Positions 1 to 54,545 of a stretch of DNA of 54,545 bases are shown piece by piece. Origin of the DNA: Terriglobia bacterium (GTDB lineage: Bacteria; Acidobacteriota; Terriglobia; Bryobacterales; Bryobacteraceae); assembly GCA_025358575.1 (NCBI GenBank), contig JANYJA010000165.1, forward strand, positions 1 through 54,545, read 5' to 3'. Position 1 is the stretch's first letter; every line of letters begins with the position of its first letter. The position numbers and the translations under genes are program-made. The notes under the pieces were generated by a model that was not told the origin of the DNA, ran no database searches, and was given only the letters and a program-made list of their open reading frames with translations.

Positions 1-37
1 CTTCTTCGAGCAATATGGCAACGAGGACGCCGGGTGA
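1..37 (+). CDS. Possible C-terminal tail of an upstream gene (partial)
   Basis: The second forward frame is open from the window edge and reads FFEQYGNEDAG before a TGA at 35-37. This could be the last eleven residues of a gene that begins outside the window. The stretch is too short to show homology, and an open frame of this length can occur by chance. It would lie 43 bases ahead of the next start. Confidence 0.25.
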   Translation, partial: FFEQYGNEDAG

Positions 38-80
38 GAATCGCGAAACCTTTTCCACCCGGGAAACGCCTTATTTACTT

Positions 81-1148
81 ATGAGGCGCCGGTTTACGGT
101 TGGTTTTTTGGCGGCCGCTTTGTGCCTCATGGCTCAGGGCGCCCTATCGGTGGACCAGCTCGTTTCCTTTGTCCGTTCTTCGATGAAGCTGCAATTGCCG
201 GATAAGCAAGTGGCTCAGTATTTAACCAAGATCAAGTTGTCGCAGGCTATTTCTGACCGGACCATCGAGCAGCTTCAGGGCGAAGGGGCGGGTCCGAAAA
301 CCGTGGCGGCGCTGCACGATCTTCGCGAGGCCTCATCCAGCCTGCCAGCACCTGTGGTGGCCGCTCCGCTTCCTCCACCCAAACCCATCCCACCGCCCAG
401 TTACGAAGAACAGCAGAGTATATTGAACGAGGTGCGTGAGTACGCATTGAACTATTCCAAGTCGCTGCCGGATTTTATCTGCACCCAGGTCACGCGACGG
501 TATTACGATCCTACCGGACTCGAATTCTGGCATATTCAGGACACCATCACCGCCAAGTTAAGTTATTTCGAACAGAAGGAAAAATACGAAGTCAAGCTGG
601 TGAACAACCAGATGGTGGAGCGGTCCATGGAGTCTCTGGGCGGGACAACTTCCTCGGGAGAATTCGGCAGCATGTTGCGCCAAGTATTCGAACCCAAGTC
701 CGATGCCGAGTTTCATTGGGAGCGTTGGGCGACTCTGCGAGGGCGCCGGGCGCATGTGTATAACTATCGCGTGGAGCAGTCGCAATCGGAATGGGGAATC
801 GACTACGAACACCGGCTGCAGATTACTCCCGCCTACAGGGGTTTGGTTTTCGTGGATAAGTCGGACAACAAAGTGATCCGCATCACACTTGAGGCCATTG
901 ATATTCCTCCCGATTTTCCCATTCAGATGGCGAAGACCACTCTGGATTACGACTATACAAAGATCGGAACCACGGATTTCTTGTTGCCTCTTAGGGCGGA
1001 GATTCGGCTTCGGCACGATAAGTATCTTTCCAAGAACGAAGTCGAGTTTCGACTGTACCGGAAGTTCTCGGCCGAGACGGTGCTTAGCTTCGACACTCCT
1101 GAACCGTTGGACGAAAAGAAGACCAAGGAAGGTCCGCAGCCGAAGTGA
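81..1148 (+). CDS. Secreted protein of unknown function
   Basis: I do not recognise a function. The chosen ATG at 81 starts a typical signal peptide (MRRR followed by a hydrophobic run ending near MAQGALS); an ATG 22 codons upstream would bury it, so I reject that start. After the signal comes a helical region of about 70 residues, then a proline-rich linker (PAPVV..PPPKPIPPP), then a beta-rich C-terminal domain that begins near a Cys-containing LPDFICTQVTRRY motif. This layout, a short helical module, a Pro linker and an outer-membrane-lipoprotein-like beta domain, is common among exported proteins of Acidobacteria. The C-terminus is lysine-rich. It is followed after 20 bases by a small exported Cys/His protein and may be co-transcribed with it. 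Confidence 0.75.
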   Translation: MRRRFTVGFLAAALCLMAQGALSVDQLVSFVRSSMKLQLPDKQVAQYLTKIKLSQAISDRTIEQLQGEGAGPKTVAALHDLREASSSLPAPVVAAPLPPPKPIPPPSYEEQQSILNEVREYALNYSKSLPDFICTQVTRRYYDPTGLEFWHIQDTITAKLSYFEQKEKYEVKLVNNQMVERSMESLGGTTSSGEFGSMLRQVFEPKSDAEFHWERWATLRGRRAHVYNYRVEQSQSEWGIDYEHRLQITPAYRGLVFVDKSDNKVIRITLEAIDIPPDFPIQMAKTTLDYDYTKIGTTDFLLPLRAEIRLRHDKYLSKNEVEFRLYRKFSAETVLSFDTPEPLDEKKTKEGPQPK

Positions 1149-1168
1149 TCTGCTATCGTGAAAAGTGG

Positions 1169-1450
1169 ATGACGGGCAAAAGCACAATTCGTAGTTGGGT
1201 CGTGCTGCTTGTCGTAGTTGCGTTTCTCACCGTCTCGGTTGCGGCAGCCACGCCTGCACACTGGCACTCTAATGTCCCCAGCGGGAATTGCGATCTGTGC
1301 GCCCTGGCGCATTTTCCAGCTTTCACGGCACCGCTGCCGTTGACAATGGATTTGCCTTCGCCGCTGAGCGCGCATCGCGTGACTTCTTCTTACCGTTCGA
1401 TCTCAGAAGGTTTCGACCAACCGAACTGCTCTCGCGGTCCTCCCCGCTAA
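1169..1450 (+). CDS. Small exported Cys/His protein (DUF2946-like)
   Basis: This is a protein of about 93 residues. The start is placed at the ATG at 1169 because it leads straight into a signal-like segment (KSTIRSW followed by a Val/Leu-rich stretch to AAATPA). The mature part opens with HWHSNVPSGNCDLCALAHF, a His-x-His plus CxxC plus His cluster that could hold a metal ion. The pattern resembles DUF2946-type proteins, which often sit beside metal-uptake receptors. The rest is low-complexity and Ser/Pro/Arg-rich. The gene lies 64 bases before a TonB-dependent receptor on the same strand, so a role in supplying or sensing that receptor's substrate is plausible. Both the metal and the family assignment are inference. 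Confidence 0.6.
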   Translation: MTGKSTIRSWVVLLVVVAFLTVSVAAATPAHWHSNVPSGNCDLCALAHFPAFTAPLPLTMDLPSPLSAHRVTSSYRSISEGFDQPNCSRGPPR

Positions 1451-1504
1451 ACTCCCGTTCTTCGCAAGCAGTTTTCTGTGAGTTTAAGAACCGAAGTCTT
1501 TTGT

Positions 1505-1510
1505 AAGGAG
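1505..1510 (+). promoter_or_regulatory. Ribosome binding site of the first TonB-dependent receptor
   Basis: A clean AAGGAG lies four bases before the ATG at 1515. It fixes that start and gives one of the stronger Shine-Dalgarno matches in a window where many genes have poor ones. Confidence 0.7.
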
Positions 1511-1514
1511 TGTT

Positions 1515-4001
1515 ATGTACACATTTATTTCGCCCTTGTTGATGCTATTGAGTGCGTCCGCTTTGAACGCTCAGTCGGCGGGGCGTGCGGGAACGATTTC
1601 CGGAGTGGTATCGGATCCATCCGGCGGCGTAGTCGCGGGAGCCAAGGTTGCAATTCAAAATCGGGTTACAGGTTATTTGAAGGACTCGGTGACGGATGAG
1701 TCGGGAAACTACCGATTTACCGAAGTGCCTCCTAATAACTATCACTTGATGGTGTCGGCGGGCGGATTTCAGACCGATCAGGAAGACGTTGTGGTTCGTA
1801 CGGCCGTGCCCATAACTTTGAACATAGCCTTGAATGTAGCGACTGAAGTGACTTCCGTCGATGTGCACTCGGATGTGAATGATTTGTTGGAGAGTGTGCC
1901 GACAGCGCACATGGACATGGATGCCAGCACGTTTGCCTCGCTGCCGCTGTCCAATCCTGGGAACGGGTTGAATGAAACGCTAACTTACACGCCGGGCGTG
2001 GTGAAGGATTCCAATGGCATGGGACATCCTCAGGGCGATCACGGGGAAATCGGCTTACAGGTGGACAATCAGCCGATCACCGATCAGCAAAGCAAGCAAT
2101 TTTCAACGTCGATGCCGGTCAATGCGATCCAGTCGATGGAGGTAATCTCGGGCGCGCCGCCCGCGGAGTTTGGCGATAAAGGAAGTCTGGTAGTAAACGC
2201 GAGCACTAAGTCTGCGCTCGGCGCAGCCAAGCCGTTCGGCGGACTCAGCCTCAATTATGGTTCGTTCGGCACATACGGTGAAAATTTCAGCTACGGGGCG
2301 GGCAACGCGAAGTTTGGCAATTTTCTGGTGGCTAACGCGGTGCGCTCGGGGCGATATCTGGATTCCCCGGAATTCTCGCCGCTGCATGACCGCGGCAACA
2401 ATGAAACCATTTTCGATCGCGCAGATTTTGCGCCCAATGCTGCCGATACACTTCACTTAAACCTTTTTTTTTCTCGCGCTTGGTTCCAGAGTCCCAACAC
2501 ATACGATCAACAGAGTGCCGGCCAGGATCAGCACCAGCAGATCCGGAGCTTTAACATCGCCCCCGGATATGCCCACATTTTTGGGCCGGCGCTTGTGCTG
2601 AATATCAGCCCATTTTTCCGCCATGACGAGTCGCAATATTTTCCGAGCGGGAATGCCTTCGCGGATCTTCCGGCGACGGTGGCACAAAATAGATCGCTAG
2701 GCAATCTCGGCGTGAAGACGGACCTATCCTACGTTCACGGCATTCACAACGTGAAACTGGGAATTCAGGTGCAGTCGACCTTTCTCACCGAAAACTTCAA
2801 CTTTGGCATCACCGATCCGGCATTCGTCGACCCAGTACAGCAGCCAGGGCTTCTGCTCTTTGATCTGACACGGGGCGGAGCCCGCTTTCATTTCCGCGGC
2901 CATACCGATATCAAGCAGCAAGCGGCCTATCTTCAGGACGCAATCACGATTCGGGGGTTAACCATTCAAGCGGGTATTCGCGGCGACAATTACCGCGGAC
3001 TATCGGGAGCCTCCGGAATTGCGCCACGCCTCGGAGCGTCCTATTTGTTTAAGCCGACGGCAACGGTGATACGGGTAGCGTACTCGCGCTTTTTCGAAAC
3101 GCCTTACAACGAAAACCTGATTCTTTCCAGTGCGACCGGGGTCGGCGGGTTGGCAGGCAATACACTCGGTGCCTTTGGCGCGAAGCCACTCAGTCCCGGC
3201 CGCCGCAATCAATACAACGTTGGAATAGAACAGGGTATCGCTAAAGTTCTTGTGGTGGACGCGAGCTATTTCTGGAAATACACTCGGAACGCTTTCGATT
3301 TCGACAATTTATTCAACTCTCCTCTCGCATTTCCAATTGAGTGGCGCAAAAGCAAGATAGACGGGCTCTCGGCACGAATCAATTTGACCGATATTCATGG
3401 CTTCAGCGCGTTCTCGGTGCTGGCGCACACGCGCGCGCGATTCTTCGGACCCGAGAACGGCGGGCTGATTTTCAATTCGCCGATCAGTAACTCAGTGTTC
3501 CGCATTGATCATGATCAGAATTTCGAGCAGACAACGCATCTCCGCTATCAACACGGCAAAAATGGACCTTGGGTAGCGTTCACCTGGCGCTACGACAGCG
3601 GCTTGGTGGTGGGTCGCGTGCCAGACGTCGAGTCGGCTTATGGGCTGACCGGGGACCAGCAGGCTTCGATCCTCTTTCATTGCGGCCCAAGGTTCGCTAC
3701 GGTCTCCATCCCCGTTACGAGTTGCCCGGGAGGCAACGCAAGTTCCGCGCTGATACGCATCCCGCCGCCCGGCAGGCAAAACGACGATATCAATCCGGCG
3801 CGCGTGACTCCCCACCACTTATTCGATTTGGGCGCCGGCATCGACAATCTTTTTCACACGGAGAGGCCGCGCTTTACGCTGCAGGTGACGGCGGAGAACA
3901 TCACGAATCAAGTGGCGCTGTACAATTTCCTCTCGACTTTCAGTGGCACGCATTTCATTGCGCCGCGCAATTACACCATGGAAATCGGGATGGTGTGGTG
4001 A
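1515..4001 (+). CDS. TonB-dependent outer-membrane receptor
   Basis: This is an 828-residue outer-membrane receptor for TonB-driven import. It has a signal peptide (MYTFISPLLMLLSASALNAQ), then a carboxypeptidase-regulatory-like beta-sandwich at about residues 25-110 (GTISGVVSDPSGGVVAGAKV, later NYRFTEVPPNNY), a plug domain at about 115-230 (QVDNQPITD, IQSMEVISGAPPAEFGDKG) and a long beta-barrel ending in an aromatic residue (EIGMVW), as expected for recognition by the Bam machinery. It is shorter than the roughly 1,100-residue Oar-like receptors common in this phylum, such as the one at 49550-52801. A run of nine T lies at 2464-2472. The substrate is unknown; the upstream Cys/His protein hints at a metal or metal complex. 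Confidence 0.9.
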   Translation: MYTFISPLLMLLSASALNAQSAGRAGTISGVVSDPSGGVVAGAKVAIQNRVTGYLKDSVTDESGNYRFTEVPPNNYHLMVSAGGFQTDQEDVVVRTAVPITLNIALNVATEVTSVDVHSDVNDLLESVPTAHMDMDASTFASLPLSNPGNGLNETLTYTPGVVKDSNGMGHPQGDHGEIGLQVDNQPITDQQSKQFSTSMPVNAIQSMEVISGAPPAEFGDKGSLVVNASTKSALGAAKPFGGLSLNYGSFGTYGENFSYGAGNAKFGNFLVANAVRSGRYLDSPEFSPLHDRGNNETIFDRADFAPNAADTLHLNLFFSRAWFQSPNTYDQQSAGQDQHQQIRSFNIAPGYAHIFGPALVLNISPFFRHDESQYFPSGNAFADLPATVAQNRSLGNLGVKTDLSYVHGIHNVKLGIQVQSTFLTENFNFGITDPAFVDPVQQPGLLLFDLTRGGARFHFRGHTDIKQQAAYLQDAITIRGLTIQAGIRGDNYRGLSGASGIAPRLGASYLFKPTATVIRVAYSRFFETPYNENLILSSATGVGGLAGNTLGAFGAKPLSPGRRNQYNVGIEQGIAKVLVVDASYFWKYTRNAFDFDNLFNSPLAFPIEWRKSKIDGLSARINLTDIHGFSAFSVLAHTRARFFGPENGGLIFNSPISNSVFRIDHDQNFEQTTHLRYQHGKNGPWVAFTWRYDSGLVVGRVPDVESAYGLTGDQQASILFHCGPRFATVSIPVTSCPGGNASSALIRIPPPGRQNDDINPARVTPHHLFDLGAGIDNLFHTERPRFTLQVTAENITNQVALYNFLSTFSGTHFIAPRNYTMEIGMVW

Positions 4002-4098
4002 TCTCAAAATAGGAAGCTGTGGTGCTTTGATCTGCATCTGAAAACTTGGGCCACTAGTTGCGATCCCGTTTTAGCGGCAGCGCGATTTTAGGGTTACG

Positions 4099-4797
4099 AT
4101 GAGTATCCAGATGAGTGCAACTGTGGTCGGAGGCCACCCGAACAGGGCCTCGCGGTTTTATGCCGCTCCGATAGGAAAAAAAGCCGTAATGGCTGTAACC
4201 GGAGTCGTTCTCTTCGGTTTTGTGCTGGGCCATCTTGCCGGGAATTTGCAGGTTTTTGAAGGGCAGCACCAACTGGACTCCTACGCGGCATTTTTGAAGG
4301 CGACGCCTGTCCTGCTCTGGGGAACGCGTCTGGTGCTGTTGGTGAGCGTCATTCTGCATATCGTCGCTTCCATTCAATTGACGCAGATGAAACGTGCTGC
4401 GCGGCCGGTTGCTTACGCAAAGAAGAACAACTCACATTCGTCGTTCGCATCCCGCACGATGATGTGGAGCGGTCCGTTCATCGCATTTTTCATTGCGTTC
4501 CATCTGATGCATTTCACCCTCGGGACGGGGCAGCCCAACTTTAACGGCGCAGCGGTCTTCGGCAATATCGTTCAAGCGTTTCAATCGCCGCTGGTGGCTT
4601 TTTTCTATATTTTTGCGATGCTTCTACTTGGAACGCACCTGCATCACGGGCTCTACAGCATGTTTCAAACGCTCGGCGCCAATCATCCGAGCTTTATGCC
4701 TGTCATCAAGCGCGTCGCTGCGCTCGGAGCCATCCTCATAACCGCCGGGTTCATTGCCATTCCTGTGGCGGTTCTGGCGGGAGTAATCCACACTTAA
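4099..4797 (+). CDS. sdhC: Succinate dehydrogenase cytochrome b subunit (b558 type)
   Basis: This 232-residue membrane anchor binds haem b and quinone and passes electrons from the SdhA/SdhB catalytic pair into the membrane. About five hydrophobic segments are visible (for example AVMAVTGVVLFGFVLGHLAG and FIAFFIAFHLMHFTLG), with histidines inside helices that fit haem ligation (GHLAG, FHLMHF, THLHHG). A single fused anchor is typical of the Bacillus/epsilonproteobacterial SdhC b558 family rather than the separate SdhC/SdhD pair of E. coli. Its TAA ends at 4797 and the sdhA ATG begins at 4798, so the two are probably translationally coupled. An alternative start is the ATG at 4111. Confidence 0.93.
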   Translation: MSIQMSATVVGGHPNRASRFYAAPIGKKAVMAVTGVVLFGFVLGHLAGNLQVFEGQHQLDSYAAFLKATPVLLWGTRLVLLVSVILHIVASIQLTQMKRAARPVAYAKKNNSHSSFASRTMMWSGPFIAFFIAFHLMHFTLGTGQPNFNGAAVFGNIVQAFQSPLVAFFYIFAMLLLGTHLHHGLYSMFQTLGANHPSFMPVIKRVAALGAILITAGFIAIPVAVLAGVIHT

Positions 4798-6711
4798 ATG
4801 CAACTCGATTCCAAAGTTCCTTCCGGGCCGATTGAGCAGGCTTGGGACCGCGCGCGCTTCGACATGAAGCTGGTAAACCCGGCCAACAAGCGCAAATATA
4901 GCGTGATTGTGGTTGGTTCGGGACTGGCTGGGGCGTCGGCGGCCGCGACGCTGGCCGAGCTCGGGTACAGCGTGAAATGTTTATGCTTTCAGGGCAGCCC
5001 CAGGCGCGCGCACAGCATTGCGGCACAGGGCGGAATCAATGCCGCAAAGAATTATCAGAACGACGGCGATAGTGTTTACCGCTTGTTCTACGACACCGTC
5101 AAGGGCGGGGATTTCCGTTCGCGGGAAGCCAACGTTTATCGATTGGCCCATATCAGCACCGCGATTATCGATCAATGCACGGCGCAAGGAGTGCCATTCG
5201 CGAGAGAATACGGCGGCACTCTATCGAACCGTTCGTTCGGCGGGGCGCAGGTTTCGCGAACTTTCTATGCGCGCGGGCAGACAGGCCAGCAGCTTCTTTT
5301 AGGCGCCTATCAGGCGCTCGAACGGCAAGTGCATGTTGGCGGCGTGACGATGCTCGCCAATACCGAGATGCTCGACCTGGTCGTGATCGACGGCCGCGCG
5401 CGCGGAATCGTCACTCGTAATCTGTTGACCGGCACAATTGAATCGCACGTCGCCGACGCCGTTGTCCTTGCCACTGGAGGCTATGGCAACGTCTATTACC
5501 TTTCAACTAACGCGAAAGGTTCGAACTGCACGGCTATCTGGCGGGCGCATAAGAAAGGCGCGGCTTTCGCGAATCCGTGCTTCACGCAAATTCACCCCAC
5601 GTGTATCCCAGTTTCCGGCGACTACCAATCGAAGCTGACGCTGATGAGCGAATCCCTACGCAATGACGGGCGCATCTGGGTGCCGATCAAAGCGGGCGAT
5701 AAGCGGCCGCCGGATCAAATTCCCGAGAGCGAACGCGACTATTATCTGGAACGGCGGTATCCCAGTTTTGGCAACTTGGTGCCGCGCGATGTGGCTTCGC
5801 GGAATGCCAAGGCGGTCTGCGACGATGGGCGCGGCGTTGGCGAGAGTGGTCTAGGCGTTTATCTGGATTTTGCAGATTCCATCCATCGCTTGGGACGCCA
5901 AGCCATTGTCGAGCGCTATGGAAACTTGTTCGAGATGTACGAGCGTATCACTGGCGAAGACCCGTACAAATTTCCGATGCGCATCTATCCAGCGATCCAC
6001 TACACCATGGGCGGGCTCTGGGTTGACTATCAGCTGATGAGCACAATCCCAGGGCTGTTTGTGATTGGCGAGGCCAATTTTTCGGATCACGGAGCGAACC
6101 GTTTGGGCGCCAGCGCGTTGATGCAGGGCCTTTCGGATGGCTATTTCGTAATTCCTTATACGCTCGGAAACTATTTGGCCAATACCAAACTCGAAAAGTT
6201 GGAAGCGACCCACGGCAATTTCCGCGCGTCGGAAGCCGCGGTAACCGCGATGACGGAGCGCCTGCTCGCCATCAACGGCAATCGAACCGTAGCTTCGTTC
6301 CACCGCGAACTTGGCAAAATCATGTGGGACTATTGCGGCATGTCGCGGACGGCCGCAGGTTTAGAAACAGCGATTCAGAAAATCAGGCGGCTAAAGGACG
6401 AGTTCTGGAGGAACGTGAAGGTGGCTGGGGGACCGGAAGGGCTGAATCAATCCCTGGAAAGCGCCGGGCGCCTAGCTGATTTTTTCGAACTCGCCGAGCT
6501 GATGTGCATCGACGCGCGAGATCGTAATGAGAGCTGTGGCGGCCACTTTCGCGAGGAGTTCCAAACGCCCGAGGGCGAAGCCTTGCGCGATGACGAGCAC
6601 TACTCGTACGTGGCGGCCTGGGAGTATGCGGCGAATGGCGCGGCTCCTGTTTTGAACCGGGAGCCCCTGGAATTTCGCTACGTGCACCCTTCGCAAAGAA
6701 GTTACAAATAG
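4798..6711 (+). CDS. sdhA: Succinate dehydrogenase flavoprotein subunit
   Basis: This 637-residue subunit oxidises succinate to fumarate on covalently bound FAD at the cytoplasmic face of complex II. A Rossmann FAD motif ([19 protein letters not shown]) lies near residue 38. The [15 protein letters not shown] segment holds the histidine (about His72) expected to carry the 8-alpha-FAD bond, and the [14 protein letters not shown] segment near residue 430 belongs to the C-terminal FAD/substrate region. Length and motifs match the long SdhA of Bacillus- or Wolinella-type enzymes. It sits between sdhC (directly abutting) and sdhB (9-base gap), the usual CAB order. Confidence 0.96.
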
Positions 6712-6720
6712 GACGCCAAT

Positions 6721-7494
6721 ATGAACCTAACGCTGCATGTCTGGCGTCAGAATAGCGCGAGCGACAAAGGGCGTATGGTGCGCTATGAAGCGCGAGACGT
6801 GAATCCCGATATGTCGTTTCTCGAGATGCTGGACGTCGTAAATGAAGAATTAATTTTGAAAGGCGACAATCCGATCGCGTTTGATCACGACTGCCGCGAA
6901 GGCGTCTGCGGATCTTGTGGATTTATGATCAACGGCGTGGCGCATGGGCCGTCGCATGGAACGGCCGTGTGCCAGTTACATATGCGGCATTACAAAGACG
7001 GCGACGTGCTGTTTCTGGAGCCGTGGCGTGCGCGCGCGTTTCCGGTGGTCAAAGATCTCTACGTGGACCGCAAAGCGCTGGACCGGATCATTGCAGCGGG
7101 CGGTTATATCTCGGTGTCGACGGGAAGCGCGCCCGATGGAAACGCGATTCTGGTTCCCAAAGACAAGTCGGACCGGGCGATGGATGCAGCGGCCTGTATC
7201 GGCTGTGGTGCCTGTGTAGCCGCGTGTCCGAACGCGTCCGCGGCGCTTTTCACCGGAGCCAAAATTTCGCATCTCGGATTGCTGCCGCAGGGCCAGCCGG
7301 AGAGACGCCAACGCGCATTGAGCATGGTCGCGCAAGCGGCGGCGGAAGGCTTCGGACACTGCACCAACATAGGCGAATGTGAAGCGGTCTGCCCGAAGGA
7401 GATCAAGCTAGAGGTGATTGCGAGGATGAACCGCGATTTTCTCAAAGCCAGTTGGACCAGCCGGCAAAAGCCACTCGCGGGCAGCGATGGCTAA
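6721..7494 (+). CDS. sdhB: Succinate dehydrogenase iron-sulfur subunit
   Basis: This 257-residue electron-transfer subunit links SdhA to the membrane anchor. The 2Fe-2S cluster is carried by C58, C63 and C66 ([11 protein letters not shown]) plus C84. [12 protein letters not shown] (C159-C169) and [15 protein letters not shown] (C214-C224) supply the 4Fe-4S and 3Fe-4S ligands. All expected cysteines are present, so the enzyme should be active. It closes the sdhCAB operon, and its last four bases overlap the 3' end of the convergent ribA. Confidence 0.96.
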
Positions 7495-8117
7495 AGTCCT
7501 TCGAGCAAGTGTCCCATCTTGTTTTTCTTCGTGAGCAGGTAGGCTTGTCTGGAATCGTGCCGATCGGCGATGCACGGTACACGCTCCGTGACCCGCACAC
7601 CGGCGCTCTCCGCTGCCGCCACCTTCTCGGGATTGTTTGAAAGCAAGCGAATCTGCGATAGTCCGAAGAATCGCAGAATTTGGCCCGGAAGCTGGTAGCT
7701 GCGCATATCCGATTCGAAACCCAAAAGTTCATTGGCTTCTACCGTATCCGCACCCTGGTCCTGCAGTTCGTAGGCTCGTAGTTTATTGAGCAGCCCAATG
7801 CCGCGACCCTCCTGGTGCTCGTAGATCAGCAGACCCCGGCCCTCCTCTGCAATCTTTTCAAAGGAAAGATCGAGCTGCGCGCGGCAATCGCAGCGAAGGC
7901 TGTGAAACACATCGCCCGTTAGGCATTCGGAATGAATGCGAACCAGCGGCGGCGGCCCGGAAAGGTCGCCCATTTTGAGAACGACAGCCTCTTCAACGCG
8001 ATCCGTGGATGCGCTTAGAAAATGCCCCTCAAATCCATAGATTCGGAAGAGCCCGTACTCGGATGGGAAATTAGCCTCGGCGATTTTGGCCAGCCGAAAG
8101 GTGGCAGTTGTTTGCAT
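7491..8117 (-). CDS. ribA: GTP cyclohydrolase II
   Basis: This enzyme opens GTP to 2,5-diamino-6-ribosylamino-4-pyrimidinone phosphate with release of formate and pyrophosphate, the first step of riboflavin synthesis. The zinc site is visible as [15 protein letters not shown], followed by the catalytic [19 protein letters not shown] and the C-terminal KMGHLL seen in E. coli RibA. It is a stand-alone cyclohydrolase with no fused DHBP synthase domain. I chose the ATG at 8117 because [16 protein letters not shown] then aligns with the N-terminus of E. coli RibA; an ATG at 8144 would add nine residues, and a TATAAT at 8147-8152 on this strand would place the transcript start inside that extension. 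Flavin supply beside a flavoprotein operon may be coincidence. Confidence 0.93.
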
Positions 8118-8146
8118 CGGTAAGAACTGAAGCGGCTTAACCATCC

Positions 8147-8154
8147 ATTATAAT
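8147..8154. promoter_or_regulatory. Overlapping bidirectional -10 boxes between ribA and the LytS-type kinase
   Basis: The eight bases ATTATAAT read as TATAAT on both strands (8149-8154 plus, 8152-8147 minus). A plus transcript from this box would start at about 8161, three bases ahead of the GTG at 8164, which suggests leaderless translation of the kinase. A minus transcript would start at about 8140, upstream of the ribA start at 8117. No good -35 box is evident on either side. Confidence 0.4.
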
Positions 8155-8163
8155 AGGCACCGA

Positions 8164-9471
8164 GTGGAACGGCACCTAATAACGCTGCTGGTGAAGCTGG
8201 GAGTGGTGGCGTCGCTGGCGAGCTTCCTGGTGCGGTTTCCGGCGCTCCGCGTTCTGCTGATGCGTGAGGTGCGCACGCTCAATCAGCGGTTTAAATTGGC
8301 TATGTGGTTTTCAGGCGTCTTCGGTGCCGGCGTCGGGATTCGCGTGATCATTCGCAGTTATGAGGCTGTCGACTTGGGCCTTGAAGGCAGTTTACTAGCG
8401 GGCGTTCTGGGCGGTTACGCAACGGGCCTGGTGTCAGGGATTCTGATTTCCATCCCAGCCATGTTCAATCACGAATATCTCAGCATGCCTGTGTTCGCGG
8501 GCATCGGCGTGATGGGCGGACTGCTGCGCGATTGCGCCGTCGATAAGGAAGATGTCTGGCGCTTTTCGCCTTTCTTCGACCTGAATTTGTACCGCGCGAT
8601 TCGCTACGTCAAGAATCTGCCGCGCTCTCTATTCCACGTATTCTTTTTCGCGGCGATTCTGTTCGCGGAATTTCTGCGTCAAACGCTCGGCGATATCTTT
8701 CCTGGAAAAATCTTCTCTTTGGAAGATACCTGGCACGTTCCAGACCTCCCAATCGCTTTGGCGGTTTACGCAACCACTTTTTTCGCGGTGACGCTGCCGC
8801 TCAAAGTCTGGAACAACGCGCGCAATGAGATCAAGCTGGAGGAACAGGAGCGCCTTCTGATGCAGGCGCGGCTGGACGCCTTGACCAGCCAGATCAATCC
8901 GCATTTTCTATTCAACACGCTGAATTCGGTGTCGTCATTGATTCGAACGAACCCTCCGCAGGCTCGCGAGGTGGTTCACCAACTTTCCCGCATTCTGCGC
9001 CGGTTATTGCGGAAACACGAGAATTTGACCGCTCTCCGCGACGAACTAGATTTCATCGCGGATTACCTCTCAATAGAGCTGGTCCGTTTCGGCGAGAAGC
9101 TTCAATATGAGCGGGATGTGGCGCCCGAGACCTTGGATATGCTCGTGCCCAGCATGCTCCTTCAGCCGCTGGTCGAGAACTGCGTAAAACATGGGCTGAG
9201 CGGCAAGATGGAAGGCGGCACCATTCGCATTGAAGCCCGGCGCGTCGATGGCCGATTGCACTTAATCGTGCAGGACGATGGCGTAGGTATTCCCGAGCCT
9301 CAACTGGCTACATTGCTGGACCGCGGCATCGGCGTAAGCAACGTCAGCGAGCGGCTCAAGGTTATTTACGGTGGCGACTTTCGGATGTACATCGATAGCC
9401 ACGTGGGCCGCGGCACGCGAATCGCTATTGAAGTGCCGGAACTGCAGACGACTTTGGCCGCAGTTTCCTGA
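8164..9471 (+). CDS. LytS/YehU-type sensor histidine kinase (orphan)
   Basis: This 435-residue membrane sensor begins with GTG. Residues 1-150 hold several hydrophobic segments resembling the 5TM-5TMR_LYT sensor fold (FSGVFGAGVGIRVIIRSYEA, GGYATGLVSGILISIPAMF, then EYLSMPV), followed by two more hydrophobic stretches at about 155-175 and 195-215. The His_kinase domain has SQINPHFLFNTLNSVSSLI with the likely phospho-acceptor His247, and an ATPase domain with ENCVKHGL and DDGVGIP. LytS-class kinases normally pair with a LytTR response regulator encoded next door; none is present here, so its partner is elsewhere. Known relatives sense cell-wall state or small carboxylates. It is followed after 61 bases by a metallothionein gene. 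Confidence 0.9.
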   Translation: MERHLITLLVKLGVVASLASFLVRFPALRVLLMREVRTLNQRFKLAMWFSGVFGAGVGIRVIIRSYEAVDLGLEGSLLAGVLGGYATGLVSGILISIPAMFNHEYLSMPVFAGIGVMGGLLRDCAVDKEDVWRFSPFFDLNLYRAIRYVKNLPRSLFHVFFFAAILFAEFLRQTLGDIFPGKIFSLEDTWHVPDLPIALAVYATTFFAVTLPLKVWNNARNEIKLEEQERLLMQARLDALTSQINPHFLFNTLNSVSSLIRTNPPQAREVVHQLSRILRRLLRKHENLTALRDELDFIADYLSIELVRFGEKLQYERDVAPETLDMLVPSMLLQPLVENCVKHGLSGKMEGGTIRIEARRVDGRLHLIVQDDGVGIPEPQLATLLDRGIGVSNVSERLKVIYGGDFRMYIDSHVGRGTRIAIEVPELQTTLAAVS

Positions 9472-9532
9472 AGGCGACCCAACGGTGCGAGTGGCTCGGA
9501 AAGTGCTATTGTGATCGTCGAGGTGTTTTGTT

Positions 9533-9682
9533 ATGTCCGATGAAGCCAAAAAATGCGCCCACCCTTCCTGCTCGTGCATGGCACCGAAAGGGGAGAAATA
9601 TTGCTGCACAAGCTGCAAGGATGCGAAAGGGACGTTAGAAATCTCTTGTAATTGCGGCCATCCGGGCTGCGCGCTCAATTAG
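9533..9682 (+). CDS. Bacterial metallothionein
   Basis: This is a 49-residue cysteine-rich protein. Nine cysteines (positions 8, 13, 15, 24, 25, 28, 39, 41, 46) and two His-Pro pairs occur in KCAHPSCSC, KYCCTSCKD and CNCGHPGCAL. Spacing and order match the SmtA/BmtA metallothioneins, which wrap Zn(II), Cd(II) or Cu(I) in a thiolate cluster; the central YCC..C and the terminal CGHxGC are hallmarks of that family. It would buffer metal in the cytoplasm. The ATG at 9533 is the only sensible start. It is transcribed in the same direction as the LytS-like kinase 61 bases upstream. Identification is by motif; the preferred metal is not known. Confidence 0.85.
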   Translation: MSDEAKKCAHPSCSCMAPKGEKYCCTSCKDAKGTLEISCNCGHPGCALN

Positions 9683-9697
9683 CCAGAGTTTGGCTGA

Positions 9698-10453
9698 CTA
9701 GGCCGGGTGCGAAACGTGTCCCGGCCCTACTTCGTTCTCAAAACTCTGCGGCGGGTTGTAGTAGAGCATCCGGTTGCAGCTCTCGCAATACATTACTTTG
9801 ACGTCCCGCTTTAGTTCTTGGTAAAACTGAGGGCGCAGGCCAATATGGCACTTTGAGCAGCGGCCGTCGAGAGCTTCGGCGATCGCCACTCCGCCTCGCG
9901 ACTTGAAGATTCTGTCATACGATTTCAAAACTATCGGGGAAACTTGGCTGACGATAGATTTTCGCTCGGACTCAAGCAACGACAGTGCCTGTTGGTCCGC
10001 ACTCGTGCGATCCTTGGCGGCAGCCTTCTCGGAATCCACCTGTTTTCTCTCTTCTTTCAGCGCGGCTTCGGCAATCTTCACATTGCCTTCGAGCCTTTCC
10101 GATTCCCCCATTAATTCGAGAATGCGATCTTCGGACGAGCCGATTTCCTTCTGGCAAAAATCAATCTCGTGTTGAAAGGCGCGGTACTGGTCGTTGTTCT
10201 TCGCTTCGACCATCTGACCTTTCAATTTTGAGATCTTTTGTTCCTGGGTTTGAATGTCGGCTTCGAACTTCTTTCGGTCCCGAAGATTTCCAGCTAACGC
10301 GGCTTTGTCGGCTTCCAGCCGACGCTGGTGACTCTCTAACTTCTTTTCGATTTCGGCGATGTGTTTTGGAAGCGCGGAAATTTCTTTGGTTAGATCCGCG
10401 GCACGATTGTCCAGGTCCTGTAATCGCACCGCCAACTTAAGGTCGGGGAGCAT
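9698..10453 (-). CDS. C4-type zinc ribbon / coiled-coil protein (DUF164, CdsZ-like)
   Basis: This is a 251-residue cytoplasmic protein. Residues 1-180 are an almost unbroken antiparallel coiled coil rich in Glu/Lys/Gln (for example IAEIEKKLESHQRRLEADK). The C-terminal 60 residues carry a zinc ribbon with RCSKCHIGL and MYCESCNRML, two CxxC pairs. The family is widespread and poorly understood; members act as zinc-ribbon scaffolds or RNA-associated factors. It is the last gene of a minus-strand unit with murJ (3-base gap), so it is probably co-transcribed with cell-wall synthesis. A GC-rich hairpin (GGCCGGG at 9701-9707 pairing with 9720-9726) lies in its final codons. Confidence 0.87.
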   Translation of the reverse strand: MLPDLKLAVRLQDLDNRAADLTKEISALPKHIAEIEKKLESHQRRLEADKAALAGNLRDRKKFEADIQTQEQKISKLKGQMVEAKNNDQYRAFQHEIDFCQKEIGSSEDRILELMGESERLEGNVKIAEAALKEERKQVDSEKAAAKDRTSADQQALSLLESERKSIVSQVSPIVLKSYDRIFKSRGGVAIAEALDGRCSKCHIGLRPQFYQELKRDVKVMYCESCNRMLYYNPPQSFENEVGPGHVSHPA

Positions 10454-10456
10454 TTC

Positions 10457-12139
10457 TTATGGAAGTTTAGCATGCGGGCCCTGGCCGAGACCGAATCGGC
10501 GCAGGAGCGGCGCGACGAAGGCGTCGCGGGCGGCATCGAGTTCAGCGACTTTGAGGAGCCGGCACCCGATGTAAAAACAGATTGCCCCAAGCGGAACGGC
10601 GACTCCCAGCGTCGCAAGGTGTCCCAGGCGCGAGTGGCCGAGCGACCGCAGCATCAAATGGCTCGCAGCCCCACACACCGCGCTCATTGCAGCGGAGGCT
10701 GTGGTGATCTTCAGGAAGCTGGCAAGCAGGGCGCCTCCGTTTACCCCGTGTATGCGGTTCCGCATCACCAAAAGCAGCACGAAAAATCCGAACAGCGCCA
10801 CCGCGGATGTGGAGAGAGCCAATCCCGCATGGCCCAACCCGGCGAAACGAATCATCGTGTTAGCGGTCGCGTAGTTCACCAGAATCGAACACAGACTCAC
10901 GATCATGGGCGTGCGCGCGTCATTCAGAGCATAAAATGCGGGCGCCAGCACTTTGAGCGCGGCATAGCCCGTGAGGCCCACCGCATAGCAGGAAAGCGCA
11001 ATCGAGGTTTGGTGCGTGTCCGCGCGGCTGAAGTGGCCGCCTTGATACACCGCCGCGATCATGCTTTCACCCAGCACGGCTAGACCCGCGGAAGAGGGAA
11101 TCGTCAGCAGCATCACCATGGCGATGGAGCGCGACAGAGTCTGCCGAAATTCGGCGATGTTCTCAGCGGCCGCGCTCCGGGATATGGCGGGAAGCGTCGC
11201 CGAAGCGATGGAGACTCCGAACAACCCTAGCGGCAGTTGCATGAAACGGAATGCGTAGCTCAGCCAGCTCACCGGGCCGTTGATCACGTGACCCGCGGCA
11301 TCGGTAATGCCAGCGGCGAAGTTCGTGTTGATTACGGAGTTGATCTGGACCGACGCGTTGCCCAGAATCGCGGGACCCATGAGGCGCAGAATATTCCTTA
11401 AGCCGGGGTGCGAAGCGCTCAATCGGGGCCAGTAAGAAAAGCCTTGGCGAAGCAGGCTGGGCACCTGAAAGAAAAGCTGCATCGCCCCCCCAAAGACAAC
11501 CCCATAGGCCATGCCGAAGATTGGCTGCAGGCCGATGTGGGGACCAATCCAATAGCCGAGAACCAAGCCGCATGTCACCGAGCCGATGTTGAAGAATGTC
11601 GACGACATTGCCGGGACGCCGAATTGATCGCACGCATTCAGCACGCCCATGGCTTGCGCGGCGAGGGCCACCAGCAGCAGGAATGGGAACATGATGCGGG
11701 TGAGAGAGACGGCGACTTCGAATTTTCCAGGGACTTGATGAAAGCCTGGGGCGAGCAGGTTTACCAGTTGCGGACTGAACACCATCCCCAGCACGCAGAA
11801 AACTCCCACGATCACAACAAGAGTGGTGGCGACAAGGTTCGATAGTTCGCGAGCTTCCTCTTTGCTTTTCGTTGTGAGATAACGCGTGAACGTGGGGACA
11901 AACGCCGATGAGAGCGCGCCTTCAGCAAAAAGGTCACGCGTCAGGTTCGGAATGCGGAACCCCAGCACAAACGCGTCGTTGAGTTGGCTCGCCCCAAAGA
12001 GTCGCGCCATGATGCTTTCGCGAACCAGGCCGCTGATGCGGCTTGCAAACACCGCGGCGGAAACGATTCCGGCGGAGCGCACAACGCTGCTTCGTTTAGG
12101 GGGTTCGGGCGATTTGTTGTCTACGGGCAAAGTAGACAT
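10457..12139 (-). CDS. murJ: Lipid II flippase MurJ
   Basis: This 560-residue protein of about 14 membrane segments belongs to the MOP superfamily and flips undecaprenyl-linked peptidoglycan precursor across the inner membrane. Recognisable motifs are SAAVFASRISGLVRESIMARLFG and the following NDAFVLGFRIPNLTRDLFAEG, the signature N-terminus of MviN/MurJ with the conserved Arg/Asp/Glu cavity residues. Its start codon shares one base with the stop of the upstream sugar kinase (TAATG at 12137-12141), so translation is likely coupled. The zinc-ribbon gene follows after three bases. Confidence 0.95.
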   Translation of the reverse strand: MSTLPVDNKSPEPPKRSSVVRSAGIVSAAVFASRISGLVRESIMARLFGASQLNDAFVLGFRIPNLTRDLFAEGALSSAFVPTFTRYLTTKSKEEARELSNLVATTLVVIVGVFCVLGMVFSPQLVNLLAPGFHQVPGKFEVAVSLTRIMFPFLLLVALAAQAMGVLNACDQFGVPAMSSTFFNIGSVTCGLVLGYWIGPHIGLQPIFGMAYGVVFGGAMQLFFQVPSLLRQGFSYWPRLSASHPGLRNILRLMGPAILGNASVQINSVINTNFAAGITDAAGHVINGPVSWLSYAFRFMQLPLGLFGVSIASATLPAISRSAAAENIAEFRQTLSRSIAMVMLLTIPSSAGLAVLGESMIAAVYQGGHFSRADTHQTSIALSCYAVGLTGYAALKVLAPAFYALNDARTPMIVSLCSILVNYATANTMIRFAGLGHAGLALSTSAVALFGFFVLLLVMRNRIHGVNGGALLASFLKITTASAAMSAVCGAASHLMLRSLGHSRLGHLATLGVAVPLGAICFYIGCRLLKVAELDAARDAFVAPLLRRFGLGQGPHAKLP

Positions 12140-13068
12140 TATTCGACGCGCCGAACTTCCACGCCTTTATAAATTTCGCGAGATTGTTCGAGCGTGGCGA
12201 AGCGCATGCCTGGGAGTTGAGCCGAGGCTGTCCCGGCCGCGACGCCCCAGCGCAAAGCATCTTTATAATCGTCTTTGTTCTCCATGGCCCAGAGAAACGC
12301 GGCTGCCATCGCATCGCCAGCACCAATGGGCGAGACGGCGTCCACGCGCGGGGGAATCACCTCAATCATCCGCCCGCAGAATGCGCCCACGGCGCCGCGG
12401 CTACCGAGGGAAAGAATTACGGATTCGGCGCCCATGGTTTGAATGCGTTCAGCCGCTTGCAAGTAGTGGGTACGCGTAAGCAGGGCGGTCTTGAGCAGCC
12501 GCTCGGCCTCCTGCTGGTTTGGGGAAACCACCGTCGGTTTCGCTTCGATGCCTTCCTGCAAGGCATCACCATCGGTATCGAGAAGCGTTTTCACTTCGTG
12601 CTCGCGAGCCAGGTGGATCAATTGCGCGTAAAACTTCGAGGGAACACCTGGAGGCAGGCTGCCACAAAGCATGAGCCAATCCGCTTGATCCAACTTGGCT
12701 TTTACCGCCCGCTCGATGCGGGCAAGCTCAGCCTTTTCCACCTTCGGTCCGGGCTCGTTTAGCTTTACCGTGAGCCCGTGCCGGTCGGTAATCGTGAGGT
12801 TCGTGCGAACTTTATTGCGGATCGGGACTATCACAACCGGGAAACCGCATTCGCATAGAAAATCGCTAAGGCGCTTTCCGGAAGTTCCGCCGGCGGGCAG
12901 AATTGCCAGAGTTTCTCCGCCGAACGAATGAACGACACAAGAGGAATTAATGCCGCGTCCACCCGGCGAATCTTTGGTGGAGAGAATATAGGCGCGATCT
13001 TCAAATGCGAGCCGGTCGACGGTAATGGTCCGGTCGATGGCTGGGTTTACGGTGAGCGTTACGATCAA
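12139..13068 (-). CDS. PfkB-family hexose kinase (1-phosphofructokinase type)
   Basis: This 309-residue ribokinase-fold enzyme most probably phosphorylates fructose-1-phosphate, tagatose-6-phosphate or a similar sugar phosphate. The N-terminus IVTLTVNPAIDRTI, the PGGRGINSS segment (PfkB signature 1) and PIGAGDAMAAAFLWAM (signature 2, with the catalytic Asp in GAGD) are all present. A TTG at 13068 is the start because the family's usual MIVTxTLNPAIDxT begins exactly there, and the nearby upstream ATG runs into a stop. No PTS genes lie nearby, so the substrate is not set by context. It is the first gene of the pfkB-murJ-zinc-ribbon unit. Confidence 0.85.
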   Translation of the reverse strand: MIVTLTVNPAIDRTITVDRLAFEDRAYILSTKDSPGGRGINSSCVVHSFGGETLAILPAGGTSGKRLSDFLCECGFPVVIVPIRNKVRTNLTITDRHGLTVKLNEPGPKVEKAELARIERAVKAKLDQADWLMLCGSLPPGVPSKFYAQLIHLAREHEVKTLLDTDGDALQEGIEAKPTVVSPNQQEAERLLKTALLTRTHYLQAAERIQTMGAESVILSLGSRGAVGAFCGRMIEVIPPRVDAVSPIGAGDAMAAAFLWAMENKDDYKDALRWGVAAGTASAQLPGMRFATLEQSREIYKGVEVRRVE

Positions 13069-13104
13069 TTTTCCATGTTGGCATAACCACTGCTACTCTG
13101 TGAA

Positions 13105-14004
13105 TTGCCTCGACAAGCCGGTGTGAAGCCCTACTTGGCGCTTGCTGCCGTCTGTCTATTCTGGGGGACGACTTACGTGGCGATCCGGATGGCTCTGGAG
13201 TCGTTTCCGCCGGCTATCCTGGTGAGCGGACGCTTTATTATTTCGGGAGTTTTGCTGTTGGCAGCGGCCGCTGCACGCGGAGCGCACTTGCCCAGCGGAC
13301 GTGAACTCGGCATTGCGGCAGTGTGCGGATTCTTAATTCTGGGCATTGGAAACGGCAGTCTGGCGTGGGCGGAACTGATGATTCCGAGCGGCCTTGCGAG
13401 CCTCTTCATCACAATTTCCCCATTTTGGATGGTCGGCATCGAGGCTGCGTTTGCGGGCGGAGAGCGATTGCACGCGCCAACTATCTTCGGAATGCTGGTG
13501 GGTTTCGCCGGCACCGCGATGCTGGTCACGCCGGGCCTCAATTCGAAAAACCTGGGCACGGACGCGCTGGTCGGGTTCGCCATCACGCAGGTCGGAGTGG
13601 TGGCTTGGGCGGCCGGATCTATTTATCAAAGAAGGCAGCCCGCCAAGGCTCACCCCGTGGTGACGGGCGCCGTGCAGCAGCTTGCGGCGGGGCTGCTATT
13701 CCTGCCGATAGCGGCCATGGTGCCGCATGCCAGCGTGGTGTGGTCTTATCGCAGTGCTGGGGCGGTTTTATATCTGGTCGTCTTCGGCTCCATTGTGGGT
13801 TATAGCGCGTACGCTTATGCTCTCGATAAGCTTCCCGTGGCGGTGGTGTCCATTTATCCCTACGCGAACACGGTCGTCGCGGTGACCCTTGGATGGCTGA
13901 TTTATCGGGAACACTTCGGTGCGCGCGAAGCCTTCGCGATGGCCATCATTTTTGCCGGCGTGACCGTGGTGAAGTGGCAATCACGCAAACTGGCGCGCCC
14001 TTGA
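13105..14004 (+). CDS. EamA/DMT-family transporter
   Basis: This is an inner-membrane protein of about 299 residues with ten predicted helices arranged as two EamA repeats (first starting at AAVCLFWGTTYVAIRMALE, second near VGVVAWAAGSIYQRRQP). The family exports amino acids, drugs or metabolites, and the substrate cannot be read from the sequence. The frame opens with TTG at 13105; a GTG at 13123 would also give a complete first helix, and neither has a convincing Shine-Dalgarno site. It diverges from the sugar kinase with only 36 bases between starts. Confidence 0.88.
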   Translation: MPRQAGVKPYLALAAVCLFWGTTYVAIRMALESFPPAILVSGRFIISGVLLLAAAAARGAHLPSGRELGIAAVCGFLILGIGNGSLAWAELMIPSGLASLFITISPFWMVGIEAAFAGGERLHAPTIFGMLVGFAGTAMLVTPGLNSKNLGTDALVGFAITQVGVVAWAAGSIYQRRQPAKAHPVVTGAVQQLAAGLLFLPIAAMVPHASVVWSYRSAGAVLYLVVFGSIVGYSAYAYALDKLPVAVVSIYPYANTVVAVTLGWLIYREHFGAREAFAMAIIFAGVTVVKWQSRKLARP

Positions 14005-14056
14005 AAGGTTGCCGTTTGGTGCTTTTTCGTTAACAATAGACCCGGAGACATCATCG

Positions 14057-14593
14057 ATGAAACGTTCGTTGTATTTGCCCCTGGCTACTGCGTGCACGCT
14101 GCTCGCGATGCCGATATACGGAGCGTCGTCTTTCAGCGCAGCCGACTGGAAGGTCGACTTCGCTAAACACTGGGCCGTGTCCCGCGAATTCACCATGGCG
14201 GTGGCCGACGCGATGCCGGCTGAGAGCTACGGTTTTATTCCGAACACCGAACTCAAACCCGTCGAAATGAGTTTTGGAGAGCTGATGGCGCATATCGCGC
14301 AGGCCAATGCCTCCAACTTTGGGCGAATTACAGGTGAAAACCCGCCCGCCCGGCCCGAGAAAGTCGACAAGACGAGTGCGATGAAATATTTGAACGACTC
14401 GTTCGATTTCTGCGCAAAGCAACTCGATGTGATGACCGACGAGCAACTTGATAAGATCTACGGCAAAGAGCCGCGCCAAATGCCGGGTCGGGATGTTCTT
14501 TGGTCATACTTCACGCACATGGCCCACCACCGGGGACAAGCCGAAGTTTATTTGCGGCTGAAGAATATAAAGCCTCCCGGCTATCGTTTTTGA
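14057..14593 (+). CDS. Exported DinB-like protein
   Basis: This protein of about 178 residues has a signal peptide (MKRSLYLPLATACTLLAMPIYGASS), which supports the ATG at 14057 over a TTG 48 bases upstream. The mature part is a DinB/YfiT-like four-helix bundle. Histidines at LMAHIAQAN and FTHMAHHRGQAEVYLR match the metal triad of the superfamily. Many cytosolic DinB-like enzymes transfer thiols such as bacillithiol or mycothiol, and bshC occurs in this window, but the signal peptide puts this copy outside the cytoplasm, where its role is unclear. Exported DinB proteins are common in Acidobacteria. Confidence 0.85.
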   Translation: MKRSLYLPLATACTLLAMPIYGASSFSAADWKVDFAKHWAVSREFTMAVADAMPAESYGFIPNTELKPVEMSFGELMAHIAQANASNFGRITGENPPARPEKVDKTSAMKYLNDSFDFCAKQLDVMTDEQLDKIYGKEPRQMPGRDVLWSYFTHMAHHRGQAEVYLRLKNIKPPGYRF

Positions 14594-14670
14594 CGCCGTT
14601 AAAAAAAATTCATCACAAACCGAAGCAAATTGTAATTGTCCGTGTTTAGTCGGAGAGAGAGGATTTCCAC

Positions 14671-14949
14671 ATGGCCATCTGTCAACCACGAGCCCGACTA
14701 GTAAATTTTCGTCTTTCGGAACGCGAATACGACGACCTGAAGAAGGCCGCCGAGGATCAGAGTGCCCGCAGTATTTCAGATTTCGCCCGATGCGCGATTC
14801 TGAAACATGTCGCTGCTTCGCGACCCGTGCTGCATGTAACCCCGGAACCGCAGGCCTCCGACCTGGAGCGTCTGGAAAACCGCGTTAACGAAATTCAAGG
14901 CGCTGTTCAGCAGATTGCCGGAATGCTCGTTCGCGCCGCCGCCGTGTAA
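14671..14949 (+). CDS. Ribbon-helix-helix-like protein with coiled coil
   Basis: This is a 92-residue protein with a good purine-rich leader (GGAGAGAGAGGA) before its ATG. The N-terminus (RLVNFRLSEREYDDLKKAAE, then SISDFARCAI) has the strand-helix-helix pattern of MetJ/Arc or MobC-type DNA-binding proteins. The C-terminal part (LERLENRVNEIQGAVQQI) looks like a short coiled coil for oligomerisation. No relaxase, toxin or conjugation gene lies nearby, so a mobilisation role is not supported; it may be a small regulator, possibly of the downstream operon 89 bases away. Confidence 0.65.
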   Translation: MAICQPRARLVNFRLSEREYDDLKKAAEDQSARSISDFARCAILKHVAASRPVLHVTPEPQASDLERLENRVNEIQGAVQQIAGMLVRAAAV

Positions 14950-15038
14950 AGCGTTCAGCGGTCACCCATCGTTTGCGAGGGGAATCCCGTTCAGTCTTAT
15001 CTGGTGCGCTTGGCATATGATATTGGACGGGAGTTACC

Positions 15039-15908
15039 ATGAACCGTCGAGACTTCTTCGCGCGGGGCGCCGCAGTTGCGGGTGCCGTTTCGCTCAACAA
15101 TTTTCCTTACCCGCTATTTGCCGGTACCACTAAGAAGCAGGCCAGCGACCGCGTGCTTCTCGGTCCTCGCAAGGTTGAAGTCAGCCGGCTGGCCATGGGC
15201 ACAGGCACGAATGGCGCTGGCGGCAGTTCGAATCAGACCAAGAAGTTGGGGGTCGAAGGAATTGCTAATCTCTTCAAATTCGGCTATGACCACGGCTGCA
15301 CTTTTTGGGATTCGGCGGATCAGTATGGCAGCCATCCGCACGTCAAGGAAGCGCTGAAATCCGTGAAGCGCGAAACCGTCGCCATCATGAGCAAGACGCA
15401 TGCCTCCACGGAGAAGGAAATGCGCGCGGATCTCGACCGCTTTCGGAGCGAGATGGGCACGGACTACATCGATATCCTGCTGCTCCATTGCATGCTCGAC
15501 GGAAATTGGCCCGAGAAGAAAAAGGGTGCCATGGAAGTGATTTCCGCGGCGCAACAGAAGGGCATCGTTCGTACGCACGGAACGTCGAATCACACCATTG
15601 AAGCGTTGCGGACATCGGCACGGACACCGTGGGTGGAAGTCGATCTTGCGCGAATCAATCCCGCCCAAATCGCTATGGATGCTTCGCCGGAAGTGGTGCT
15701 GGGTGTATTGGAAGAGATGAAGGAATCGGGCAAGGGCATCATCGGGATGAAGATCCTGGGCGCGGGCCGTCTTCGAAACAAGGCCGACGAGGCGCTTCAA
15801 TTCGCCCTCGCCCAAAATGTGCTGGATTGCTTCACCATCGGCGCCGAGAGCCAAACTGAACTGGCGGACTTGGTGCGGAAGATTCCCGCGGCGAGCGTTC
15901 GCGGATAA
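15039..15908 (+). CDS. Tat-exported aldo/keto reductase
   Basis: This is a 289-residue NAD(P)H-dependent oxidoreductase with a TIM-barrel fold. The N-terminus NRRDFFARGAAVAGA is a twin-arginine signal, so the folded, cofactor-loaded enzyme should be exported. The AKR catalytic tetrad is readable: Asp91 and Tyr96 in FWDSADQYG, Lys119 in IMSKTHA and His150 in ILLLHCM. Substrate is unknown. The start is well supported by a GGACGGGAG leader. It heads a tight plus-strand unit with a Cys/His exported protein (26-base gap) and a sugar-binding lipoprotein, suggesting periplasmic processing of a carbonyl or sugar compound. Confidence 0.88.
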   Translation: MNRRDFFARGAAVAGAVSLNNFPYPLFAGTTKKQASDRVLLGPRKVEVSRLAMGTGTNGAGGSSNQTKKLGVEGIANLFKFGYDHGCTFWDSADQYGSHPHVKEALKSVKRETVAIMSKTHASTEKEMRADLDRFRSEMGTDYIDILLLHCMLDGNWPEKKKGAMEVISAAQQKGIVRTHGTSNHTIEALRTSARTPWVEVDLARINPAQIAMDASPEVVLGVLEEMKESGKGIIGMKILGAGRLRNKADEALQFALAQNVLDCFTIGAESQTELADLVRKIPAASVRG

Positions 15909-15934
15909 GTTTCAACCGAGGAGATCAAGGAAAC

Positions 15935-16492
15935 ATGACGATTCAGCGATTGATATTTTTGGCGGTTCCGGCGGTGGCCTCGATGGCCATGATGGCGCAG
16001 GACGCCGACAAGAAAATGGAGAAGAAGGCGGCTACGGCCAAACCCGCATCCGCTAGCGGGGTTTTGCAGCCGCAGATGAATCCGGAAGGTGGATTCACTT
16101 CTAGCGGGACAATGGGAGAGAAAGCCGACCAGCCGTGGTCTACGACGACGATCGGCGCGGCCGTGAACGGCAAGCCGGTGATGGGTAAGGCGGTGAGTGT
16201 GACCGGCGAAATCGTCGACCTTTCGTGTTATTTGCAACTGGGGAAGCACGGCGATAAGCACAAGCCTTGCGGGACTAAGTGCCTAAACAGCGGCCAGCCC
16301 ATTGGACTTGTGACGCAGGCCGGACTGATCTACATGCTGATGGAAGAAGAGCACGATCCCCGTCGTGACGGGCAGACCACCTTCCGGAAAGCGGCAACGG
16401 ACAACTTGGCGAAGGTCGTGGACGTGACCGGGACCGAAACCCTGGTGAAGGGCGTTCACGCGATTTACGTGAGCGGCTTCGTAAACAAGTAA
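15935..16492 (+). CDS. Exported Cys/His protein of unknown function
   Basis: This is a 185-residue protein with a signal peptide (MTIQRLIFLAVPAVASMAMMAQ), a Lys/Ala-rich linker and a compact C-terminal domain. Its core motif, roughly GEIVDLSCYLQLGKHG followed by HKPCGTKCLNSGQPIGL, has three cysteines and two or more histidines and probably binds a metal ion or forms a redox site. I recognise this Cys-x(n)-His-x2-Cys-x3-Cys pattern from unnamed exported proteins of Acidobacteria and Planctomycetes, but no function is established. The end (VVDVTGTETLVKGVHAIYVS) resembles an OB-like beta barrel. It sits between the Tat reductase and the lipoprotein (7-base gap downstream). Confidence 0.75.
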   Translation: MTIQRLIFLAVPAVASMAMMAQDADKKMEKKAATAKPASASGVLQPQMNPEGGFTSSGTMGEKADQPWSTTTIGAAVNGKPVMGKAVSVTGEIVDLSCYLQLGKHGDKHKPCGTKCLNSGQPIGLVTQAGLIYMLMEEEHDPRRDGQTTFRKAATDNLAKVVDVTGTETLVKGVHAIYVSGFVNK

Positions 16493-16499
16493 GACTTTC

Positions 16500-17453
16500 T
16501 TGACCACACGACATTGGCTGGCGTTGTGCCTGCTGCCGACCGCATTTGCCGCCTGTTCGCGGGATACGCGAAAGCGAATCGCCGTGATCCCTAAAGGCAG
16601 GTCGCATATGTTTTGGCAGTCGGTCCATGCCGGAGCGAACAAGGCCGCGGGTGAAAATCAAGTTCAGATCCTTTGGAGCGGACCGGCCACGGAGACCGAC
16701 TTCAACGGACAGCTGCAGATTATCGACGCTATGATCAACCAGGGAGTGGACGCCATCGCAGTCGCCCCGATCGATAAGACGGTAATGGTGAGCGCTGTAG
16801 ACCGGGCGGCCAAGCAGGGAATCCCCGTTATCATCTTCGATTCGCCCGTCGACACGCCAAATTTCGTGGCCCAGGTTGCGACCGATAATTACCATGCGGG
16901 TGAAATGGCGGCTGCCCGGGTCAAAGAAATCCTGCACGGAAAGGGGCAAGTTGCGATTGTCGCGGTGCAGGCGGGAGGTGCATCGACCATGGCGCGGGAG
17001 AAGGGTTTCGAAGATGCAATCAAGAGCGATGCTCCAGGAATTCAGATTATGGACAAGCGCTATGGGAATGCCGATTTTGCCCAGTCGTTGGCCGTAGCCG
17101 AAAATCTGCTTACCACTTACCCGGCTCTGGATGCGCTGTTCGCTTCCAATGAATCGAGCGCAGTGGGATCGGCACAGGCGCTGAAAAGCCGAAAGAGCAG
17201 CGTGAAGCTGGTCGGGTTCGATTCCAGCCCCACGCTAATCGAAGATTTAAAAGCGGGTTTGATTGATTCGCTGGTGGTTCAGAATCCTTTCAAAATGGGG
17301 TACGACTCGGTACAGGCGGCCGTGATGAAGCTCAAGGGCGGCACTCCACAAAAGATTCAGAACCTTGCGCCACGCGTAGTGACGAAGGAGGATCTCAACG
17401 ACCCGGCCGTGCAAGCACAGCTTAATCCAGAGCTCGAAAAATATCTGAAATAG
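16500..17453 (+). CDS. Sugar-binding lipoprotein of the RbsB type
   Basis: This is a 317-residue type I periplasmic binding protein. A TTG start gives a lipoprotein signal (LLPTAFAACS, with Cys19 as the lipidation site). Two Rossmann-like lobes follow, with IAVIPKGRSHMFWQSVHAG, VDAIAVAPIDK, IPVIIFDSPVD and VKLVGFDSSP, all typical of ribose/galactose-type binding proteins for ABC importers. No permease or ATPase gene is nearby, so it may feed a distant transporter or act as a sensor or ligand carrier. Its placement after the Tat reductase and Cys/His protein suggests a shared substrate. It converges with the HicB-like gene, with one base between their stops. Confidence 0.87.
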   Translation: MTTRHWLALCLLPTAFAACSRDTRKRIAVIPKGRSHMFWQSVHAGANKAAGENQVQILWSGPATETDFNGQLQIIDAMINQGVDAIAVAPIDKTVMVSAVDRAAKQGIPVIIFDSPVDTPNFVAQVATDNYHAGEMAAARVKEILHGKGQVAIVAVQAGGASTMAREKGFEDAIKSDAPGIQIMDKRYGNADFAQSLAVAENLLTTYPALDALFASNESSAVGSAQALKSRKSSVKLVGFDSSPTLIEDLKAGLIDSLVVQNPFKMGYDSVQAAVMKLKGGTPQKIQNLAPRVVTKEDLNDPAVQAQLNPELEKYLK

Positions 17454-17454
17454 A

Positions 17455-17688
17455 TTACGCGGTCATAATTTGGAGTTTGCGCTCTTTGGCATCCTCCTTC
17501 AGCAGCATGCTAACGCAAGCTTCAATCGCCTCCTTGATAAGGTCCGTGACCTCCTGCTCCGAAGGAGCTGAGACGGAGCAACCCGGAATTTCGAGGCACT
17601 CCGCCAAGAACGTTCCGTCCGCTTGATCGTGCAAATGCACGTGGACCAAAACGTTCTCTCCAATTTTTCCTATTAATTCTTTTTCCAT
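17455..17688 (-). CDS. HicB-like protein (solo)
   Basis: This is a 77-residue protein. The start at 17688 is preceded by AAGGAACGGACGAG, a usable binding site. The segment TFLAECLEIPGCSVSAPSEQ and the following EVTDLIKEAIEACV match the partial-RNase-H fold of HicB antitoxins. Neither a HicA toxin gene nor a C-terminal DNA-binding domain is present, so this is a solo domain as often seen scattered in genomes. It begins 19 bases after the stop of the secreted protein upstream on the same strand and may share its transcript. Confidence 0.7.
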   Translation of the reverse strand: MEKELIGKIGENVLVHVHLHDQADGTFLAECLEIPGCSVSAPSEQEVTDLIKEAIEACVSMLLKEDAKERKLQIMTA

Positions 17689-17707
17689 CTCGTCCGTTCC
17701 TTGGAGG

Positions 17708-19045
17708 TTACGGATGACTGATCGCTGGATAGCGCAGCACCGTATAGTTAACCAACGCCATACTGTCAGACCCGGCACGCGCCAGGTCGGCTTGAAAATC
17801 GATTTTCAGAGGCACGGAGAGAGAGTCGACCGCGTTCCCCAGGCCTGGAAGGAAGGCGAGAAGCGTGCCCCACGTTTCCACATCGAACTGCACGCCGGAG
17901 GTGCTCACGGCCGCTTCGGCTCGTCCGGCGATCAATGCGTCACTGGTTCCCGGCGTCCTGTGAACCAAGACCGTAGTGCCCCAATAAACGAAAAATTCAG
18001 AAGTGGAGCTATTCCCCTGATGAGCTAGCGAGAACCGAATTTCAACGCGGTCCCCGAACGCGAACAGGTTTCCCGGGATGGTGCAGCTCCCCAGGCTCGA
18101 TGCCGCAGTACCGGTGGTAGAAGACCCCGCGCTGCTGCAAAGCACCTGCGGCGTGGTCGAGTGCACCGGCGCAGGCGGCCCACCCAGCAACCCGCCCAAA
18201 GCTCCGGGGGCGGTCAGGCGGTACGATGCCAGAAGCGTGTCTTGAGGCTGCGGGGTCGCCCCGCTTAAGAACTGTATGGTGCTGCCCGTAAGGTTGTAAT
18301 CGGAACCGGTTTTCAGCAGAATGCCGTTGCGGTATAGCGACAGCGCGCTCACCGGGCTGGGCGCGTTCGCCAGCGTGAAACTGGTGTTCGATCCATCGAC
18401 GATGCCACCCGGTGTTTCCGCGTCGAAATAGGAAGGGAGAAGCGAAGGGTCGAAGCAAAGCCCCGACGTCCCGTCTACGTGAACGCAGTCGGAAGAATTC
18501 CCGACGACGGTTTCGATTCCCCCAGAGGAATTCACAATTGCCGTCCGGCCAAGCCCAAATCCAGGACCTTTCACGGGCCGGAGTCCGAGATCTGAGACCA
18601 GGCCGACAATGTTACTCTCCAAAATCGGCGATTGTCCGCCAGGCACCGTCGGACCCGGAGGTGTCGGGCTGTTGGTTGTGGTGCTTCCGGTGCGGACGTC
18701 ACGTACGCGAAGCGTCGTTGTGCTTGCGGGTACCGACCAGGTTTCGACAAATTGCTGATTACCGTCACTGCTGTAGCTCACGGTGTAAACCGTCGCGGGC
18801 GTGGCGGTAGAACTCGGAACCAGCCGCACCCAGAGGTTCCCGTCGATGATCGGGACGGTTAGGCTCTGTTGAACTATGTTGGAGGTGTCACCTGCTTCGA
18901 AACCCGCCCAGTTCACAACGGCTGTGCCGTTCAGCCGGGATCCATCGGCTTTGTATAACGTATCTTGAATCGTGGTCATGGACGGTTGAGTCCATCCAAT
19001 TACTGAAAGCCAGAGCCCTAAAGCCCCTACCCGGCCGAGTATCAT
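17708..19045 (-). CDS. Secreted protein with phage-fibre-like repeat segment
   Basis: This is a 445-residue protein with a signal peptide (MILGRVGALGLWLSVIGWTQ) and a strong site (GGGAGG) nine bases ahead of its ATG. An N-terminal beta domain (about 22-120) is followed by a Thr/Pro-rich linker (TTTNSPTPPGPTVPGG). The middle (about 235-300) reads GGIVDGSNTSFTLANAPSP then LYRNGILLKTGSDYNLTG, a pattern familiar from phage tail and fibre proteins. The C-terminal part is beta-rich and Ser/Gly/Thr-rich with a Cys pair (VLCSS, LGSCTIP). No other phage gene is nearby. It is probably a surface or extracellular binding protein; function unknown. Confidence 0.7.
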   Translation of the reverse strand: MILGRVGALGLWLSVIGWTQPSMTTIQDTLYKADGSRLNGTAVVNWAGFEAGDTSNIVQQSLTVPIIDGNLWVRLVPSSTATPATVYTVSYSSDGNQQFVETWSVPASTTTLRVRDVRTGSTTTNSPTPPGPTVPGGQSPILESNIVGLVSDLGLRPVKGPGFGLGRTAIVNSSGGIETVVGNSSDCVHVDGTSGLCFDPSLLPSYFDAETPGGIVDGSNTSFTLANAPSPVSALSLYRNGILLKTGSDYNLTGSTIQFLSGATPQPQDTLLASYRLTAPGALGGLLGGPPAPVHSTTPQVLCSSAGSSTTGTAASSLGSCTIPGNLFAFGDRVEIRFSLAHQGNSSTSEFFVYWGTTVLVHRTPGTSDALIAGRAEAAVSTSGVQFDVETWGTLLAFLPGLGNAVDSLSVPLKIDFQADLARAGSDSMALVNYTVLRYPAISHP

Positions 19046-19133
19046 CTAAACCTCCCGAGAAATAAGTTCTCGCTGGCCTCAGTTTATAGATGGGATCATG
19101 CAAAGCGTCTTGTGTCTGGCTGAAATCAGATTG

Positions 19134-19158
19134 TAAGTTACTGATATGCAATAACTTA
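19134..19158. promoter_or_regulatory. 25-bp inverted repeat upstream of the secreted protein gene
   Basis: TAAGTTA (19134-19140) is repeated in inverted form as TAACTTA (19152-19158) around an 11-base spacer. It lies about 90 bases upstream of the start at 19045 in an otherwise gene-free 142-base gap, so it could be an operator. A second hairpin (CGAGAA 19056-19061 with TTCTCG 19067-19072) lies in the 5' leader of the same gene. Confidence 0.35.
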
Positions 19159-19187
19159 AATGGAATCAGAGCCGATGTGACTGAATC

Positions 19188-19763
19188 TCATGGCAGCAAT
19201 TCATACAGCCGGTTCTGGCGGATATAATCCAGAACGCCACCCGGAACTGCAACATCACTCTTGCCAGACGCTAAGTCCTTGCGGATCTGCGACGACGAAA
19301 CATCCAGGTCGAGCGACACCCGGCACACCTGCGCGGCTGAGGGAATGTGATAGTTTGCGCGAGGCCTTGCCACTACTATGAATTCGACCGCTTCCACCAC
19401 CTCCCGCCACCGGTGCCAAGTCTCAATCTCGGCGAACGCATCAGCCCCTATCAGGAAGTAAAGAGGGTCCGACCCCACGCGCAGCCTCACTTTCTCAATG
19501 GTCAGAATCGAATAGCTTTTGTCGGTGCTTTTGTCGGTGCTTTCTTCGATGTTCGATGCTTTAAAAAGCGGCTCATTCAGACAAGCGATCCGCACCATCG
19601 CCAATCGGTCGTCGTATGTCGCTACGGTCGCCCGATGAGGAGGAGTTCCAGCGGGAACAAATAGCACCCTCGGACGCTCTACCTGCTTCGCTGCGGCGCG
19701 CGCCATCTCAATGTGCGCATTGTGAATGGGGTCGAAAGTCCCGCCGAAGATGATCGTCGACAT
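19188..19763 (-). CDS. nadD: Nicotinate-nucleotide adenylyltransferase
   Basis: This 191-residue cytoplasmic enzyme transfers AMP from ATP to nicotinate mononucleotide, giving deamido-NAD in NAD synthesis. IIFGGTFDPIHNAHIEMARA carries the nucleotidyltransferase HxGH-like site, FVPAGTPPHR and LIGADAFAEIETW are NadD signatures, and VSSSQIRKDL is the conserved ISSTxIR-type motif near the end. A 12-base unit is repeated about twice at 19515-19538, coding for STDKSTDKS in a surface loop. It is the most downstream gene of a long minus-strand housekeeping run, 32 bases after the cyclophilin. Confidence 0.94.
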   Translation of the reverse strand: MSTIIFGGTFDPIHNAHIEMARAAAKQVERPRVLFVPAGTPPHRATVATYDDRLAMVRIACLNEPLFKASNIEESTDKSTDKSYSILTIEKVRLRVGSDPLYFLIGADAFAEIETWHRWREVVEAVEFIVVARPRANYHIPSAAQVCRVSLDLDVSSSQIRKDLASGKSDVAVPGGVLDYIRQNRLYELLP

Positions 19764-19795
19764 GCGCGGCGCGCCCGGTTATGGCGTGCCGAACC

Positions 19796-20290
19796 TCATT
19801 CTTTATCCTTCTCGATCTTCACCGTGTTGATCTTCACTTCTTTCTTAGGACGATCTTGTGAGTCCCGCGGCATCTTCGAGATTCTCTCCACTACGTCGTA
19901 CCCTTCTATTACTTCTCCGAAAATGCTGTGCTTGTTATCCAGCCACGGCGTGGGGGCCACGGTGACGAAAAACTGGCTGCCGTTGGTATTTGGGCCGGAG
20001 TTCGCCATGGACAGATATCCGCTTTTGGTGTGCTTCAGCGAGGGGTGAAACTCATCGGCGAATTTATAACCCGGGCCGCCGCGTCCGCTTCCTTCAGGGC
20101 AACCACCCTGAATCATGAAGTCTGGAATCACGCGATGAAAAACCAGGTTGTCGAAGAAGGGTTTGCCCGTCTTGGTTCCCTCTGCCAGGGTGACAAAGTT
20201 CTCGACGGTTTTCGGCGCTTTATCGGCGTACAGTTTGGCCTTGAATTTTCCTTCAGTCGTATCGAAAAGCGCGTATGTTTCGTTAGGCAT
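19796..20290 (-). CDS. Cyclophilin-type peptidyl-prolyl isomerase
   Basis: This enzyme of about 164 residues interconverts cis and trans prolyl bonds. The active-site strands [19 protein letters not shown], the following [17 protein letters not shown] and [14 protein letters not shown] are textbook cyclophilin. There is no signal peptide, so it acts in the cytoplasm. The ATG at 20290 is preferred over a TTG six bases upstream. Neighbours nadD and the CPBP protease are on the same strand. Confidence 0.94.
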
Positions 20291-20327
20291 GCCCAAATTG
20301 TATCGAACGCGCGGGCAATTTTCGCCC

Positions 20328-20984
20328 TCAGAGCCAGTACTGCCATTGGTGTTGCGTGATGACCCAGACAGCCAGGCAGCCGTTCGTCACCGCGTGAGCC
20401 ACAATGCAATCCGTGAGACTACGGGTCCGCACCATCCACCAGTTGTAAATCACGCCGGCAATCAGACCAACTTCCCAGTAGGCCCCATGCTCCATGGCAA
20501 AGAGAACCGCCACGGTCCAGAAAGCCTCCGCGTGGTAGGTGCCGAGAGGAACTGCCCGGAAGTCACGTTTGATGAGCCAGCGCATCAGCCAGCCGCGCCA
20601 GAATAACTCTTCCAGAACGGGAATGGTGACCACGCTGCCGAGCACACGCGTAGTTAAAAAGAACGGGTCAACCTGCTGTACTTGAGTCGTCGAGGCAACG
20701 GCATGTCCCGTAAGGAAATTAGAGAAGAGCCAGAATCCGCGGTATCCGGGTATCAGGGTTTCCGGTGCGATCCAGATCGCAAAAACGCCGATGCCGACGA
20801 GCACGCTTGCAATCGGGCTCACCATGCGCCAACTTAGAACCGGTCGCGAGAAGGTCGCAATCGCCGTCAGGCAAAGAACAAAGCGCAAAATTTGCGGAAC
20901 CGGTATTACGTTCTGAACAGCCAGAATGGCAATGAAGAGTGCAAACGGAAGAACGTAAGGAACTGCGGGATTCTTATTATTCAC
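20328..20984 (-). CDS. CPBP-family intramembrane protease (CAAX-protease-related)
   Basis: This is a protein of about 218 residues with six to eight membrane segments. The ABI/CPBP glutamate-type protease motifs are visible: [27 protein letters not shown] and [12 protein letters not shown]. The arrangement resembles the CAAX-protease-related family (TIGR03008) found near exosortase/PEP-CTERM systems, but no exosortase is seen here. I use the GTG at 20984, which overlaps the upstream peptidase stop by eight bases; an ATG at 21047 would add 21 residues and a 71-base overlap. Start choice is uncertain, the family is not. Confidence 0.82.
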
Positions 20985-22407
20985 CACGGGCTTTGCGATA
21001 GCTTTCGGTCTTTGGGTTTGCGGAGTTCCAGTGTGGAACCTCCGCATTATCGGCGAGCATCTCCACGCCCAGCGCGATCATGCGATCAATTTTCGCCATG
21101 TTGGCGTAGTCGATTTTTTCCCATTCGTCAGAAACCTTGTGATAATCCGGAAAATCGTAGGCTACCGCCAGCGTATGAGCCGGAACTCCCAGATCCGCCA
21201 GCGCCTGATTGTCGCTGCGGGCAAAAAACTCGTCGCTGTTTTTAGTTTGGTGAACCTTCACGCCAGTCTCGTTGCCCGCGGCTTCAAAGATCTTCGGAAT
21301 ATCTGAAAACTCGAAGCCCGTAAATGTCGCCGCGGCGATTTCTGGGCCATTGCTATCGTCGGTGCGGCCCAGTTGTTCAAGATTGATCTGGGCGACGGTC
21401 TTGGCCAGCGGAAAAAGCGGATGGCGGCCATAATAACGAGAGCCCAGCAAGCCACGCTCTTCGCCGAAGAAAGTCATGAATACGATGCTGCGCTTCGAAT
21501 GCGGCCGGGTGGCCAGCGCCGTCGCGATCTCGATGACTGAAACCGTGCCGCTTCCGTCGTCATTGGCGCCATTGTATATCCGATCGCTGTCACCGGATGA
21601 GCTCATCCCGAGATGGTCGTAATGCGCAGTCAGTAGCACGTAGGTGTTTTTTAAAACGGCATCGGAACCCGGAATAACTGCTACCACATTGCGAACTTTT
21701 ACGGCCTTCTGGACGGGAGCGCTGAAGTGGACTGTTACTTTCGCGCCGGTCTCCCCCGCGGGAAGTTTCGAAATTAAACTTGCGGCGTCCGGGCCGTTGA
21801 CGGTCAGGAAGGTTTGCGGCGGCTCGGGACTCGCCTGCCCGACCTCGATCAGTTGCGCAACCGGGCCACGAAACGCATTCTTTTCCTTTTGGAAAGAAAG
21901 CACGAGAGCGGGTTTCAACTTCTGCAGAACTGCAAGAAGAGCACGATTCCGATCCCCCTCGATCGCAACCACTCGGCCCTCCACGGAAATCTTCTCGGCA
22001 TTCTCTTTGGTGACTTTAAAAATGGAAACGCTGTCTAACGACAGTGCGGCACCGGGGTATCCAGTCACCTGATCTTTATCGAGAGTTAGAGTTTTGTCCT
22101 CGCCTTTGATTTGGAACTGGAACCCGTCATTGTTTCGCGACACTTCCAGAAAATCGGCTTGCTGGAAGTAACTGTCCTTCGACCCAGGCTGCAAACCGGC
22201 GCGGCGGAATTGGGCGGCGATATATTCTGCCGCGAGGTCCAGACCGCGCGAGGGCGTGGCGCGGCCTTCGAGCAGATCTGAAGCCAGAAACGAAAGGTGC
22301 CCGCGGAGCGAATCGGCCGAAATCCGGTCTAGGTATTGCGGAGCAACGCCACCAAAAAGCAGCAGCCCGAATGAGGCGCAGGCGGCGAACCGCGCGCTAC
22401 CTCGCAA
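20977..22407 (-). CDS. Exported M28-family metallopeptidase
   Basis: This is a 476-residue zinc aminopeptidase-like enzyme with a signal peptide (SARFAACASFGLLLFGGVAP). The co-catalytic metal ligands are in LLTAHYDHLG, NGANDDGSGT, FFGEERGLLGS (the Glu pair) and, near the C-terminus, FPDYHKVSDEWEKID. A protease-associated-type insert fills residues 120-230. It probably trims peptides in the periplasm. It starts with TTG, overlapping the end of the aldolase gene by 11 bases, so the two are likely coupled. Confidence 0.9.
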   Translation of the reverse strand: MRGSARFAACASFGLLLFGGVAPQYLDRISADSLRGHLSFLASDLLEGRATPSRGLDLAAEYIAAQFRRAGLQPGSKDSYFQQADFLEVSRNNDGFQFQIKGEDKTLTLDKDQVTGYPGAALSLDSVSIFKVTKENAEKISVEGRVVAIEGDRNRALLAVLQKLKPALVLSFQKEKNAFRGPVAQLIEVGQASPEPPQTFLTVNGPDAASLISKLPAGETGAKVTVHFSAPVQKAVKVRNVVAVIPGSDAVLKNTYVLLTAHYDHLGMSSSGDSDRIYNGANDDGSGTVSVIEIATALATRPHSKRSIVFMTFFGEERGLLGSRYYGRHPLFPLAKTVAQINLEQLGRTDDSNGPEIAAATFTGFEFSDIPKIFEAAGNETGVKVHQTKNSDEFFARSDNQALADLGVPAHTLAVAYDFPDYHKVSDEWEKIDYANMAKIDRMIALGVEMLADNAEVPHWNSANPKTESYRKARGE

Positions 22408-23164
22408 TCTGGCTCACCAGTTCCGCGGCCCGATCAAAGAGCATGCTGGTTTCATTGCTGCATCCCAAAAATCGCATGCCTCGCTCCTTCCAAAATTTTG
22501 CGAGCCCCGCTGTGCGCGTCTGAATGCCGGGAGCGATCTTGAGCCGCACGCAAGTATCGCGCACTTTTTCTATCGCGTCCACCATTTTGGGATGCTGAAA
22601 TTCCCCTGGAACACCCAATGAAATGGAAAGATCGGCAGGCCCAATCATCACCGCGTCAATTCCTGGAACCGACAATAGCTCTTCGCGAGCGTCCAGAGCG
22701 CGTTGCGTCTCTATCTGCATCACCACCATGGTGTTGGCGTTGACGTGCTCAATGATCTGGTTGAAATTCAGCGTCTCATAATCAATCTGCACGCCCGTAA
22801 GACCGTAGCCCCGAACTCCCAGAGGAGGGAATCGGGCCCAACTGACGGCTTGTGCCAGAAGCTCAGGCGACTCCACGCGTGGAAAAATAATTCCTTGGGC
22901 GCCGCAATCGAGCGCGCGGGCCACCAGCGGATACTGGAGATCGGCTACGCGCACAATAGGAGAAAGACCCACGCCACTCGCCACGCTGCAAATGTCCTGG
23001 ACGGTTTCAAGGTCAAATCCGCCATGCTCGGTATCGATGAATGCCCAGTCGAATCCAGCAGCCGCTAGAAGGCGGGCCACCTCCGGGGTGCGGAACTGTC
23101 CGAAGCCCGTGCCGAGCTGCAGCTTGCCCTCCGCAAGGGCCTGTTTAACCACGTTTTTGCGCAT
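22397..23164 (-). CDS. HpcH/HpaI-family aldolase
   Basis: This is a 255-residue class II pyruvate-dependent aldolase, related to 2-dehydro-3-deoxyglucarate and 4-hydroxy-2-oxoheptanedioate aldolases, which split 2-oxo sugar acids or dicarboxylates into pyruvate and an aldehyde. FDWAFIDTEHGGFDLETVQ, GIIFPRVESPE, MQIETQRALD (metal-ligand Glu) and IGPADLSISLG match the family. Which acid it uses cannot be told. It lies in a minus-strand run after bshC (43-base gap) and before the M28 peptidase. Confidence 0.9.
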   Translation of the reverse strand: MRKNVVKQALAEGKLQLGTGFGQFRTPEVARLLAAAGFDWAFIDTEHGGFDLETVQDICSVASGVGLSPIVRVADLQYPLVARALDCGAQGIIFPRVESPELLAQAVSWARFPPLGVRGYGLTGVQIDYETLNFNQIIEHVNANTMVVMQIETQRALDAREELLSVPGIDAVMIGPADLSISLGVPGEFQHPKMVDAIEKVRDTCVRLKIAPGIQTRTAGLAKFWKERGMRFLGCSNETSMLFDRAAELVSQIAR

Positions 23165-23207
23165 GCATGTAAATGGTAACAGCAGCGACGGGCGGCGGGA
23201 TGGATGC

Positions 23208-24785
23208 TTAAACGATCAGCAACTGATGGTCGGGACAGTCGAAATGGACGTTATCCGAAAGCCGCTCAATCAACCCGAAGCCGTGCTTCGCAACCAGCGG
23301 AATAATGCTGTAAAGCCGTTCCTGCAAATGTTGATGCGGGTAAATCAATCCATGAAGAGACGCCGCGTCTTGGGAAGCTCTTTCGTCGCGCGCGAGAGAC
23401 TGCCTCGCCACTTTATCGCGCATTTTGCCGAGCTGATAAAGAATCTTGCGTTCGCTCTTAGCCATGGCCTTGGAAAGAGTCGCGTCGAAGCGGGCCAATT
23501 GTGCGACAAGGCTATCCACATCATTAGAAGTTTTGTCGATGGTGGCTTGCATTGCGCTTGCCAGGGTTGGCGGCACCAGGGTGGTGGCAATGTGTTCCCG
23601 CACGGCGGATTCGCTATGAAAAAAATCGGGAAGATCCAACTGGTACCGGCTCATTAGTTTGCGGCTGTGCGCGTCCAGCACCGTGAACCCCGCCCGGTGC
23701 AGCGCTACCGGCTGACGTCCCAGAATCTTCTTGTAGATGACCTGTGATTGCGCCAAATAGGCTAGCTCGGCCGGTCCACCCACGTATGCCACGGTAGGAA
23801 GAATGGAATCCTGGATTACCGGCCGTAACAGAGCATTGGGCGAAATCTGGACGGCGCGATCCTGAAGTTCGCGAGATGAAATTTTTCGCCCGGGCGCCAC
23901 GTAGTCGCCGTTTTTTCGTTGCAGTGTCAAACGGTGGCCGTTCTCCAGCAAAAAAAACAGCGAAGTCTGCTCCGCCACGTGCACCTGGGCATGATAGCCA
24001 GCCGCCGTAAGCTCGGAGTTCCGCTGCAGAAGCTCTCGGGTTAGATCTGGTGCCGCCTCAATCGCATCCCGGATTGCGGGTGCGGCAAGCTCCCGGATCG
24101 CCGGTGCCATGGGATCCAGGTGCAACAGGCCGTAACTCGATAGCAGACTCCGAACCAACGACGAGAATGCCTCACCGAATGTGCGCCCCGGCTGGTACGA
24201 TTCGCGCACGAGCGCAACCGCCTCTTCCGCGAAGGGCATCCCCGCAAGCGCTTCCCGCAATGCATCCATCGGAAGCGATTTTAGGATCACTTGCCCCACT
24301 GGCTGATTCTGACCGGGCGACGCGCCCGCTTCCAGCCGCACGGGCTGATATTGCGAATCGAAAACCCACGCTTGATTCACCTCGGCGAAGTCGTGATCTT
24401 CGGTGGCCAGCCAGAAAACCGGAACCGCCGCGATCCCGCGAGCGGTCAGATGCCGCGCCAGTTTCGCCGCGGTCAGCGCTTTATAGACCGTGTAAGCAGG
24501 GCCGGAAAACAAACCCACTTGCTGACCGGTAACCACAGCGACGGTGCCGGGCTTGGCGAGAAGATCTAGCGAAGGGCTATTGCCGTTTTGGCCGCGCAAT
24601 GCGTTTACAAGTGCCGCGCGACGGTCGGCGGGAAAATCGATCTCCGCCGCGGCTTTGTCATACGAATCGGGATCGCTTGAAATGAACGGATAAAATGTTG
24701 ATACGCGATCCGGATGGTAAACCAAGTCCGCGAACAGGGCCGTGGTGTGCGGCAGATCGGTCTGTCGAATACAGGAACACTCCAT
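23208..24785 (-). CDS. bshC: Putative cysteine ligase BshC (bacillithiol synthesis)
   Basis: This 525-residue cytoplasmic enzyme is believed to add cysteine to glucosaminyl-malate, the last step of bacillithiol synthesis. Signature segments are ALRGQNGNSPSLDLLAKPGT, VAVVTGQQVGLFSGPAYTVY, FWLATEDHDFAEVNQAWVF and YVGGPAELAYLAQ, followed by a long coiled coil (about 380-470) as in BshC structures. The ATG at 24785 is preferred to a TTG six bases earlier. bshA and bshB are not in this window. Bacillithiol in a diderm bacterium fits Acidobacteriota, where bsh genes are known. Confidence 0.93.
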   Translation of the reverse strand: MECSCIRQTDLPHTTALFADLVYHPDRVSTFYPFISSDPDSYDKAAAEIDFPADRRAALVNALRGQNGNSPSLDLLAKPGTVAVVTGQQVGLFSGPAYTVYKALTAAKLARHLTARGIAAVPVFWLATEDHDFAEVNQAWVFDSQYQPVRLEAGASPGQNQPVGQVILKSLPMDALREALAGMPFAEEAVALVRESYQPGRTFGEAFSSLVRSLLSSYGLLHLDPMAPAIRELAAPAIRDAIEAAPDLTRELLQRNSELTAAGYHAQVHVAEQTSLFFLLENGHRLTLQRKNGDYVAPGRKISSRELQDRAVQISPNALLRPVIQDSILPTVAYVGGPAELAYLAQSQVIYKKILGRQPVALHRAGFTVLDAHSRKLMSRYQLDLPDFFHSESAVREHIATTLVPPTLASAMQATIDKTSNDVDSLVAQLARFDATLSKAMAKSERKILYQLGKMRDKVARQSLARDERASQDAASLHGLIYPHQHLQERLYSIIPLVAKHGFGLIERLSDNVHFDCPDHQLLIV

Positions 24786-24851
24786 GGGCAAGTTCAGCGT
24801 AACAGATGATCGCGGCGCTCGATTAGGTTCGGAGAATCAGGCGAGCACTTG

Positions 24852-26174
24852 TCAACCTTGCGGCAGGATCTTCGAAATATCGTTGTAAAGAACGAACACA
24901 ACAATAGCCATCAGGAATACAAATCCAACTTTCAGCATGCCTTCCTTCACCTGCAAGCTGACATCGCGGCGCATAACCATCTCGATCAGCAGCAAGAGAA
25001 TCACGCCGCCGTCCAGGATTGGAATCGGCAAAAGGTTGAAGATGGCCAGGTTGAGACTGACCACCGTCATCAGAAGCAGGAATGCTGCCGGGCCTTCGCG
25101 AGCAGCCTCCCCGGATCGCTGAGCGATTCCGATGGGACCTTCGAGGGATTTCGCCGACATCCGGCGTTCGAGCATGCCGCGCAGGAACGCGTAGATCAGC
25201 GATGCACTCTTCCTGTTCTGGATAACGGATTCTTCAAGCGCCGGCAAGAACGCTAAACGAGTGGTGACTACGTTGAGCTTTAATTCCATTTCCACGCCGA
25301 TCATCCAGCGAGGCTTCGGATCCGACTTGCTAAAGACCGGCGCTAAACTTACCGTCTGACGTTGCCCGCTGCGAAGGTAATCAATCGATACCGGATTCCC
25401 TTCAGTCTTCTTGATGACCTCCTGCAACGTGTAGCGGGATCGGATCGGGATGCCGTTGATGCTCAAGAGAAGGTCGCCCTTTTGCAATCCTGCATTCTTT
25501 GCAGGCATGTTGGCGGACACATTCCCGACGAGGATCTCACTCTGCTCCTCCCAGCCCGCGATACCCACGCCTATTTTTTCGTCCAGAATAGGCGTGACTA
25601 GAAGCGGAATTCGTTTTCCGGCCCGTTCCACCGTCACCGCCAGCGGCTTGCCGGCACTTGATATCTCTTCACGGATAATATCGTCCCAGGTCGGATCGGT
25701 TTTCCCTTCCAGACGAACAATCTTGTCGCCGTCCTGGATGCCCGCCTTCGCGGCCGCCGAATCCTTTGCGACATGCCCGATCACCGCGCCACATGTCTCG
25801 ACGACTTTTTGGTACTTAACCATGAACATCCCTGTCAACAGCCCGATGGAGAGCAGGATGTTCATGAAGGGACCGGCCGCTGCAATGATCAAGCGTTGCC
25901 AGCGCGGCTTTCGCAAAAAGCCTCTAGGATCGTCGGACGCTTCCTCGCCCGGCTGCTCGCCGGACATCTTGACGTATCCGCCGAAGAGAATCGCCGAAAG
26001 ACGGTAATCCGTATCGCCCCGCTTAAATCCAAAAATCCGAGGGCCGAAGCCGAAGCTGAAGACATCCACCTTTACATCGAAATAACGCGCAGCCCAGAAG
26101 TGACCCAGCTCGTGGATCAGAATCATGACTCCGATCAGCACCAGCAGCCAAACGATATTTTGTAGTGCGGCCAT
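24852..26174 (-). CDS. rseP: RIP metalloprotease RseP (site-2 protease)
   Basis: This is a 440-residue intramembrane zinc protease. The HELGH site (MILIHELGHFWAARYFDVKV) and a C-terminal NLLPIPILDGG motif supply the metal ligands; two PDZ domains lie between (GHVAKDSAAAKAGIQDGDKI and GNVSANMPAKNAGLQKGDLL). In relatives it cleaves anti-sigma factors to release stress sigma factors and clears signal-peptide remnants. It lies 17 bases after dxr, the conserved dxr-rseP pair seen in many bacteria. Confidence 0.95.
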   Translation of the reverse strand: MAALQNIVWLLVLIGVMILIHELGHFWAARYFDVKVDVFSFGFGPRIFGFKRGDTDYRLSAILFGGYVKMSGEQPGEEASDDPRGFLRKPRWQRLIIAAAGPFMNILLSIGLLTGMFMVKYQKVVETCGAVIGHVAKDSAAAKAGIQDGDKIVRLEGKTDPTWDDIIREEISSAGKPLAVTVERAGKRIPLLVTPILDEKIGVGIAGWEEQSEILVGNVSANMPAKNAGLQKGDLLLSINGIPIRSRYTLQEVIKKTEGNPVSIDYLRSGQRQTVSLAPVFSKSDPKPRWMIGVEMELKLNVVTTRLAFLPALEESVIQNRKSASLIYAFLRGMLERRMSAKSLEGPIGIAQRSGEAAREGPAAFLLLMTVVSLNLAIFNLLPIPILDGGVILLLLIEMVMRRDVSLQVKEGMLKVGFVFLMAIVVFVLYNDISKILPQG

Positions 26175-26191
26175 AATTTGTTATTGAAAGA

Positions 26192-27382
26192 TCAGTTTTG
26201 AAGTGAATGAAGCACCGAAGTTCGGGACCCGCATGCCACCAATTCACGTGCGGCGGCACGCGATTTTCGGTCTACCTCCAGGATATCCCCTATTGTGCCC
26301 GCCTGAGGGGACGCCACACGAGCCAGTGTTTCCTCAACCACCGCCGCGATTCCCGGGAAGCTAATGCGACCCGCGAGAAACCCCTCGACCGCGATTTCAT
26401 CGGCGGCGTTGAGCGTGCAGCAAGCCGTCCCTCCGGCTTCCATCGATTGGTACGCCAACCGAAGCAGCGTAAAACGATCCAGGTCGGGCGCGAAGAATTC
26501 CCACTGACGCGTCTGCGACCAGTCGATTTTCGCCACCGGAGCCTGGGCACGCTCGGGCCACGTGAGGGCATACTGGATTGGCATCCGCATATCGGTCGCG
26601 GAGATTTGAGCGATGACGCTGCCGTCGTTATATTCCACCATGGCATGCACGCTCGATTGCGGATGCACCACAACCTGGACATCGCACGGCGCGAAATCAA
26701 AGAGCCAACACGCTTCAATCACTTCGAAGCCCTTGTTCATCAAAGTGGCCGAGTCGATGGTAATGCGATTTCCCATCTTCCACGTAGGATGCTGTAAAGC
26801 TTGAGCGGGAGTCACAAAGGCTAGCGCTTCTTTCGAAGTGGTGCGAAATGGACCGCCCGAAGCCGTCAGAATTAACTTCGTGGCTTCCGAACGCTTACCC
26901 GCCCGCAGACATTGATGGGCTCCATTGTGTTCGCTGTCGACGGGGATTAGCTCGGCGCCTGAACTGCGAACCGCCTCCATCACGAGCGCTCCCGCGGACA
27001 CCAGAGCCTCCTTATTAGCAAGTCCGATGCGCTTACCGGCTCTGGCAGCTTCGTAGGTAGCTTCAAGACCGGCGACCCCGACGATCGAGGACATCACCAC
27101 ATCCGCTTCCGGAGCGGTCGCGATTTCCACCAGCGCGGCGGGACCGGTCAGTAGTTCAAAAGTGGAGGGAGACGAAAGAATTGATCGTAACTGCTTTGCT
27201 ATCTCTTCAGATTCGACCACCACAACATGCGGCTTGAATTCGCGAATCTGTTCCGCCAAAAGTTGGTAATTTCGTCCGGCGGCCAATGCGTGGACGCGGA
27301 ACCGGTCCAAATTTTGACGCACCACGTCTAAGGTGTTCGTACCGATTGAACCGGTGCATCCTAAGATGGAAAGCGCCTTCAT
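26192..27382 (-). CDS. dxr: 1-deoxy-D-xylulose-5-phosphate reductoisomerase
   Basis: This 396-residue enzyme of the MEP isoprenoid pathway converts DXP to MEP using NADPH and a divalent metal. The N-terminal ILGCTGSIGTNTLDVV binds NADPH, LANKEALVSAG and VDSEHNGAHQCL form the substrate and metal site (Asp/Glu ligands), and LILTASGGPFR and NSATLMNKG-like ITIDSATLMNKGFE are conserved. It is followed by rseP. A 199-base structured leader separates it from the next upstream gene, so it probably has its own promoter. Confidence 0.96.
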   Translation of the reverse strand: MKALSILGCTGSIGTNTLDVVRQNLDRFRVHALAAGRNYQLLAEQIREFKPHVVVVESEEIAKQLRSILSSPSTFELLTGPAALVEIATAPEADVVMSSIVGVAGLEATYEAARAGKRIGLANKEALVSAGALVMEAVRSSGAELIPVDSEHNGAHQCLRAGKRSEATKLILTASGGPFRTTSKEALAFVTPAQALQHPTWKMGNRITIDSATLMNKGFEVIEACWLFDFAPCDVQVVVHPQSSVHAMVEYNDGSVIAQISATDMRMPIQYALTWPERAQAPVAKIDWSQTRQWEFFAPDLDRFTLLRLAYQSMEAGGTACCTLNAADEIAVEGFLAGRISFPGIAAVVEETLARVASPQAGTIGDILEVDRKSRAAARELVACGSRTSVLHSLQN

Positions 27383-27581
27383 GGAACATTGCGAATCATA
27401 ACATTGGAAGGAGCGGAACTGCGATGGGCAGCGGTTGGAAGCAAACCCTTGCGGGCGCCGGGGAGGTTTGCTTCAGGGGTCTTTATTTTAGAGGTTAGTC
27501 TCGCTTTGGTGGGAGTTCTCTCCCCGGCTTGATTCCAATATTAGTATATCCCGCGAGAGATTGCAACCAAAATTTGTATTA
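27383..27581 (-). promoter_or_regulatory. Structured leader and putative promoter of dxr
   Basis: The spacer upstream of dxr holds, on the minus strand, TTGCAA (27566-27561), 17 bases, then TAATAT (27543-27538), a fair sigma-70-like pair giving a leader of about 150 bases. Two inverted repeats would fold in it: GAAGCAAACC (27438-27447) with GGTTTGCTTC (27465-27474), and GGGAG (27511-27515) with CTCCC (27520-27524). I recognise no known riboswitch. The opposite strand has a small possible reading frame, listed separately. Confidence 0.4.
27424..27498 (+). CDS. Possible 24-residue small ORF
   Basis: An ATG at 27424 follows AAGGAG (27408-27413) by ten bases and opens a 24-codon frame (starting MGSGWKQTLAGAGEV). 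It runs divergently from dxr inside the leader region. Its codons contain the larger inverted repeat of that spacer, so the open frame may be a by-product of an RNA structure. No homologue is recognised. Confidence 0.2.
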   Translation: MGSGWKQTLAGAGEVCFRGLYFRG

Positions 27582-28481
27582 TTATTTTTGGGATTTTACT
27601 TCCACTCCAGTGACTTTCTCTAAAGTCTTGATAGTAGAACAAATATCTTCCTCACCTAGCCCCTGGGAAATCGCAGACTGGAACAGTTGGTGAGTTAAAG
27701 CGGTCAAGAAAAGCGGAACTTCCAGGTCTTTTCCCGATTCCAACATCAGTCCAATGTCCTTGTGCATCCATTTTACGGAGAAATTGGGCGAGAAATCACG
27801 TTTTAGGACGAAGGGTGCCTTAAAATCGATCAATCCCGACTTAGCAGCGCTGTTCGCCAGGATGTCGAGCATAAGCTGGGGATCAACTCCAGCTTTTGTG
27901 CTGAGCACAATCCCTTCGTTGAACGCCTGGAGAATATTCGACAAGATCAAGTTCTGACTCAGTTTGGCGTGGAGCCCCATACCCGGCCCACCGCAATAAT
28001 AGAGGCGCTTCCCCATCGGCTCGAAAAATTGCCGAACATTCTCAAACACCGCCTCCTCTCCTCCGATCATGAAAGTAAGATTGCCGCCCTCAGCGCCGGG
28101 CTTCGATCCAGTGCACGGGGCACCCAGAAACTTGAGGCCCCTGGCTTCGAGGGCGGTACCGATCCGGCGGCTGGCACTGGGGCTCACCGTGCTGGCGTCG
28201 ACGACCACAGTCCCGGGCTTCGCGCCCTCAATCACGCCTTTTTCGCCCAGCAGGACGCGTTCAGACATCTCGGTATTGCCTAAACAGAGGAAGAGGCAAT
28301 CCGCGTTTGAGGCCGCCTCCGCCGGGGTTCCATAGACCGTCGCGGCAGGATTCGAAGCAGCCAGCGTCGTTGCTTTCGATAGAGTGTTCGACCAGAGTGC
28401 TACTTCATGACCGACGGCGAGAAGATTGCGCGCCATCGGATAGCCCATAATGCCTAACCCAAGAAAGCCGAGTTTCGCCAT
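27582..28481 (-). CDS. NAD(P)-dependent oxidoreductase, 3-hydroxyisobutyrate dehydrogenase family
   Basis: This is a 299-residue enzyme. The ATG at 28481 puts the Rossmann motif LGFLGLGIMGYPMARNLL at the very N-terminus, as in all family members; the frame is open for 36 more codons upstream but these look non-coding and overlap the divergent gene. VVDASTVSPSASR, GAPCTGSKPGAEGGNLTFM and GLHAKLSQNLI (catalytic Lys) are family motifs. Members reduce 3-hydroxyisobutyrate, tartronate semialdehyde, succinate semialdehyde or glyoxylate; the GSKPGAEGG loop resembles glyoxylate/succinic semialdehyde reductases. Substrate not certain. Confidence 0.9.
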   Translation of the reverse strand: MAKLGFLGLGIMGYPMARNLLAVGHEVALWSNTLSKATTLAASNPAATVYGTPAEAASNADCLFLCLGNTEMSERVLLGEKGVIEGAKPGTVVVDASTVSPSASRRIGTALEARGLKFLGAPCTGSKPGAEGGNLTFMIGGEEAVFENVRQFFEPMGKRLYYCGGPGMGLHAKLSQNLILSNILQAFNEGIVLSTKAGVDPQLMLDILANSAAKSGLIDFKAPFVLKRDFSPNFSVKWMHKDIGLMLESGKDLEVPLFLTALTHQLFQSAISQGLGEEDICSTIKTLEKVTGVEVKSQK

Positions 28482-28520
28482 AACGTTCAGGATAAGCGAA
28501 TTCGCGGTACTCTTGACCCG

Positions 28521-29102
28521 ATGGGAAATCCGCGGGAAATCTGGCTGATGCGGCACGGCGAAACGGCATGGAGCCTTTCCGGTGCCCACACGGGCCGCAC
28601 GGACCTCCCGTTAACCGCGATGGGCGAGGAACGCGCAGCAGCGCTCGGTAAATACCTCGCGGGGCGGAAATTCGATCTGGTCCTGACGAGCCCGATGCTG
28701 CGCGCGGTTGAAACCTGTCGGCTTGCCGGGTATGCCGATGTCTCGCAAAACGAACCCAATTTGTGCGAATGGGACTACGGCAGCTATGAAGGTAAATCGA
28801 CGCCGCAGATCCGAGCGGAACGGCCGGGGTGGCAACTGTGGCGAGACGGCGTTTTGGATGGCGAAACGGTGGAGCAAGTGGCGGCACGCGCCGATCTGGT
28901 CATTGCGCGAATCGCCGCCACTACTGGAGATGTGGCGCTGTTCGCGCATGGCCACATCCTGCGAATTCTGGCGGCTCGATGGCTAAACCTTTCGCCCGTT
29001 TCGGGAAAGCTGTTCGCGCTGGGGACGGCGACGCTGAGCGTCCTAGGTTACGAGCGTGAGCAGAGGGTGGTGTTGCGGTGGAATCTCAACATCACGCCTT
29101 GA
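28521..29102 (+). CDS. Histidine phosphatase family protein
   Basis: This is a 193-residue phosphoglycerate-mutase-like phosphatase. The phospho-histidine is in IWLMRHGETAWSLSGAHTGR, the second catalytic site is LFAHGHILRILAARW, and the acid/base Glu is in LCEWDYGSYEGK. It could act on phospho-sugars, alpha-ribazole phosphate or other small phosphates; there is no cobalamin gene nearby. It diverges from the dehydrogenase gene with 39 bases between starts and converges with the VOC gene (3-base gap). Confidence 0.88.
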   Translation: MGNPREIWLMRHGETAWSLSGAHTGRTDLPLTAMGEERAAALGKYLAGRKFDLVLTSPMLRAVETCRLAGYADVSQNEPNLCEWDYGSYEGKSTPQIRAERPGWQLWRDGVLDGETVEQVAARADLVIARIAATTGDVALFAHGHILRILAARWLNLSPVSGKLFALGTATLSVLGYEREQRVVLRWNLNITP

Positions 29103-29105
29103 ATC

Positions 29106-29471
29106 TCATTCGAACCAGATTTCCACCTCGTAACCATCGGGATCGGCGACGTACGCATAAGGGTAACCCGGACTGAATTCGCCCCGCCGCAGCAGCTTAC
29201 CTCCGGCACGTTCGACCTCTTCTACAGCGGCATCAATGTCGGTTGGTGAGACTAAACGGAAGCCGAAGTGCGCGATGCCGCGGGATTCGCCCGCACCGGC
29301 CGCGCCCTCGTCGAAAGTAATGACATCGTGCTGACCCGGCGTTCTGGCGTGGAGCAACCCTCCTCCGCGGGAATATTCTTCGACGCCGAAAACGTCCCGG
29401 TAGAATTGCAGCGAGCGGTCGGCATCGCGGACCACTAGATTGATGTGGGTGAGTCCGTAGGTCTGCACCAT
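29106..29471 (-). CDS. VOC-superfamily protein (glyoxalase/dioxygenase fold)
   Basis: This is a 121-residue single vicinal-oxygen-chelate domain made of two beta-alpha-beta-beta-beta modules. The metal ligands expected in the family are His9 (LTHINLVVRD), His68-type (GIAHFGFRL) and the C-terminal Glu in GYEVEIWFE. It may be a glyoxalase-like lyase, a thiol transferase related to fosfomycin resistance (FosB uses bacillithiol), or a dioxygenase; the sequence does not decide. Confidence 0.82.
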   Translation of the reverse strand: MVQTYGLTHINLVVRDADRSLQFYRDVFGVEEYSRGGGLLHARTPGQHDVITFDEGAAGAGESRGIAHFGFRLVSPTDIDAAVEEVERAGGKLLRRGEFSPGYPYAYVADPDGYEVEIWFE

Positions 29472-29516
29472 TTACTTCATAGTCTCACTCCAAACCGCCA
29501 GTGTTATGGTTTAGGA

Positions 29517-30269
29517 ATGCGCGCACTCGTAATCGCGGGGATGCTCGGAGGTTTCAGCTTGCTTCCGGGCCAAACCGCGAAGCCCACCGCAGCCATGCTG
29601 GCCAGCGGAGGTTCCCAGTTCATTCAGCAATGCGCTTTTTGTCACGGTCGCGACGCCGGCGGCGGTGAAGATGGTCCGGATTTGACTCGCTCCAAGCTGG
29701 TGGCTGAAGACATTGGCGGAGATAAAGTGGCTCCCGTAATTCGCAACGGTCGCCCAGAAAAGGGAATGCCGCCTTTTGCGCTTCCGGAGAGCGAGATTGC
29801 CGCGCTGGTCGCCTTCATTCACGATCGGAAGACCACGGCCGAATCCCAGAAGGGCGGGCGCCGCGGTGTAGATGTCGCCGACCTGCAGACCGGGAACGCG
29901 GAAGCCGGCAAACAATACTTCACCGGTGCGGGACGCTGCGCCACCTGCCACTCGCCAACCGGTGATCTTAAGGGCGTTGCCACACGTCTGGAAGGGCTAA
30001 AGCTCGAAATGCAGATGTTATATCCGCGGGACGTCAAAGCCAAGGTTACGGTGACGCTGCCATCCGGCGAAACTCTCTCTGGCGAACTGGCCTATCAAGA
30101 TGAGTTCACCATTGGCATGCGCGATAGTTCGAAGAGGTATCGCTCATGGCCCGCCCGCCAAGTGAAATACACTGTGGACGCGCCCGCCGAAGTTCATGCC
30201 GCCCTGCTGGCAAAGTATACCGACGCTGACATTCACAACTTGATGGCTTACCTGCAGACCCTTCGCTAA
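29517..30269 (+). CDS. Dihaem c-type cytochrome
   Basis: This is a 250-residue exported cytochrome. The ATG at 29517 gives a signal peptide (MRALVIAGMLGGFSLLPGQ); an earlier ATG 72 bases upstream is rejected. Two CxxCH haem sites are present, QCAFCHGRD (C39/C42/H43) and RCATCHSP (C140/C143/H144). GMPPF near residue 82 may supply the axial Met of the first haem. The segment after the second haem (VTVTLPSGETLSGELAYQDE, then a WPARQV motif) is a small beta domain seen in acidobacterial cytochromes. It lies 14 bases before a quinoprotein dehydrogenase and is its likely electron acceptor. Confidence 0.9.
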   Translation: MRALVIAGMLGGFSLLPGQTAKPTAAMLASGGSQFIQQCAFCHGRDAGGGEDGPDLTRSKLVAEDIGGDKVAPVIRNGRPEKGMPPFALPESEIAALVAFIHDRKTTAESQKGGRRGVDVADLQTGNAEAGKQYFTGAGRCATCHSPTGDLKGVATRLEGLKLEMQMLYPRDVKAKVTVTLPSGETLSGELAYQDEFTIGMRDSSKRYRSWPARQVKYTVDAPAEVHAALLAKYTDADIHNLMAYLQTLR

Positions 30270-30283
30270 AAGGCCGCGCCGAC

Positions 30284-31816
30284 ATGAATAGTTTCCATAG
30301 TTTTTGCCTTCTCGCGGCTCTCACCGGTTCCATGCTGGCCCAAGGTGTGAATCCCGACCTTCTTCTCAAGCCGCCTGCCGATAGCTGGCCGGGTTACCAC
30401 GGTGATTATTCCGGGCAGCGCCACAGCCGTCTGACGCAAATTACGCAGCAGAACGTCGCCCAGATGGGTCTCGCCTGGGCCTACCAGACCGGCCAAATTC
30501 AGCAGATAAAATGTTCGCCGCTGCTGGTTGATGGCGTCCTTTATATCACCGTCCCCGACAACGTCTACGCAGTGGATGCGCGCTCCGGCCATCAACTCTG
30601 GCACTACACCTATCCCCCCAACAAGGGCTTCCACATTGGTTCGCGCGGTGTCTCGATGTACAAGGAGTGGCTCTATTTCATGACGCCCGACGCGCATCTT
30701 ATTTGTCTGAATGCGAGCGACGGAACGGTGCGTTGGAACATCGTCGTCGCCGATTCGCAAAAAGGTTACTGGACCACAATGTCCCCGCTGGTTGTGAACA
30801 ATCACGTCATCGTCGGCGTCTCGGGGGATTTCGACAACCTCAGCGGATTTCTGAAATCCATCGACCCCGAGACAGGCCAGACGCAATGGCGCTGGGACAG
30901 CACGCCGCCGGTTGGCACTCCGGGCGCCACATCGGGCGGAATGACCTGGATGACCGGAACTTACGATCCGGCGCTGCATCTGATTTACTGGGGCACTGGC
31001 AACCCCACCCCGGTGCTGACAGGCACGAACCGCCTAGGCGATGACCTCTATACGTGCAGCATCGTCGCCCTGAACCCCGATACGGGAAAGCTGGCGTGGT
31101 CGTTCCAGCCGTCGCCGCACGACACTCACGATTGGGATGCCGTCGAAACACCGGTGCTGGTCGATGCCGATTTTCACGGCAAACCACGCAAGATGCTGAT
31201 GCAAACGTCGCGCAACGGCTATTTCTTTGTGCTTGACCGGATCACGGGTGAAAGTCTCCTCACCACCACTTTCGGGCCCACGAATTGGGCGCTCGGCGTG
31301 GACAAGAGGGGCCGTCCGATTCCAAATCCGGAAAAAGAACCCGCGCCGGACGGGCGCTTGATCGCTCCGAATGAAGGCGGCATGACGAACTACCGGTCCC
31401 CCAGTTTCGACGCGAAAACGGGCTTGTTCATCGTGGATGCTCACCCAGGTTATGGAATCTACTTCGCTAAGCCCGCCGACGGCACGTTCGGGTGGGCTGG
31501 CGCCGATTACGACGTATGGAGCAAAGGGGTTCTCGACGCCATCGACTACCAGACCGGAAAAATTCGCTGGACCCATGAACTGGGAGCGAATGGCTCGGGC
31601 GCGGGAGTGCTGACGACCGATTCCGGCATCATTTTCACTGGCGATAGTACGGGCAATGTCCTGGCGTTACGCACCAGCGACGGGAAAACGCTGTGGCACG
31701 CCGGAGCTGGCGGACAGATGCAGAGTTCGCCCATCAGCTACGAACTGGATGGCCGCCAATACATTCTTACCAGTGCTGGCGGCGTGCTGTTCGCCTGGGC
31801 GCTGCCCGTCCGCTGA
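30284..31816 (+). CDS. Quinoprotein (PQQ-dehydrogenase-like beta-propeller)
   Basis: This is a 510-residue exported eight-bladed propeller with a signal peptide (MNSFHSFCLLAALTGSMLAQ) and repeated tryptophan-docking motifs (AVDARSGHQLWHY, LNASDGTVRWNI, LNPDTGKLAWSF). Typical alcohol-dehydrogenase residues are present: Asn240 in WGTGNPTP, and Asp283 in PHDTHDWDAV, which aligns by eye with the catalytic Asp of methanol dehydrogenase. Asp285 falls where lanthanide-dependent enzymes (XoxF, PedH) have their extra Asp. The active-site Glu is replaced by GDFDN, and the adjacent Cys-Cys pair is missing. It resembles the group NCBI names 'acido-empty-quinoprotein'. No pqq genes are nearby. Confidence 0.88.
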   Translation: MNSFHSFCLLAALTGSMLAQGVNPDLLLKPPADSWPGYHGDYSGQRHSRLTQITQQNVAQMGLAWAYQTGQIQQIKCSPLLVDGVLYITVPDNVYAVDARSGHQLWHYTYPPNKGFHIGSRGVSMYKEWLYFMTPDAHLICLNASDGTVRWNIVVADSQKGYWTTMSPLVVNNHVIVGVSGDFDNLSGFLKSIDPETGQTQWRWDSTPPVGTPGATSGGMTWMTGTYDPALHLIYWGTGNPTPVLTGTNRLGDDLYTCSIVALNPDTGKLAWSFQPSPHDTHDWDAVETPVLVDADFHGKPRKMLMQTSRNGYFFVLDRITGESLLTTTFGPTNWALGVDKRGRPIPNPEKEPAPDGRLIAPNEGGMTNYRSPSFDAKTGLFIVDAHPGYGIYFAKPADGTFGWAGADYDVWSKGVLDAIDYQTGKIRWTHELGANGSGAGVLTTDSGIIFTGDSTGNVLALRTSDGKTLWHAGAGGQMQSSPISYELDGRQYILTSAGGVLFAWALPVR

Positions 31817-31820
31817 GATC

Positions 31821-32603
31821 CTACTCCGGCTTCACCGAATGCGCGATGGCTGGAGTTTCTCGCGCTGGTGTATCCAGATGAACCGCCAAGACCTCTTTCA
31901 AAATCTTCATCGCCGACGCCGGGTCATCGGCAAACTGAAAAAGCCCCAGATCGTCCGCGCTGATCATCCCATGGCGCACCAGCGCATCGAAGTTCACGAT
32001 TTCTTTCCAAAACTCCGACCCATACAACAGAATTGAAATTTTCTTCGCCAGCTTCTTGGTCTGCACCAGGGTAAGCAGTTCGAATAGCTCATCCATCGTG
32101 CCAAAGCCGCCTGGAAACACCACCAGCGCCTTCGCCAAATACGCGAACCAGAACTTGCGCATAAAAAAGTAATGAAATTCGAAGCTTAAATCTGGCGTGA
32201 TGAACGAGTTCGGAAACTGTTCAAATGGAAGACCGATGTTCAGGCCAATGGTCTTGCCGTGGGCGTCCATCGCGCCGCGATTTGCCGCTTCCATAATCCC
32301 CGGGCCGCCGCCACTGCATACGACGAACCGGCTCGTTGGGTCTTGCAGTCCCGCGGTCCACTCCGTGACCAGGCGGGCTAACTTGCGCGCTTCGTCGTAA
32401 TAGCGCCCTAGCGGCCCATCCTGGCGCAAACGCGCTGAGCCAAAGAAGACCACGGTGTCACGAACCTTTTGTTTACGAAAATGCGAGAGCGGTTCCAGAT
32501 ACTCCGAAAGAATTCGCACCGAGCGCCCTTCCGGACCTCTCAAGAATTCTTCATTGTTATAGGCAAGCGGCGGCCGCGGCGGGTGGGAATTGTTCTCGAT
32601 CAT
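31821..32603 (-). CDS. LOG-family protein (nucleotide 5'-monophosphate phosphoribohydrolase-like)
   Basis: This is a 260-residue Rossmann-fold protein. VCSGGGPGIMEAANRGAMD and VFPGGFGTMDELFELLTL are the two signatures of the LOG/TIGR00730 family, once misnamed lysine decarboxylases; members release free bases such as cytokinins or adenine from nucleoside monophosphates. The start at 32603 overlaps the lpxD stop as ATGA, so translation is coupled; a start further upstream would run into lpxD. The role in this organism is unknown. Confidence 0.88.
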   Translation of the reverse strand: MIENNSHPPRPPLAYNNEEFLRGPEGRSVRILSEYLEPLSHFRKQKVRDTVVFFGSARLRQDGPLGRYYDEARKLARLVTEWTAGLQDPTSRFVVCSGGGPGIMEAANRGAMDAHGKTIGLNIGLPFEQFPNSFITPDLSFEFHYFFMRKFWFAYLAKALVVFPGGFGTMDELFELLTLVQTKKLAKKISILLYGSEFWKEIVNFDALVRHGMISADDLGLFQFADDPASAMKILKEVLAVHLDTPARETPAIAHSVKPE

Positions 32604-33619
32604 ATCGATTCGGGCTTCTCGATTCTCTTCTTCAACTGTCGCACGGTCTTTAAAATTTCCGGCAATTTTTGGAACGCCGTGATGGCGCGCAGCCACTCAC
32701 CCGCGTTGAAGGCCGGCGAACCCGAAACCCTCGCCCCAGGAGCCACATCCCCGCCGATTCCGCTCTGCGCATAGACAATTGCATCGCGGTGGATGGTGAG
32801 ATGTCCTGAAATTCCGACCTGCCCCGCGAGCAGCACGTTCTCCTTCAGAATCGAACTCCCCGCCAAGCCGGTCTGCGCGCAAATGATGTTGTCTTCGCCC
32901 ACTTCGCAAGCATGCCCGATCTGCACCAGACTATCGATCTTGGCGCCCCGCTTGACCCGCGTTTCGCCCACAGTCGCACGGTCTACCGAGGTCAGGCTCT
33001 GAATCTCAACGTCGTCCTCAATCACAGTAACGCCGGATTGAACAATTTTATAATGCGTGCCGTCCGCGCGCTTGGCGAAACCGAAGCCGTCGCCCCCCAC
33101 GACCACTCCATTCTGGAGGATGACGCGATTGCCGATGCGGCAGTACTCGCGCACGGTAGCGTGCGAATGAGCCAAAAAGTCGTCCCCGACTTCAGCGCCT
33201 TCGTAGATCGCCACGTGGGGATGCAAAACCACATTGGCCCCGATTCTGACGCCTTCGCCCACCACGGCGAATGCCCCGATGGATGCGTTTGGCCCGACGC
33301 GCGCGGATGCGGCAATGCTCGACATCGGGTGAATTCCGGGGCGGGGACGCGGCGGTTGATAGAAAAACTCCAGGGCGCGTGCGAAGTCGTGATACGGATT
33401 AGTCGAGACGAGGCTTGCGATTTTAGCGTTTTCGACAGGGTGTTGAGCCAGTATTGCGCTGGCCCGAGTCTGCTTCACTTTGAGAGCATATTTGGAGTTG
33501 GCGAGAAAGGTGAGATGGCCCGGGCCCGCCTGATCCAACCCGGCCACGCCGACGATCTCGATTTCGCCGTCACCATAGAGAGCGCATTTCAGTGCTAAAG
33601 CTATCTCGCGAAGTTTCAT
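32600..33619 (-). CDS. lpxD: UDP-3-O-acylglucosamine N-acyltransferase
   Basis: This 339-residue enzyme adds the second acyl chain to UDP-3-O-acyl-glucosamine in lipid A synthesis. An N-terminal uridine-binding domain (LTFLANSKYALKVKQTRASA) is followed by a left-handed beta-helix of hexapeptide repeats (VGPNASIGAFAVVGEGVRIG onward) and a C-terminal helical extension. The catalytic His is in IGHACEVGEDNI. Its presence shows a Gram-negative envelope with lipid A. The fabZ-lpxA-lpxB genes that often follow are not here. Confidence 0.95.
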   Translation of the reverse strand: MKLREIALALKCALYGDGEIEIVGVAGLDQAGPGHLTFLANSKYALKVKQTRASAILAQHPVENAKIASLVSTNPYHDFARALEFFYQPPRPRPGIHPMSSIAASARVGPNASIGAFAVVGEGVRIGANVVLHPHVAIYEGAEVGDDFLAHSHATVREYCRIGNRVILQNGVVVGGDGFGFAKRADGTHYKIVQSGVTVIEDDVEIQSLTSVDRATVGETRVKRGAKIDSLVQIGHACEVGEDNIICAQTGLAGSSILKENVLLAGQVGISGHLTIHRDAIVYAQSGIGGDVAPGARVSGSPAFNAGEWLRAITAFQKLPEILKTVRQLKKRIEKPESI

Positions 33620-33700
33620 GAACGTACCAGCCTATCGCTTTCGGGGGAACTTCCTAAAGATAGCCGGGTTATTAAAGCTGGGTTGGTATCCTCAAAGAAT

Positions 33701-35986
33701 ATGTTCACAGGCATTCGTTGGGGCGTAATTATCTCCCTTTTAGCACTCCCAAGTCTCTATGCCCAAGCTCCAGTGGTGGTTGATGGCGGGGTAATCAACG
33801 CGGCGAGTTTCGCCAAAGGGCAAGTCGTCGCTCCTGGCTCTTTGGTTTCCATCTTCGGGACGAATCTGGCTCCCAGCACGTCCCTGGCCAGCGCAATTCC
33901 TCTGCCCATTTCACTAGCTGGCGTATCGGTCACATTCAATGGCATCATCGCCCCTCTGGTATTTGTCTCACCGGGTCAAATTAACGCGCAGCTCCCCTGG
34001 GGTGTTCTGTCTGGAGTTACCACGGGAACGGCAACTGTCGTGGTCGCCACGCCTTCTGGAACGTCCGTGTCGAAGACTTTCTCCGTGGGACCATTCTCAC
34101 CTGGAATTTTTTCCATTTCTTTCGGCATTGGGCAGGCCATCGCGATCAATCTGGATGGGACACTAGCTGCGCCAGTCGGATCCGTTCCGCTCTTGACGAC
34201 TCACCCCGCAAAGCCAGGCGATACCGTCATTATCCTTGGCACCGGTCTCGGCGCCGTCACGCCGGCCATCGCCGACGGAACCAGTCCCAAATTCACCGAC
34301 GGTGTCCTGCATGGGACAAATACCACGCCTACCGTTCTATTTGGCGGCCAGGCGGCCACCACGGTGTGGTTTTCCGGCCTCTCACCTGAGTTTGTAGGCG
34401 TGAATCAGCTGAATGTAATGATCCCCGCAAACGCGCCCGCGGGCAACGCGGTTTCGCTGCAACTGTCCGAAGGAGGGATCACCAGCACGGCTGCGGTGAC
34501 CATCGCGATCGCGGGTGGCACCATCACGCCGCCTTCGGTGCCCACAAACCTGACCGCCACCGCGGCTTCTTCCAGCCAGATTAATTTGGCCTGGAGCCCC
34601 TCCACTGGCACGGTGTCCGGCTATACCATTTATCGGAACGGCGCTAAGATAGGCACTTCCAGTACCGCAAGTTTTTCAGATAACGGGCTCACCGCGTCCA
34701 CGGCTTACACCTACACCGTTTCGGCTTTCGATCCCGGCGGCACTAACTCCGCGCAATCCACCTCCGCGAGCGCAACCACCTTGGGCTCTACTCCTCCGCC
34801 GCCTGTTCCCTCTCAATACCAGGACCTGTACTCTCAGCTAAAAGACGATCTCGACAAATTCAACGCCACGCTGGACTCGTCCTGGAGCGGCGCCAAATAC
34901 CCCGTTAGCTTCGCGACCGATCTGTATATAGCCGACAACGCTGCCAATGGCAAAATCTTGCAGGCTGGCTATTACTCGCAGTTCATGACCCCGTTCCTCA
35001 ATGCGATCCAGAGTCTCAATATCAAAGCGGTTAAGTTGACCATCAGCTTTCCAATTTTGTATCAACCCTACTACGCTTCGGCATCCGGCGCCAACAATGC
35101 CGCCCAGTACCAGCAAACGCTGAATTTTTACTTGCAGCTTGCTGCTGATGTGCGCGCGCGAGGCCTCAAATTTGTGGTGGTGAGCCAAGCGGTTCATCCA
35201 TCCGACTCCCCCAGCATTGCGTCTTATTACAAGACGCTGAGCAGCACCACCTATATCGCCGGCCGCAGTCAACTGCTACAGACCCTCGAGCAGCAACTCA
35301 AGCCGGACTACCTGATTTTGCAAGCCGAACCTCAGACCGAAGAGGACGATCTGGCCAGCTCCATTCCCTCGGTGTCGACGATTATTCACACGGCGTCCGG
35401 CGACGCCGGGATGCTCGGCGGATTCATCCGAGACTTGAATAGCTCGGGTCTTCACACCGGGGTCATTGTCGGGACCGGCATGGGAACCTGGCAGCACGAT
35501 TTCTCCAGTTTCCAGAGCGCCATCCCGGCGATCCCCGGCCTCGATCTAGTTGACATTCACGTGTATCCCGTGAACGACATTAATTCGACCGATTACCTTC
35601 AGCGCATCCTCACACTGTCGGATGCGGCCCGCGCCGCCGGTAAAAAAGTGGGAATGAGCGAGGCGTGGCTTTACAAAGAGCGCGATAGCGAACTGACACA
35701 GGGCTTCACGTCCACATCCATCTATTCCCGGGACGTCTTCAGTTTCTGGGCACCCCTCGATCAGGAGTTCCTGCTCGCCATGTACAAATCCGCGAACTTC
35801 AAGCAGTTCGACTACATGAGCCCGTTCTTCGACAAGTATTTCTTTGCGTATCTGGATTACAACCAGATTCCAACCACCGCGACTGCCACCGACCTCGGCA
35901 ACATGGCGAATGCCGCTCTGGCCACGGCGCTTTCGAACCACTCCATCACATCCACGGGCATCTACTATCAGAATTTGATTAAGTAG
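33701..35986 (+). CDS. Soli_cterm / fibronectin III / TIM-barrel surface protein
   Basis: This is a 761-residue exported protein. After a signal peptide (MFTGIRWGVIISLLALPSLYAQ) comes a roughly 225-residue domain with VINAASFAKGQVVAPGSLVS, FNGIIAPLVFVSPGQINAQL and PGDTVIILGTGLG, the 'Solibacter C-terminal' (TIGR03437-type) pattern, here at the N-terminus. A fibronectin type III domain follows (PTNLTATAASSSQINLAWSP). The C-terminal 390 residues look like a glycosidase-type TIM barrel, with candidate acids Glu543 (LILQAEPQTE) and Glu654 (VGMSEAWLYKE). It may act on plant or microbial polysaccharide, but no GH family is assigned. Confidence 0.78.
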   Translation: MFTGIRWGVIISLLALPSLYAQAPVVVDGGVINAASFAKGQVVAPGSLVSIFGTNLAPSTSLASAIPLPISLAGVSVTFNGIIAPLVFVSPGQINAQLPWGVLSGVTTGTATVVVATPSGTSVSKTFSVGPFSPGIFSISFGIGQAIAINLDGTLAAPVGSVPLLTTHPAKPGDTVIILGTGLGAVTPAIADGTSPKFTDGVLHGTNTTPTVLFGGQAATTVWFSGLSPEFVGVNQLNVMIPANAPAGNAVSLQLSEGGITSTAAVTIAIAGGTITPPSVPTNLTATAASSSQINLAWSPSTGTVSGYTIYRNGAKIGTSSTASFSDNGLTASTAYTYTVSAFDPGGTNSAQSTSASATTLGSTPPPPVPSQYQDLYSQLKDDLDKFNATLDSSWSGAKYPVSFATDLYIADNAANGKILQAGYYSQFMTPFLNAIQSLNIKAVKLTISFPILYQPYYASASGANNAAQYQQTLNFYLQLAADVRARGLKFVVVSQAVHPSDSPSIASYYKTLSSTTYIAGRSQLLQTLEQQLKPDYLILQAEPQTEEDDLASSIPSVSTIIHTASGDAGMLGGFIRDLNSSGLHTGVIVGTGMGTWQHDFSSFQSAIPAIPGLDLVDIHVYPVNDINSTDYLQRILTLSDAARAAGKKVGMSEAWLYKERDSELTQGFTSTSIYSRDVFSFWAPLDQEFLLAMYKSANFKQFDYMSPFFDKYFFAYLDYNQIPTTATATDLGNMANAALATALSNHSITSTGIYYQNLIK

Positions 35987-36027
35987 CAGCCGCGGAACCG
36001 CCGGGAATGCGCGATACAATCGGGCGC

Positions 36028-37737
36028 ATGCCACGGCTTTCCTCAATCGTATTCACGGGCTGCTCGGCCCTTTTGGTTTTGGGTTTAGCAGCCGTTCGCA
36101 CGCCCGATATCCCGTTCGAGAAGCGAACGCTCGATCTGGGCGTTAACGAAGCGGTTGCCGTTGCCGACATCAATGGCGATGGCAAGCCCGACATTGTGTC
36201 CGGAGAGAACTGGTATGAATCGCCGCGCTGGACTCAGCACCGGTTCCGAACCATCGATTACCTCAGCAATTACATCGACGATTTCTCCGATCTGCCAATC
36301 GATGTAAACGGAGACGGCAAAATCGACCTTGTGAGCTGCTCGTGGTTCGCGAAGCGCCTGTGGTGGAACGAGAATCCCGGCAACACCACCGGAGAATGGA
36401 AGGAACACACCATTGATTCGGGCAAGAACATAGAGTTTGCGTTCCTGGTGGACCTGGATAACGACGGAAAAAAGCGCGAGATTCTGCCACAATTCGGGGG
36501 CAAAGACGACGGCGTTGCGTGGTTCGAGCTTCGCAATGGTGCCTTCGTGAAACATATCGTGAGCCAGGCTGGCTTCGGGCATGGCATCGGCGTCGGCGAT
36601 GTGAACGGTGACGGCCGGAACGACATTATTACCCCGAAAGGCTGGCTAGAAGCTCCCGCCGATCCGCGGACTCCCAATTGGACTTTTCACCCGGATTTCG
36701 ACCTCGATACCACCGGCTTCATTTATGTGCTGGATGTGAATGGCGACGGGCGCAATGACCTGGTAACATCCATGGCGCACAACTACGGCATCTTTTGGAT
36801 GGAGCAAGGAGCCGATGGAAAGTGGACCAAGCATGTGATCGACGATAGCTGGTCCCAGGGCCACGCCATGACCATGGTCGACCTGAACGGCGACGGGAAG
36901 ATGGATTTCCTCACCGGCAAGCGGTTCATGGCGCACAACGGCAAAGATCCCGGTGAACGGGAGCCGCTCGGCATCTATTGGTATGAGTACGTGAAAGAGC
37001 CTGACGGCCACATCGAATGGATCAAGCACGTGGTCGACTACGGTACCCGCACCGGCGGCGGCATGCAAATCCCGGTTGCGGACTTGGATGGCGATGGTTT
37101 TCTCGACTTCGTGGTTGGCGGGAAGAGCGGGCTTTACCTTTTCAAGAACATGAGCAAAACGCTTCCGGAACAAGGCTTCGTCCCATTGCGCGACTGGCAA
37201 ATCATGGGTCAGAAAGGCTCCGGGTATACGGTTGACGGCGACAGTATCATATGCCCCGCCGACGGCGGCGGCAATCTCTTCACAAAGCGGGAATTCGCCA
37301 ATTTCGTTCTGCATTTCGAATTCAAACTGACCGAAGGCGCCAATAATGGCATCGGGATCCGCGCTCCCTATGAAGGCGACGCGGCCTACCAGGGAATGGA
37401 AATCCAGATTCTGGATCACGACGCGCCGGTATATCGCGGCAAACTGAAGCCCGCCCAATATCACGGGTCGATCTACGACGTAGTTCCGGCGAAAACCGAA
37501 TTTCTGAAGCCCACCGGGGAATGGAATCAGGAAGAGATTCTTGCCGCCGGCCGGCACATCAAAGTCACGCTGAACGATCACGTAATCGTAGACGCCAACC
37601 TCGCCTCCATAACCGACCCAGCCGTGCTGGCGAAGCATCCGGGGCTGGCGCGCACCACGGGACACATTGGCCTGTTGGGCCACGGCTCTCGGGTGGAGTT
37701 TCGGAACATGCGCGTTAAAACGCTCGCGGTAGAATAG
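36028..37737 (+). CDS. FG-GAP/VCBS propeller fused to a DUF1080 (3-keto-disaccharide hydrolase-like) domain
   Basis: This is a roughly 569-residue exported protein. The ATG at 36028 directly precedes a signal-like segment (SIVFTGCSALLVLGLAAV). Residues 30-380 contain seven DxNxDG-type calcium loops (DINGDGKPD, DVNGDGKID, DLDNDGKKR, DVNGDGRND twice, DLNGDGKMD, DLDGDGFLD), typical of an FG-GAP propeller. The last 180 residues (FANFVLHFEFKLTEGANNGI, YQGMEIQILDHDAP, YHGSIYDVVPAK) are a DUF1080/LamG-like lectin fold, a family now linked to 3-keto-glycoside hydrolysis. It may bind or cleave carbohydrate outside the cell. Confidence 0.85.
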   Translation: MPRLSSIVFTGCSALLVLGLAAVRTPDIPFEKRTLDLGVNEAVAVADINGDGKPDIVSGENWYESPRWTQHRFRTIDYLSNYIDDFSDLPIDVNGDGKIDLVSCSWFAKRLWWNENPGNTTGEWKEHTIDSGKNIEFAFLVDLDNDGKKREILPQFGGKDDGVAWFELRNGAFVKHIVSQAGFGHGIGVGDVNGDGRNDIITPKGWLEAPADPRTPNWTFHPDFDLDTTGFIYVLDVNGDGRNDLVTSMAHNYGIFWMEQGADGKWTKHVIDDSWSQGHAMTMVDLNGDGKMDFLTGKRFMAHNGKDPGEREPLGIYWYEYVKEPDGHIEWIKHVVDYGTRTGGGMQIPVADLDGDGFLDFVVGGKSGLYLFKNMSKTLPEQGFVPLRDWQIMGQKGSGYTVDGDSIICPADGGGNLFTKREFANFVLHFEFKLTEGANNGIGIRAPYEGDAAYQGMEIQILDHDAPVYRGKLKPAQYHGSIYDVVPAKTEFLKPTGEWNQEEILAAGRHIKVTLNDHVIVDANLASITDPAVLAKHPGLARTTGHIGLLGHGSRVEFRNMRVKTLAVE

Positions 37738-37740
37738 AGC

Positions 37741-37747
37741 AAGGAGG
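37741..37747 (+). promoter_or_regulatory. Strong ribosome binding site for a TTG start (cation exporter)
   Basis: AAGGAGG lies four bases ahead of the TTG at 37752. There is no ATG that would keep the His-rich N-terminus and first helix, so this site decides the unusual start of the CDF transporter. Confidence 0.65.
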
Positions 37748-37751
37748 AAGC

Positions 37752-38681
37752 TTGCACAGTCATCATCACGGTCCGGTTACGGGAAACGTGTTTCGGTGGT
37801 CGGTGCTTGCGACCTGCACCTTTGTCGCCATCGAAGTGTTTTTCGGACTTCGATCGAACAGCATGGCGCTGCTTTCCGATGCGGGTCATAACGCCACCGA
37901 CGCGCTGGCATTGCTTCTCGCCTGGTTCGGATTCTACATTCAATCGAAGCCAGCCAATGAAAATAAGACGTATGGCTATCAACGCGCCGGCGTCTTGGCT
38001 GCGTTTATCAACGCCGCAACGCTGGTAGTGCTTTCAGCGTGGATTTTTTACGAAGGCTTTCAGCGTCTCAGAAATCCCGAGCCGGTAGCGGAATTCACCA
38101 TGATCGCAGTGGCCGCGCTCGGCATTGTCTTGAACGGCGGAATCATGTGGAGCCTGGAATCTGCTCGGCATGACGACCTCAACGTACGCAGCGCATTCGT
38201 GCACATGCTGGGCGATCTGCTTGGCTCGGCCGCCATCGTCGGCGGTGGCGTGATCATCTACTTCACGGGCTTCATGCGAATCGATTCCATCCTCTCATTG
38301 ATGCTGGCGGCGCTCATTATTTGGACCGCATGGGACATCATCAAGGAATCGCTGAATATCTTGCTGGAAGGTCTTCCACGGGGTCTGGATTTACCGCGGT
38401 TGATTGCCCAAGTGCGAAGCGTAGAGGGCGTTCTCGATGTTCACGATCTTCACATCTGGAGTCTGGGTTCGAACTCGCACGCGCTGAGTTGTCATGTGCT
38501 AATTGAAGACGTGCCGCCGTCGGTGAGCGATTGCATTCTCCGCGGCGTCAACCAACTCCTCGCCGATGGTTTCCACATTCACCACACCACGGTCCAGTTT
38601 GAGCATGTGTGCTGTGGCGTCACCGGCGTCGGATGCGTGCAGCCCGTGGAAATCTCGCACGCGCATCCGCACTCGCACTAA
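37752..38681 (+). CDS. Cation diffusion facilitator (zinc/cobalt/cadmium exporter)
   Basis: This is a 309-residue inner-membrane antiporter with six helices. Metal-site motifs are SDAGHNATDALALL in helix 2 and HMLGDLLGSAA in helix 5, each an HxxxD pair, the ligand set of zinc exporters such as CzcD and ZnT. Both ends are His-rich (HSHHHG at the start, HAHPHSH at the end), and the cytosolic domain reads EGVLDVHDLHIWSLGSN. It starts with TTG behind a strong binding site. It converges on ligD with a 4-base overlap of the stop regions. With the metallothionein it points to metal stress defence. Confidence 0.93.
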   Translation: MHSHHHGPVTGNVFRWSVLATCTFVAIEVFFGLRSNSMALLSDAGHNATDALALLLAWFGFYIQSKPANENKTYGYQRAGVLAAFINAATLVVLSAWIFYEGFQRLRNPEPVAEFTMIAVAALGIVLNGGIMWSLESARHDDLNVRSAFVHMLGDLLGSAAIVGGGVIIYFTGFMRIDSILSLMLAALIIWTAWDIIKESLNILLEGLPRGLDLPRLIAQVRSVEGVLDVHDLHIWSLGSNSHALSCHVLIEDVPPSVSDCILRGVNQLLADGFHIHHTTVQFEHVCCGVTGVGCVQPVEISHAHPHSH

Positions 38682-41230
38682 TTGGCGCGCACCACCTTTT
38701 CCAGATTCCGAATCGCCTTTTCGAGGGTTTGCTTTTTGTTAAGGACACCGCCAAACAGGTCTCCCACACGGTCGAAGCGCTGCATCGCATTGGCTATGGT
38801 GAACTGAGTGGGCAGCAAGCCTGGCGTCACCTCCCGCCATGCTAGAGGCGTCGCCACCGGCGCTCCGGGATAAGCGCGGACCACATACGGCGCGGCGATG
38901 GTCTTACCTTCACCATTCTGCAGATAATCGAAATAAACCTTGCCGCTTTCACGCTTGGCAACCGATCGCGGCGTGGTGAACAGGTCGGGCCGCCGGGCCG
39001 CCGCCGTGCGCGCCAAAACCTCGCAAAATGACTTCGTGTCCTCGTAACTGTAGCGCGGCTCCACCGGCACATAGATGTGCATTCCGTCGCCGCCCGTGGT
39101 TTTTGGATACCCTTCTAGTTCAATCGAATCGAGCATCTTGCGCACCAGTTGCGCGGCTTCGATAATACGCTCATACTCGCAGCCCTGTGGGTCGAGATCG
39201 ATCAGGATGAAGTCGGGATTCCCCAACGATCCGACGCGGCTCATCCAGGGGTTCTGATCGATGCATCCCAGATTGGTGAGGAACAACAAGCTCGACCGGT
39301 CGTCCGCAACCGCATATTGCTTGTCTTCAATCGGCGTCGTGCGAAGCCATTTGGGAAATGTGCCCGGGGTGTTTTTCTGAAAGAAAAACTCGTCGTGAAT
39401 TCCATTGGGATAGCGCTTCAGCGACAGCGGCCGGCCGGCGACATGCGGAAGCAACAAATCTGAAACGGCGCTGTAGAAATTTAAAAGGTCGCGCTTGGTG
39501 TAGCCTTCTTCCGGAAAAAATACCTTATTGAGATTGGTGAATTTGAGGTTCCGCTCGTCCACCACCACTGATGCTTCCGCCGCATTCCCAGGCAAGAAAA
39601 TCTGGTGCGAAGGTTCAGGCTTCGCGGGTTCATCCGCCGCTTCCTCGCGCACGCACTCCGCCGGCTCCACGTCATTGCGAAGTCCCAGGAAAACTGGGGC
39701 GCGCAGCTTGCGGTCGTTCGTCCAGTTGGCGAATTTTATCTCGCAAACTAGTTCAGGGCGCAGCCAGATCGTGCCCTTGGGAACGGCGGGCTTTCCCTTC
39801 AGCGGTGATTTCGCCGCGGTCAGGCGCTCCATCCGTTCGTAAATTTGCGCCATTATTTTGCGGTCGAATCCAGTTCCCACGTTGCCAGCGTGCACCAGTT
39901 CTCCGTCTTCATACATCCCGAGAATTAGCGCTCCGAAATAATCGCGCTCACCCGCGCTATATCCGCAGATCACAAATTCCTGTTCTTGTACCAGCTTGAA
40001 TTTGAGCCAGTCGCGGCTTCGTCTGGATTCATAAAAACTCGTGGTGCACTTCGCGATCAAGCCTTCAAGCCCGTTTAGACGCGCCGCCTCAAGCACGTCC
40101 TCCGCGCGTTCATTGTCAAAATGCTCCGAGACGCGAATCAAAGGGTTGGGCTTCACAACCGATTCAAGCAGCCGCTTGCGTTCCAACAGCGGGAGGTTCC
40201 GCAGATCCATCCCATCGAGATACAAAAGGTCGAACAGGAATAGATGAACCGGACTTTTGCGCGCCATCTGGGCCACGGCGCCCGCGTCCCGATTGGTGAT
40301 TCGCGATTGAATCAGCTCAAAGCGCGAAACTCCCTTTTCGTCGAGCGCTGCAATTTCGCCATCCAGAATTGCCTGCGTGGCCTCCACCTGATGCGGGAGC
40401 ACGCTCAGTTCCGGATACTGCCGCTCGCACCGATTGCCGTTGCGAGTCAGAATACGCAGCTTGCCATCTTCGATGAAACACACCGCGCGCACCCCATCCC
40501 ATTTCACTTCGAGCAGCCAGTCGGCGCCTTTCGGTAGCTCTTTTGAGAGCGTGGCGCCCATCGGAGTGATCGCTTCGGGCATGGGCGCTTTTATGCCCGC
40601 TGCCACCTTCAAGGGCGATTTCGCCCCTCCGCTACTCTTTTTTTTTACGGCGGGGTTCTTTTCCTCGGCTTCAATTCCTTTCGCTATCTCTTCCTGCGTC
40701 CGCCCGGTCTTTACGCTGCGCGAAAACTCTTCCACATCCCACCCTGGCCGCGCGAACTGATCTTTTTTCTTGAGAAGCAGCCACTCGTTTCCCTTGCCGC
40801 GGCCTTTCATCAGCACGATCGCGAACTCGCCGTTCAGCTTTTCGCCCGCAAGTCGAAACTTCAAATCGCCGCGCGCGATCTGCTTCAGCGCATCCGCATC
40901 GCCGATTAATTCGAACGTTCCCCGATCCCATAGCATCACGCTGCCGCCGCCATAATTGCCTGCCGGAATGTTGCCTTCGAAATCTCCGTAATCAATCGGA
41001 TGATCTTCCACCATCGCGGCCAGGCGCTTCGGCGCGGGGTCGAGAGTGGGCCCTTTCGGAATGGCCCACGATTTCAAAGTGCCGTCAATCTCAAGCCGAA
41101 AATCGTAGTGCAGGCGGCTGGCGTGATGACGCTGAATGAAGAAGCGGCTCCCTGCCGGAATCGTCTTTCCGGGCTTGGGCTCCGGCGTCTGCTCGAAATT
41201 CCGTTTGCGGGAGTATTCCTCTAATGACAT
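38678..41230 (-). CDS. ligD: ATP-dependent DNA ligase D
   Basis: This 850-residue three-domain enzyme performs bacterial non-homologous end joining. Order is phosphoesterase (about 30-160: FFIQRHHASRLHYDFRLEID, GNIPAGNYGGG), ligase (about 220-520, nucleophile Lys243 in LLEVKWDGVRAVC, OB-fold later) and primase-polymerase (about 560-840: YTKRDLLNFYSAVSDLLLPH, DLDPQG, KTTGGDGMHIYVPVE). PE-LIG-POL is one of the known domain orders. A linker between PE and LIG is Lys/Ser-rich and contains an A9 run on the coding strand (T9 at 40638-40646). The gene diverges from ku. Confidence 0.95.
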   Translation of the reverse strand: MSLEEYSRKRNFEQTPEPKPGKTIPAGSRFFIQRHHASRLHYDFRLEIDGTLKSWAIPKGPTLDPAPKRLAAMVEDHPIDYGDFEGNIPAGNYGGGSVMLWDRGTFELIGDADALKQIARGDLKFRLAGEKLNGEFAIVLMKGRGKGNEWLLLKKKDQFARPGWDVEEFSRSVKTGRTQEEIAKGIEAEEKNPAVKKKSSGGAKSPLKVAAGIKAPMPEAITPMGATLSKELPKGADWLLEVKWDGVRAVCFIEDGKLRILTRNGNRCERQYPELSVLPHQVEATQAILDGEIAALDEKGVSRFELIQSRITNRDAGAVAQMARKSPVHLFLFDLLYLDGMDLRNLPLLERKRLLESVVKPNPLIRVSEHFDNERAEDVLEAARLNGLEGLIAKCTTSFYESRRSRDWLKFKLVQEQEFVICGYSAGERDYFGALILGMYEDGELVHAGNVGTGFDRKIMAQIYERMERLTAAKSPLKGKPAVPKGTIWLRPELVCEIKFANWTNDRKLRAPVFLGLRNDVEPAECVREEAADEPAKPEPSHQIFLPGNAAEASVVVDERNLKFTNLNKVFFPEEGYTKRDLLNFYSAVSDLLLPHVAGRPLSLKRYPNGIHDEFFFQKNTPGTFPKWLRTTPIEDKQYAVADDRSSLLFLTNLGCIDQNPWMSRVGSLGNPDFILIDLDPQGCEYERIIEAAQLVRKMLDSIELEGYPKTTGGDGMHIYVPVEPRYSYEDTKSFCEVLARTAAARRPDLFTTPRSVAKRESGKVYFDYLQNGEGKTIAAPYVVRAYPGAPVATPLAWREVTPGLLPTQFTIANAMQRFDRVGDLFGGVLNKKQTLEKAIRNLEKVVRAN

Positions 41231-41319
41231 AAAGGTGTGGAAATGTTCTTGTTTAGATGATATAGGTGTAAGGAGTTAAGATTTTGCCCAATCGGCGATG
41301 AACAGGTGAGGTTCGACAC

Positions 41320-42195
41320 ATGGCAAGCAGCGTTTGGAAGGGTCATCTTACGTTCGGACTGGTATCTTTTCCAGTTCGCCTGTTCACAGCGGCGCGCGGC
41401 GAAACCATAAGTTTCAACCAACTTCATAAAGGAGACAACTCTCGGGTCAAGCAGGTGATCTACTGCCAAGCCGAAGACAAGCCAATCCCGCGCACGGAGA
41501 TTGTTAAAGGCTACGAATACGAAAAGGATCACTACGTAGTCATTGACGATGAGGACATTAAGAAGGTGGCCCCAAAGACCGCCAAGGTGATGGAAATCCA
41601 GGAATTTGTCAAGAGCGATGACGTGGATCCCGTTTATTTGGAAAGCTCATACTATATGGCGCCGGATGAGGGCGGCGAAAAACCCTACGCGCTCTTATTC
41701 GAGGCTTTGAGGGAGACCAAGCACTGCGGTATCGCCAAGATTGCCATGCACAACCGCGAGCATATCGTCGTCGTGCGGCCCGGCCACAAGGGCATGTTGC
41801 TCCACACCATGTACTACAACGATGAGGTGCGGCAGATCGAAGAGTACCGAACCGATACCGCGCAGATTAAAGAAAAAGAACTCAATCTCGCCAAGATGTT
41901 GATCGATTCGTTGACTGCCGAATTCGAGCCGGCCAAGTACCACGACGCCTATCGCGAAAACTTAAAGCAGATGATTCAAGCCAAGGTGGACGGCCACAAG
42001 ATCGTTGAAACTCCTGCGCCGCACTTCGCGCCCGTCATCGACATCATGGAAGCCCTCAAGAAAAGCCTGGAGCAGAAGAAGAAACCGGTGCAGTCCGCCG
42101 TGACTTCATCCGCCGAGGAAGAAGAGACATCCCCCGCTCCAGCCAAGCGCAAACGCGCCGGGGGTCAGAAGCGCGCCAGCAGCTCTTCCGCGTAG
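41320..42195 (+). CDS. ku: DNA end-binding protein Ku
   Basis: This is a 291-residue homodimeric ring that binds double-strand ends and recruits LigD. The N-terminal SSVWKGHLTFGLVSFPVRLF and the YCQAEDKPIPRTEIVKGYEY segment are Ku signatures. The last 40 residues are a Lys/Arg-rich tail (PAKRKRAGGQKRASSSSA), as in Ku proteins whose extension helps DNA binding and LigD recruitment. AGGTGAGG precedes the ATG. It diverges from ligD across 89 bases, so both repair genes may share control. Its 3' end overlaps the convergent DUF72 gene by 31 bases. Confidence 0.95.
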   Translation: MASSVWKGHLTFGLVSFPVRLFTAARGETISFNQLHKGDNSRVKQVIYCQAEDKPIPRTEIVKGYEYEKDHYVVIDDEDIKKVAPKTAKVMEIQEFVKSDDVDPVYLESSYYMAPDEGGEKPYALLFEALRETKHCGIAKIAMHNREHIVVVRPGHKGMLLHTMYYNDEVRQIEEYRTDTAQIKEKELNLAKMLIDSLTAEFEPAKYHDAYRENLKQMIQAKVDGHKIVETPAPHFAPVIDIMEALKKSLEQKKKPVQSAVTSSAEEEETSPAPAKRKRAGGQKRASSSSA

Positions 42196-42872
42196 AGTGC
42201 CCCGTGGGGATCGTCCTCGTGTTTATAAAACAGGTATAGATCGCGGCCAGTGTCGAGAACCTGACGAGCGCGTTTAGCAACAACGTCGCGTTCCTCCGGC
42301 GTGTAGTCGGATTTGCGCAGCCGGTAGTAGACAAAATTGGCGGTGGCCACTTCGGGAACTTCCAGCGTGTCGGACTCCGCGACGCACAAAGCCGCGTTAT
42401 AAAGCCGAAGTATGTCGTAGATTTCGGGGCAGAGCCACGTCGCGTGACGAAATTCGAATGCGTATCTCAGATCGCGCGGCATCAATTGCAAGTACGCATC
42501 GAGCGTTGCCGCATCGCATTTGAAGTTGGGTGGAAGCTGAAACAGAATTGGCGCGAGCCGGCGCGAGGTGCGCAGCGGATCGATCGCTCGAAGAAACACT
42601 TCGGTGAATTCCGCCGCGTTCTTCAGCCGCAGAATGTGCGTCAGCCGCATATGGGCTTTGGGCGCAAACAGGAAATGCGCGGGTGTCGCCGCAACCCAGG
42701 CTTCCAGCGTTTTGGCTGACGGCAACTGCCGGAACGTGTAATTCACCTCCACGCAATTCAGGCGCGTGGCGTAATGCTCCAGAAACTTTTTTGCCGGAAG
42801 CTTCGGCGGATAAAAATCCGGTTTCCATTTCGGATAGGCGAAACCCGATGTGCCAGCGTAAAGACGATTCAT
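42165..42872 (-). CDS. DUF72 (YecE-like) family protein
   Basis: This protein of about 235 residues has a TIM-barrel fold. LYAGTSGFAYPKWKPDFYPP, LNCVEVNYTFRQLP, PILFQLPPNFK and YAFEFRHATWLCPEIYDIL are the usual YecE/DUF72 segments. No activity is firmly established for the family. The ATG at 42872 is used; a GTG two codons upstream is also open. The gene runs antisense to the end of ku. Confidence 0.9.
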   Translation of the reverse strand: MNRLYAGTSGFAYPKWKPDFYPPKLPAKKFLEHYATRLNCVEVNYTFRQLPSAKTLEAWVAATPAHFLFAPKAHMRLTHILRLKNAAEFTEVFLRAIDPLRTSRRLAPILFQLPPNFKCDAATLDAYLQLMPRDLRYAFEFRHATWLCPEIYDILRLYNAALCVAESDTLEVPEVATANFVYYRLRKSDYTPEERDVVAKRARQVLDTGRDLYLFYKHEDDPHGALYAEELLARF

Positions 42873-42902
42873 GCGCACCTGCTTGTTACAATCGAATGCA
42901 CC

Positions 42903-43244
42903 ATGGGCTATCTTCTCCTCAACTGGCTGCTCAGCGCACTCAGCCTCATCATTGTCGCTAATTTGATCAAAGGTATTGAGGTAAGCGGCTTTGGCACGGC
43001 ACTCATCGCGGCAATCGTAATCGGCTTGGTAAACGCGACGCTTGGATTCTTCCTGAAGCTCGTCACATTCCCGCTAACGATTTTAACGTTGGGGCTTTTC
43101 TGGCTGATCATTAACGCTCTCATGCTCAAATTCGCCGCGGCACTGGTGCCGGGCTTCCGCGTGCATGGATTTCTCCCCGCCTTTCTAGGCGCCATCGTGC
43201 TGACTATAGTGAATACAGTCTTGCGTTGGGCGTTGCGCATGTAG
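42903..43244 (+). CDS. Small four-helix membrane protein (phage holin family 4-like)
   Basis: This is a 113-residue integral membrane protein with four hydrophobic segments (YLLLNWLLSALSLIIVANLI, AALIAAIVIGLVNATLGFFL, ILTLGLFWLIINALMLKF and LPAFLGAIVLTIVNTVL). This is the widespread YvlD/'phage holin' family of unknown function; the name does not imply a phage origin. The start at 42903 is chosen because earlier codons are not hydrophobic and overlap the divergent DUF72 start. The EamA transporter starts directly after its stop (TAG at 43242-43244, ATG at 43245). Confidence 0.87.
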   Translation: MGYLLLNWLLSALSLIIVANLIKGIEVSGFGTALIAAIVIGLVNATLGFFLKLVTFPLTILTLGLFWLIINALMLKFAAALVPGFRVHGFLPAFLGAIVLTIVNTVLRWALRM

Positions 43245-44090
43245 ATGCTTCCGTATTTGCTGGTTCTGCTTCGCATCGTTTCGAATCCACTCTCGAATCT
43301 ATTTCAGAAGCGTCTCACGGCGCGCGCGGCAGATCCCGTATTTTTGATGGCCGTGACGTACGGCGCACTCGCGGTACTTTCGCTGCCGCTCTTGTGGGGG
43401 AACGCGCCTACCGTAGACGTTTCCTTCTGGCTGAACACGGCGATCCTCGCCGTAGTCGATGTTCTTGGGAACGTGCTGCTGGTTTCGGCGCTGGAGCGCT
43501 CAGAGATGTCGATCTTCGGCCCGCTGAACGCATGGAAGGCGGTTGTCAGCCTGGCATTCGCTGCCGTGCTGATTCACGAAATTCCGAGTGTCCGAAGCCT
43601 TGGCGGAGTTGCGTTGATTGTGACCGGAAGCATTCTGCTTACGCGCACGGAGGCGACCGTCGCCAATGGCCCGCGACATGGTGTCCCGATCCGCTTGCTC
43701 TCGCTCGGGGTCCTCTCACTGGCGGCCGTATTTCTGAAGAAGCTGATTGTGGGTTCCACGCCGCTCTATGCGTTCGCTTGGTGGGCCATCGGCTCCGCGC
43801 CGGTCGCGATCGCCGTATCATTCGTGCGGCGCCGTCCGCATCAAAGGCGAATCATGCGCGAGTATCCGGGCGATTACTTCTGGCTAATCTTGACTTTCGG
43901 AATCGCGCAAATTTGCGTCGTATTCACATTCCGCGCCCTGCCAGTTGGCGTTGCGCTAGCGCTCTTCCAGGTTTCCACTTTGCTGACGATGTTCTTCGGC
44001 CATCGATATTTCGAGGAACGCGGTATCCGAAGACGGATGCTCGCGGCCGCCATCATGATGACCGGAGCGGTGTTGGCCGCTTGGCAATGA
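43245..44090 (+). CDS. EamA/DMT-family transporter
   Basis: This is a 281-residue membrane protein with about ten helices. The first repeat carries FGPLNAWKAVVSLAFAAVLI and the second ends AAAIMMTGAVLAAWQ, typical of DMT metabolite exporters. It abuts the holin-like gene with no gap and is surely co-transcribed with it. Substrate unknown. It is distinct in sequence from the EamA protein at 13105-14004. Confidence 0.87.
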   Translation: MLPYLLVLLRIVSNPLSNLFQKRLTARAADPVFLMAVTYGALAVLSLPLLWGNAPTVDVSFWLNTAILAVVDVLGNVLLVSALERSEMSIFGPLNAWKAVVSLAFAAVLIHEIPSVRSLGGVALIVTGSILLTRTEATVANGPRHGVPIRLLSLGVLSLAAVFLKKLIVGSTPLYAFAWWAIGSAPVAIAVSFVRRRPHQRRIMREYPGDYFWLILTFGIAQICVVFTFRALPVGVALALFQVSTLLTMFFGHRYFEERGIRRRMLAAAIMMTGAVLAAWQ

Positions 44091-44123
44091 GTGCCGCGCC
44101 GCACCTTGCGCTAGAATCGGCGC

Positions 44124-44843
44124 ATGAGACGATTTGCCGCTTCACTTTTCCTCGCCGCCGCGGTCGCGCTGCCCGCAAGTGCGGTAGAAACGTTCAACAC
44201 CAGCGCAGGCCCGGTTAAGATCACCATCATCCAGCACGCCAGCCTCATGATCGAAGCCGGGGGCAAGATCATCTATCTGGACCCGAGTCAAGGAAGCTAC
44301 GAAGGTCTGCCCGCCGCCGACCTCATCCTCATCACCGATATCCACGGCGATCACATGGACCCGAAGTCCATTGCGAAGGTGTCAAAAACCGGCACTGAGA
44401 TCTTGGCTCCGTCCGCCGTGGCGGCCACGGTCACAGCGGCGAAGGTAATCTCGAATGGCGAGACGCAAAAGTGGGAGCAGTGGACTATAGAAGCCGTGCC
44501 CATGTATAACCTCACGCGCGGCCCCGCGCCGGGCAAGCTGTTCCACGACAAAGGCCGCGGCAACGGCTACCTGCTTACCTACGGCGGCAAGCGCTTCTAC
44601 TTTTCCGGTGACACCGAAAATATTCCCGAGATGCGCGCGCTCAAGAACATCGATGTCGCCTTCGTCTGCATGAATCTGCCCTACACCATGCCGCCCGATG
44701 AGGCCGCTCAAGGCGTCCGCGCCATGCATCCTAAAGTCGTCTATCCCTATCACTACCGCGGCTCGGAGCTTTCCATATTTCAGAAAGGTCTCGAAGGCAG
44801 CGGAGTGGACGTTCGCCTTCGCGACTGGTACGCGAAAAGCTGA
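44124..44843 (+). CDS. Exported MBL-fold metallo-hydrolase (UlaG-like)
   Basis: This is a 239-residue metallo-beta-lactamase-fold protein with a signal peptide (MRRFAASLFLAAAVALPASA). The metal motif reads LITDIHGDHMDPKS: the first His of the usual HxHxDH is an Asp. Other ligands are in FYFSGDTENIPEM (Asp) and YPYHYRG (His). Relatives include L-ascorbate-6-phosphate lactonase and several exported proteins of unknown substrate. A 63-residue gene follows after seven bases. Confidence 0.87.
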   Translation: MRRFAASLFLAAAVALPASAVETFNTSAGPVKITIIQHASLMIEAGGKIIYLDPSQGSYEGLPAADLILITDIHGDHMDPKSIAKVSKTGTEILAPSAVAATVTAAKVISNGETQKWEQWTIEAVPMYNLTRGPAPGKLFHDKGRGNGYLLTYGGKRFYFSGDTENIPEMRALKNIDVAFVCMNLPYTMPPDEAAQGVRAMHPKVVYPYHYRGSELSIFQKGLEGSGVDVRLRDWYAKS

Positions 44844-44850
44844 GGCTGGC

Positions 44851-45042
44851 ATGGACGATTTCGACGATCGCCTGGGTCAACTTTTGAAGGTCCGCCCCGG
44901 CTTGACCAAACAGAGATTGAGCACGGAACTGGGCGTCGAGTACAGCGATGAATTTAGGAAGCAACTCGATGTCGCCTGCGACAAAGGCATCGCCCACAAA
45001 ATTCAGGACAAATACTATCCCGGAACCCTGTCCGGTTACTGA
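44851..45042 (+). CDS. Small winged-helix-like protein
   Basis: This 63-residue protein begins eight bases after the MBL-fold stop. The sequence (LLKVRPGLTKQRLSTELGVE and a following CDKGIAHKIQDKYYPG) has the spacing of a small winged helix: two short helices, a recognition-like helix and a wing. It could be a DNA-binding or protein-binding module. I do not recognise a named family. Its last seven bases overlap the convergent FtsB-like gene. Confidence 0.55.
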   Translation: MDDFDDRLGQLLKVRPGLTKQRLSTELGVEYSDEFRKQLDVACDKGIAHKIQDKYYPGTLSGY

Positions 45043-45341
45043 TGCGCAACTTTTGCGGTGGCAGGCGTCACGTAAACCTTCTCGCCGGGCTTGACGAACT
45101 TCAGGCGCTGTCGCAATTCCAGCTCCTGCTCCGCGGGGCTTTCCGCGAGTCGCTGGATGTGCAACCGCTTCCGCTCAATCTCCCTGTTGAGATCGGAGTT
45201 CTGTTTTTCCAGGTCGTGAATTTGCTGGCGCTTTTCAACCAATCCAGGAATTCCGTGGGGTCCGCGTAGAATGGTGAAACCGTACGCGGTACAGAGTAAA
45301 ACCACAGCGGCGTAGCCGATTTTCCAGCCAGATAATTTCAT
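45036..45341 (-). CDS. FtsB/DivIC-like septum formation protein
   Basis: This 101-residue single-pass protein has a short cytosolic start, one membrane helix (IGYAAVVLLCTAYGFTIL) and a periplasmic coiled coil (VEKRQQIHDLEKQNSDLNRE onward) followed by RQRLKFVKPGEKVYV, the DivIC/FtsB pattern. Such proteins join FtsL and FtsQ in the divisome. No other division gene is near, and the neighbours eno/ftsB pair of proteobacteria is not seen. Confidence 0.82.
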   Translation of the reverse strand: MKLSGWKIGYAAVVLLCTAYGFTILRGPHGIPGLVEKRQQIHDLEKQNSDLNREIERKRLHIQRLAESPAEQELELRQRLKFVKPGEKVYVTPATAKVAHQ

Positions 45342-45404
45342 CGAACGGGCCCTTTGAAAAGCATCTTAACATTAAGTACTGAAATTGTTTTATGGTTCTC
45401 TCAA

Positions 45405-45728
45405 ATGACTGACAAAATTATTGTGCTGAGCACCTGCGCGTCGCCAGAAGAGGCGAATCGTCTCGCCCGCAGGCTCGTGGAAGATCGTCTCGCGGCTTGC
45501 GTCAACATCGTGAATTCAGTTCGGAGCGTCTATCGCTGGCGGGGAAAAATCGAGGACAGTGAGGAAACCATGCTCGTGATCAAGTCCTCCCGCGGGTTGT
45601 TTGAAGCGCTGAGAGCCGTACTGGAAGGTGCCCACTCGTATGAGGTCCCCGAGGTTCTGGCGTTGCCGGTGCTTGCGGGCTCGCCCAATTATCTGATCTG
45701 GCTCGAAAGCGAGCTTCATGCCGGTTGA
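45405..45728 (+). CDS. cutA: Divalent-cation tolerance protein CutA
   Basis: This 107-residue trimeric ferredoxin-like protein has TCASPEEANRLARRLVEDRL, LAACVNIVNSVRSVYRWRGK and SYEVPEVLALPV, the hallmarks of CutA1. The ATG at 45405 matches the family N-terminus; the frame is open 17 codons further upstream. The name reflects copper tolerance in E. coli, though the real role is uncertain. The HAD phosphatase start overlaps its last 11 bases, so the two are coupled. Confidence 0.92.
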   Translation: MTDKIIVLSTCASPEEANRLARRLVEDRLAACVNIVNSVRSVYRWRGKIEDSEETMLVIKSSRGLFEALRAVLEGAHSYEVPEVLALPVLAGSPNYLIWLESELHAG

Positions 45729-46380
45729 GATCGCGGCGCTCATTTTCGATATGGATGGCGTCGTGATTGATTCCAATCCGATACATCGCATGGCTTGGGC
45801 GCGCCATAACCAGATGCACGGCGTGCGGACGACCGAAGCCATGCAGCAGCGCATGTACGGTAAGCGCAATGACGAAATCGTGCGTGATTTTCTAGGCCAA
45901 GATTTAACCGATGCTGAAGTCGCCGAGCACGGAGCCGCGAAAGAGCGGCTCTATCGCGAAATGGTGAAGCCCGTGATCCAGCAATCGCTGGTGCCTGGCA
46001 TCGGCGAATTCCTGAAGCGGCACAACAATCTCGAAATCGGAATGGGCACCAACGCGGAACCCGCCAACGTGCATTTGGTGCTCGACCTCGCCGGACTATC
46101 GCACTATTTCCGCGTGATTGTGGACGGACAACAAGTCGAAAAGCCGAAACCGCACCCGGACATCTACTTGCGGGTGGCCGAACTTCTGGGAGTGCCGTCG
46201 GCGAACTGCGTAGTGTTCGAAGATTCCTATTCCGGCGTGGCGGCGGGCCGCGCGGCGGGCATGCGAGTGGTCGGCCTGCAAACCACCCACCAAGTTCTGG
46301 AAGGCACCGCACTCGCAATCCCGGATTTCCTCAATCCGGCGCTGGAAAATTGGCTGGCCTCAGCATCGCCGCGCGGCTAA
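45718..46380 (+). CDS. HAD-family hydrolase (beta-phosphoglucomutase/phosphatase-like)
   Basis: This is a 220-residue enzyme. Motif I is IFDMDGVVIDSNPIH (nucleophile Asp), the cap domain includes MYGKRNDEIVRDFLG, and motif III/IV appear as KPKPHPDIYL and VVFEDSYSGVAAGRAAGMRV. It resembles beta-phosphoglucomutase and sugar-phosphate phosphatases. Substrate not determined. It overlaps cutA by 11 bases and is followed after nine bases by an exported protein. Confidence 0.9.
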   Translation: MPVEIAALIFDMDGVVIDSNPIHRMAWARHNQMHGVRTTEAMQQRMYGKRNDEIVRDFLGQDLTDAEVAEHGAAKERLYREMVKPVIQQSLVPGIGEFLKRHNNLEIGMGTNAEPANVHLVLDLAGLSHYFRVIVDGQQVEKPKPHPDIYLRVAELLGVPSANCVVFEDSYSGVAAGRAAGMRVVGLQTTHQVLEGTALAIPDFLNPALENWLASASPRG

Positions 46381-46389
46381 TATGGAAGA

Positions 46390-46866
46390 ATGTTTCGTCG
46401 CGTCTTTCTCCTGAGTGTTTTTATAGCGTCGGCCACCGCTTTCGCCGCCGAACAATATGCTGGCACCCCTCCCCCCAAACCCGACGTTCCCTACCTGGTT
46501 GTGGCCGACAACGTCACCGCCACGGAGGTCTCGGAAGCGTCACAGCAAACCGGCAAGAAGGACGACATCATCTACGTGATCGCCGGAAGTAATTCATCCG
46601 CCAAGACGCCACTCCCGAGTCCGGTCTTCGTGCTTCAATCCGAGACATTGAACCCCGATAAGCTGCAAGTCTACAAGCTCGACATCCGCGACGGGCATCG
46701 CGAAATTGTGTTCTCCCGCAAGAAGCCTCCGAAGCCGTACACCCTCACTGTGACTCGCTATTCCGATAACCTTTTCAAGCTTGAAGTCGACGGAAGCCTG
46801 CCGCCGGGGGAATATTCCATGACGCCCGAAGGGTCAAACGCCGTGTTCTGTTTCGCGGTGTATTAA
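46390..46866 (+). CDS. Exported protein of unknown function
   Basis: This 158-residue protein has a clear signal peptide ([20 protein letters not shown]). The mature part begins with a Pro-rich segment ([12 protein letters not shown]) and is beta-rich with [20 protein letters not shown] and [20 protein letters not shown]. The latter looks like the 'LPPGEY' hairpin found in carboxypeptidase-regulatory-like and surface domains. No family is recognised. It ends 64 bases before rpsO. Confidence 0.7.
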
Positions 46867-46911
46867 ACCGTGTTATCATCGATCTGTATCAAAACGAGAG
46901 AAAGAGAAGAT

Positions 46912-46917
46912 AAGGAG
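46912..46917 (+). promoter_or_regulatory. Ribosome binding site of rpsO
   Basis: AAGGAG, 13 bases before the ATG at 46931. The spacing is longer than usual. Confidence 0.5.
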
Positions 46918-46930
46918 TAGCACCTTTAGA

Positions 46931-47200
46931 ATGGCACTGGCGACTGAAGTAAAACGGCAGATTCTCACCAAGAATCAGATGCATAAGACCGACACGGGTT
47001 CGCCGGAAGTACAAATTGCTCTCATCAGCGGTCGGTTGACGCAGCTTACAGAGCACTTCAAGACGCATAAAAAGGACCATGCATCGCGGCGCGGGCTGTT
47101 GATCATGGTGGCCCAGCGGCGTCGGCTTCTGACCTACCTGAAGAAAAATAATCCTGAGCGCTATAAGAGCGTATTGCTTAAACTCGGGATTCGCCACTAA
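46931..47200 (+). CDS. rpsO: Small ribosomal subunit protein uS15
   Basis: This 89-residue protein binds the 16S rRNA central domain early in 30S assembly. [39 protein letters not shown] and [13 protein letters not shown] are conserved S15 helices, and the length is exactly that of the family. It precedes pnp, the conserved rpsO-pnp pair; in E. coli S15 represses its own translation and the spacer holds RNase III sites. Confidence 0.97.
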
Positions 47201-47214
47201 AAGCCAGACTCCTT

Positions 47215-47240
47215 GCCGGCGAGGCTGTTGCCTAGCCGGC
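47215..47240 (+). promoter_or_regulatory. Hairpin after rpsO
   Basis: GCCGGC (47215-47220) pairs with GCCGGC (47235-47240); inside it a G/A mismatch is followed by AGGC pairing with GCCT around a TGTT loop. It begins 14 bases after the rpsO stop. No T run follows, so it is more likely a processing or stability element than a terminator. Confidence 0.55.
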
Positions 47241-47335
47241 TCCAGACGAATGATAGTTGCCACCTGTTGGCTGTTCCCTCCTGTCGCCTCCCACCCCCTC
47301 GCCAAAACAGCCGGTCCTCCCGGCGGAAATGGATT

Positions 47336-47357
47336 GAAAGAGGAATGTACCTCTTTC
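47336..47357 (+). promoter_or_regulatory. Hairpin just upstream of the pnp start
   Basis: GAAAGAGG (47336-47343) pairs perfectly with CCTCTTTC (47350-47357) around a six-base loop, ending ten bases before the pnp ATG. The only Shine-Dalgarno-like purines (AGAGG) near pnp are in the stem, so folding could limit pnp translation. PNPase autocontrol through a leader stem-loop is known in E. coli; the resemblance here is positional. Confidence 0.5.
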
Positions 47358-47367
47358 CCGTCAACGC

Positions 47368-49479
47368 ATGTCACACACATTTGAAATTGATCTCGGTGGC
47401 CGTAAAGTCACCATTGAAACCGGCCGGCTCGCCAAGCAGGCCAATGGATCGGTTGTGGTTCGCTCGGGCGATTCCGTGGTTCTGGTGACCGCGTGCGCTA
47501 ATGAGCAGCCCAAGCCGGGCCAAGCGTTTTTCCCTCTCACGGTGGATTATCGTGAGTACACCTATGCCGCGGGACGTTTCCCGGGCGGGTTCATCAAGCG
47601 AGAAGGGCGACCCTCCGAAAAAGAAATTCTGACCAGCCGCTTCATCGACCGCCCCATGCGGCCGCTGTTTCCGGAGGGCTACATGTGCGAGACCCAGGTT
47701 ATCGCCATGGTTCTGTCCGCGGACCCCGAACATGATCCTTCAGTCCTCGGAATCATCGGCGCCGCAGCGGCACTTGCTATCTCCGACATTCCGTTCCATC
47801 ACTATGTGGGCGCTGTGCGCGTAGCCATGGTCGACGGTAAGTGGATCGCCAACCCGACTTACACCGAAGGTCGCGGGAGCAAGCTGAACATTGTGGTTGT
47901 GGGTACGGGCGACGGTATCGTGATGGTGGAAGCTGGCGCTAATCAGGTTTCCGAAGCCGAGGTCCTCGAAGCTATTGAATTTGGCCACGAGTGCTGCCGC
48001 AAAATTGCCGGTGTGATCGCCGATATGGCCGCCAAAATCGGCAAGAAGAAGCGTGTCTACGTGTCGCCGGTCGTCAATCAGGAAATGTATGACAATATCT
48101 CGGGCGAAGTGCGCGAAAGCCTGACTGATGCCATGAATACGGGGAAATATCCGAAGCTGGAAAGCTACGCGAAAATCTCCGACATCAAGAAGAAGCTCAA
48201 AGAAAAATACGAGCCCGCGCATCACGAGGAAGTTTCGAAAATCTACGACGTTCTGAAAGAGCGCATTTTTCGCGACGAGATGTTGAAGGTCCGCCGCCGC
48301 CCCGATGGCCGCGAGTTCGATCAGGTGCGCGCTATCTCCATCGAAACGGGAGCGCTTCCCCGCACCCACGGTTCAGCGGTTTTCACTCGCGGTGAAACGC
48401 AGGCTCTGGTTACAGTGACGCTCGGAACCAAGGATGACGAGCAGCGCATTGAGCTTTTGGAACCCGGCAGCGACGCCTCCAAACGCTTCATGCTGCATTA
48501 CAATTTCCCGCCCTTCAGCGTCGGCGAAGTAGGTTTCATGCGCGGCGCGGGCCGGCGTGAAATCGGTCACGGAGCATTAGCCGAGCGCGCGATGATGGCC
48601 GTAATTCCGGATCAAGCGCAGTTTCCTTACACGCTTCGCGTGGTGAGTGACATTCTGGAATCCAACGGTTCGAGCTCGATGGCAACCGTTTGCGGCGCGA
48701 GTTTGGCTCTTATGGATGCCGGTGTGCCGATCTCGGCTGCCGTCGGCGGCGTGGCGATGGGTTTGGTGAAGGAAGGCGACGCTTATGCCATCCTCACAGA
48801 CATCGCCGGTGCTGAAGACCATTACGGTGACATGGATTTCAAGGTCGCGGGTACCACCAAGGGGATTAACGCCCTTCAGATGGATATCAAGGTGCCCAAC
48901 GTGACCACCGCGATCATGAAGGAAGCGCTTGAACAAGCGCGTCGCGGCCGCCTTCACATTCTCGACAAAATGACGGAAGCGCTGAGCACCGCGCGCGCCG
49001 AAATGTCGGAATATGCGCCGCGGATTTACACCCTCAATATTCCGCAAGATAAAATCCGTGAAGTCATCGGACCCGGTGGCAAGGTGATTCGTGGAATCAT
49101 CGAGCAGACCGGCGTGAAGATCGACGTGGAAGACGACGGCACGATTCATGTGGCATCGAACGATCCCGCAGCGGCCAAAAAAGCGCTGCAAATCATCGGC
49201 GACATCACAGCCGTGGCTGAGGTGGGAAAGACCTATCTGGGCAAAGTCGTGCGGCTGGTGGATTTCGGCGCATTTGTCGAAATTTTCCCCGGCACGGATG
49301 GTCTTTTGCACATCAGCGAAATCGCGGAAAACCGGATTAAGGATGTTCGCGATGAGTTGAAGGAGGGCGATCAGATCCTGGTGAAGGTGCTGGCGCTCGA
49401 AGGCAACAAAATCAAGCTCAGCCGGAAGGCCGTGCTTCGCGAGCAGCGCGAGAAGTTAAAGGTACCCACTCCGGCGTAG
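47368..49479 (+). CDS. pnp: Polyribonucleotide nucleotidyltransferase
   Basis: This 703-residue exoribonuclease degrades RNA 3' to 5' with phosphate and is part of the degradosome. Two RNase PH domains (FPGGFIKREGRPSEKEILTS with SRFIDRPMRPLF; later RTHGSAVFTRGETQALVTVT and MDFKVAGTTKGINALQMDIK) flank a helical linker. The C-terminus has KH (VIGPGGKVIRGIIEQTGVKI) and S1 (GKVVRLVDFGAFVEIFPGTD, LLHISEIAENR) domains. Length and order are standard. It follows rpsO and ends at a strong terminator. Confidence 0.97.
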   Translation: MSHTFEIDLGGRKVTIETGRLAKQANGSVVVRSGDSVVLVTACANEQPKPGQAFFPLTVDYREYTYAAGRFPGGFIKREGRPSEKEILTSRFIDRPMRPLFPEGYMCETQVIAMVLSADPEHDPSVLGIIGAAAALAISDIPFHHYVGAVRVAMVDGKWIANPTYTEGRGSKLNIVVVGTGDGIVMVEAGANQVSEAEVLEAIEFGHECCRKIAGVIADMAAKIGKKKRVYVSPVVNQEMYDNISGEVRESLTDAMNTGKYPKLESYAKISDIKKKLKEKYEPAHHEEVSKIYDVLKERIFRDEMLKVRRRPDGREFDQVRAISIETGALPRTHGSAVFTRGETQALVTVTLGTKDDEQRIELLEPGSDASKRFMLHYNFPPFSVGEVGFMRGAGRREIGHGALAERAMMAVIPDQAQFPYTLRVVSDILESNGSSSMATVCGASLALMDAGVPISAAVGGVAMGLVKEGDAYAILTDIAGAEDHYGDMDFKVAGTTKGINALQMDIKVPNVTTAIMKEALEQARRGRLHILDKMTEALSTARAEMSEYAPRIYTLNIPQDKIREVIGPGGKVIRGIIEQTGVKIDVEDDGTIHVASNDPAAAKKALQIIGDITAVAEVGKTYLGKVVRLVDFGAFVEIFPGTDGLLHISEIAENRIKDVRDELKEGDQILVKVLALEGNKIKLSRKAVLREQREKLKVPTPA

Positions 49480-49502
49480 CATTTCCACGTCGGTCAGTTC
49501 AG

Positions 49503-49536
49503 AAAGGCGGGCACCACGGTGACTGCCTTTTTTTTT
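49503..49536 (+). terminator. Intrinsic terminator of pnp
   Basis: AAAGGC (49503-49508) pairs with GCCTTT (49525-49530), with further CAC/GTG pairing inside, and the stem runs into nine consecutive T (49528-49536). It starts 24 bases after the pnp stop. It is the clearest Rho-independent terminator in the window. Confidence 0.85.
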
Positions 49537-49549
49537 GAGATGCCGGGGT

Positions 49550-52500
49550 CTAGAACCGAATCTTCACCGCCATCTCAACAACTCTTGGATCCAGCGCCGT
49601 CGTAATAGTTCCAAACGCCGCCGATCCAAAACTCCCGTTGGGCGCGCCCAATGGCGGAGTGTTCGAAATGTTGAACGCCTCCAAGCGAAATTCCATCGTC
49701 CACTTTTCACGGACCCGGAAGATCTTCCCGATCATCAAGTCGGCGGCCTCATATCCTGGCCCACGCACTGGGTTGCGAGAACTGGTCCCAATGGTGAACT
49801 GCGGTGCCACGCCAAACGCCGCGGTATTGAAGTATCGCCCCGTCGTCCGATCACCGTGCGGTAAGTTCGGATCGCCCACGCGATTCGGCCGCTGAATCCC
49901 AAATCCAAACGCGGCATTGAAGTTGGTCGATTGCGTCACCGCCACTGGCGCTCCCGCCTGCGCCCTCGCAATCCCCGCGATTCGCCATCCGTGCGCGAAC
50001 GGGATCTCATAATCGAACCCCGCTGCAAAAACCTGCGGAATCGATCCCGTCGATTCATCCTTCTCCAGTGGCTTATTGAAACTATCCGCCGCCTGAAAGT
50101 TGCTCACTGGACCTGTAAGCAGTGCGGAGTCGAACACCGCGCCAGCATCGTCGATCAATTTTGAAAATGTGTACGCCGCCGTCAACGTGAGCCCATCGGC
50201 GAAACGTTTTTCCAGATGCGTCTGTAGCGCGTGGTACGTCGAGTGCCCAATATTATTCCGGTACAGCGCCACCGTCGTGAATCGCGGATAGGGCCGCAGC
50301 AACTGCTGGTAAGGAATGGTCTTTCGCCCCAGCGGTGAAGTCACCGGAATCTGCCCGTAAAAGGGATTGCCGACGGGCTGCGTCAGCTTCGATCCCAGCG
50401 TCAGTTGCTCAACCGTCAACTGATTCAAATTCACATCCGGTACGCCCAGCCGTGTGATCTTCGACCCCAGATATCCCGCCTCAACGCTCCAGTTTTTCCC
50501 AAACGCTTTTTGCAGGGTAACGTTCCACTGTTGTGCGTAACCCGATCCGTTGTTGCGTTGCGTCGCAAACACTCCCTGTCCCAATCCCGCATTCGCGCTA
50601 ATCGGCGGAATCCGCACCGTCGGTCCCGACGAAAGCAAGAACGCCGGATTGATATTGTCGAGCGACTGCTGTGACCGCGTCTGGATATAAGGGAATAGAG
50701 GCGTCGTAAATGGAGTCGTGATCCCAGCTTGTTCGATCCATGTGAGCCCGTATCCACCGCGCACCGCAAATGTCGGTGTAAGTGCATACGCCACGCCCAC
50801 GCGCGGCGCAAAGTTTCTCTTCTCCAAATTTCGCGCCGTGCGTGGATACCCGTTTTGTCCCAAAAAGTTAAGCTCTTGCGTTTTCAGATCGAATACCGCC
50901 CCTCGATTGTTCGCCTCCACCGACGGAAAATTCAGCGTGTATCTCACTCCGGCGTTCACCGTCAATCGCGGCGCAATTTTCCAATCGTCCTGAAGAAAAC
51001 CTTCGGTAATTGTCGCCCTCGGCTTCAGCACCGCGGGCTGCGCGTCGGCGCTGAAATTCTGTACTTCGCCCAGCAGAAGAGACGCAATACTGTTCCCCGT
51101 ATTCACCCTCGGTGACCCCGAACTCGACAGCCCGCAGGTCAGAACGGGACTAAATTGGAACAAGCCAGACGGGTTCGCGGGCTGCAAAACATCCAGCCGT
51201 TCGAGCCGGATATCCGCGCCCACTTTCAAACTATGACGGCCCCGAATTGTCGAGAACTCTTCGATGAACTCTGTCACCGATGTGGTGAGCCGGGAATTGG
51301 CGCTTCCAGGCGGCCCGATTTGCTGGAACCCCGCTGGCTGGAATGTGGGCGGCGCGCCCGCTGATTTCCCCGTTTGCAAGGCCGTCTGGTTCGAACCGCG
51401 ACGCGTGAAACCAAACCGAAGCTGATTGACGCTCGCCGCGGAGATTGTCCACGCGTGTTCCGCCACCACGCTATCGGCACGCGTCAATCGATTCCCCGTA
51501 ATGCCTGTGGTGATGTCGCCGCTTCCATCCGGCAGCGGCGTTGTTGGCGAAGAATCATCGCGCAAGAAAGAATATCGGCTAAAAATCCGGTGTTTTTCCA
51601 GGAAGTAACGGTCCAAGCGCGTATCGAACTGCGCCGCGCCGGTGGCATCCGCGCCGGTGCGTCGGAAGTTGTTGGCAATCGCCTCGGCTCCAGCCGCGGT
51701 AAATACGTTTGGCGGCGGATACCGGTTCAGCACCGCCAGACCCGCGGCGTCGAATCGTGAAGACGGAATGGTATTGTCGACGAACGCGGATCGTGAATAC
51801 CCCGCACTCGTTAGGACCGTTGTCGCGGGATCGAAAATCGGCACGCTGAAAATCCCGCGCCGCTGCAAACTGGTCGGCACCGTGCTGAAGCGCGTCACTC
51901 CCGTACGAAGCGGCGTCTGCTGCCAGTCGACAAAGAAGAACAGCTTCTCATTCTGAATCGGTCCGCCCAATACAAATCCAAATTGGTTGCGGCGGAAGAG
52001 AGGTTTCGGGCCGGTAGTTGCAAACAGATTTCGCGCATTCAGCGCCTCATTGCGGAAAAATTCGAATAGCGTCCCGTGATAGGCATCTGTCCCGGCCTTG
52101 GTGCTGACCTGGATGATGCCCCCATTTGATCGCCCGTACTCCGCCGAATAGCTGTTAAGCTGCACGCGGAACTCATCGATAGCGTCAATGACCGGGTAGT
52201 AGGCTACCTGGCCCGGCTCCGGCTGCAATACGGAAATTCCATCGTAGAGATATTCGCTAGTGCGCGGCCTGCTGCCGTTGATACGTGGCAGCAATTGCCC
52301 GGGCGGAAGCATCACGCCCGGGGAAAGGGCAATCAAAGGAACAAAGTTCCGCCCGTCCAGCGGAAAAGTAATGACCTTCTCCTGATCGATAAGGAAGCTC
52401 ACTGTGCCGGTGCTTGTTTGCAACACGGGCGCCGCGCCGTTCACTTCCACTGTCTGGCCGCTCTCCCCGACTTCCATCAGCAAGTCCAGACTTATCCGAT

Positions 52501-52801
52501 CCGCCACCTGCAACTGCAATCCCGCGCGGCGCATCGTCCGAAATCCCGGCTTCGACGCCTCAATCACGTATCCCCCCGGAAGCAGCGCGAGAAAATGATA
52601 ATCGCCCGTCGTACCGGTTTCCGCGCTATACATTGCATGCGTCGCTCTCTGTTCCAGGGTCACGCCAACTCCAGCAATGTTCAGTCCAGACGCGTCTTTG
52701 ATCGTGCCGTAAAGCTCCGCGTGTCCCGATTGCCCACACGCCCACACGGCCGTCAATAGCCCCACCCAAATGATTCGTGATATGTATTGTAAACAAGACA
52801 T
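49550..52801 (-). CDS. Oar-like TonB-dependent receptor
   Basis: This is a 1,083-residue outer-membrane receptor. The ATG at 52801 gives a signal peptide (SRIIWVGLLTAVWACG); an in-frame TTG ten codons upstream overlaps the divergent gene and is rejected. A carboxypeptidase-regulatory-like domain (AELYGTIKDASGLNIAGVGV, TGDYHFLALLPGGY) is followed by a plug (FPLDGRNFVPLIALSPGV, EYGRSNGGIIQVSTKAG) and a large barrel ending in an aromatic residue (VEMAVKIRF). Many such receptors in Acidobacteria import glycans or bulky nutrients. It diverges from an XRE/PBP-like regulator, and a large dyad covers its start codon. Confidence 0.92.
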   Translation of the reverse strand: MSCLQYISRIIWVGLLTAVWACGQSGHAELYGTIKDASGLNIAGVGVTLEQRATHAMYSAETGTTGDYHFLALLPGGYVIEASKPGFRTMRRAGLQLQVADRISLDLLMEVGESGQTVEVNGAAPVLQTSTGTVSFLIDQEKVITFPLDGRNFVPLIALSPGVMLPPGQLLPRINGSRPRTSEYLYDGISVLQPEPGQVAYYPVIDAIDEFRVQLNSYSAEYGRSNGGIIQVSTKAGTDAYHGTLFEFFRNEALNARNLFATTGPKPLFRRNQFGFVLGGPIQNEKLFFFVDWQQTPLRTGVTRFSTVPTSLQRRGIFSVPIFDPATTVLTSAGYSRSAFVDNTIPSSRFDAAGLAVLNRYPPPNVFTAAGAEAIANNFRRTGADATGAAQFDTRLDRYFLEKHRIFSRYSFLRDDSSPTTPLPDGSGDITTGITGNRLTRADSVVAEHAWTISAASVNQLRFGFTRRGSNQTALQTGKSAGAPPTFQPAGFQQIGPPGSANSRLTTSVTEFIEEFSTIRGRHSLKVGADIRLERLDVLQPANPSGLFQFSPVLTCGLSSSGSPRVNTGNSIASLLLGEVQNFSADAQPAVLKPRATITEGFLQDDWKIAPRLTVNAGVRYTLNFPSVEANNRGAVFDLKTQELNFLGQNGYPRTARNLEKRNFAPRVGVAYALTPTFAVRGGYGLTWIEQAGITTPFTTPLFPYIQTRSQQSLDNINPAFLLSSGPTVRIPPISANAGLGQGVFATQRNNGSGYAQQWNVTLQKAFGKNWSVEAGYLGSKITRLGVPDVNLNQLTVEQLTLGSKLTQPVGNPFYGQIPVTSPLGRKTIPYQQLLRPYPRFTTVALYRNNIGHSTYHALQTHLEKRFADGLTLTAAYTFSKLIDDAGAVFDSALLTGPVSNFQAADSFNKPLEKDESTGSIPQVFAAGFDYEIPFAHGWRIAGIARAQAGAPVAVTQSTNFNAAFGFGIQRPNRVGDPNLPHGDRTTGRYFNTAAFGVAPQFTIGTSSRNPVRGPGYEAADLMIGKIFRVREKWTMEFRLEAFNISNTPPLGAPNGSFGSAAFGTITTALDPRVVEMAVKIRF

Positions 52802-52819
52802 TGTCTTGTAAGTAATACA
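52783..52819. promoter_or_regulatory. 37-bp two-tier inverted repeat (putative operator)
   Basis: The inner arms are ACAAGAC (52793-52799) and GTCTTGT (52803-52809) around ATT. The outer arms are TGTATT (52783-52788) and AATACA (52814-52819). The four-base gaps between inner and outer arms are equal on both sides, so one axis at 52801 serves both. It covers the start codon of the TonB receptor and ends five bases before the regulator start at 52825. It is a strong candidate for autoregulated, divergent control by that regulator. Confidence 0.65.
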
Positions 52820-52824
52820 CCAGT

Positions 52825-53919
52825 ATGCCAAACCGTATTGAAAACAATCTCCCCGCCTTGCGTGCCAGTCGCGGCATCTCGGCCGTCACTCTGGCGGAGC
52901 AAGCCGGCGTCAGCCGTCAAACCATTTACGCCATGGAAGCTGGGCATTACATCCCGAACACCCTTGTAGCGTTGCGCTTGGCCCGTGCGCTCGATGTGAA
53001 GGTGGAAGATCTTTTTCAGATCGAGGTCTCGGCTAGCGTTCCCGCAAAGCTGGAATCCGTCGAAATGCTCCCCGGCCTCAGCGCTCGCGGCCAGCCTGTG
53101 CGCCTGTGTCGCGTGGGCAAACGCGTGATTGGCATTCCATCCGCAATGACTCTGAATTACTTTCCCCCGGTGGATGGAACTCTTGTCGGCGCATCCAAGG
53201 TCGAACTCCTCCATGACATCGGCGGCCCGCACCGCCTGCTCATCGCCGGATGCGACCCGGCGCTCTCCGTGTTCACGCGTCATCTGCAAAACTCCGGAAC
53301 CGATCTGGTCCTTGCTAACTGCGCCAGTTCGCAAGCCCTGCGATTGCTCAAGCGCGGACGCGTTCACGTCGCCGGATCACACCTGCGCGATGAAAAGACT
53401 GGAGAATCGAATTTGCCGGCAGTGCGCAAACTTTTTCCCAAGCGTGCCGTCACTGTCGTGACTTTCGCAAGTTTCGAAGAAGGTCTAGTGTTCGCGAAAT
53501 CAAACGCAAAATCGATCCGCGGCGTCGCCGATCTTGCGCGCAAAGGCATGCGCATCGTGAATCGGGAGCGGGGTTCCGGCAGCCGTCTCTTGCTCGACAA
53601 TCAGCTTCAGCGTCTCGGCATTCCGGCGTCTCAAGTGAAAGGCTATGACCGTATCGCGGCGGGACATCTCGCCGCCGCGTGGCAAGTCCATTCGGGATTG
53701 GTGGATTGCTGCATCGCCACTCAAGCTGCCGCCCGCGCGTTCGGCCTCGGATTTCTGTCGCTTCTCATCGAGCGTTACGACCTGGTAATCCGGAGAGAAT
53801 TTACAGAACTTCCGGCTGTCCAGCAAATGCTCGATCTATTGCAGCGTGCGTCCCTACGCAGGGAACTCGACGCCCTCAACGGTTACGACACGTCCGCTAC
53901 CGGCGCCACACTACTTTAA
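52825..53919 (+). CDS. XRE-type regulator with PBP-like ligand domain
   Basis: This is a 364-residue one-component regulator. Residues 8-65 form a Cro/cI helix-turn-helix (LRASRGISAVTLAEQAGVSR, IYAMEAGHYIPNT). Residues 90-340 resemble the periplasmic-binding-protein-like fold (PF12727) of molybdate-type sensors (HRLLIAGCDPALSVFTRHLQ, HVAGSHLRDEKTGE, RIVNRERGSGSRLLLDNQL, FGLGFLSLLIERYDLVI). Such proteins often respond to an oxyanion or small metabolite. No Shine-Dalgarno site precedes the ATG. It probably controls itself and the divergent receptor through the dyad between them. The ligand is unknown. Confidence 0.88.
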   Translation: MPNRIENNLPALRASRGISAVTLAEQAGVSRQTIYAMEAGHYIPNTLVALRLARALDVKVEDLFQIEVSASVPAKLESVEMLPGLSARGQPVRLCRVGKRVIGIPSAMTLNYFPPVDGTLVGASKVELLHDIGGPHRLLIAGCDPALSVFTRHLQNSGTDLVLANCASSQALRLLKRGRVHVAGSHLRDEKTGESNLPAVRKLFPKRAVTVVTFASFEEGLVFAKSNAKSIRGVADLARKGMRIVNRERGSGSRLLLDNQLQRLGIPASQVKGYDRIAAGHLAAAWQVHSGLVDCCIATQAAARAFGLGFLSLLIERYDLVIRREFTELPAVQQMLDLLQRASLRRELDALNGYDTSATGATLL

Positions 53920-54457
53920 AAACCAGCAATCCCGCCGCTACCGCCATCCCGATTAACGCCTGATATTCCTGGTTTTTCCAATAAAGCGCGGTTCGAAACC
54001 GCGCTTGACCCGCGGCCCGCGAAAACCGCGGCCACAGCGCTGGAACACCTTCCGCGTATTCCGTATAGCCCGGGAAAATCGTCCGCAGATGTTGTTCTTC
54101 CAATTCAATCACCGGTAAGTACACCAGCAAAAATACCAGCGCGAACAAGATCCCTAATACCCAGCTCCGCGCTGCCAACACAAATCCAAACGCCACCACC
54201 AGAGTTCCGATGTAGAGCGGATTACGCGTATATGCGTACGGGCCGGACGTCGCTAAATCTCTGTTTTTTGCCAAGTAGCCCGCCGCCCACGCGCGCAACG
54301 CTAACCCCGTGAACGCGATCGGAAGTCCCATCGCCAGCGACGTTACGCTCGGCCGCGAAAACCACGCGAACGCCGCCAGCAGCAAGAATCCGAACGGCAC
54401 TCGCATCCGCGCCGCTGCATCCGCATAAGGTTTTGGAAACCAATACCGCCGAGTCAC
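53897..54457 (-). CDS. Isoprenylcysteine carboxyl methyltransferase-like membrane protein
   Basis: This 186-residue protein has about four membrane segments. LATSGPYAYTRNPLYIGTLV and the following VIELEEQHLRTIFPGYTEYA are the SAM-binding signatures of the ICMT/PEMT (NnrU-like) family, which methylates lipids, thiols or carboxylates at membranes. It begins with GTG overlapping the stop of the gene before it (GTGA) and its 3' end overlaps the regulator by 23 bases. Substrate unknown. Confidence 0.85.
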   Translation of the reverse strand: MTRRYWFPKPYADAAARMRVPFGFLLLAAFAWFSRPSVTSLAMGLPIAFTGLALRAWAAGYLAKNRDLATSGPYAYTRNPLYIGTLVVAFGFVLAARSWVLGILFALVFLLVYLPVIELEEQHLRTIFPGYTEYAEGVPALWPRFSRAAGQARFRTALYWKNQEYQALIGMAVAAGLLVFKVVWRR

Positions 54458-54545
54458 TGACAGACCGTTACCGCTCGCAATGTCGTCATCACCATCTCGG
54501 GCGTGATCGCCATCATGTTTTCGTCCGTCGTGCCATGGCGCTTGT
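54454..54545 (-). CDS. C-terminal end of a gene cut by the window edge
   Basis: The minus strand is open from the window edge to a TGA at 54456-54454. The last residues read KRHGTTDENMMAITPEMV followed by MTTLRAVTVCQ. The stop overlaps the GTG start of the ICMT-like gene by three bases, a typical coupled arrangement that supports a real gene. The product cannot be named from this fragment. Confidence 0.6.
   Translation of the reverse strand, partial: KRHGTTDENMMAITPEMVMTTLRAVTVCQ

Follow-up and report, generated by a model that had tools for sequence, protein, structure and literature searches.

Proteins of the Desulfovibrio TaoR family reportedly regulate tungstoenzyme genes together with molybdate and tungstate transport genes and are said to be linked to molybdenum (Mo) enzymes; TaoR itself, in the 2019 work of Rajeev, is said to activate aor and to repress tupABC. 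The DNA-binding domain of TaoR-type proteins is termed excisionase-like. According to the accessible part of one source, TaoR joins a helix-turn-helix (HTH) to a PBP-like domain and TaoR-like proteins are assigned HTH_17, and the same text describes ModE as a repressor of modABCD and an activator of the moa operon (PMC11980592). PF12727 forms the C-terminal domain of one Desulfovibrio MoeA, as given in the available portion of another report (PMC10102598). At the outer membrane, the accessible text of PMC8602904 places OprC, which serves copper, under the control of CueR and gives IcmP as the outer-membrane partner of Mo in Pseudomonas, without calling it a TonB receptor. We found no TonB-dependent receptor for molybdate or tungstate in the literature searched, mostly papers outside subscription, and this is therefore weak evidence of absence.

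Here we describe a locus at which an Oar-type TonB-dependent receptor gene stands divergent from a gene for a regulator that joins an XRE-type HTH to a PBP_like domain. It lies in the window, by which we mean the whole 54,545-nucleotide stretch of a Terriglobia bacterium (Acidobacteriota) that was analysed. Our reading as a whole, to which we give a probability of roughly 0.7, is that the protein would be a repressor responsive to Mo or tungsten (W), whose paired operators would lie over the receptor promoter and start codon and serve co-repression and autorepression.

Results

The two genes and the elements at their starts are listed in Table 1. The regulator combines a Cro/C1-type HTH, matched over cut-off by HTH_3 (PF01381, E 1.1e-11), with a C-terminal match to PF12727 (E 1.5e-60), and its residues 125-361 align, below the cut-off of that model, with the C-terminus (positions 406-642) of the MoeA-fusion model NF011068. 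HTH_17 is not among the 10 families listed for the protein, and neither the ModE N-terminal model TIGR00637 nor TOBE domains are among its matches. All 17 C-terminal halves that were aligned, the window's included, matched PF12727 and 7 of them matched SBP_bac_11, a model also matched by the ModA-type neighbours of the family; weak matches were to LysR_substrate (10/17) and to a phosphonate-binding model (5/17). AlphaFold2 prediction from the window regulator plus one relative was unusable (pLDDT 35.7), and a PDB profile search gave only weak 35-residue matches, to PEB3. Both features of an XRE regulator, the HTH and a short (18-bp) palindromic operator, are present at the locus, and the protein presumably binds that site.

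Table 1. Features at the receptor-regulator locus of the window.
Feature	Position	Strand	Description
Oar-type TonB-dependent receptor, 1083 aa	49550..52801	-	CarboxypepD_reg domain and OMP_b-brl_4 barrel
Putative operator copy 1	52783..52800	.	18-bp near-palindrome TGTATTGTAAACAAGACA; start-codon-proximal seen from the receptor; matrix score 23.8 (receptor orientation)
Inferred receptor start codon ATG (MSCLQYISR...)	52799..52801	-	From sequence; on the dyad axis; first in-frame ATG at doublet position 18
Putative operator copy 2	52802..52819	.	18-bp near-palindrome TGTCTTGTAAGTAATACA; upstream copy seen from the receptor; matrix score 19.1
Regulator, 364 aa	52825..53919	+	N-terminal XRE helix-turn-helix (PF01381), C-terminal PBP_like (PF12727)

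Of 237 genomes from the family to which the window belongs, 171 carry a homologue of the regulator; in a sample of 396 from the whole phylum, 12 do. A search of genome contigs with one protein returned a single relative, in Nitrospira (41% identity), for which horizontal transfer is a possible origin; neither a receptor nor a Mo gene nor an operator was found near it. Two neighbouring reading frames may be recorded here. In the window a PEMT/ICMT-like methyltransferase ORF (53897-54457) converges on the regulator and overlaps its end by 23 bp, and the Nitrospira homologue (L102:4965-6158) lies about 0.75 kb from an ORF that by eye resembles a phage-type integrase.

The receptor shows the Oar-type combination of a beta-barrel with an N-terminal carboxypeptidase-regulatory-like domain, with matches over cut-off to PF25183 (7.5e-196), PF13620 (4.9e-13) and PF00593 (7e-8), and its match to the plug domain PF07715 stays below cut-off (E 0.097). 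To our knowledge the substrates of Oar-type receptors are mostly unknown.

The start of the receptor gene is covered by a 37-base dyad (52783-52819, TGTATTGTAAACAAGACA-T-TGTCTTGTAAGTAATACA) whose 18-nt arms are complementary at 14 of 18 positions about a 1-nt axis at 52801. A preliminary description of the locus had presented it as a two-tier dyad, with 7-bp inner and 6-bp outer arms on a shared axis and equal 4-base gaps, in a layout unlikely by chance. Counting position by position outward from the axis gave 8 matches, 4 mismatches and 6 matches, which bears out the axis, the gaps and the outer arms and lengthens the inner arms to 8 bp. The judgement on chance holds for the tiers, a pattern seen in none of 100 simulated windows (dinucleotide Markov model), but not for the bare symmetry, as an odd dyad with 14/18 symmetry is expected 0.31 times per window of the same composition and is thus not very rare. 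As had been claimed, the dyad lies over the inferred receptor ATG, which starts on the axis, and ends shortly before the regulator ATG at 52825, 5 nt past the dyad end. Each 18-bp arm is itself near-palindromic, and the two arms, 19 bp start-to-start, can also be read as direct repeats. The spaced pattern TGT-N12-ACA-N-TGT-N12-ACA occurs at one place only in the own 4.77-Mb genome and is present in 3 of the 61 genomes searched, the own genome included: in the window, just upstream of a regulator homologue in G039, and in G036, where it is GC-rich and looks like a chance occurrence. The dyad is real, a point settled by the recurrence of the pair of 18-bp sites in held-out homologous promoters.

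That recurrence was measured with a palindromic 18-column matrix, for which the window's pair of copies served as seed and 27 upstream regions of 24 loci as training set (the window and the neighbourhoods of 23 homologous regulators that were fetched). The held-out set consisted of 100 further regulator neighbourhoods, hand-picked mostly from the top of the match list, 92 from the window's family and 8 from elsewhere in the phylum. A receptor region was retained only if its tblastn match began in the first 30 residues and within 4.6 kb, giving 65 held-out receptor promoters from 64 loci (L195 is counted twice, both times against 19 bp), and mononucleotide shuffles served as nulls for matrix scores and spacing. 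The best matrix match lay above the 99% null in 63 of the 65 promoters, and in 50 of them the spacing of the best two non-overlapping matches was exactly 19 bp, against 2.4% of shuffles with 19 or 20 bp counted; in the other 15 of the 65 the best two matches lacked this spacing. As read from these promoters, what is conserved is two 18-bp palindromes in tandem, 19 bp apart, predicted operators with the consensus TGTCnTGTwwACAnGACA, and the sites are almost certainly those of the divergent XRE-PBP_like regulator. As had been proposed, this looks like one element that receptor and regulator have in common and that the regulator binds. Receptors of 26-28% identity to the window's were found at 11 loci (L045, L052, L105, L107, L118, L119, L131, L134, L162, L196 and L202), and the best pair is spaced by 19 bp at 10 of these, the exception being L119, so that distinct receptor lineages seem to be under the same control.

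A different account would keep the 37-bp dyad as a hierarchical unit, in which inner and outer half-sites on a common axis bind a single higher-order complex. The geometry does exist in the window, and the low-scoring region of L050 also has perfect inner arms around the start codon. To compare copies across loci we used 76 doublets chosen by 19-bp spacing and a summed score of at least 18, which are uninformative on spacing because they were selected for it; the divergent region L047 is counted twice among them, and the regions of L038, L041, L050 and L191 fall outside the set. Inner and outer arms were both perfect in 1 of the 76, the window alone, with outer arms perfect in 5 and inner arms in 1, and the two copies were about equally alike when read as direct (mean 9.07/18) or as inverted repeats (mean 9.30/18). 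Single copies moreover stand at MOT1-divergent and some modA-divergent promoters. With both arm pairs perfect in one doublet and the copies equally alike in either sense, the nested dyad was rejected as the conserved unit, and we hold the hierarchical account to be very unlikely. The two-tier look of the window arises because strong halves of two tandem palindrome copies happen to face each other, and each outer arm is just the outer half of one of the two 18-bp palindromes, not an additional half-site. Homologous gene pairs lacking the dyad had been named beforehand as grounds for refutation, and they count against the literal dyad but not against the operator pair. The proposal that outer half-sites let two dimers bind survives in part: two dimers are likely because two complete operators are present, whereas outer arms as separate half-sites fall away.

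The paired sites, which we read as operators of the regulator, lie close to the start of the receptor gene in most of these doublets. With the start called as the first in-frame ATG if any, and otherwise as GTG or TTG, the first acceptable in-frame receptor start fell inside the downstream copy in 41 of the 76 doublets and at positions 37-60 in a further 29, which puts it within or just past the downstream copy in 70; the other 6 had it elsewhere. In receptor orientation an extended -10-like TGnTAnnnT lay in the upstream copy of 24 of 61 pairs versus the downstream copy of 2, the pairs being taken by the rule applied to the held-out promoters and training and held-out loci being mixed in this count; the window's own upstream copy is without it, and a sigma-70 scan of the window gave no match. 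These start and -10-like positions would suit a repressor lying across the promoter, the transcription start and the start codon, as well as receptor transcripts that are leaderless or have a very short leader. Leaderless transcripts, which the preliminary description had raised, are accordingly plausible, whereas a block at the level of translation start, raised with them, seems unlikely for a DNA-binding XRE protein, for which a promoter block would be simpler.

We consider repression, autorepression included, to be highly likely. The regulator might instead be a metal-responsive activator, or activator and repressor at once, at the receptor promoter. TaoR, which is reported to activate aor and to repress tupABC, would be a precedent. 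So would ModE, which represses modABCD and activates the moa operon in the accessible text of PMC11980592. Against activation stands the position of the operators, which overlap the start codon in many cases and, in 24 of the 61 pairs, a -10-like element as well. Such a placement normally excludes polymerase, and we regard an activator, alone or in a dual role, as unlikely. The inverted repeat could also act in RNA, as a hairpin or terminator at the start of the transcript, in that it spans the receptor start. No terminator-like site was found in the window, and in relatives the palindrome pair with its 1-nt spacer has only moderate mutual complementarity (mean 9.3/18); on these two grounds an RNA structure is disfavoured and seems to us scarcely credible.

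Oar-type receptors are numerous in the own genome (90 match pieces, by eye amounting to some dozens of genes), and the putative operators were compared with paralogous promoters. Of 30 loci returned, the scan covered 26, the window's among them, in which the match extends to the receptor start. The window receptor promoter scored 23.8 and 19.1 at 19 bp and the best scores of the other 25 were at most 10.7; one of these had the 19-bp spacing, but with negligible scores of 4.2 and 0.5. None of these 25 paralogous promoters carries a strong operator pair; the operator therefore tracks the regulator and not receptors generally.

The motif was also found in front of regulators divergent from Mo transport genes. 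Where the partner is modABC, at held-out loci of a second family in the phylum (L184-L186), it scored 16.1-19.2, and at the MOT1-divergent regulators L037, L044 and L046, which belong to the training set, it is present as a single copy with scores of 19.7-22.1. Fifteen loci, two from the training set, have a divergent modA but lack a receptor doublet; in a count by eye the best score exceeded 11.8 in 12 of these and the best pair was at 19 bp in 7. Many regulators without a receptor lack a strong upstream site.

Two wider regulons were tried and rejected. Genome-wide in the own genome, the degenerate operator with up to 3 mismatches gave 11 matches per strand against 14 for the reversed-pattern control, and the four matches inspected outside the window's two sites all lay inside ORFs. 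For modA, none of 18 distal modA-type regions in regulator-bearing genomes reached the 99% null of 12.0 (highest 11.7), and in genomes without a detected regulator 1 of 20 regions (19 modA, one MOT1) was above the 99% null. This region, upstream of modA in G036 (L093, G036:C215:26500-27440), carries a strong single operator scoring 17.2 in a genome with no detected regulator homologue, perhaps because of an assembly gap or a diverged regulator. Upstream of modA in the own genome (L064), where the available sequence is at most about 300 bp long, there is no site. At L064:123-2421 this modA-like ORF overlaps an ATG-started ORF resembling what we take to be the exonuclease VII large subunit.

The regulator family is linked to Mo genes, a point absent from the preliminary description and added here. 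The Mo gene calls come from tblastn searches (1e-8) whose reference proteins belong to the training loci; six of the 48 Mo-linked loci consequently matched themselves. Within about 4.8 kb of the regulator, 124 loci, which are related and do not count as independent events, held a Mo gene in 48 cases, an Oar-type receptor in 83, both in 24 and neither in 17. The Mo genes were modA (31), Oxidored_molyb (21), modBC (14) and MOT1 (3), and 39 of the 100 held-out loci were Mo-linked. Domain searches with representatives confirmed ModA-type proteins (PF13531), ModBC-type transporter parts, MOT1 (PF16983) and Oxidored_molyb (PF00174) as neighbours, which also include one large molybdopterin oxidoreductase. 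With 55 modA matches across the 61 genomes, roughly one in each, we estimate its chance presence in a 10-kb stretch at well under 1%, and at least 28 changes of the Mo label on a 121-row regulator tree mean that the linkage recurs across the family. Linkage to the receptor is weak when taken alone because Oar-type receptors are abundant; at 68 of the 83 receptor loci, 23 of them Mo-linked, identity to the window's receptor is 45% or higher. Of seven regulator loci from the other family sampled in the phylum (L183-L189), modA accompanies four and the remaining three have neither a Mo gene nor a receptor. At L039, L041, L145, L153, L173, L178 and others, an Oxidored_molyb ORF of about 160 aa lies between receptor and regulator with all three co-directional; this small protein is possibly a part of periplasmic Mo handling.

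In the window itself no Mo reference protein had a tblastn match, the contig ending 626 bp past the regulator with that side unseen. The ModE model TIGR00637 was over cut-off in none of the 61 genomes. This absence is soft: 6 of them, the own genome not included, gave weak matches below the cut-off, and among 14 control genomes no more than 2 exceeded it.

The same regulator and operators might answer to some other small molecule sensed by the PBP fold, with the receptor moving a different cargo in or out. In favour of this, the name of PF12727 points only to the PBP superfamily, family members also match LysR_substrate and phosphonate-binding models weakly, 76 of the 124 loci, the window's among them, have no Mo gene within the fetched flank, and Myxococcus Oar, in the accessible part of one report, is needed for protease secretion (PMC6434023). 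This is countered by the recurrent linkage to modA, modBC, MOT1 and Oxidored_molyb, and by the company PF12727 keeps elsewhere, being also fused to MoeA (available portion of PMC10102598), with TaoR likewise carrying a PBP-like domain (available portion of PMC11980592). We find a different ligand or cargo rather doubtful and consider Mo or W to be the probable ligand. That the receptor imports a Mo/W species, for which co-location and shared operators argue, we would rate as an even bet.

Discussion

From these data we infer how binding, repression, ligand and receptor substrate may be connected. Two dimers of the divergent XRE-PBP_like regulator would bind the two tandem operators, and as 19 bp corresponds to about 1.8 helical turns, they would sit as neighbours on nearby faces of the helix, where cooperative binding is plausible. 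Once molybdate, tungstate or some related Mo/W species fills its PBP_like domain, the regulator would occupy both operators and occlude the receptor promoter, transcription start and start codon together with its own promoter. When the metal becomes scarce the regulator would be released, and the receptor would be made and import a Mo/W compound.

If this is correct, the locus would offer a candidate sensor of Mo/W status where no clear ModE was found, and a candidate route by which scarce Mo/W oxyanions, or chelates, could cross the outer membrane. The conserved operator pair sets one receptor lineage apart and ties it to Mo genes, which would also provide a testable cargo. One may speculate, with confidence a little short of even, that in this lineage ModE has been replaced by a widespread XRE-PBP_like sensor controlling TonB-driven uptake of Mo/W, perhaps as a metallophore complex, through Oar-type receptors.

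Among described systems, TaoR is alike in joining a DNA-binding domain to a PBP-like domain, here PF12727, and in its genomic linkage to molybdate/tungstate transport and Mo enzymes, which here applies to 48 of 124 family loci and not to the window's own. It differs in its DNA-binding domain, HTH_17 there and XRE-type HTH_3 here, and in that the gene most often found beside the regulator here encodes a TonB-dependent receptor of the Oar type, with paired 18-bp operators. ModE resembles the regulator in its presumed molybdate-responsive control of molybdate uptake, whereas the regulator described here is without ModE or TOBE domain matches. The MoeA proteins with C-terminal PF12727 (DVU0951 type) share that same domain, but there it belongs to a cofactor-synthesis enzyme and here it is joined to a DNA-binding domain. 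MnoT (manganese) and OprC (copper) are, in the accessible text of PMC8602904, outer-membrane receptors induced when their own metal is scarce, as would be the case here, yet neither serves molybdate and the receptor here is of the Oar/PF25183 type. What would be new is that a TaoR- or ModE-like role appears to fall to an XRE-PBP_like protein whose paired operators lie at the gene of an Oar-type receptor.
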